A DNA stretch of 29,946 nt from positions 1 to 29,946 of the IMG/VR virus record IMGVR_UViG_3300031841_000961. One strand, given 5' to 3'. This stretch comes from a virus. Within the stretch, counting starts at the first letter, position 1. Each line of letters opens with the position of its first letter. Positions 1 to 29,946 of the stretch are shown one piece after another. The notes beneath the pieces were generated by a model. It was not told the DNA's origin. It worked only from the letters and a program-made list of their open reading frames with translations, and did no database searches. The translations under genes were made by a program, and so were the position numbers.

Positions 1-98
1 GGCTTTGCAAACCGTGTGTTAGGTTGAGTGATGTGTGGGTATCTAGCGATCCCTCGTGTATGTATCTGTGGTTGTTTTGTTCTAGCTTTTATACTCAT
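1..98 (-). CDS. Probable ssDNA-binding protein, N-terminus (partial)
   Basis: An open frame starts with ATG at 98 and runs off the window edge, giving about 32 residues that begin MSIKART and include RGIARYPHITQPNTRF. A short segment of the form 'RGxAxYPxLxxPDTKF' near the N-terminus is, as I recall, typical of gp2.5-like single-stranded DNA-binding proteins of marine T7-like phages. In T7 the ssDNA-binding gene also lies downstream of the RNA polymerase gene, which fits. It starts 18 bases after the polymerase stop. Only the N-terminus is visible, so the family call is an inference. Confidence 0.55.
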   Translation of the reverse strand, partial: MSIKARTKQPQIHTRGIARYPHITQPNTRFAK

Positions 99-116
99 TA
101 TTTATCTATCAGTGTG

Positions 117-2459
117 TTAAGAAAGTAGATACTTGCTACGCAATACTGCGGAAACATCTAAGTCTCCAAGTTCCGGCACGGTTGGCAGTTCTACTTTCGG
201 GTTCATGTTGATTTGCTCCATTCGGAACTCGGTCAGGAGATCAACATTAAATGTTTTTGTGTAAGCTCTTCGGACAATTCCGTGTATTTGTTTTGCGTTA
301 CAAGCGTGTGTCACAAAGCAGTCATGTATGGTTGCTAAGTCAAAGTCAACTTGATTCGCTACTTGATGTACAATACATGCGTCCAGACTGTGGATAAAGT
401 TAGCAGTCACTGCGTTGCCTTGTCCCTTCGGATCAATCTTATCAGCTAATTCAGTTGCTTGAATAGTAACACTTAGGTTTTGAAACACACTCTCTACATC
501 TATCTTTTTATATTTACGGTAGCTTTGTATTACTTTAAATCCAGTCGGTGTTGTCCATGTAATAGCTGAGTCATAACCTAAAGCTCGTACACTCTCTCTT
601 AAAAAGTTCATTACTTTATTAACAGGACGACATACTTTGTTAGCTAATCGGTTAACTATCCTACTGATCCAGATAACAGCAGCTAACATCTCACCTGTAC
701 TAGTCCACGGATGATTAATTCCTATACTCTTAAATAAATCCTGTACTAAATTATAGTGGGTAGCACCGTACGGTCTGTTCATCACTGCTAACTTAGCAAG
801 CTTCCTACTAAACCCATACTTCATCCAGCTTTGTGCTAGTGTACCACCGTCTTTCTTCAGCTCATCGTACACCATATCACTGAACTCAGTGTACATATCA
901 TTAGCCTTGTCTTCTTCCACCAGGTTGCACATGCGTCCAGTATTTTTATCTCTCAACAACAGACTTAATATCTGCATACCATTGTTACTACAATCTTGAC
1001 GGACAGGTAAGCGTGATACATATCCGTACCCCTCCTCTGTAAATTGTTTGTACTCTAAACAAAACCGCAGGAAACAGAACGGATCGGATGCTTCAGTCCA
1101 CCAATCAGTACCGTGTGGATCATTCGCAGCTTCAAGTATAAAGTCTTTGCGTTTCTCTACCCACTCCAGTCTTTCCTCTCGTGTCCCCTTCACTCCCCAC
1201 ATGTTCGCACCGTGTACAAGTACCGCTTCCATGTCCTCTTCATCTACCACTTGCTGACCGTTGTGAAAGTCTAACAAACTCTTAGCTAAGTCAGTACCCT
1301 GTGGATGTAAGTAGTAAGGTAAAGCGTAAACCCTGCCCCTGTAATCACAACGATACGGAAAGTACATCTTGTCCCAGCTTTTATATATCTTAGCTAGGTG
1401 TAGAATCCTACATGTCTGATACCTCTTACTATTATTAGCATCGTTTGCTTGTTTAATATCTTTCTGTTTTAATTTCCAAGCTCGTAGCTCGTGCGGACAG
1501 TCACCGGTGTATCTAGGTTGTTCAGGTATCGTACCAAAGTTAGGAATGTTCCCAACAACTCGCTCGTTCTCCCAACACTTCAACACGATGTCTAACATGT
1601 CTGTATTGATCTGCCACTCGACCTGTTGTAACTTATTACAAGCACACATAGCGTGGTGATAACTCTTTTCGTAGTCTTCAAACCATTCGACAGGTTTACC
1701 AGTGAAGAACTTTTGTGGAGGCATGTGCTTGACACTGTACCCACCACCTATCAAACCGTACCAGTCAACAGGACGGTCAGGTAATGCCATCTTAAATACA
1801 CGAGTCGTCTCCTTCCATGAATCAAAGCGTTGTACCCAATCTTTAAACTGCTCGGTTGGTACGACTATGCGTTCCGGTTTGTGTCCCTTCTGTCCACCTG
1901 TGTTAAATCCAATCTCAAACAACCCAGTCTCTATCCTTATCTCTTCCAGTAACCACGCACCTAATGCAGTCTTACATTTACTATCCCACAGTGTAAACCG
2001 TTCCTCCTCATAGTGATAAAACTGTTTCAACTTCATAGCTTTCGACCGATCATCCAGTGCTAACAGGTCAAGCTTGTTCGGATGCATAGTCTCTAACGCT
2101 TTGTCCCACCGTGCTTGGTTCTCAAATGCTTTACCTATCTTGTAAGCCATCCTACCAACAGGTAAGTTATACTGGAGGTTATCAAGGAATGTTTGTATGG
2201 CTAACACGCTTACCTGATACGGGCACATGTCTAATATGAAGGTAAGAAACAACGGTGTTGTGTGTTCAGTGTTGCCTCCAAAGGTGTACATGAAATCCTC
2301 TACCCTCTTACCCAATCTAGGTGACATTACTCTAAGCATTCTCTTCGCAGATTCCGTCTTACTAGACTCACCCTCTGCTCGTAGCTTGGCTTGTCGGTTA
2401 CGGTACTGTGTCCGTCCCCACTCACGCATCCGCCAAACATGTCCTCGTGTATCACTCAT
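117..2459 (-). CDS. T7-like single-subunit DNA-directed RNA polymerase
   Basis: This 780-residue protein is the phage RNA polymerase that transcribes middle and late genes. T7 RNAP has 883 residues; the shortfall is mainly N-terminal. Visible core motifs: the DYRGRVYALPYYLHPQG segment (T7 DWRGRVYAVSMFNPQG); catalytic Asp489 in RQDCSNNGMQ (T7 D537); Lys556 and Tyr564 in KLAVMNRPYGAT (T7 K631 and Y639, same 8-residue spacing); and Asp713 in IHDCFVTH (T7 D812 in HDSFGT). All catalytic residues are present. The segment matching the T7 promoter-specificity loop (after TPTGFKVIQSYRKY) is very different, so promoter preference should differ from T7. The ATG overlaps the stop of the preceding small gene as ATGA, making it the last gene of the early operon. 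Confidence 0.97.
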   Translation of the reverse strand: MSDTRGHVWRMREWGRTQYRNRQAKLRAEGESSKTESAKRMLRVMSPRLGKRVEDFMYTFGGNTEHTTPLFLTFILDMCPYQVSVLAIQTFLDNLQYNLPVGRMAYKIGKAFENQARWDKALETMHPNKLDLLALDDRSKAMKLKQFYHYEEERFTLWDSKCKTALGAWLLEEIRIETGLFEIGFNTGGQKGHKPERIVVPTEQFKDWVQRFDSWKETTRVFKMALPDRPVDWYGLIGGGYSVKHMPPQKFFTGKPVEWFEDYEKSYHHAMCACNKLQQVEWQINTDMLDIVLKCWENERVVGNIPNFGTIPEQPRYTGDCPHELRAWKLKQKDIKQANDANNSKRYQTCRILHLAKIYKSWDKMYFPYRCDYRGRVYALPYYLHPQGTDLAKSLLDFHNGQQVVDEEDMEAVLVHGANMWGVKGTREERLEWVEKRKDFILEAANDPHGTDWWTEASDPFCFLRFCLEYKQFTEEGYGYVSRLPVRQDCSNNGMQILSLLLRDKNTGRMCNLVEEDKANDMYTEFSDMVYDELKKDGGTLAQSWMKYGFSRKLAKLAVMNRPYGATHYNLVQDLFKSIGINHPWTSTGEMLAAVIWISRIVNRLANKVCRPVNKVMNFLRESVRALGYDSAITWTTPTGFKVIQSYRKYKKIDVESVFQNLSVTIQATELADKIDPKGQGNAVTANFIHSLDACIVHQVANQVDFDLATIHDCFVTHACNAKQIHGIVRRAYTKTFNVDLLTEFRMEQINMNPKVELPTVPELGDLDVSAVLRSKYLLS

Positions 2460-2695
2460 GTATTGTACAGGTTATTAAACCAATCCTTTGTCATTATTCT
2501 TTGCTTGTTCGTGCGATAAGCTATTAACTTACCGTCCTCGTCACGGACATACTCACCGTTCTTATCCCGCTTGAATCCAGTGATCTCTGTGTTACTCCAG
2601 AAGTGACGACATCCCTCATGCAATGCCTTCTGATCGATCTTAGTATCCCACGGAATATCAGTTAGTTCTGTCTCGTAATACTCTTTGTAGTTCAT
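2456..2695 (-). CDS. Hypothetical early protein, 79 aa
   Basis: A charged 79-residue protein with no family I recognise. The middle contains a KRDKNGEYVRDEDGKLIAYR segment that reads like a beta hairpin, followed by a basic, aromatic tail ending FNNLYNT. Its stop overlaps the RNA polymerase start codon (ATGA), so the two are translationally coupled and this gene belongs to the early operon. A GAGAG just before the ATG is a possible weak ribosome site. Existence is well supported by the overlap; function is unknown. Confidence 0.8.
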   Translation of the reverse strand: MNYKEYYETELTDIPWDTKIDQKALHEGCRHFWSNTEITGFKRDKNGEYVRDEDGKLIAYRTNKQRIMTKDWFNNLYNT

Positions 2696-2733
2696 CTCTC
2701 AGTATGTCAGCTTCAGCTTCCCAGAAGATACCT

Positions 2734-2907
2734 TTATTCTTCTCTTGGGTCATCGATGTTGTAGTAGAACAGGTACTCTTCAACTTCTTCCTCGGTTTTA
2801 AGTACGCTAATGTTCTCCAGATGATACTCTCTTTCTCGTCTTTCTTTTTCTGCTTCATAATAATGATCTTCGTAAGGTTCGGTTAACCATGTGTCGTAGC
2901 TACTCAT
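2734..2907 (-). CDS. Hypothetical acidic early protein, 57 aa
   Basis: A 57-residue protein beginning MSSYDTWLTEPYEDHYYEAE and ending NIDDPREE, very rich in Glu, Tyr and Arg, predicted helical in the middle (EKERREREYHLENI). Its ATG overlaps the end of the previous gene by 8 bases (ATGAGTAG), typical of this operon. A longer open frame on the same strand (2658-2858, starting MKQKKKDEK) covers the same DNA, but it lacks this coupling and looks like a shadow. Function unknown; possibly a small inhibitor-type early protein, which is only an inference from size, charge and place. Confidence 0.75.
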   Translation of the reverse strand: MSSYDTWLTEPYEDHYYEAEKERREREYHLENISVLKTEEEVEEYLFYYNIDDPREE

Positions 2908-3058
2908 CTTCTAATTTTTCAAGGTGTTCTTTGTATAGTTGAAGGGACAGGTAAAGGTCAAGCCATCTTCCGTCCAACTCTCGGTTCATGTCATTATTAA
3001 ACATGTGGAACATAAGTTCCTCGGTCATGTCTATTGGGTCAAGTAATATCTCTTTCAT
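2900..3058 (-). CDS. Hypothetical early protein, 52 aa
   Basis: A 52-residue acidic, helical protein starting MKEILLDPIDMTEEL and ending EHLEKLEDE. The start codon overlaps the stop of the upstream 25-residue membrane microprotein (ATGA), and its own end overlaps the next gene's start by 8 bases. One GGACAGGTA repeat copy (2945-2953, plus strand) lies inside it and is read as Tyr-Leu-Ser. No family recognised; existence is supported by the tight coupling on both sides. Confidence 0.75.
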   Translation of the reverse strand: MKEILLDPIDMTEELMFHMFNNDMNRELDGRWLDLYLSLQLYKEHLEKLEDE

Positions 3059-3132
3059 AGTTCGTCATACATCCAAGCTAAGATTAAAAGCCCAACAATT
3101 ATAAAGCATCCAAATCCAAGCGTTGTTATCAT
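3055..3132 (-). CDS. Single-pass membrane microprotein, 25 aa
   Basis: A 25-residue peptide, MITTLGFGCFIIVGLLILAW followed by MYDEL. It is almost entirely one transmembrane helix with a short acidic tail. It has one of the best ribosome sites in the early region, AAGGAG five bases before the ATG, and its stop overlaps the next start codon as ATGA. Those two features, not length, argue that it is translated. A membrane role such as altering host envelope or superinfection behaviour would be speculation. Confidence 0.72.
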   Translation of the reverse strand: MITTLGFGCFIIVGLLILAWMYDEL

Positions 3133-3137
3133 ATATT

Positions 3138-3143
3138 CTCCTT
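3138..3143 (-). promoter_or_regulatory. Strong ribosome binding site of the 25-aa membrane microprotein
   Basis: The minus strand reads AAGGAG, five bases before the ATG at 3132. It is notable because many neighbouring early genes have weak or no Shine-Dalgarno sequence, and it supports a gene that length cut-offs would miss. Confidence 0.7.
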
Positions 3144-3149
3144 CGGTTA

Positions 3150-3500
3150 TCATGCTTGTTGGTAAGTGTTCCAAGATTCCTGTAAAGATTCATCCTCGTC
3201 CCATACTTTCTTACCTTGTGCGATGATCTCTTCAATAATAAATGGGTGTGTGTGCTTACCTAAAACTTCGTACTCTTCCCTAGTAATCTCGGTTACATTA
3301 TCAACGGAAACAATACGATCATTCGACCAAGCTTCTCCGTTGTCCTCGTCAATCCAATCAATACTGAATTGCCAAGATAAGAAATAGTTCTTCCAGTTAT
3401 CACCCCAGTTCTCTTTCGGTTGAGTTGAACGGACAGGTATAAGATCCGTATATTCATTGAATCCGTCTTGTGTGTGGTCGGTTATTAAGTAGTAGTTCAT
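3150..3500 (-). CDS. Hypothetical early protein, 116 aa
   Basis: An acidic, tryptophan-rich protein of unknown family. I prefer the start MNYYLITDHTQ at 3500; a start four residues earlier (MNNTMNYY, 3512) is also open. Neither has a clear Shine-Dalgarno sequence; both follow a leader with ACT repeats (3520-3536). The centre (KNYFLSWQFSIDWIDEDNGE) looks like beta strands. One GGACAGGTA copy (3431-3439) lies inside it, read as Ile-Pro-Val-Arg. It sits between other small early genes on the same strand. Confidence 0.8.
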   Translation of the reverse strand: MNYYLITDHTQDGFNEYTDLIPVRSTQPKENWGDNWKNYFLSWQFSIDWIDEDNGEAWSNDRIVSVDNVTEITREEYEVLGKHTHPFIIEEIIAQGKKVWDEDESLQESWNTYQQA

Positions 3501-3540
3501 AGTATTATTCATTATTCATTAGTAGTAGTAGTAGTTCTAT

Positions 3541-3726
3541 TTAGTAGTCGGTTGATTTAATTACTTTGCAGATGTTGCAGGAGTAACAATTATCATTAAT
3601 GATTTGATTGTCATACGCTTCCTGTGCTTCTGCTAGTGTTTCGTAATTGATGTAACGATCTTGTAGGTTACCTTTTATATCTCTAAAGATATAAGCTAGG
3701 ATGTAAGTTTCTGTAGTAGTATTCAT
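3541..3726 (-). CDS. Hypothetical early protein, 61 aa, with C-terminal CysXXCysXXCys
   Basis: A 61-residue protein beginning MNTTTETYILAYIF and ending with a CYSCNIC cluster before KVIKSTDY. The body (DRYINYETLAEAQEAYDNQI) looks like one strand-helix unit. Three cysteines in seven residues could bind a metal or form disulfides, but there is no complete zinc ligand set within this chain. The start codon overlaps the stop of the upstream gene (TAATG). Family not recognised. Confidence 0.78.
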   Translation of the reverse strand: MNTTTETYILAYIFRDIKGNLQDRYINYETLAEAQEAYDNQIINDNCYSCNICKVIKSTDY

Positions 3727-3932
3727 TATTTTATTGGGTTGTTAGTTGTTTGTCTTATCATTCCTTCAATCGTACTCGGTTGCCTAGATAACAACTCGTC
3801 TTGTAGTTCAATCAATCGGTCACGGACAGTTACATTATCAGTTAATTTTTCAGCAACGGACAGGTAATGATCGATCAAAGTCTGGATAGATATATCGTCA
3901 AGCGTGGAAAGATCAGATGGATTAGTTGTCAT
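3726..3932 (-). CDS. Hypothetical early helical protein, 68 aa
   Basis: A 68-residue, mostly helical protein, MTTNPSDLSTLDD onward, with an amphipathic stretch DRLIELQDELLSRQ. A TTG-initiated version four residues longer (from 3944) is open, but the ATG at 3932 overlaps the upstream stop by 11 bases and is the simpler choice. A GGACAGGTA copy (3858-3866) is read here as Tyr-Leu-Ser. It ends with a TAATG overlap onto the next gene. Function unknown. Confidence 0.75.
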   Translation of the reverse strand: MTTNPSDLSTLDDISIQTLIDHYLSVAEKLTDNVTVRDRLIELQDELLSRQPSTIEGMIRQTTNNPIK

Positions 3933-4146
3933 CTTCGGTTTCAAGAATATCCTTTCTCATGTTCTCAACAGTATAGTCACCATTGGCTAAGTCCATAAAG
4001 GTTTCAACAATTCCAGAGTAAGACCAGTCAGGATCACCTAACCACTCTATGATTTGTTCTTTTGTAAAGCGGGTAGGTAAGTCTTCAGTAGGTTCACCAT
4101 TGTTAGCGTTGTCTAAATCAGGGTTAATATCTTTTAGTAGGTTCAT
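3922..4146 (-). CDS. Hypothetical acidic early protein, 74 aa
   Basis: A very acidic 74-residue protein, MNLLKDINPDLDNANNGEPT onward, with a central RFTKEQIIEWLGDPDWSYSG segment and an acidic end (LETEDDN). Small, strongly acidic early proteins are common in T7-like phages, and some mimic DNA to block host enzymes; that role is only a possibility here. The stop overlaps the next gene's ATG by 11 bases. No clear Shine-Dalgarno sequence. Confidence 0.78.
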   Translation of the reverse strand: MNLLKDINPDLDNANNGEPTEDLPTRFTKEQIIEWLGDPDWSYSGIVETFMDLANGDYTVENMRKDILETEDDN

Positions 4147-4169
4147 TATTCGGTTTTCTTTCTATTTGT

Positions 4170-4451
4170 TTATTTGTTTTCTATTAAACATTGTGGACAG
4201 GTACTTTGTGCTTCCATTTTAGGAGAAGTCAATCCGCAATCTTTGCAGACAGGTACTTTCTTTAATTCTTTTAACACTTGCTTTGCACATTCTATAAACT
4301 CAGCTTTGCTGGAGCATGTACCATTGAAAGTCGGATAGTCACGGCACTTCCAAACAAGTTGCGGACAGGTACGAAAACGCTCGCTTTCGATGTAGTAAAA
4401 GAAAGCAACTTTGTTTCCGTTGTGGTCGGTTAAGTATTCGGTAACGCTCAC
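4170..4451 (-). CDS. Early zinc-ribbon protein, 93 aa
   Basis: The C-terminus has a Cys-X2-Cys-X13-Cys-X2-Cys pattern (CKDCG ... CPQC), a typical zinc ribbon. The N-terminal half contains an aromatic, strand-like segment (KVAFFYYIESERF) and further cysteines. Zinc ribbons of this type often bind nucleic acid or act as protein contacts; no specific function can be assigned. The start is GTG, supported by GGAGG ten bases upstream. The 4195-4203, 4248-4255 and 4363-4371 copies of the GACAGGTA motif all fall inside this gene, in two reading frames. Confidence 0.8.
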   Translation of the reverse strand: MSVTEYLTDHNGNKVAFFYYIESERFRTCPQLVWKCRDYPTFNGTCSSKAEFIECAKQVLKELKKVPVCKDCGLTSPKMEAQSTCPQCLIENK

Positions 4452-4453
4452 TC

Positions 4454-4600
4454 TTAAATATCCTCCGTTACATCGCCATCTTCATCATTGGTACGCCATC
4501 GCTTAACGATAACCTCGCCATCGATAGAATCGTCAAAGTAGTAAATATAATTGCCGATGGTAACATAAATAGAGTTGTCGCTAGGTTGTTGTATTTTCAT
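4454..4600 (-). CDS. Hypothetical early protein, 48 aa
   Basis: A 48-residue protein starting MKIQQPSDNSIYVTIGNYIY and ending EDGDVTEDI, probably a small beta structure with an acidic tail. It fills the gap between two neighbouring early genes almost exactly and ends three bases before the next start codon (GTG at 4451). Below usual length limits, but the packing and a protein-like sequence support it. Function unknown. Confidence 0.7.
   Translation of the reverse strand: MKIQQPSDNSIYVTIGNYIYYFDDSIDGEVIVKRWRTNDEDGDVTEDI
4462..4466 (-). promoter_or_regulatory. Ribosome binding site supporting a GTG start
   Basis: The minus strand reads GGAGG, ten bases before the GTG at 4451. It sits within the last codons of the upstream 48-residue gene and decides the start of the zinc-ribbon gene, which has no early ATG in frame. 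Confidence 0.65.
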
Positions 4601-4619
4601 GTCGCTACGCTCCAACGCA

Positions 4620-4808
4620 TTATCTCTCTACGCTCGCAGAATGCTTTTGTTCATATGGTTTTACTGAACCATCTTCTATCAATGAATTTAACTCGCCCAG
4701 TTCTTCTAAGCGGTCTCTCATGTTTGCGTTTTCAAGTGCGTAATTCAAGATGATATCTTTCATTTTAGATATGTGAGATTCAAGTGCTGTTTTCTGTTCT
4801 TTATTCAT
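4620..4808 (-). CDS. Hypothetical helical early protein, 62 aa
   Basis: A 62-residue, probably coiled, helical protein starting MNKEQKTALESHISKMKDII, with DRLEELGELNSLIED in the middle and a polar tail. No family recognised. The ATG directly follows TTACCTGACC, a one-mismatch copy of the repeated motif (GGTCAGGTAA on the plus strand, 4809-4818), with no normal Shine-Dalgarno sequence. This is the one place where the motif sits in a translation start region. Confidence 0.75.
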   Translation of the reverse strand: MNKEQKTALESHISKMKDIILNYALENANMRDRLEELGELNSLIEDGSVKPYEQKHSASVER

Positions 4809-4829
4809 GGTCAGGTAAGGTAATTAAGG

Positions 4830-5138
4830 TTAGTAAGATAAGCCTTTATGCTCTAATATATCTCTCAATCGAATAAGTACTTTACCAAACTCCAAAACAT
4901 CTTTGCTTGTAATGAATTGCTCAAAAGCAAAGTGCCTTAAGGACTGATAACAAAAGCAATCTTCATTTGCACCCATTGGACTAGCTCTAAATTGCCAATC
5001 GTCTGGCACACCTTCATCTGTTTCAAAGGTAAGATAGTCACAGATAGCAAACAGCCATTGCATACAATTGCCCCAAGGGTCACCGCTGTCTGTTAGTTTA
5101 TATTCGTGCTTAAGTGTTTCGTTCATTGGATAGTTCAT
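4830..5138 (-). CDS. Hypothetical early protein, 102 aa
   Basis: A protein of about 102 residues starting MNYPMNETLKHEYKLT. A longer version from a TTG at 5189 is open, but that stretch overlaps the 28-residue membrane gene in another frame, so I choose the ATG at 5138. The sequence is rich in aromatic residues and cysteine (WGNCMQWLFAICDY, CFCYQSLRHFAFEQF), mixed helical. No family recognised. The leader CTTACTATCAAA resembles that of the gene starting at 5556. Confidence 0.78.
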   Translation of the reverse strand: MNYPMNETLKHEYKLTDSGDPWGNCMQWLFAICDYLTFETDEGVPDDWQFRASPMGANEDCFCYQSLRHFAFEQFITSKDVLEFGKVLIRLRDILEHKGLSY

Positions 5139-5155
5139 TTTGATAGTAAGTAAGG

Positions 5156-5242
5156 TTAAGAAGTAAAGTAGATCAAAGCGAATAGCCAAAATGATCCAAA
5201 GATTAAGTTGATGATTAAGAGGTCAAGTAGTTTAGATTTCAT
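5156..5242 (-). CDS. Single-pass membrane microprotein, 28 aa
   Basis: A 28-residue peptide, MKSKLLDLLIINLIFGSFW onward, ending FALIYFTS. Two lysines precede a continuous hydrophobic helix, which suggests an N-inside membrane peptide. Its ATG overlaps the stop of the upstream gene (ATGA), and GGGGAG lies 11 bases upstream. The gap it fills would otherwise be empty in a tightly packed operon. Function unknown. Confidence 0.68.
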   Translation of the reverse strand: MKSKLLDLLIINLIFGSFWLFALIYFTS

Positions 5243-5556
5243 GATGTGAACATCTCCCCGTTTTGTGCTAAGATTTCAGCGTGATATTCTTCAGCTAGGT
5301 TTTGTGCTACTAAGTCTCTGACAAATTTAGTAAATGAATATCCAAACTGCTCCTTGTAATCATTAGAAGCTAACAAGCAAACAGCATAGTAAGCTTTAGG
5401 GGCTTTAGTCATGTCAAAGGAGTTGTTTTTTATCTTTCTTTGAAAGCTCTTTGCAATCGGCACAAGGAAGCGTCCGTAATAAGTGGAAGTGTGTTCAATC
5501 CATATTTGAAGCTCTCTGACTTCATGGCGTACTGATTCGATAGTTTCTTTATTCAT
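5239..5556 (-). CDS. Hypothetical early protein, 105 aa
   Basis: A helical 105-residue protein starting MNKETIESVRHEVRELQIW. The middle (KAPKAYYAVCLLASNDYKEQ) and the end (FVRDLVAQNLAEEYHAEIL) look like amphipathic helices. No family recognised with confidence. It follows the Gp88-like gene by about 30 bases, and its stop overlaps the 28-residue membrane gene (ATGA). The leader AACTATACTATCAA lacks a Shine-Dalgarno sequence. Confidence 0.8.
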   Translation of the reverse strand: MNKETIESVRHEVRELQIWIEHTSTYYGRFLVPIAKSFQRKIKNNSFDMTKAPKAYYAVCLLASNDYKEQFGYSFTKFVRDLVAQNLAEEYHAEILAQNGEMFTS

Positions 5557-5586
5557 TTGATAGTATAGTTTAATGATTTATTATTT

Positions 5587-6216
5587 TTAGTGTTTAGAGT
5601 AAGATACATTTGCAATTGATTTATCCCAACAAGCCCGACATTCAAGACATTTATTATTTTGTTTACTAGATGGGCAAGTGAAGTCAGATGAAGTCACAAC
5701 GGATGAAGTTTGAACTCCTAACCGCTTCGCAAGTTTGACGGGTGCAGGAAAATCAACCTTATGTGCTGACAATCTGACAATTAAGTTATCAGGCAAAGAG
5801 CCGTATTGATCGATATAATCCTCAACAATCTTGTACTCTCTTGTCGGTAACCAATGTTTAGTTTTAGGTGTAAGTTTGCAAACCTCTACAATCTGCCTGA
5901 GGTGAGAAATATCTTTCAAATCGCCCGAATCATGCCAACGAAAATAATCCTTTGATTGATTAGATATTAACAAAGCCATTGAATTGACCCATCTTACATC
6001 TGCTAAGGATTGATAGCGTTTCTCTAATGCTTGTTGCACATTGCCAAATCTATACATCCCTTTTAATGCATAGCATCCATGACAAACACTGCCTTTTACC
6101 TTCGCAAGTTTGCTACCTACATTACATCTAGATGCTGGTATTGAATAAGCTTTGCCCGGCATTTTAGAAGGATTAGATAAACCGCCCGTGATGGAATTTG
6201 CTTCTTTTATCTTCAT
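5587..6216 (-). CDS. Gp88-like cysteine-rich phage protein
   Basis: This 209-residue protein resembles the phage 'gene product 88' family (known from mycobacteriophages and others; function not established to my knowledge). Features seen: an N-terminal NPSKMPGKAYSIPASRC segment; CHGCYA (Cys45, Cys48) followed by LKGMYRF; the conserved FRWHDSGDL (residues 92-100); and a C-terminal cluster Cys181, Cys190, Cys193, Cys196 (CLECRAC). The Cys pairs and HDSGD resemble the Gp37/Gp68 group of possible iron-sulfur or radical-SAM-like proteins, so a metal or Fe-S cluster is plausible; this is inference. It is the largest early gene before the polymerase. The start overlaps the upstream stop as ATGA. Confidence 0.8.
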   Translation of the reverse strand: MKIKEANSITGGLSNPSKMPGKAYSIPASRCNVGSKLAKVKGSVCHGCYALKGMYRFGNVQQALEKRYQSLADVRWVNSMALLISNQSKDYFRWHDSGDLKDISHLRQIVEVCKLTPKTKHWLPTREYKIVEDYIDQYGSLPDNLIVRLSAHKVDFPAPVKLAKRLGVQTSSVVTSSDFTCPSSKQNNKCLECRACWDKSIANVSYSKH

Positions 6217-6407
6217 GATTTGATTTCGTCCTCGTTTACAATGTCCACAATGTTTACATAATCATTTGATGACTCAAGAACATCTTCAACAAGGGCAGGG
6301 CAATGCATATTCGAAAGAAGCTCGTGAACTTTATCTTGTGGGTCTTCCCCATCATTAAGTACAAAGTAGAGAGTCTTGAAGTCGATTGAGTATAATTTTG
6401 ATTTCAT
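6213..6407 (-). CDS. Hypothetical acidic early protein, 64 aa
   Basis: A 64-residue acidic protein starting MKSKLYSIDFKTLYFVLNDG and ending IVDIVNEDEIKS. Its stop overlaps the Gp88-like gene's ATG, so the two are probably co-translated and may act together. The leader is ACTATTACT with no Shine-Dalgarno sequence. No family recognised. Confidence 0.78.
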   Translation of the reverse strand: MKSKLYSIDFKTLYFVLNDGEDPQDKVHELLSNMHCPALVEDVLESSNDYVNIVDIVNEDEIKS

Positions 6408-6443
6408 AGTAATAGTAGTTTTTGTTTTCTTTGGTTTATTGGT

Positions 6444-6686
6444 TTATAAATGATCGCTAACATTGAATTGCTTAATAACATCAATTCTTTGATCATCAGT
6501 AATCGGAGCTCTGTCCACTTCTTTGAGGAATTGCTTGAAAACTTTGTAAGCAGTTTGTGATTTGTGCTTTAATATTTCTTTTCTTATTTCCCGCTCAGCA
6601 ATTGCTTTGTTTAAAAGGTATTGGCAGTCGGCAACACGCTTGCCTAGGTGCTCTTCAAATATTTCCCAGTTAATTGTATTTTTCAT
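6444..6686 (-). CDS. Hypothetical helical protein, 80 aa; first gene of the early operon
   Basis: An 80-residue charged helical protein starting MKNTINWEIFEEHLGKRVAD, with helix-forming REIRKEILKHKSQTAYKVF and EVDRAPITDDQR. It is the first gene after about 680 bases of non-coding, repeat-rich DNA, so it holds the position of T7 gene 0.3, where anti-restriction or host-takeover proteins sit. I see no similarity to Ocr. The leader is ACTACTACTATT, without a Shine-Dalgarno sequence. Confidence 0.8.
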   Translation of the reverse strand: MKNTINWEIFEEHLGKRVADCQYLLNKAIAEREIRKEILKHKSQTAYKVFKQFLKEVDRAPITDDQRIDVIKQFNVSDHL

Positions 6687-7000
6687 AATAGTAGTAGTTT
6701 CATTATTGAATTTGCTCGAATGCTCGAAGCCCGCACTTCCTAACTTTAGAAAGCTAGTTGAATTTATAACATATCTGTCAAGCCCCTTTAAACACTGGTA
6801 TTGCGAGCCATAGAATGCTGTAAGATGTTGAATAAGTACTACTTACAAAACTTGAAAAAAACTTTAAATTATTTTTGATGATTTGCTGTAAAGTGCTGTT
6901 ATTCAATCAATAAAAAAGTTATTCACAATTTCTAATATACTAAGCTAAAAATCAATCTCGCATCAATTTGTTTTGTAAATAGCTAACTTGGAATAGTTTA

Positions 7001-7067
7001 TGAGAATAAGATTTCATTTGAATTGCTTATTGAGAATGAATCTCATAATTGAGACAAAGTTGAGAAT
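7001..7067. repeat. Three TGAGAAT words at 30-bp spacing, one inside a palindrome
   Basis: TGAGAAT occurs at 7001, 7031 and 7061 on the plus strand, each 30 bp apart (roughly three helical turns). The middle copy is part of TGAGA-ATGAA-TCTCA (7031-7045), an inverted repeat with a 5-base spacer like the other operator-like sites. Confidence 0.5.
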
Positions 7068-7101
7068 GGAACATCGAAAGAGAAAAACACATACAAAGCC
7101 A

Positions 7102-7120
7102 AATGCAAACTACTTGCAAT
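7102..7120. repeat. Operator-like inverted repeat, copy 1
   Basis: The minus strand reads ATTGCAAGTAGTTTGCATT. It contains TGCAA-N5-TTGCA (7104-7118). A copy differing at only two central bases lies 46 bp away at 7148-7166. Dyad symmetry plus duplication is typical of a regulator binding site. Confidence 0.65.
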
Positions 7121-7147
7121 AACGGAACCAAGATTGATCGATATGTT

Positions 7148-7166
7148 AATGCAACTTACTTGCAAT
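7148..7166. repeat. Operator-like inverted repeat, copy 2
   Basis: The minus strand reads ATTGCAAGTAAGTTGCATT, with TGCAA-N5-TTGCA at 7150-7164. It matches copy 1 at 17 of 19 positions, and the two differing bases are inside the spacer. A half-site ATGCAAAC appears on the minus strand near 7211-7218. Confidence 0.65.
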
Positions 7167-7270
7167 AAGGAAAAAAAAATAAGCGATAAAACAGCGAAAG
7201 TTTGCCGTTGTTTGCATAAGTCGTTGATAATCAACAAAAGTAATTAGACATAATATATATAGTGCGAAGT

Positions 7271-7312
7271 ATACCCCCTGTCCTATAATAATCTTACGGG
7301 TATGCGGGGGTA
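7271..7312. repeat. G/C-rich hairpin with two alternative pairings
   Basis: In otherwise AT-rich DNA, ATACCCCC (7271-7278) can pair either with GGGTAT (7298-7303) or, as TACCCCC, with GGGGGTA (7306-7312). There is no T-run after it on either strand, so it is not a normal terminator. It may mark a replication, packaging or regulatory structure near the genome ends. Confidence 0.5.
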
Positions 7313-7366
7313 ATTAAACGCACGCGTATATAGCGTAAGCCTCTCAGATTTTTCTATCGAAACTTT

Positions 7367-7579
7367 TTAGAAGTTAGGCTCAAACGGCTCGTCGTCGTCC
7401 TCTATAACATCCTCTTCCATTGTGAATATAACTTCATCAGTATCAGTCAACACCGACAGTTTAGCGAAGTCCAGGCATCCTGCTATAGTGTAGTCGTTAA
7501 GATCGTACTCTTTCTTAAACCTGTATATGAGCTTTGCTAGTTCGTACTGTAGGGTGTCTGTTTGTTCGTTGATATTCAT
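7367..7579 (-). CDS. Hypothetical acidic protein, 70 aa, between terminase and the early region
   Basis: A 70-residue protein starting MNINEQTDTLQYELAKLIYR and ending in a strongly acidic tail (EEDVIEDDDEPFEPNF). It stands alone between two non-coding stretches, at the place where the right and left ends of a T7-like genome would meet, so it is either the last late gene or the first early one. The leader ATTAATACTA lacks a Shine-Dalgarno sequence. The sequence looks protein-like, and an acidic small protein here could be a host-takeover factor (inference). No family recognised. Confidence 0.7.
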   Translation of the reverse strand: MNINEQTDTLQYELAKLIYRFKKEYDLNDYTIAGCLDFAKLSVLTDTDEVIFTMEEDVIEDDDEPFEPNF

Positions 7580-8003
7580 TAGTATTAATAATACATAAGA
7601 TAGAGCAGTTGTCGAGTGTAGCGAGCAAGTGCGATGAAGTGAGCGTAGCGATCTTCTTACGAGACGGAATGATAGGTAAATCTGTTGTACGATTTTTGAC
7701 TAGTGTTTAAGCGTGTTCTGAAATAAAAGCTTTACAACCTCCCTACGGTTTCATAACTTTATAATATTGATATTAAGATAGTACTTAAACTGTACTTAAA
7801 AATGATTCTTAGTATTTACACAGCAAGTATACAAGCAAGTGTGTTAGAGTCGTATTAGCTGCTACTGCTATAGCTTTCCTTTTTACAAAGCTTACTTTAT
7901 AGTAGCTACAGCTACCACAGATTAGTTACAGCTGATGATTTAGCTCATACTTCGTTCTTTCGCTAAATACTTAGGAACGGTGACTAATAACGATATTCTT
8001 AAC
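7580..8003. other. Non-coding stretch after terminase, repeat-rich (probable genome right-end region)
   Basis: About 420 bases with no gene I can support. On the minus strand it contains TTTAAGTAC twice in tandem (11-bp step, near 7782-7801), ACTTGC words (7823-7845), an 11-base match to the upstream part of the T7 promoter (7847-7857), and many AGCT/TAGCTAC words (7855-7955) that can form imperfect hairpins. In T7 this position, after gene 19.5, holds the right-end promoter and terminal repeat. No terminal repeat can be seen directly, because only one copy would be present. Confidence 0.5.
7847..7857 (-). promoter_or_regulatory. T7-promoter-like sequence TAATACGACTC (incomplete)
   Basis: The minus strand reads TAATACGACTC, identical to positions -17 to -7 of the T7 promoter, then TAACACAC instead of ACTATAGGG. 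The orientation matches all genes and the position matches T7 phiOR. Against it: the melting and start region is absent, and the polymerase specificity loop differs from T7. It may be a chance match. Confidence 0.25.
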
Positions 8004-8084
8004 TTAGGTTTTAAGGATAGGTGTGTCTATAAATAGACCTGTAAATGTACTAACTACAACAGCACTTATTAAAGCTACATCCAT
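8004..8084 (-). CDS. Membrane microprotein after terminase, 26 aa (gp19.5 position)
   Basis: A 26-residue peptide, MDVALISAVVVSTFTGLFID followed by TPILKT, forming one hydrophobic helix. Its ATG lies inside the last codons of the large terminase gene, a 10-base overlap in another frame. In T7 the small membrane protein gp19.5 directly follows the large terminase, so position and type agree, though no sequence relation can be shown at this length. Rated moderate because short hydrophobic frames can arise by chance. Confidence 0.5.
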   Translation of the reverse strand: MDVALISAVVVSTFTGLFIDTPILKT

Positions 8085-9763
8085 AACTGAGCACTAACTT
8101 TGTTATTAATCTTATGAAAGCTATCAGTAAACTTTGTTAACTCTTCTTCTAACAGTTCTTGTTGTCTATCAATCATCGATTGGTTAACATCAGCAGCCAT
8201 CTGTGCTGTCCAATAACCAACAGCTATTGATAACGCATCAAGACGGTCATCATGTACTAAGCTACCTCTATCTCTTGTTATTCTAGATAACTGATACATA
8301 AGCATGTACCTGGTTTGTTGTTCAATAGGATAGCTAAGAGCAGACCTGTAGTCATCGTTGATGACGGAAGGATCGATGATTAGACGGTGACTATTGAGGA
8401 CTGGTTCCAGAGTATCTACTATACGAAGTTCTTTCTGTTTGTTATGTCTTACTTCTTCTATTGTTACCGGATAGGTTGTTCTAAACAGAGGCTTTATCAG
8501 CTCCATAAACATACCGTCACCAAAGTTAGACTCTATAACTACCTTATTAACTTTGTTATCTTTTGCTATAGCTACCAGTTCTTTAAGAGTCTTTTCATCG
8601 TACCCACCTTTTATACCACCAGCAGCTGGAACAAACAGTTGACCGTTTAGCATCTTAACAACAGCGTACCCAGTTTCATCCTTACCACGACCAGACGGGT
8701 CAATAGATAGGACAGAACCGCTGTACGGTATCATATCCCCAACAGTGTTAGCAGGTCTTCTGTATCGATCTCCAGCTAGTCCTACATTAGGTAGTTCTCT
8801 ATCACAGTTATCAGGATCACTAGACCACACGATCTTTTCAGGAGCTACATCAGTATCAACATCTGTTATAACTAGATCGTTAATCTTTAGTGGGTATCTA
8901 TCAGCGTCCGATAGCTTAGGATTAAGCATGAACTGTAGAGCGTACCCGGTCCGACCGTACGACATCTTTCTTTCTTCCAGGTCTAAGTCAGTGAACCGTA
9001 GAGGTTCTGTAGAAGTACCAACAGTCTCAGGAGATATGTTATCTGCTATAAGGGGTGCTAGATCGCCTCCGTAGTTATTTATAGCTTCTTCCTCACCAGG
9101 ATACTCAGACGACCATATACGGCTCTTGTAGCCCCGCTCACGCAGCTTGTTGTATATACTGTCCTCACATTGTGGAGTACCAAGAAAGATGATACGGGAG
9201 GAGTCTAGTGGTTTTATGATAGCGTCAAACTCTTTTACTTGTTCATCCAGCTTATCTCTCATTCCTTGCGTAGCACTGTTGTTAGCTACCTCTACATCGT
9301 CTGCTACGATTATATCAGCACGAGAACCTGTTAGCTGGGATGATATACCAAGTGACTTAACAGAGGGAGCGTGCGAAGCTGGAGCAGGTCCTACATCAAA
9401 TGCTATCTTACTGAATCGTTGGTTCTCTGATGGCTTTAGATGACTAAGTATAGGTATCTCTTGAATGATACGCAGGGTAAAAGTAGAGAAGTCATCTGAT
9501 CTATTCTTAGATGCTGATACAACAAGTATGTTCTTGGATGGGTTCAGTAGCAACTGATGTACTACAAAAGCACTTGTTATCCACGACTTACCTACACCAC
9601 GGAACGCCATGATAACAGACCGCTTAGGACCGTTTTGCAGGTACTCAGCGATATCGTATTGTAGCGTTGTTGGGTCTGGTAGATTAAGGTGTTTCCAAAC
9701 CAGGAATAGAAAGTTTCTAAAGTCCCGTAGCTTGGGCGGTATCTCTTGGTGTTTCTTCTTCAA
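8075..9763 (-). CDS. Terminase large subunit
   Basis: A 562-residue packaging ATPase/nuclease (T7 gp19 has 586). It pumps DNA into the prohead through the portal and cuts the concatemer. Seen: Walker A AFRGVGKS (residues 53-60); Walker B IIVADD (151-156) followed by VEV; an FLGTPQ coupling motif (193-198); and an RNase-H-type nuclease with Asp355 (SIDPSGRGKDE), Glu411 (VVIESNFGDG) and Asp505/506/509 (DDRLDALSIAV). All key residues are present. The frame has no ATG before residue 52; the only good start is TTG at 9763, preceded closely by an in-frame TGA, giving a 47-base overlap with the small subunit gene. Confidence 0.96.
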   Translation of the reverse strand: MKKKHQEIPPKLRDFRNFLFLVWKHLNLPDPTTLQYDIAEYLQNGPKRSVIMAFRGVGKSWITSAFVVHQLLLNPSKNILVVSASKNRSDDFSTFTLRIIQEIPILSHLKPSENQRFSKIAFDVGPAPASHAPSVKSLGISSQLTGSRADIIVADDVEVANNSATQGMRDKLDEQVKEFDAIIKPLDSSRIIFLGTPQCEDSIYNKLRERGYKSRIWSSEYPGEEEAINNYGGDLAPLIADNISPETVGTSTEPLRFTDLDLEERKMSYGRTGYALQFMLNPKLSDADRYPLKINDLVITDVDTDVAPEKIVWSSDPDNCDRELPNVGLAGDRYRRPANTVGDMIPYSGSVLSIDPSGRGKDETGYAVVKMLNGQLFVPAAGGIKGGYDEKTLKELVAIAKDNKVNKVVIESNFGDGMFMELIKPLFRTTYPVTIEEVRHNKQKELRIVDTLEPVLNSHRLIIDPSVINDDYRSALSYPIEQQTRYMLMYQLSRITRDRGSLVHDDRLDALSIAVGYWTAQMAADVNQSMIDRQQELLEEELTKFTDSFHKINNKVSAQLWM

Positions 9764-9971
9764 ATGGTAAAGTCTTCAGTTGATCTGACAAAGCATTCAA
9801 TGGTGTACCCATTCCTGAGTCCATAACAACATTGTTATCCTTAAGGAACTGTCTAGCTCCGTTAAGTAGTGCAGCGTTGTACTCCCCGTCAGCTTCCATC
9901 AGATCAATACTGTTACGATATGCACCTGCTATCTTGTCGTGCAGTTTACTTCCTTCTTTGTGACTTAACAT
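9717..9971 (-). CDS. Terminase small subunit
   Basis: An 84-residue protein directly upstream of and overlapping the large terminase, the position of T7 gp18 (89 residues). The helical N-terminus (HDKIAGAYRNSIDLMEADGEYNAALLNGARQF, quoted in part as AALLNGARQFLKDN) and a C-terminal tail (LKTLPFEEETP) fit T7-type small subunits, which recognise DNA and guide the large subunit. The call rests on order, size and general resemblance. Start ATG at 9971, shortly after the fibre gene stop. Confidence 0.85.
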   Translation of the reverse strand: MLSHKEGSKLHDKIAGAYRNSIDLMEADGEYNAALLNGARQFLKDNNVVMDSGMGTPLNALSDQLKTLPFEEETPRDTAQATGL

Positions 9972-9977
9972 GGTATC

Positions 9978-11873
9978 TTATGGTGCTGATGTTTTATATG
10001 GGTGGGAAGACGGTAGGTCTGCTGTTAATCCCCACTTGTGTGCTAGATAACCCTCGATCTTATCGGAGTTAGATTGCGTTACATCTTCTGTAAATATTAC
10101 CTCACCCCAGTCGGAGTCTGCATTGTTCTGATAATCGTTCAATCTAACACTACCTGTACCCATCGTTGATAGACCTGATTGCGATACATTGGTGTTATAA
10201 GCGGTAGCGTTTAAAGAAGCGGTAGCTCTAGTGTTAGGTACATCAAGTTCAATAGACAACATGACCCACTGATTTAATAGGTTGGTCGAGTTGCCTGTTA
10301 GATGCGTACCTGGGTTCATGTACCAATCTCCTGAGAAGACTCCATTACCACTAAGATTAAACATGATCATCTGTAGCGTTGGATTACTCTTAGTAAATGT
10401 AACAAGTGCATCGTGACTATCAGACGCTGTTACCTTAACAACAAAGAACCATTTATGAACAGCAGTAGAACTAAACGCTATGCTTCGGTAAGAAGTCGCA
10501 TCTGAGTTGTTATCAAACCTAAGTATATTTTTGTTGTTCTGTGCAGTGTTAACTGCTGTAAGTGTACTACCACTAGCAGCGTTAAAGGTGTAACTATTAC
10601 CTGACTTGTCTGCGATAGCTGTAACATTCCCACTAGATGAAGTGAAGGTAGTCTGATCGTCCATATCCAACCACAAACGAGTTGTAATAGATGATGGGTC
10701 CCAAGCTGCGTTTGTAGAACCGGATATAGCTAGTTGCATCTGATCGGCATACGCTTCTCCAATGTCAAACATATCGTTTACACCGTTGCTGTTAGTGTCT
10801 GTATTACCAGCTTTTCCTACATGATTGTTACTTGCAGAGTGTCCGTAAGTAGCTGAATCTACAATTCCAACATATGCATCAGCATTAGCAACAGGAGTTA
10901 AGTCAGTACCATATCCAATCTTTGTTATGACTACAGGAAACTGAGATGTATTAGACACCCCGTATGAATTACCTAGTACCGTTCGTACTGCTGCTATAAA
11001 TGTATTAAGACCACTAACTGAAGCACCGCTCTCTCCTTGCCACCAAATCATTCCTTTGAAGTTCCAGGAGTATCCAGCGTTTGTTAGTTTCGTGGTAGCG
11101 TCTGATAGTGCAGATAATAAACCACGATAACAGTCACCTTCTCTGGAACCTGTAGCTGTGGTATCCCAGTCAGAAAGAGATGTACCAGCGTTAAGGGTGG
11201 ATGCACCTACTGCATATTTAAGAATACCTATAGGTTGTGTGGTGAGATTGATTGCTTTTGCTCTACTAACAAATCCAAGCTCAGGACCAAAGTAAGGAGA
11301 GTTTACTAAGTTATTACTGTCTCCTCTTGTGCTACCTGCTACTAATGAAGTTGCCCAGTTGGAGTAGTTTTGTGTGGTCTCAGCGTTAGAAGTACTGTCA
11401 TGCCAGGAGGTATAGAACAATCCATCTTGTGTTGATTGCCCTGATGTAAGGCTAGATACATCTCCTTCACCATGTGCATTCGACTGACCCGCTAATATAA
11501 ACAGATCGATTGTTTGATTAGTTATTACTGAGTTATCAAAAGTCCTGTACCAACTACCGTTATAGAAGTAAGACATAGTAGGTGTACCGCTAATCGTACC
11601 ATCTGTTACTAAAGCGTTAGTACCTGCCGTAGCAGCTAGTGGTAGGTTTGCTTTAGTGTAAGTCTGTATAGATACACCGTCAGCACCGTCCGCACCTGTT
11701 GGTCCTTGTGGACCTTGAAACTGAGATAGAGAGTTCCACGCAGTTGTACCGTTGCCTACCTTTAGTATTTGATTGGTGGTGTCAAAGCCTGGTTCACCTT
11801 CTGATAACACCGGATTCTCACTTGCCCAATTAGCTGCGGTGTCCCGTCTTAAAAATATTCTTCTTACACTCAT
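9978..11873 (-). CDS. Receptor-binding protein with SGNH esterase and LamG-like domains
   Basis: A 631-residue virion protein, probably a tail fibre or spike. Order: N-terminal domain like the Mtd/fibre N-terminal family (residues 1-50, RRDTAANWASENPVLSEGEP ... LKVGNGTTAWNSLS); a short collagen-like GPQGPTGADGADG (54-66); an SGNH/sialate O-acetylesterase-like domain (about 122-385) with nucleophile Ser131 in GQSNAHG, the GPELG block (196-200), WWQGES (277-282) and a candidate His351; then a LamG/concanavalin-like domain (about 395-625) ending YLAHKWGLTADLPSSHPYK. The enzyme would remove acetyl groups from surface sugars during adsorption (inference). The catalytic Asp-His pair is not in the classical DxxH spacing. 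The ATG overlaps the upstream stop (ATGA). Confidence 0.88.
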   Translation of the reverse strand: MSVRRIFLRRDTAANWASENPVLSEGEPGFDTTNQILKVGNGTTAWNSLSQFQGPQGPTGADGADGVSIQTYTKANLPLAATAGTNALVTDGTISGTPTMSYFYNGSWYRTFDNSVITNQTIDLFILAGQSNAHGEGDVSSLTSGQSTQDGLFYTSWHDSTSNAETTQNYSNWATSLVAGSTRGDSNNLVNSPYFGPELGFVSRAKAINLTTQPIGILKYAVGASTLNAGTSLSDWDTTATGSREGDCYRGLLSALSDATTKLTNAGYSWNFKGMIWWQGESGASVSGLNTFIAAVRTVLGNSYGVSNTSQFPVVITKIGYGTDLTPVANADAYVGIVDSATYGHSASNNHVGKAGNTDTNSNGVNDMFDIGEAYADQMQLAISGSTNAAWDPSSITTRLWLDMDDQTTFTSSSGNVTAIADKSGNSYTFNAASGSTLTAVNTAQNNKNILRFDNNSDATSYRSIAFSSTAVHKWFFVVKVTASDSHDALVTFTKSNPTLQMIMFNLSGNGVFSGDWYMNPGTHLTGNSTNLLNQWVMLSIELDVPNTRATASLNATAYNTNVSQSGLSTMGTGSVRLNDYQNNADSDWGEVIFTEDVTQSNSDKIEGYLAHKWGLTADLPSSHPYKTSAP

Positions 11874-12169
11874 ATCGATGCACTACCTCCATTTATATCA
11901 GTAGCTTCTAAGTGTTGTACATCCGCACGACCACCGTCAACTATACCTGTAGAAGAGTTCTCCAAGGTTGTTATCTTTGTTTCAGCGGTGTTCATGCGTG
12001 TATCTTTATCGTTCTTATCGTCCTCTAGTGTTTGTATCTTTCCGTCTTTTATTGCTTTATCCGATTGAAAGTCACTCTTTAGTGTTTCCAAGTCTCCTTT
12101 AGAAGTTACCGCCAGCGTGCGTGATTGTGCTGATAACGGATCAACCGTCTGTTTTGCTCGTCGAAGCAT
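11870..12169 (-). CDS. Coiled-coil structural/adaptor protein, 99 aa
   Basis: A 99-residue protein with an N-terminal basic patch (MLRRAKQTVDPLSAQSR), a long coiled coil (residues about 25-75, KSDFQSDKAIKDGKIQTLED ... ETKITTLENS) and a C-terminal repeat-like end with GIVDGGRADV and DINGGSASI. Short virion proteins of this look often precede fibre genes in marine phages. Its stop overlaps the start of the esterase fibre (ATGA), which suggests the two are made together; an adaptor or chaperone for that fibre is inferred. GGTAGGG upstream may act as the ribosome site. Confidence 0.72.
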   Translation of the reverse strand: MLRRAKQTVDPLSAQSRTLAVTSKGDLETLKSDFQSDKAIKDGKIQTLEDDKNDKDTRMNTAETKITTLENSSTGIVDGGRADVQHLEATDINGGSASI

Positions 12170-12176
12170 CTACGCC

Positions 12177-12455
12177 CTACCATTTCTTACAAGACCAGTA
12201 ACCAGCTGAGAGCTTTGACTTCTTTTGGTCACACTTATGTCTTGCTCTGAAAGAACGACGACGGGCTGGATCACTTTTCTTAATAGTCATCTTAGCGTCA
12301 CCGAATCTAATAATACGATGCTTACTGCCTTCCTTAGCACAGACAACAAACTTCTTCTTACCGTATCCAGGTTCGCCTTTGCGTATGCGTCTAGGTTTGT
12401 TAATAGCTAAACCACGACGCTTACAACCTGTCATAGCTTTCTTTTTCTCAGCCAT
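12177..12455 (-). CDS. Small basic cysteine-containing protein, 92 aa
   Basis: A very basic 92-residue protein (KKKAMTGCKRRGLAINKPRR ... RIIRFGDAKMTIKKSDPARR ... RARHKC ... SAGYWSCKKW). The 'IIRFGDxxMxIKKxxPxRRxSFRARHxC ... YWSCKxW' pattern is, as I recall, widespread in marine phages and some large viruses and annotated only as a domain of unknown function. Spaced cysteines and histidine (HKCDQ ... WSCK, plus two N-terminal Cys) could bind zinc. It sits among fibre genes, so it may be a virion or DNA-contact protein. Its start overlaps the end of the 17-residue frame just upstream. Confidence 0.8.
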   Translation of the reverse strand: MAEKKKAMTGCKRRGLAINKPRRIRKGEPGYGKKKFVVCAKEGSKHRIIRFGDAKMTIKKSDPARRRSFRARHKCDQKKSKLSAGYWSCKKW

Positions 12456-12501
12456 TCTTCTTTTTCTTCTTAATAGCTAACTTATATCTTTTATACGGCA
12501 T
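12448..12501 (-). CDS. Possible basic microprotein, 17 aa
   Basis: A 17-residue frame, MPYKRYKLAIKKKKKNG. It starts two bases after the stop of the 44-residue basic gene, and its stop overlaps the start of the 92-residue basic gene. The composition matches its basic neighbours, and it fills the gap exactly. There is no clear ribosome site, so this is only a candidate. Confidence 0.35.
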   Translation of the reverse strand: MPYKRYKLAIKKKKKNG

Positions 12502-12502
12502 C

Positions 12503-12637
12503 TTACTTAGGGAAACCTTTTTCCATGTTAGAGTAGGCTTGAGGACTAATTGTAGACTTCTTCTTGCTACGGCTGATACCTAAACGCTTACGCTTATTAA
12601 TGTTATCATAGAGTCCTGGTTTCTTTTTTCTTTTCAT
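12503..12637 (-). CDS. Small basic protein, 44 aa (marine-phage 'PGLYxNI' type)
   Basis: A 44-residue basic protein, MKRKKKPGLYDNINKRKRLG onward, ending AYSNMEKGFPK. The start MxKKKPGLYxNIxxKRKR is, from memory, a recurring small protein in cyanophages and pelagiphages with no known function. The ATG overlaps the stop of the upstream gene (ATGA). Shorter than usual gene-calling limits, but the pattern and coupling make it convincing. Confidence 0.75.
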   Translation of the reverse strand: MKRKKKPGLYDNINKRKRLGISRSKKKSTISPQAYSNMEKGFPK

Positions 12638-12885
12638 CTCTTTACTAATACCTCCATCATACGATCTAGTTTTGTGTGAACTTCTTTAAGTGCTTCCTCT
12701 ACCTTGGCTATCCGTGCTTCAACAGCTCTATCTCGTTCCCGCTGAGCAGCTAACTCTACCTCTATCTTAGTCATCCGTTTCTCACCTAGGTCTAACCGTT
12801 CGATCATGCGTTTAATAATCCAACCGATAACTCCAAGGGCAATAGCTAGAGCGGTGTTCAAAAGTCCAGATAGAGATTCGATCAT
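12634..12885 (-). CDS. Membrane-anchored coiled-coil protein, 83 aa (holin- or spanin-like)
   Basis: An 83-residue protein with one N-terminal membrane helix (residues about 8-26, LLNTALAIALGVIGWIIK) and then a long charged coiled coil (KRMTKIEVELAAQRERDRAV onward) to the end. This layout fits an inner-membrane spanin subunit or an atypical holin; T7 has gp17.5 (holin) and gp18.5 (spanin) in this part of the genome, after the tail fibre. No second spanin reading frame is seen nested in it. The start overlaps the tail fibre stop (TGATG). Confidence 0.7.
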   Translation of the reverse strand: MIESLSGLLNTALAIALGVIGWIIKRMIERLDLGEKRMTKIEVELAAQRERDRAVEARIAKVEEALKEVHTKLDRMMEVLVKR

Positions 12886-14513
12886 CAGGTTTTGATTAGA
12901 TAGTTCAGGATAAGAGTCGGCTGAACATTGTTGTGGGAGGAGGATGCGTCTGTCCCGGTCGTGAGAACATTATTGGGATTACCTGTTAAAGTACTGACAA
13001 ATGCGGTTCTAGGATCGGGTCCACCAGCACCTGTTCGAGAAGTATTATCAGCAGTTACAGTATGCTTGTGGTTCCGCAGACCCGATTGTGCAGCTGTATT
13101 GAGGTGTGTTTCGTGTCCCCCGTAGTTACCTAGAAAATCTCCGTTTACTCCATTTATTGTACTGCCAGTTGGATTAGTCAAACGATTAGCGGATGTACCA
13201 CCCATATTGTCTAAACCTGCAATAACACGACCTCTTAGGTCAGGAAGCTTGAATACATAACCAACACCTTGAACATTAGTTAAACCATCTTGAAACGCAG
13301 TGCCCCCGTAGGTATTTGATATTACTTCATGTAACTCTTTGTAGGTGTAGGTATTTAATGCACTACCATCACATACAAGATAACCAGTAGGTGCGGTTGC
13401 ACCTGCAAAAGAAATAACTGTACCCCTAGGAACTGAACTAGGAAGAGCGGATGTAGCGATCTTATCTGAGGTAACCGCTCCATCAGCAATCATAGCAGTC
13501 TGTACTTGAACTTCCGAAACAACTCCACCTGCGGTGGTTGATCCAAGAACTCGATTAGCAGTTGTTACATTTTGAATCTTCGGGTAGGTAACTTGATCGT
13601 CAGCTATGTGTGCAGTATCAATACTACCATTTACATAGTGTTCACTGTCTATAGAATCGTCTGCTATCTTACTACCGTTTACTGCGTCTGCATCGAGCTT
13701 AGCGGTAGTAACAGCACCAGCATCGAGCTTAGCGGTAGTAACAGCACCAGTAGCGATCTTAGCAGTAGTGACAGAACCGTTATTTATTTGATTTGATCCT
13801 ATAAACTCTGTAACAGCTGCACCAAATCCTCGCTGAATGATAACAATATCCTCTCCACCTGCAAGTGTGGTATTAATTGTTAATGTATCTGTATCAGGAT
13901 TGACCGTATAATCAACAGTAGGTTCTTGTACTAAACCGTTAATGCTTACATCGTATACAGTATCACCACTGATCTCAGCACCAGTCACAGTGTATGTAGT
14001 ATTAGTACCAGCGGTTCCTGCAAATTGCCACTTCAACGGAGCATCAGAACCGTACAATCCTTGGTTTACTTTGTTATCTACATAGAGCTTAGTGGAGGCA
14101 TCTGTAGTATCTGTAGGACTCCCTAAATTCTTTATTCGTAATCCCTTAGCGTCCCACTGTGTACCCCCAACCTCGACTTGCATAGAAGCATCGTTTAATT
14201 CACCGATTTCTTCAGCTAAGTATCTGTTGTGTAAATATGCTCTATCTAGTTCAGCCTCAGTAAGTACTGAACCATTCTGGAAGTCTACAAGGTTAGTGCC
14301 TCGTTGGCTCCTTCTGCGTACTCGGACGATGTCACCAGCAGTTGCACCACTGTCTAATACTACTTTAGTAGCCGGAGTAGTAACGATAGAGAAGAGAGTC
14401 GTAGCAACACCGTTTATTTCTACGGTTACATGTTCGTCTTCAAGATAAGGAAATGAGAAAGCAAAGTCAGTCTGAGCTGCTGTTGCTGTGTAGTCTACAT
14501 AGGTTGTTGCCAT
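12885..14513 (-). CDS. T7-type tail fibre with collar domain
   Basis: A 542-residue fibre protein. The N-terminal ~110 residues match the T7 gp17 attachment domain (YVDYTATAAQTDFAFSFPYL ... ILTEAELDRAYLH-like, here VLTEAELDRAYLHNRYLAEE), which binds the tail tube. The shaft has repeated TTAKLDAG-type units (about residues 245-310). The C-terminus is a phage tail collar domain (PRGTVISFAGATAPTGYLVC ... FKLPDLRGRVIAGLDNMGG ... LNYLIKT) that probably forms the tip. T7 gp17 has 553 residues, a similar size, but the tip is of a different type. It is followed by a second receptor-binding protein, so the phage probably carries two adhesins. Confidence 0.92.
   Translation of the reverse strand: MATTYVDYTATAAQTDFAFSFPYLEDEHVTVEINGVATTLFSIVTTPATKVVLDSGATAGDIVRVRRRSQRGTNLVDFQNGSVLTEAELDRAYLHNRYLAEEIGELNDASMQVEVGGTQWDAKGLRIKNLGSPTDTTDASTKLYVDNKVNQGLYGSDAPLKWQFAGTAGTNTTYTVTGAEISGDTVYDVSINGLVQEPTVDYTVNPDTDTLTINTTLAGGEDIVIIQRGFGAAVTEFIGSNQINNGSVTTAKIATGAVTTAKLDAGAVTTAKLDADAVNGSKIADDSIDSEHYVNGSIDTAHIADDQVTYPKIQNVTTANRVLGSTTAGGVVSEVQVQTAMIADGAVTSDKIATSALPSSVPRGTVISFAGATAPTGYLVCDGSALNTYTYKELHEVISNTYGGTAFQDGLTNVQGVGYVFKLPDLRGRVIAGLDNMGGTSANRLTNPTGSTINGVNGDFLGNYGGHETHLNTAAQSGLRNHKHTVTADNTSRTGAGGPDPRTAFVSTLTGNPNNVLTTGTDASSSHNNVQPTLILNYLIKT
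13691..13780 (-). repeat. 30-bp tandem repeat in the tail fibre shaft
   Basis: Two perfect 30-base copies (13691-13720 and 13721-13750) and one diverged copy (13751-13780) encode successive AVTTAKLDAG-type shaft units. Near-identical DNA, not just protein, points to recent duplication and makes length change by slippage or recombination likely. Confidence 0.85.
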
Positions 14514-14558
14514 GATAATATATTATTAACTATTGAGTTAGGAGTTCAAGCACTATTG

Positions 14559-17500
14559 CTATTCCGTCAGTATTTCGAGCGGTGATAACGGACGACCTAC
14601 AGGTTCTGGTTTAGTGCCTCTAGTTTGTAGTAAGTAGTATAACGATTCACCTTCTTCATTAATGAACTTATTTAGGAACCTACTATCTTCTATTAAATTC
14701 TTTTGAGTCTCGTTGTAAAATTTTCTTAAAACAGAATTTAAAATCTTAAGACCTGGGTTAATAAATCGACCAGTCTCTGGGTCTTCTTGGAATCCTTTAC
14801 TGTACTCTTTAATCCAGTTTTCATCTTTTATTAAAGCACCTACAGCTTGTTTTATTGTATATTTTTTAAAACCTAACTCCTCAACTTTTATGCTAGTTCT
14901 TTTAAGTTTTTGATCGTAAGCATAAGACAAAGTCATCCCGTCCTCATCTACCCACTCTGTCATCTTAATACCGCCAGTTAACATAGAAGGTTTATTTGAT
15001 AAGTTTTTATGAGTATCAGTTGCTACTATTTTATCAAATTCGCTACGAATCAATTCATCTCTAGGTGCTTGTCTAATAATATTTTGAGTCACCCAATTAG
15101 CCGTGCTTTGTTCATCTTCACCTAAACGGTCTGTTTTTAAATTACCAACACCAGAACCTAACACAGCATATACCACTCTATCCCAATAAGAACCACCACG
15201 CAGGTCTGGTATTCCTTCTTGATTTATCGTATTGTTTATCTTTCTAGCTTGAGCTGGTATAGGTACATAAGAAGCAACCAATCTTGATACAGCATTTTTA
15301 GTAATGTCTCCTTCAAATTTAGCTATCTCCTGTGCGGTCTCTATACCTTGGGCTAATGGCATTGCTTCTGCTAACTTCTTAAATGAAGCACCAATAACAA
15401 AAGCTAATGTTTGATCCTTAGTTAGAATAGTTTTACCTGTCTCTCTCTCCTCCATTTTGATACGCAACCAAGTAGCGACATCCGCAGATAAAGCTAAAGG
15501 AAACGACCAAGGCAACGCAGCAGAGTAGTCCATATCAAACATTTTAAAAGATTCTAACTTATTATTCTTTCTTTGCTCAGGTGTTAACCACTCTAGAGAA
15601 CCCGTACCTCCGTAGTAAAGAGCTGCCATACCGCCCATTGCAAACAAAGAAGTAGACACCATAGCGTCAGTTAACAACTCTTCATTGTAACGCAATCTTC
15701 GTTCAGCTGTTTTATCACGCCTTTCAGTTAAGTTTTTAATCCGATCTCTAGCTCCTTTTATCTTTTCTGGGTCATCTAACTTTCTAAGTAAGTCGTATTC
15801 AAATCTTAATTTTAATTCTAACTCTTTATACTTTCGACTAAATGGATTAATTTGACCTCGTAGACCTGGTATTTTAGATAAACTACCTTGTGCTAATACT
15901 TGGGCAGGAGATATTACTAATTTACCTCCTCTATAAATAGAGCGAAACGGTACTCCTATATATGGGGCAAATGCATCTATAACGGCTCCAGTAAGACCAG
16001 CATCGTTAACAAGCTTTTTAGTGAAATTTATAATTTCTTCTAGCGGGTTGAATGGCATATCTTCTAGGTCGCCATCAGCAGCAAATAACAATTCTTCCTT
16101 TATCTGATTAAGTTCATCCTCAAATTCTGTTTTTTCTTTTAATACCAACAACCCATCACTTTCTTTCCACTGTGCATTGTACCTTTCATCAGCTCTCGCT
16201 TTAGCTTTTTGCGGGTCATTAGGGAACTCTAAAATTGCGTCCTTGTGTGCTCTTGAATACATCCTACTTTTATATAGCTGTCTTTTAAAAGCAGCGTCTA
16301 CGGTTTGTATACCCCTAACACCAATAGACATTATGTAAAACAAGTCTGCATTTTTTATATAACGATTAAAAGCATTCGATACATTTTCAATAGCTTCCGC
16401 TCGCCTCTTAGCCGATGTATATGCTCTAGCTACTAACGCATGTGTACCTCTAGGTGCTTTTGAAACACTCATTTCATCCGACAGTTTACCTGCTCTATTA
16501 TCTATGGGTGAGGCATTTTCAGCAAAAGTACGACGCATCTCAGTCCAAACACCCTTCAAATCTGTAAGCATTTTAAAAGCAGCTGCTGCGTCTGCTAAAG
16601 CTAATCGTGTTCTTATAGGTAACGAAGCGTTATCAGCGTTGTATATAAAGGTAGTAATAGGTCTAAGAAACTGCTTATACATGGCACCAACACCAGTAGG
16701 AATACCTGCAAACACTGAAGGTAACTGATCGATAAGAGCTTGCTGCCTAAGTGATTGTATGAAACGCCAGCTTCTTGTTATTTGACTAGATGTATCTGCT
16801 TCTAATTGTTTATGTAAAGCGTCTTCTATTTCTTTAAATATTCTATAATTTAACTGAGCATCTTCTATTTCTTTCCGGGCTTTCTCTAAGTCAGCTATCT
16901 TCTTCCGCATTCTAGCTTTAGAATCTGCTATCTTCTTACGAAGCTCTTTTGATCGAGCTGGTTTAGTAGGTCCTTTAGGAGTAGGTGTTATCTCAGCTCT
17001 TACCTCCCCAATAACACTACGACCTTCAATATCAGCTACTCTAGCTAGTTCTTTTTCTAGATCGGCTACAAGTTTTGCTTCTTTCTCGGCTTCTTTGTAA
17101 AACTTTATTTTAGCTTTTAATTCTTTTAACCTAGGGTCTTCTTCCTTTTTCTTAGGTGCTAAACCAGCTGCTGCTTCTTCCTCATCTATCTCAGCAAATC
17201 TTTTTCTTAAACCGTCTAACTCACCTTCGAGTTTTGTTCGTTTCTTTTCATAAGCCTTGCGTAGTTGTTCAGCTTTAAATTCGTCCGACATCTCAACTCT
17301 AGCACGGTCAATTTCACGGACCCTATTACGCATATTCTTACGCAAGAACGCTATGTCTTTATTCAACTCCTCGACTCTACCCGGTGCTTTCTTTGGTCCT
17401 GTAGGTTTAGGTGTTATCTCTTCACGCTGCCTTCCAAGCGGTCCTGTCTCTACTTCTAACAACCTAGCTCGTTCAGCTTCTAAGTCTTTAATTTTCCTTA

Positions 17501-19958
17501 TCTCATTCTGAGCTTCCTTATAGAACTTAATTTTATCTTCCAGTTCTTTTACTCTTGGGTCTTTATCTTTAGGTTTACCTGGTACAAGTTCTTCAGGTTC
17601 CCTTCCGAAAGTTTCCCTAAGTTCATCTAATTCAGATTGTAGTTTAGATAACCTATTGTTAACAGCTGCTTCAGCTTTAGCTACTTGGAACTCCTCAGTC
17701 ATCTCAAGCCTAGCTCTGTCTATATCAGCCAACCTTTGTTTAATATTACTCTTAACGGCAGCTATTCGTTTTCTTAGTTGAGCAGCTTTAATGTTTACTT
17801 TCTTAGGACCTGTGGGTTTAGGAGTAACAGCTGCTCTTTGTTCACCTAGCGGTGCTACATCTAATTCAGCTACCTTAGCCAACTCAGATTCAAGTCTCTC
17901 TAACTCTAAGGCATCAGCTTCCGCTTGCTCATAAAATTTTATGCGTTGCTTTAAATCAGTAATATCAACATCTTCAGTTAACTCTTCACCAGTCTCGGCT
18001 AATACTAACTTACTTCTATCACCGAATCTTTTCTGTAATTCGGCTAGTTTTTCTTGTAGCTTCTTTTTTTGTTTACCTAAGTTTTGTTTTACTTCCTTAG
18101 TAGGTTTTGTTTCTACATCCGCTTCTTCGGCTATTTTAGGTTCTTTAAATACTTCAACAAATTCATCTTCCTCAGTTTCTACTGGTTTCTTATACCTAGC
18201 TTTTAATTGATCCGGTATAGCTAAGTACTCGTCAAACATAGATTGTATATCAGCTTCATCACCGTCTACGATGCCTCTTGTTTTAGCCTCTAGTGTGGCT
18301 TCTAACTTACTAAGTGCTTCGTCTTGTAACTGTGCTCGCTCGCTATATCGACCTTCCCAAGTATAATCTCTTTTCTGTTGAGACTGTAATAAACGAGCAC
18401 CCAAAGTATTCCACCAATCAATTATATTTTTATTAATTCTTCTGGTGAACTTTATTTCATTTAGTAATTCTTTAGCTACATCTATATCTATAGATTCAGG
18501 ATTCTTAGCTAAAATTCTAATAAGATTACTAACTCTTTCTGCTGTTTCGTCTGCTAGTTTTTTACCTGCTCTATGTAGTTTCGGTGCTTCTAAAGTTAAC
18601 GCACCCTTACCAGGAGTAGACTCAAGTTTAGATTGAATAGCCTCTAATTCTTCTAACTTATCTTCCCTAACATCATCAACAAACCTTTCCCTCTTAACTG
18701 TCTCAGTTACCTCTGGTACTTCAACTGGTTCGTCTACATTGATTGGTTTCTCAACTACAGGTTCTTCAGTAACAGTAGGTTCTTCTACCTTAGCTGTAGG
18801 CTCTTCTTCTAATTTAACTTCAGCTTCTTCTGGTTTAGGTGCTACAGGCTCAGGTTCCTCTATGGGTTTAGGTTCTAAAACTTCTTCAGCTGTTAACTCA
18901 GTCGCACCTAACTCTTTCTCTCTAGCGTCTATTTTACTATTTGAATTTTCAATAGCCTCTAAAGAATCGTCTATTATATCTTCAACTGTTTCTACTTCAG
19001 ATATTTCTTTATCAACGTTATTTTCAAAACCAATCTTCTGCTTACCTTTTAACTTAGAATCTTTTTTCTTTTGAATCAGTGCTTCTTTTTTATCTTCTAG
19101 TATAGACTTAGAATCTTCTACTATATTAACAATTTGAGTGCGACCCGCCTTACCTTTACTTAATAACAAAGAGAATGCTGATTGTACTGTACCACCTGCG
19201 AGTGAGGAGAATAACAAATCAAAAGTTGAGTCCTCATCTAAGTTTAAAGTTCTTTCAATGCTTTGCCTTAGAACTGACTCAGCCAATCCAATAGTAGCAC
19301 CACTTACAAACTGTTTAGTTCCTTTGACTATATACTCACCACCACGCCAAGCTTTTAACTCATTTAAACTAGGAGCTACAAAACTAAAAATCTTCCCGTC
19401 TTTTGCTAACCCAGCTAACAAATCTACACCTGCTTCAACTGGTTTGTGTACTAGTCCTACATTAAATACACCAGATGTAACAAGTTCACCTAAATTATAT
19501 CCTTCAGTCTTATCTAAACCGTATGCTTTTAAAACTGATTGGTTAACTAAGTTACCAGCTACACCACCAATAGCCTCAGCACTTGCGTAGGTAATTAAAC
19601 CTCCAATAGTAGAAGTACCTTCCGGTGCTAAGATTCCTATTTTTGATATGTTTTTTACATCATTTAGATAACCTAAGCCTTTAAGAAGTGTCGCTGTTGT
19701 GGCTACATTAGTTATGATTTCCCCACCAAAAGCTTGACTGTATATTCCAAACTTATCTAGAGTGCTGAACTCATCTGTTATCTCTTTAACTTGGTCTAGA
19801 TCAACTTCAGGTTTAACTGTGTTAGCTTCAGTTTCGATTGTAACATTAGCGGGTACAGTCTCCTCTGGTTCTAAAGTTACAGCAGCTGTAGGATTGTATG
19901 TATCTAGTTTATCTTCCGATTGGGCTTCCAATAAGCCACTGATATAATCATTACTCAT
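14559..19958 (-). CDS. Very large internal virion protein (gp16 position), 1799 aa
   Basis: The last of the internal virion genes, in the T7 gp16 place (T7 gp16 has 1318 residues), expected to be ejected into the host and help DNA cross the envelope. Order: glycine-rich, partly hydrophobic N-terminus (about 70-270); Glu/Pro-rich linker (about 350-420); long coiled coil with three tandem repeats of about 140 residues, each carrying IKFYKEA-type, E(I/V)TPKPTGPKK-type and R(D/E)IDRAR-type words (IKFY near residues 672, 809, 950); then a globular C-terminal part with a hydrophobic segment (STSLFAMGGMAALYYGG, about 1435). I do not see the lytic transglycosylase motif that T7 gp16 has at its N-terminus. 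The start overlaps the upstream stop (TAATG). Confidence 0.85.
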   Translation of the reverse strand: MSNDYISGLLEAQSEDKLDTYNPTAAVTLEPEETVPANVTIETEANTVKPEVDLDQVKEITDEFSTLDKFGIYSQAFGGEIITNVATTATLLKGLGYLNDVKNISKIGILAPEGTSTIGGLITYASAEAIGGVAGNLVNQSVLKAYGLDKTEGYNLGELVTSGVFNVGLVHKPVEAGVDLLAGLAKDGKIFSFVAPSLNELKAWRGGEYIVKGTKQFVSGATIGLAESVLRQSIERTLNLDEDSTFDLLFSSLAGGTVQSAFSLLLSKGKAGRTQIVNIVEDSKSILEDKKEALIQKKKDSKLKGKQKIGFENNVDKEISEVETVEDIIDDSLEAIENSNSKIDAREKELGATELTAEEVLEPKPIEEPEPVAPKPEEAEVKLEEEPTAKVEEPTVTEEPVVEKPINVDEPVEVPEVTETVKRERFVDDVREDKLEELEAIQSKLESTPGKGALTLEAPKLHRAGKKLADETAERVSNLIRILAKNPESIDIDVAKELLNEIKFTRRINKNIIDWWNTLGARLLQSQQKRDYTWEGRYSERAQLQDEALSKLEATLEAKTRGIVDGDEADIQSMFDEYLAIPDQLKARYKKPVETEEDEFVEVFKEPKIAEEADVETKPTKEVKQNLGKQKKKLQEKLAELQKRFGDRSKLVLAETGEELTEDVDITDLKQRIKFYEQAEADALELERLESELAKVAELDVAPLGEQRAAVTPKPTGPKKVNIKAAQLRKRIAAVKSNIKQRLADIDRARLEMTEEFQVAKAEAAVNNRLSKLQSELDELRETFGREPEELVPGKPKDKDPRVKELEDKIKFYKEAQNEIRKIKDLEAERARLLEVETGPLGRQREEITPKPTGPKKAPGRVEELNKDIAFLRKNMRNRVREIDRARVEMSDEFKAEQLRKAYEKKRTKLEGELDGLRKRFAEIDEEEAAAGLAPKKKEEDPRLKELKAKIKFYKEAEKEAKLVADLEKELARVADIEGRSVIGEVRAEITPTPKGPTKPARSKELRKKIADSKARMRKKIADLEKARKEIEDAQLNYRIFKEIEDALHKQLEADTSSQITRSWRFIQSLRQQALIDQLPSVFAGIPTGVGAMYKQFLRPITTFIYNADNASLPIRTRLALADAAAAFKMLTDLKGVWTEMRRTFAENASPIDNRAGKLSDEMSVSKAPRGTHALVARAYTSAKRRAEAIENVSNAFNRYIKNADLFYIMSIGVRGIQTVDAAFKRQLYKSRMYSRAHKDAILEFPNDPQKAKARADERYNAQWKESDGLLVLKEKTEFEDELNQIKEELLFAADGDLEDMPFNPLEEIINFTKKLVNDAGLTGAVIDAFAPYIGVPFRSIYRGGKLVISPAQVLAQGSLSKIPGLRGQINPFSRKYKELELKLRFEYDLLRKLDDPEKIKGARDRIKNLTERRDKTAERRLRYNEELLTDAMVSTSLFAMGGMAALYYGGTGSLEWLTPEQRKNNKLESFKMFDMDYSAALPWSFPLALSADVATWLRIKMEERETGKTILTKDQTLAFVIGASFKKLAEAMPLAQGIETAQEIAKFEGDITKNAVSRLVASYVPIPAQARKINNTINQEGIPDLRGGSYWDRVVYAVLGSGVGNLKTDRLGEDEQSTANWVTQNIIRQAPRDELIRSEFDKIVATDTHKNLSNKPSMLTGGIKMTEWVDEDGMTLSYAYDQKLKRTSIKVEELGFKKYTIKQAVGALIKDENWIKEYSKGFQEDPETGRFINPGLKILNSVLRKFYNETQKNLIEDSRFLNKFINEEGESLYYLLQTRGTKPEPVGRPLSPLEILTE
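16890..18000 (-). repeat. Three ~140-residue internal repeats in the gp16-like protein
   Basis: Matching words recur about 410-425 bp apart: IKFY (near 17945, 17533, 17110), the GPKK/GPTK proline segment (near 17815, 17395, 16970) and the RARxEM or KARKEI word after it. DNA identity is low, so the duplication is old, while protein spacing is kept. Confidence 0.8.
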
Positions 19959-22108
19959 TAGTAATTACCTATGATGTTTTGAGCATTTGCAAAGCCGTTC
20001 AAACTATCCCTATCGTAAACACCAAAACCATTGTATATCTCTCTTTGTTTTCTTTCTTCTTCAGTTAAGGCTTCTCCACCTCTTCTAGTCAACCTATCTT
20101 TTTCGATTATACTCGCCCACTCAGCTACCTTAGTGTTGAACTCCAACCTATTACCAAACAGTTTAACATCCCTAGCATCTAAAGGAGGAACAGCATTGTT
20201 AAGTAGTTTATAACTTTCAGGATCAAATGAATCAAAACCATGCCTAAATAACGAAACACCTAACTCGATTAACTCACCATCTGCAACCATTTGTGACCGC
20301 TCAGTCTTAACTTGCTCTCGGAAATTAGGAGGTAGAATTTTAAAACGACGCAGTGTTGTATATTTTTTTTCTGCCTTAGTTTTTTCTTTACCAGTTAACC
20401 CAGGCTCTGCTGTCACATCAAAATCTACAGTAGAAGCTTCTAGCATACCTTGGAATCTTTCCCTCTCTTGTTGTATTAGTGTACGCTGTAACTCTTCTAA
20501 CTTAGCGTCTCTTACTTCTGGGTCTTCACCTTCAATAGCAAACGCTTCTTTCTTGAGTTCATTTTTTATGTAAGATATAGAGTACGGTAAGTACGATCCG
20601 AGGCTGACATCAGCAGTTGTAGGGTCTAAATTAGTTACTTGATTTTCTGCTATCTTTAAATTTTCCCTCAACGCTTCGCCAGCTTTTGCGTAATAGTCTT
20701 TCTTTAATATATAATTACCAGCTGCTAGTCTTCTAGATTCTTCTAGTAACTTATCAAACCTTGGTACTCTACCTCCTTCTTGTGCTATGTATCCTTTCCA
20801 AGGTGTGGGGTCTTCAGGGTTATTAGCAGCATATTTACGGAGTCCATTTAAAGCTTCTTTGATATTAGGTTCTGTCAAAGGCATAGGTGCAACGCCAGCT
20901 GCTTTAATAGCTTCCCATTGACTAAGTATATCATCATTAATCCTAAAGTATAACTTTGAAGCTAAGTCGCTTTTATTAGCCATACCCTCTAAAATGTTAT
21001 TTAAGTTTCTACCAAAATCCCCAGGACCAAAAGCTTGTTCAATGTTCCTTGTTATTTCCTCGTCAGACATTTCTGGATCAAGTGTAGAAAAAGCACTTTT
21101 AAGAGTATCTATTTTAGAATCCGGCATATCTTCTAACCTTTTAGGGTTGGAAGCGAGAACAGCTAATAACCTACCTTTTAAAACATCCCGTGCTTCTGCT
21201 GTTGATTGTGTAGATACGCTATCTATTTTACCTACTACATCATCTCTGATTCCAGTTAGTTCCTCTAATGCTTTAGCACCTTGAAATATAGGAGCACCAT
21301 TAACTGTTATACCTTGTACTCCATCTAGCAATCTGAAAGCAGCATCATGTTTCTTATCTGCGTCTAACATTCTAGCTTGTTGTTTAACAGCATTTATAAG
21401 AATCTCTGATCTTTCTTGTTTAGTTATACCCGGAATATCTTTAGCTAAGACTTTGTCGTAATCTCGTATAACAGCTTGTAGGTCACTAAAAGGAACAATA
21501 CGGTTATTAGCAGTCATAGCACCTAGCGTAACACTTATGTCGTTAGTCTTTTCATTTAAGGTGTAAGCTGTTCTAGCTGCTTTATACTTAGCTAATAAAT
21601 CTTGTTTATACTTAGAAGTAACGGCATTCCACATAGCTTTAGAAGCTAAAGTATTAGCAACATCCCCACCTAAAGCTTCTGAGTACGCAGCCCATTCCTC
21701 GTTTATAGTAGCGTCGATGTTCTGCGATACCGCATCATACGATGTATACTTCTCAACATTAATAAAATCAGCAGCTTTACCTTCAAGACTTGGTATAGCC
21801 GTTTGATTTATTTGTTTCTTTATAAGAATCTCGTTGAACTTATCTTGCTCTCTTTGTTGCTCTTGAAACTGTGCAGCTTGTGCTTTCTGTAGCTCTATGT
21901 CTCTAGTTAGTTGTTGCTGTCTAATACCAGCGTATCCTTTAACCAACAAGCCTGCTTTCTCAAAGTCCCCTGCAAGTCTTAACAGTGGTGATGCTTGTGG
22001 TTTAGCTGCTTGTTGTTGTGCTATTCCAAACTGAAACCCAGGAAGATCAACAGGTTGAACAGTAGGTGCTTCGCCTAACCCTTGTACTTGTACTCGCTGC
22101 TTCGCCAT
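19958..22108 (-). CDS. Internal virion protein, gp15 position, 716 aa
   Basis: A 716-residue, mostly helical protein at the T7 gp15 place (T7 gp15 has 747). The N-terminus has the sequence QPVDLPGFQFGIAQQQAAKP and a Gln-rich helical stretch. T7 gp15 forms part of the internal core and, after ejection, of the channel across the periplasm. The assignment rests on gene order, size and character rather than on a distinct motif. It has a strong ribosome site, TAGGAGG, seven bases before the ATG. Confidence 0.82.
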   Translation of the reverse strand: MAKQRVQVQGLGEAPTVQPVDLPGFQFGIAQQQAAKPQASPLLRLAGDFEKAGLLVKGYAGIRQQQLTRDIELQKAQAAQFQEQQREQDKFNEILIKKQINQTAIPSLEGKAADFINVEKYTSYDAVSQNIDATINEEWAAYSEALGGDVANTLASKAMWNAVTSKYKQDLLAKYKAARTAYTLNEKTNDISVTLGAMTANNRIVPFSDLQAVIRDYDKVLAKDIPGITKQERSEILINAVKQQARMLDADKKHDAAFRLLDGVQGITVNGAPIFQGAKALEELTGIRDDVVGKIDSVSTQSTAEARDVLKGRLLAVLASNPKRLEDMPDSKIDTLKSAFSTLDPEMSDEEITRNIEQAFGPGDFGRNLNNILEGMANKSDLASKLYFRINDDILSQWEAIKAAGVAPMPLTEPNIKEALNGLRKYAANNPEDPTPWKGYIAQEGGRVPRFDKLLEESRRLAAGNYILKKDYYAKAGEALRENLKIAENQVTNLDPTTADVSLGSYLPYSISYIKNELKKEAFAIEGEDPEVRDAKLEELQRTLIQQERERFQGMLEASTVDFDVTAEPGLTGKEKTKAEKKYTTLRRFKILPPNFREQVKTERSQMVADGELIELGVSLFRHGFDSFDPESYKLLNNAVPPLDARDVKLFGNRLEFNTKVAEWASIIEKDRLTRRGGEALTEEERKQREIYNGFGVYDRDSLNGFANAQNIIGNY

Positions 22109-22785
22109 TATCTTCCTCCTATAGCAAGTGGACCACGAGCGGGTAATGTATACTGATCTGTATCAGGCATATAGCTAGATACACCCATTCCTGTGTCGAT
22201 AAAAGATGGACGCTCAAGTGCTCGTAAACTTTTGTAAGTACCGTACCCACCAAGACCTGCTTGTAGAATACCTAACCCTGCACCTAAAGCACTTGGTTTC
22301 GGACCAGGTTGTTGTATTGGTTGACTGAGTCCTCTAATTTCTTGTTCAGATGCCATAGCTAATTGTTCAAGATTTAAACCGTGACGGAGTGCATAAAGTT
22401 TATCTTGTGTAGTAAGTGCAGCTACTTGTCCAGCTTGTTGTCTGATATAGTCATCCATTAACGCTTGAACAGATAGACCGGATACACCAGCTTCACCTGC
22501 TGCTACAACAGCTCTAGCTACAGCAGCCTGTCCTCGTTTAGCTACTTTACCTTTTTCTTGTGCGATAGCTTCTTTCTGCTGTTGGCGTTCCAACTGAGCA
22601 GTCGTGACTTGAATAGCTGCTTTCTTCTGTGCGAACGCTATAGATTGTTTCTGTAATTCAGCTTGTTGTTGAGCAGCACGGACTTGCATTTTATATTGCT
22701 GTCTAGCACCCGCATATTGCATACCAGATTGCACAGCTCCTAGACCTGCGGATATTCCAGCTATAGCTAAACTTGGACTACACAT
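22108..22785 (-). CDS. Internal virion protein, gp14-like, 225 aa
   Basis: A 225-residue protein with an N-terminal hydrophobic, glycine-rich segment (SPSLAIAGISAGLGAVQSGM), a long Gln/Ala-rich helix (residues 25-90), VVAAGEAGVSGLSVQALMDD in the middle and a Pro/Gly-rich end. The 'GVSG.SV..L..D' word after a long Gln/Lys helix is characteristic of T7 gp14-type proteins (T7 gp14 has 196 residues), which are ejected and insert in the outer membrane. Good ribosome site (AGAGGAAG) before the ATG; its stop overlaps the gp15-like start. Confidence 0.88.
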   Translation of the reverse strand: MCSPSLAIAGISAGLGAVQSGMQYAGARQQYKMQVRAAQQQAELQKQSIAFAQKKAAIQVTTAQLERQQQKEAIAQEKGKVAKRGQAAVARAVVAAGEAGVSGLSVQALMDDYIRQQAGQVAALTTQDKLYALRHGLNLEQLAMASEQEIRGLSQPIQQPGPKPSALGAGLGILQAGLGGYGTYKSLRALERPSFIDTGMGVSSYMPDTDQYTLPARGPLAIGGR

Positions 22786-22788
22786 GAA

Positions 22789-23235
22789 TTACTTCCTCTC
22801 TAATATAAATGACAGATAGTTCTCGTACTGACAATCGTTAAACTCAGCACCTAACCACTCCAACCATCTAATACTCAGCTTGTTACTACGCATAACGAAG
22901 TTAGTTAGATAATCAAAGCCTTCTAACAAATCCTCTACCTTCTCAACTGAATGCTTCAGAAAGAACTTCTTTATCTTCGGTAATCTTCTAGTACCTAATA
23001 ACCAAGCACTTCCGATATTAGTACCTTTGACGGGAGCTACTCCAAATGAGCAGTATAGGTTATTTAATTCATCCCGTACACTGTAGCATTTAGTAGAAGT
23101 ATGATACGACATATACACAGCATCTCTAGGATGGGACATCAGACCAAGTATCTCTAACATATCTGCCTCCCGTAAATCTTCATACAGATCAAACGCATCC
23201 ATATCCAGTTGTGCTTCATCTATTCTAAGCTCCAT
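22789..23235 (-). CDS. gp13-like virion-associated protein, 148 aa
   Basis: A protein at the T7 gp13 place with the features of that family (acetyltransferase-like fold in my recollection): SFGVAPVKGTNIGSAWLLGT, then VEDLLEGFDYLTNFVMRSNK and IRWLEWLGAEF. T7 gp13 (138 residues) is needed for normal internal core assembly. The frame opens to 23277, but the ATG at 23235 (MELRIDEAQL) overlaps the tail tube B stop by only 11 bases and has GAGAAG upstream, so I prefer it. No separate enzymatic role is implied. Confidence 0.88.
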   Translation of the reverse strand: MELRIDEAQLDMDAFDLYEDLREADMLEILGLMSHPRDAVYMSYHTSTKCYSVRDELNNLYCSFGVAPVKGTNIGSAWLLGTRRLPKIKKFFLKHSVEKVEDLLEGFDYLTNFVMRSNKLSIRWLEWLGAEFNDCQYENYLSFILERK

Positions 23236-26200
23236 AGCGTCTACTTCTCGGTATAAACATGGATTCAAACTCTGCACCTAATAGCTTAACTGGTAAAGCA
23301 GAATCGCTCTTTACTTCAATCTTTGCTTCATTAGGTCGTGCTTGTACTGGGAATCTAAAGTGACCGTTCTGTGGTACAAACTCATTCAGTGTTAAGTCAG
23401 CACCTAGTATATCAGGATTAAATGCGTAGCTGTATGTATCCCTGTATTGTGGTGTTACTTCAACAGTAAAGTGTCCGGTATCTGCATAGTCTATACTACC
23501 ATTACGGATCGTTTGATAAGCGTAATCAGATGCACTACGACCTCCTCTTTCTGTTGGTTGCTTGAGTGTTTGATCGGAGAACCTATACAACATATTGTAC
23601 GGTACACCAGCAAAGAATGGAACAGCTGTAATATCTCCACTGACTGTACCTGCTGTAGCTGATGTTCTAGTAAATGCGTACTTATGTCCTACTTTACTGT
23701 ACACTTCTACATCTACAGGATCATAAGGAAAGTTGCCAATAGTAGAGGTCTTAGAAGCAGCATCATAGCTAACAGTTAATGCACTACCATCTACCCTACT
23801 ATCAAGATACAGTGTATAGTCTAAGCCTGTATCAGTCAGTCCATCCTCAAGTGTTAACTTCTCTAAGTGTAAACCATCAGTGTCTGCTGTGATTAAATGC
23901 AAGTTACTGTCGATAAAGTCAAACCCTCGTATATCACGGTCAAAAGTAAACTTCATCCAAGCACTCTGTATCTTTTCTTTGTTACTCCAGAAGTACTTAT
24001 ATACAAACAATGTCTTAGCATCTTCTGTTGTACTAATAACAATAGTATTCTCTGATTGAGAACCTGCTATCTTTTGTACATTAGCTGTGATGTATTTAGG
24101 TATCTGTTGCGTAATCTCTTCGCTGTGGAATGTCTCGGTATTGTTATCAACAAAGTATTCGTACACACCTTCAAAGTCATTCCGTTTAAATGTGAAGTAT
24201 ATATAATTACCTAGAGCTATTGGTTGTACACTGTCAGATATATCGTACTCAGTAGCTGGTGATATTGCTACAGTCTTAGGTGATAACACATCTGCCCCTC
24301 TAAGTACGAACTGTGAACTTTGACTGAACAACATTAACTTCTCTTGGAACGGTACTGCATTCTCTAACAGTGCTACCTTTGTGTGGCTAAGTCCTACATC
24401 TATTGGTGCACTGTCTAACAACTGCTGTGTAGTAGTACGGAAGAAGTTATAGTACTCATCAGCTTCAGAGAAGATAACATTACTATCTGTAAGTATACCT
24501 AAGCGGTTCTTAAAGAAGAAGATGTCTCGTATTGTACGACCTACGAAAGATGGGAATGGGTTAGTGTTGTCGTCACCTGCTTGCCTCGTGCTCCATCCTC
24601 GTTGTATATCCTTTTCATTAGGACCATAGTAGAATGTGCCTAACCTCCAAGGTAAAAAACCTTGTGATATACTAGCTACCTCTGTCCAATAGTCTGTCCA
24701 ATCAGCACCTGTACCAGGTTCATTAGCTGTAGCTGCTCGGTGATCCTTTTGTAAGGCATAATAATTTGAACCGTTTTTTACAACTAATGTATCGTTTGGA
24801 GTCTGTAGTATAAAATCTGTAATAGTGGTATCATTGAAGTACGGAACAAGGGTAACAGGCATAGTGTTATCTTTTAATGCTGTATCTATACTCTCCATCA
24901 AAGCACCTGGAGATTCATCTTGATAATAACCAACAGTCTCTACCCAGCTACCTTCTCCGAAGTCTTCCTTCTCCTTGGTGCTAAATCTTACATAGTAATC
25001 GTCTTGGTCGATGTCGGCATCTCCTTTGATCTTAACTGTAAAACCGTCAAAACATTTACTTGGTAAGTCAGTGATACTATTTACTTCTCTATACGCAACA
25101 CCTAAAGCTTGATCTCCTAGACCGTCTTCTACTCGTATCTTAAAAGGACCGTCATTACTTGTTATTTTTATTATCGAACCTTTCTGTTCAACAGAGAATG
25201 CAGCACGAGTAGAAAAACCTTCAGTGATTACTTGACCACTACCAGTAAGAGGAGCATACAAGCTTTCAGACCATGAAGTAAAACCTTTACAGTTAAATAG
25301 TACCCTGTATGTCTGTACAAAAGTACCGGAAGTATTAAAATCTCTACCTGATCTTACAACCGAATAACCTGTTATAACTCCTTTAGTCACAGCTAGATCA
25401 AACAACGCACTTGTAGCACCTGCTTGGCTAATTTCCAACTGCACTTTATATCTACAGTTTTTATCTTGAGGGACCCCGCCCCAACCGCTGCTACCCCCAA
25501 GTAACCAACCGCTACCTCCATTTGATATAGTAAGACTAGTTATACCGTTTGAAGGTCCGACAGCTGCCGATATGCAAGCTTCTAAGTCTTCTGCTATAAT
25601 TGCTGTATCTGCGTGTAATCCTGTACCACTCGAACCGCTCTCGTATGTATAGTTAGCACTAGGAGTTTTGTTACTGTGTAACCCAGCGGTGTGTGGCACT
25701 ACTTTATCGTCTATTATTACACTGTAATTCTTTTCGTAATCCCCAAGTTTAACAAAAACAAGAGCTTCGTCTGGTGGTACTTGGGATTTAAACTCATCAT
25801 CCGTTGACTTCTCTATAACTCTGTTCCTGTTAACAAGAAATGTATAGTCTGCTACTGTAAGTGCTCGTAGGTCTGCTAGTGGATTCTGTACTGCTCCAAG
25901 AGATGCTTGACCTCCTAGACTAAGATAACTACCAGCAAGAGATGTTACAGCTACTGATACATTAGTACCGCTATCTAAATTGATAACACCTACTCCACCA
26001 AGCGATACAGCTACACAGTATTTGTTCTGTTCTGATCGTTTAACAAAATGAGTGAATAGCTTGTCTGAATCAGTACTGCTACTATCTATCTTTGTTGTGT
26101 AGTTAGTAGGTGGTCGTTTTACCAATCCTTCTACAACAGTAGCCCAAGCATTGATTTGTTCGTCGCATTGACCAGGGAACCTGAGATTGTCAGGCTGCTG

Positions 26201-26248
26201 CGATACGCCCTGTGCTAGGTTAGGTACACTGTTTACTAACAGAGGCAT
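23225..26248 (-). CDS. Tail tubular protein B (gp12-like), 1007 aa
   Basis: A 1007-residue tail nozzle protein (T7 gp12 has 794, so this one has extra domains or insertions). The N-terminus is highly typical: PNLAQGVSQQPDNLRFPGQC, then INAWATVVEGLVKRPPTNY. Further typical words: FVGRTIRDIFFFKNRLGILT, FRTTTQQLLDSAPIDVGLSH and QSSQFVLRGADVLSPKTVAI. The C-terminus ends ESMFIPRSRRYGA, also family-like. It forms the distal tail tube with tail tubular protein A, to which the fibres attach. It starts directly after gene A with four bases between. Confidence 0.96.
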   Translation of the reverse strand: MPLLVNSVPNLAQGVSQQPDNLRFPGQCDEQINAWATVVEGLVKRPPTNYTTKIDSSSTDSDKLFTHFVKRSEQNKYCVAVSLGGVGVINLDSGTNVSVAVTSLAGSYLSLGGQASLGAVQNPLADLRALTVADYTFLVNRNRVIEKSTDDEFKSQVPPDEALVFVKLGDYEKNYSVIIDDKVVPHTAGLHSNKTPSANYTYESGSSGTGLHADTAIIAEDLEACISAAVGPSNGITSLTISNGGSGWLLGGSSGWGGVPQDKNCRYKVQLEISQAGATSALFDLAVTKGVITGYSVVRSGRDFNTSGTFVQTYRVLFNCKGFTSWSESLYAPLTGSGQVITEGFSTRAAFSVEQKGSIIKITSNDGPFKIRVEDGLGDQALGVAYREVNSITDLPSKCFDGFTVKIKGDADIDQDDYYVRFSTKEKEDFGEGSWVETVGYYQDESPGALMESIDTALKDNTMPVTLVPYFNDTTITDFILQTPNDTLVVKNGSNYYALQKDHRAATANEPGTGADWTDYWTEVASISQGFLPWRLGTFYYGPNEKDIQRGWSTRQAGDDNTNPFPSFVGRTIRDIFFFKNRLGILTDSNVIFSEADEYYNFFRTTTQQLLDSAPIDVGLSHTKVALLENAVPFQEKLMLFSQSSQFVLRGADVLSPKTVAISPATEYDISDSVQPIALGNYIYFTFKRNDFEGVYEYFVDNNTETFHSEEITQQIPKYITANVQKIAGSQSENTIVISTTEDAKTLFVYKYFWSNKEKIQSAWMKFTFDRDIRGFDFIDSNLHLITADTDGLHLEKLTLEDGLTDTGLDYTLYLDSRVDGSALTVSYDAASKTSTIGNFPYDPVDVEVYSKVGHKYAFTRTSATAGTVSGDITAVPFFAGVPYNMLYRFSDQTLKQPTERGGRSASDYAYQTIRNGSIDYADTGHFTVEVTPQYRDTYSYAFNPDILGADLTLNEFVPQNGHFRFPVQARPNEAKIEVKSDSALPVKLLGAEFESMFIPRSRRYGA

Positions 26249-26251
26249 CGC

Positions 26252-26830
26252 TTATCTATCTAATACTCTTAGTACGCTGTAGTGGTCAAAGATAGTTCTG
26301 TCTGCATTCTCAGAGTCACTATCGATAGCACGGGCTTTAGCTTCTATCTCGTCTCTCAAAGCAAACCCTTCAATCTCTCTACTGCCTAAGAATCTGTTAG
26401 CAAAGATACGAGCTGCTTTAACTGTGATGTAGTGTCTGAATTGCTCAGGCATATCTGTGAAGTCTAACTCAAAAGTAATGGAGGCTTTAACCTCCTTAGT
26501 CCAGACATCCGTGTGATTCTTTCTATCGTATAGAGTAAGTCCACGCTGTACTGGATCACTGTCTGTATAAAGTTGTGGGTCTAAGTCTACCTTAAGTGTG
26601 TTACTAGGTAATGTAATCTTAGATGCGGTAGCGTCAGGAGTCAGGGTGTATTCATGTTCTGTATTGAAGTGCCAACCCTCTGACTGTATGGCTTTACTGG
26701 TTTCGTCCAGCACTGCTTCCGCTTGTACGACTGTTACCGGAACTGCTGTCCCTCCTAATGTATTTACTGGTGCTTCTCCAATAACGGAGATCATCGTGTT
26801 TACTGCATTTAGTTTAGTCGTAAGTGCCAT
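26252..26830 (-). CDS. Tail tubular protein A (gp11-like)
   Basis: A 192-residue adaptor protein (T7 gp11 has 196). Typical words: LNAVNTMISVIGEAPVNTLG at the N-terminus, SEGWHFNTEHEYTL, LYDRKNHTDVW and the C-terminal FRHYITVKAARIFANRF. It forms the ring between portal and nozzle. Gene order capsid-A-B is as in T7. No Shine-Dalgarno sequence is visible: the leader is TATATAGCT. Confidence 0.95.
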   Translation of the reverse strand: MALTTKLNAVNTMISVIGEAPVNTLGGTAVPVTVVQAEAVLDETSKAIQSEGWHFNTEHEYTLTPDATASKITLPSNTLKVDLDPQLYTDSDPVQRGLTLYDRKNHTDVWTKEVKASITFELDFTDMPEQFRHYITVKAARIFANRFLGSREIEGFALRDEIEAKARAIDSDSENADRTIFDHYSVLRVLDR

Positions 26831-26837
26831 AGCTATA

Positions 26838-26890
26838 TAAAAAATTAATCCCAGTGGAGGGAGCGGAACGAATCACAGACCTCCCAACAC
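26838..26890 (-). terminator. Weak terminator-like hairpin after the capsid gene
   Basis: On the minus strand GTGTTGGGAG (26890-26881) can pair with CTCCCTCCAC (26863-26854) with a 2x2 internal loop and a 17-base loop, followed nine bases later by six T. It lies between capsid and tail tube A, exactly where T7 has its main phage-polymerase terminator. The gap before the T-run makes it weak on sequence alone. Confidence 0.4.
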
Positions 26891-26905
26891 CGAGAGAAAA
26901 CAGGG

Positions 26906-27961
26906 TTATGCTACTAATTCGATAGCACACTCAGGACGGAGAACTCCGTGACCCATAGCGTACTTAGCAACAAATAGCGTACCTTGACGCTCGATCTGAT
27001 ACTCGGATTCGGTAGCAAGATCAAGCAACTTAACGGTTCCGATAGCAGCTGAGTGCGAAACGATACCGATGCTGTTACGGAAGTCTCCGTTGTATCCAAC
27101 ACCACTAACACCAAACACATCATTGTTAGAAGCTCCGTCTCCAGTAGAAACAGCACTAAGATCAGTTGATGGGATGTGGTTAGATTTGTAGATGCTGATA
27201 CCAGCGATTTGTGGGATCGATCCAGTAGCCAATCCACCTTGACCTCCGATGTCAGCGTTAACTGCGGAAGTAAGGGAGAAGCTGTTGGAAGCGTCAGCAC
27301 CAGTGATCAACTTGTAGTAGTCAGCTGGGCGAAGAACGCAGAAACGACCGTCGCTAGGAACATCGTTTTCGTCAAGCTTTTGAGCAGCGGTGAAGAATGC
27401 AGCAACAAGATCAGCACCGGTGATAGCAGCAGGAGTACCTGGAGTATCAGCAGCAGAGAAATCGTTGTTAGCAACATCAAGCTGTCCGGCAGTCTTACCG
27501 CCAGTGATAACAGCAGATGAACGAGCAGCAGCGATGAACACTTTAGCAATAGCTGTGTCAAAACGAACTGCAAGAGCTTTACCTAACTCGTTAGCGTATA
27601 CTGAACGAATGTCGTAATGATTCTTTACATCGTCAATGTTTGACAAGAAAGTAGAAGCCAACAACATCTTATCGATGGTGATGATTTGTTCTGCCTTCTT
27701 AATGTCGCTGAGGTAGCTGTTTCCAGCGTCAGCAATGTTTTCACCAGGAGTGTGGTAAGAAGCAGAAGCAATTCCTGTTACTGGGAACTGAGCTGACTTT
27801 CCAGACTCAATGGTACGAATGGTGTGTAGAGGCTTAAATACATTGCTCTCCTCAAAGGTTTGCAGAATCTCTCCGCTGAACTTTTTAAGAAACAAGGCAT
27901 CTGTATCGCCAGCAGAATTAATCTGACCTACACGACTGGGGGAGGTATCTCCGTTTGCCAT
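26906..27961 (-). CDS. Major capsid protein (gp10-like)
   Basis: A 351-residue HK97-fold capsid protein (T7 gp10A has 345). Alignable words: DTDALFLKKFSGEILQTFEE, RTIESGKSAQFPVTG, YHTPGENI, AEQIITIDKMLLA and DDVKNHYDIRSVYANELGKA. It has an AGGAG site nine bases before the ATG. Codons end in C more often than in neighbouring genes, as expected for the most highly expressed protein. I see no slippery sequence near the end that would make a longer minor form like T7 gp10B. Confidence 0.97.
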   Translation of the reverse strand: MANGDTSPSRVGQINSAGDTDALFLKKFSGEILQTFEESNVFKPLHTIRTIESGKSAQFPVTGIASASYHTPGENIADAGNSYLSDIKKAEQIITIDKMLLASTFLSNIDDVKNHYDIRSVYANELGKALAVRFDTAIAKVFIAAARSSAVITGGKTAGQLDVANNDFSAADTPGTPAAITGADLVAAFFTAAQKLDENDVPSDGRFCVLRPADYYKLITGADASNSFSLTSAVNADIGGQGGLATGSIPQIAGISIYKSNHIPSTDLSAVSTGDGASNNDVFGVSGVGYNGDFRNSIGIVSHSAAIGTVKLLDLATESEYQIERQGTLFVAKYAMGHGVLRPECAIELVA

Positions 27962-27970
27962 AATATATAT

Positions 27971-27975
27971 CTCCT
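27971..27975 (-). promoter_or_regulatory. Capsid gene ribosome binding site
   Basis: The minus strand reads AGGAG, nine bases before the capsid ATG. The preceding 164-base leader (27962-28125) is non-coding and has an AT-rich block near 28085-28105 and a small hairpin with a T-run near 28111-28131. A phage promoter is expected here but cannot be picked without a consensus. Confidence 0.6.
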
Positions 27976-28125
27976 ATGTTATAAGTTATTGAATGTGTGA
28001 TGATTACCAGTGACTTTCACATCTTTCGTCTTCACAGGATTGTCCTCCGCAGAGGGTCGAGGGACTAGTTGTTGCTAGTTGTCGATTAAATTTAAATATA
28101 AGTAAAAGGGAAAAAGGCTTGACTG

Positions 28126-28593
28126 TCAACCTCTTCGACCGCTTGGACCAAAGTAGAAACCAAGGATACAAGGCAGAATTACTGTGCATCCCATAAGGCT
28201 GATGTGTCCAGAAGAGATCGATATGGGTTCTTGGTTAGCTTGAAAGCTGATGAGTCCGAAGAAGAACTCGTTGACTCCCTCTCCGTCTGCGTTTGTAAGT
28301 GTGACGATTTCTGCGGAGGGGAAGAGGGTACAGAGGATGATACACGCACAGAGCGTAGACACCCCGATAACAGCAAGAATACGACGAGTAAAAGAAACAA
28401 ACTCCCCAGTACCGCTTTTAGCGATTTCAGCTTGTAGTCTAAGGAAATTGTCGCTCGCACGAGCCTCCCTCGCCATTTCAAGATCGTGCTTTTGTTGCTT
28501 AGCTTCAAACACATATCCAAATACCCCTTTAAGAATCGCCCCCATAGCAGTGCTACCACCGCCCGTGATAAATAACATAAGTAACTCGCCCAT
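28126..28593 (-). CDS. Multi-pass membrane protein, 155 aa (holin-like)
   Basis: A 155-residue protein with an N-terminal glycine-rich segment (LFITGGGSTAMGAILKGVFG), a charged helix (EAKQQKHDLEMAREARASDN), then two clear membrane helices (ILAVIGVSTLCACIILCTLF and the C-terminal LMGCTVILPCILGFYFG). It resembles small phage proteins often labelled holin, but this is not proven. It lies between scaffold and capsid, an unusual place compared with T7. It is linked to the gene before it (five bases apart). Confidence 0.78.
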   Translation of the reverse strand: MGELLMLFITGGGSTAMGAILKGVFGYVFEAKQQKHDLEMAREARASDNFLRLQAEIAKSGTGEFVSFTRRILAVIGVSTLCACIILCTLFPSAEIVTLTNADGEGVNEFFFGLISFQANQEPISISSGHISLMGCTVILPCILGFYFGPSGRRG

Positions 28594-28597
28594 CTTT

Positions 28598-28921
28598 TCA
28601 CTTCGCTCCGTATCTAACTGCTTCTAATAATTCATCATGTTTGCCTATTTGTTTCTCAAGGAACATCAGACGCATGTTTTGCTCAGCATCATCCGGTAAA
28701 GCACCTAACTCACCTCTGGGCCACTTCACCCTAAACTCTGCATTAAGTTCTACATCGTGTTTCAGTCTCATAATCTCTAAGTCTAAAGCATTTAACTTAT
28801 TCCATATAACACTGTATCCCCAAACCACGCTACCTACTATAGCTATTACTTTAGCTACGAATGCAAGGTTAGCTTTGACCTGCGTACTTTCACCTAGTTC
28901 TGTTGCCATGTCTTTTAACAT
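28598..28921 (-). CDS. Membrane-anchored coiled-coil protein, about 107 aa
   Basis: A protein with one membrane helix (about residues 20-40, VAKVIAIVGSVVWGYSVIW) followed by a helix (NALDLEIMRLKHDVELNAEF) and the segment KWPRGELGALPDDAEQNMRL, which I recall from similar small proteins of marine phages. The frame can begin at a TTG at 28927; ATG at 28921 has AGGGG nine bases upstream, within the terminator stem. A role in lysis or at the membrane during head assembly is possible; there is no direct evidence. Confidence 0.78.
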   Translation of the reverse strand: MLKDMATELGESTQVKANLAFVAKVIAIVGSVVWGYSVIWNKLNALDLEIMRLKHDVELNAEFRVKWPRGELGALPDDAEQNMRLMFLEKQIGKHDELLEAVRYGAK

Positions 28922-28927
28922 AAACAA

Positions 28928-28980
28928 AAACCCCTACCTAGGCGAAACAAAATGCGAAACAAAAACCTAGATAGGGGTTT
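28928..28980. terminator. Strong bidirectional hairpin terminator after the scaffold gene
   Basis: AAACCCCTACCTAGG (28928-28942) and CCTAGATAGGGGTTT (28966-28980) form a 15-bp stem with one wobble and a 23-base loop. On the minus strand the second arm ends GGGGTTTTTGTTT, a classic T-run; a shorter T-run exists on the plus strand. It lies between scaffold and the first membrane gene and covers that gene's likely ribosome site, so it could limit its expression both by termination and by masking. Confidence 0.85.
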
Positions 28981-29007
28981 AGAGAATAATGAACTACTAC
29001 TATGAAC

Positions 29008-29787
29008 CTAAATATTACTGACTGCTAGTCGTCTGTCAATCTCTTCGTGATATGCTTTGTCACCACTTCTGTATCGTGGATCAGATTGTGCTCGTGCTAA
29101 CTCCTGCATACTCTTAAATGGCATGGTAGATAAACCAGCAGCATTGCCTTGTGTTAACTTAGGTGTACTACCTGTAGCATTCTGATACCTGGCGTACAAT
29201 CCTTGCACTGCTAACTTAGCTTGTTGAACTGTACCACCTGTGACCGCCTCATCAAAAGCATCGATTTCTTCTTGTGGTAAATTCTCATTCGCCCACTCTG
29301 CCATCGCATCGTATTGACCGTTCGCAACGCTTTGTATTTGTGATTCTTCAGACTGTAACAATGCTTGCTGACCAGCTGCGTAGCTGTCAACTAAATCCCT
29401 AGGTAATCCTGCTTTCTCTAAAGAGTTATAAGTTTCCTCACTAAGTTGACCGTCGTTTTCAAAGAACTCTTTACTTGCCTCCGCAATCGTTTGATATGCT
29501 TCACTAACACCCTCTTCAGTTTGTTCTTCTTTGTTCTCAGCTTCCGCTTCGCTTTGTTCAGCTTCTGCTTGATCTTCTTTAGGAGCTTGTCCAAGTTTCT
29601 TCTCCAGCTCGGAGTACGCTTGTGCCATGTCTTCCGCACTCTTGAACTTCTCTGGGAGCCATTGCGGACGGTCGTTCTCTTCTTGCGGTAGTTCCTCGGT
29701 TTGCTCGACGGCTTCCGCTGGTTTCTCTTCGGGTTCGATTTCGCTTGGTGCTTTCTCATTTATTTCTACTCGGTGTAATTCAGCCAT
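29008..29787 (-). CDS. Capsid assembly (scaffolding) protein (gp9-like)
   Basis: A 259-residue acidic, helical protein (T7 gp9 has 307). Typical features: a Glu/Pro-rich N-terminus, RPQWLPEKFKSAEDMAQAYS followed by ELEKKLGQ (the 'WLPEKFKS.EDLA.AY..LE.K' signature of this family), a helical middle, and a basic C-terminal end (FKSMQELARAQSDPRYRSGD ... IDRRLAVSNI) that would contact the capsid protein. It directs prohead assembly and then leaves. It has GAGGAA before the ATG and follows the portal stop by three bases. Confidence 0.95.
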   Translation of the reverse strand: MAELHRVEINEKAPSEIEPEEKPAEAVEQTEELPQEENDRPQWLPEKFKSAEDMAQAYSELEKKLGQAPKEDQAEAEQSEAEAENKEEQTEEGVSEAYQTIAEASKEFFENDGQLSEETYNSLEKAGLPRDLVDSYAAGQQALLQSEESQIQSVANGQYDAMAEWANENLPQEEIDAFDEAVTGGTVQQAKLAVQGLYARYQNATGSTPKLTQGNAAGLSTMPFKSMQELARAQSDPRYRSGDKAYHEEIDRRLAVSNI

Positions 29788-29790
29788 TTG

Positions 29791-29946
29791 TTATTCCTCT
29801 GGTGGTGGTTCTTGTTGTGCCATGTACTGCTCCTGTGCTGCGTTGATAGCTGGTCCTACTGCGGGTGCTCCGAGTTTCTGTGCCATCTCCATCATCTGTT
29901 GCTGTTGCATAGCTTGTTGAATTTCTTCTTCTGTCTTGATCAGTCC
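29791..29946 (-). CDS. Portal (head-tail connector) protein, C-terminus only
   Basis: An open frame enters from the window edge and ends at TAA (29791), giving the last 51 residues. They are Gln/Met-rich (EEEIQQAMQQQQMMEMAQKL) with a Pro/Glu tail (QQEPPPEE), typical of gp8-like portal C-termini, which project into the head. Position directly before the scaffold gene agrees with T7 order. The rest is outside the window. Confidence 0.85.
   Translation of the reverse strand, partial: GLIKTEEEIQQAMQQQQMMEMAQKLGAPAVGPAINAAQEQYMAQQEPPPEE

Follow-up and report, generated by a model that had tools for sequence, protein, structure and literature searches.

Which regulator reads two perfect palindromes that stand in the noncoding leader of a T7-like phage? 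The window analysed here, the whole 29,946-bp stretch of record IMGVR_UViG_3300031841_000961, belongs to a T7-like podovirus whose major genes all lie on the minus strand; they include a virion gene set of capsid assembly, major head, tail, internal virion and fibre proteins. The terminase and the RNA polymerase are ~64% and ~30% identical, respectively, to the closest proteins of isolate or fosmid phages, distances at which no host is known for any close relative. The closest fosmid phage, S45-C18, is a member of uvMED group G8, which includes a SAR11 phage; assigning a host via this group was rejected, as it yields no host for the present phages. The leader that carries the palindromes is flanked by the terminase large subunit gene (terL) and small early genes (Table 1). 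The early genes at 2456-6686 have no Shine-Dalgarno sequence; A-rich or (ACT)n leaders stand before them instead, for example upstream of 3512, 6407 and 6686, whereas some of the structural genes carry GGAGG. The early region also encodes a GP88-family protein (PF17338, phrog_1392; 5587-6216, minus strand), for which 93 relatives were found in related viral contigs.

Both palindromes are exact matches to TGCAA-N5-TTGCA, the only two in the window, and have the form of a palindromic dimer site of Fur-family length. The preliminary description had claimed two 19-bp dyads 46 bp apart with differences confined to the spacer, and their positions and sequences proved exact: the distance is 46 bp from start to start with a gap of 27 bp, and the two copies differ solely at the last two bases of the spacer. 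When two mismatches are allowed, the pattern occurs 12 times in the window compared to 16 expected; there is thus no enrichment, and the signal consists of the two perfect copies. The half-site proposed near position 7211 turned out to be part of another element, GTTGATTATCAACGACTTATGCAAAC, which relatives read as ..GACTTATGTAACAAAT or ..GAGTTATGAAACAAAT, so that the TGCAA there is incidental. The dyads had also been placed ahead of the first gene; they do lie in the leader before the early genes, but not immediately so, since ~416 nt separate the nearer dyad from the start of the first annotatable early gene. Inspection of the dyads revealed no convincing core promoter, and a scan with the sigma-70 consensus stayed at chance level.

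Table 1. Features of the leader and its surroundings, in window coordinates
Feature	Position	Strand	Remarks
T7-type single-subunit RNA polymerase	117..2459	-	
First early ORF, 80 aa	6444..6686	-	Without family
Noncoding leader, 680 bp	6687..7366	-	From the last late-side ORF to the first early gene
Exchangeable short-repeat module CATTCTCAACTTTGTCTCAATTATGAGATTCATTCTCAATAAGC	7025..7068	-	Other short-repeat types in relatives
Constant element TTTTTCTCTTTCGATGTTC	7069..7087	-	Fixed distance behind the slot-2 module
Dyad, slot 2 (on the early-gene side), candidate Zur-type operator ATTGCAAGTAGTTTGCATT	7102..7120	-	Exact TGCAA-N5-TTGCA; minus-strand read 7120-7102, extended read TTATTGCAAGTAGTTTGCATTT (7122-7101); kept in the slot of relatives; genome matches beside FUR/CobW/ZnuA
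Dyad, slot 1 (upstream) ATTGCAAGTAAGTTGCATT	7148..7166	-	Exact TGCAA-N5-TTGCA; minus-strand read 7166-7148; T-tract before it
Conserved IHF-like element GTTGATTATCAACGACTTATG	7215..7235	-	Includes the start of the non-conserved "half-site"
dif-like element TTCGCACTATATATATTATGTCTAATTA	7241..7268	-	Either orientation among relatives
Conserved C-rich/G-rich hairpin ACCCCC..GGGGGT	7273..7311	-	
Terminase large subunit (T7-type)	8075..9763	-	Anchor for comparing relatives

Relatives were gathered by two scans of viral contigs, their terminases being mostly >=87% identical, and the resulting set of ~57, in which a few near-duplicates shifted by indels remain, shows that the dyad is conserved in the leader. 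The exact dyad occurs at 27 sites in 20 loci, all within the 1.1-kb region behind terL (62 kb of leader), and is absent from the other 454 kb; dinucleotide shuffles gave a mean of 0.08 dyads, compared to the 27 real ones. A position weight matrix of the dyad likewise found 45 matches in the leader zone against one in 725 kb elsewhere. The flanks have strongly diverged, and therefore the dyad itself is the conserved unit; the early genes, too, vary freely among genomes that share it. Most of the phage spacers start with GT, and some complete a full 7-1-7 palindrome, TGCAAGTNACTTGCA. The exact twin-dyad pattern had no match in viral contigs, and isolate phages gave none when searched by blastn with the leader. 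A global MAFFT alignment of the leaders was uninformative because the modules are mosaic.

Further analysis of cellular genomes, with one genome per species, revealed the context in which this motif normally stands. Among the listed matches of the extended pattern TTATTGCAANNNNNTTGCATTA, 90 of 118 are intergenic, and the flanking proteins (n=114) include FUR (27), CobW (8), ZnuA (7), CbiQ (6) and MerC (4), the CobW-type ones being CobW/ZigA-type GTPases; as the pattern contained phage-derived flanks and the counts come from the matches listed, they show context, not frequency. Also among the matches listed, 31 of the 142 ORFs starting <=300 bp from a site are FUR genes, compared to 22 of the 1139 remaining ORFs of the same loci. 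In 12 genomes picked for holding a match, WTGCAAN5TTGCAW occurs 36 times versus twice in the reversed control. In Verrucomicrobiota the site precedes CobW-type GTPase genes (L236, L287, L474, L205), and the marine Verrucomicrobiales MAG L310 has a site that matches all 22 bases of the upstream phage site, TTATTGCAAGTAAGTTGCATTA (7168-7147); the gene downstream of it has no Pfam family. The phage-like spacer GTNNN is rare in this phylum (2/388). Intergenic placement beside FUR, CobW, ZnuA and CbiQ genes is characteristic of a Zur box, and judged by this context the TGCAA-N5-TTGCA motif is very probably a Zur-type operator. Zur acts most commonly as a repressor, binding promoters as zinc-loaded dimers, and several promoters carry two Zur boxes (PMC6103462). 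A family of ~191-aa Verrucomicrobiales proteins without Pfam match was also noticed directly behind Zur-type boxes (L310:2220-2792, L275:6800-7375).

No FUR domain or Fur-family gene was detected in 19 related phage contigs, most of them incomplete and with not every small early ORF scanned singly, on which ground a phage-encoded Fur was rejected and the reader is probably a host regulator. The preliminary description had suggested that regulator operators open the early region and are read by a host regulator or by an early small protein. The host alternative gains from three sides, namely the Zur-type box in many bacterial genomes, the lack of a Fur-family protein in the related contigs, and the presence of a second host operator in the same slot of relatives.

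This second operator emerged from the comparison of leaders, which present two slots with exchangeable modules. At the place of the dyad, dyad-free relatives hold T2 (ATCAnnnnATCATGATGCGTTGAT), T3 (TTAGTGTATTT.CATGAATT.CTTG) or T4 (TTGATAATYGATTCTCATTAG), and TTTTCGCAAATC.ACAG is an alternative in the upstream slot; the window has the TGCAA dyad (T1) in both slots and no T2. The dyad types swap among relatives while the terminase stays >90% identical. T1 mostly lies either 16 or 6 bp from the constant element, distances that differ by one helical turn, and the gaps of the other modules are likewise nearly fixed, which is the pattern expected of an operator beside a promoter. The constant element is possibly the start of the transcribed leader. 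A T7-type phage RNA polymerase promoter was rejected as an identity for the dyads, since it needs repeated copies genome-wide and the window has two, both in the leader.

At <=2 mismatches, a search of 289 Verrucomicrobiota genomes for the T2 module listed 37 places spread over 23 genomes, with some sites counted on both strands, compared to none for the reversed control. Exact or <=2-mismatch sites precede S-methyl_trans, MTHFR and SAM synthetase genes (metH, metF, metK), the best ones being ~20 bp ahead of genes for methionine synthase, methylenetetrahydrofolate reductase or SAM synthetase, and the 24-mer of phages L495/L129 is identical over 24 bp to the metH operator of genome G140 (L443). 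Elsewhere T2 was found in 2/198 Bacteroidota and 4/190 Alphaproteobacteria genomes, all at two mismatches and close to chance. For Proteobacteria, SahR/SamR operators have been described as palindromes of 20 to 24 bp ahead of metH/metF/metK (PMC4239095), and T2 fits an operator of this methionine-regulator type. Its occurrence at metH, metF and metK in Verrucomicrobiota and its rarity in the other two groups make this phylum the likely host. Genomes G140 and G178, which hold the exact metH operator, contain no exact TGCAA dyad, which counts against this host, as does the rarity of the phage-like spacer in the phylum. The T4 module, Fur-like by eye, gave two genome matches at three mismatches versus one in the control, with neighbours that by eye are not iron genes; T3 gave three versus one at the same tolerance, and the searches tied no host regulon to T3 or T4.

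Several other leader elements accompany the slots. In the short-repeat block behind the constant element (7025-7068 in the window; L097, L199, L119, L147), the repeat unit switches between close relatives among TCTCA, TTTCA, GTTCA, GATCA, CTCAC and GTGAC, as if a DNA-binding specificity were being diversified. The dif-like element, present in the window and in relatives (L170, L203, L165, L147), has the form TTCGCAC-N-ATTATGTCTAAT, with GGTGTTCGCATAATATGTATTATGTCTAATTG on one strand of L170; it occurs in either orientation among close relatives although 17 related contigs yielded no tyrosine integrase, and is possibly a Xer site. The same lack of an integrase in these contigs led to the rejection of an integrase or attachment site as a reading of the dyads. 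A short way past the last late-side ORF, the hairpin ACCCCCGCATACCCGTAAG..AGGGGGT (7273-7311, minus strand) is strongly conserved; it may serve as a late terminator or belong to the concatemer junction.

Both operators recur beyond this group. At least 115 viral contigs contain the TGCAA operator, and 107 of the 118 places listed are intergenic. It spans several T7-like groups with terminases down to ~63% identity as well as unrelated phages; outside the T7 group, where a link to zinc genes was sought, no family was assigned to the nearest ORFs. In the non-T7-like phages L346, L363, L400 and L337, a fully palindromic box, TGCAAGTGACTTGCA, lies ~77 bp from a ~370-aa gene, and the same box stands ~10 bp before an ATG in the viral contigs L334, L348 and L414. 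T2 was found in 61 viral contigs, at intergenic places in 60 of them, and 30 carry T7-like proteins of this group.

Altogether, we propose, with a probability of about 0.65, that the twin dyads are host Zur-type operators held in exchangeable leader slots of a phage of Verrucomicrobiota, other members of the group carrying a SahR/SamR-type operator in the slot. In a zinc-replete cell, zinc-loaded host Zur would occupy both boxes and hold down initiation by the host RNA polymerase in the leader; upon zinc shortage, Zur would leave the DNA and the early genes would be released. The analysis shows where the dyads lie, that they are conserved, what the motif is by its genome context, and that modules swap; from there we infer Zur binding, the zinc response and the host, and the chances that Zur indeed represses transcription of the leader appear about even.

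The operators might instead act as decoys that titrate host repressors as the phage genome multiplies, derepressing zinc uptake or methionine/SAM synthesis for phage growth, so that no control of a phage promoter is needed. Such a role would agree with the recurrence, largely at intergenic places, of operators of two unrelated regulons in phages, with the finding that none of the 61 T2-bearing contigs has metH or metF, the host genes that T2 normally controls, and with the chance-level promoter scan at the dyads. However, there are merely one or two sites per genome, the near-fixed spacing to the constant element would be superfluous for titration, and in this group the sites always lie in the leader before the early genes, which together make a decoy unlikely. 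A Zur box by resemblance only, serving in fact as the operator of a phage-encoded DNA-binding protein, is still less probable: small unannotated early ORFs are present, and not each was scanned, but apart from the missing FUR domain, genomes that share the dyad have freely differing early genes, and its exchange for a second host operator of an unrelated kind would be hard to account for.

It is highly improbable that the dyads work as a hairpin in RNA, or in packaging or recombination, instead of as a transcription operator. Each dyad could form a 5-bp stem, a larger fold of both copies reaches a z of -2.7, and the region is close to where the ends of a T7-like genome are expected; however, an RNA element was rejected, as no Rfam family scored above threshold and the stem of each dyad is 5 bp only. 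The spacer changes are moreover non-compensating, dyad types swap at nearly constant terminase, and the match to chromosomal zinc-gene operators would be left unexplained.

Compared to known systems, a host Zur-type operator would be familiar in form and unusual in place. Like chromosomal Zur boxes (PMC6103462), the dyads are palindromic dimer sites with fur-type, cobW and znuA neighbours in genomes, and two boxes per promoter are known; unlike those, they lie upstream of early genes in a T7-like phage without integrase and with no recognised zinc gene adjacent. Similarly, the T2 of relatives is a 24-bp palindrome (ATC-10 nt-GAT) that in genomes precedes metH, metF and metK, as SahR/SamR operators do (PMC4239095), but in phages it sits in the early leader. 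The papers searched describe no phage with Zur boxes. In marine cyanophages, Pho boxes are read by host PhoB, which controls phage genes (PMC10976474), so that genes of a lytic phage come under a host nutrient regulator; there the regulator is a phosphate two-component system, whereas here putative Zur- and SahR/SamR-type operators, for zinc and methionine, form swappable cassettes before the early genes. By analogy, that study is both the closest precedent for Zur gating and the main warning against it, as boxes predicted for host regulators in phage genomes often failed to bind when tested (PMC10976474).

The leader occupies the same genome position as the T7 early promoter region, after the terminase and before the early genes and RNA polymerase. 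T7 has the constitutive early promoters A1, A2 and A3 at its left end, and lytic T7-like phages are thought to begin early transcription unconditionally; the T7 early promoter region is not known to carry host-repressor boxes, and very few phages of Verrucomicrobiota are known. The Zur-type dyads here, together with a methionine-regulator site in the same slot of relatives, suggest that these phages couple their first transcription to host nutrient status. More tentatively, a large group of T7-like phages of Verrucomicrobiota, and other phages, may carry swappable operators of host nutrient repressors (Zur, SahR/SamR-type and perhaps others) before the early region, conditioning early transcription and T7-style genome entry on the zinc or methionine state of the cell. 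If so, micronutrient state could gate or tune infection by T7-like phages, and the operators would double as a host label for phages recovered from metagenomes only, as the metH-type operator here points to Verrucomicrobiota.
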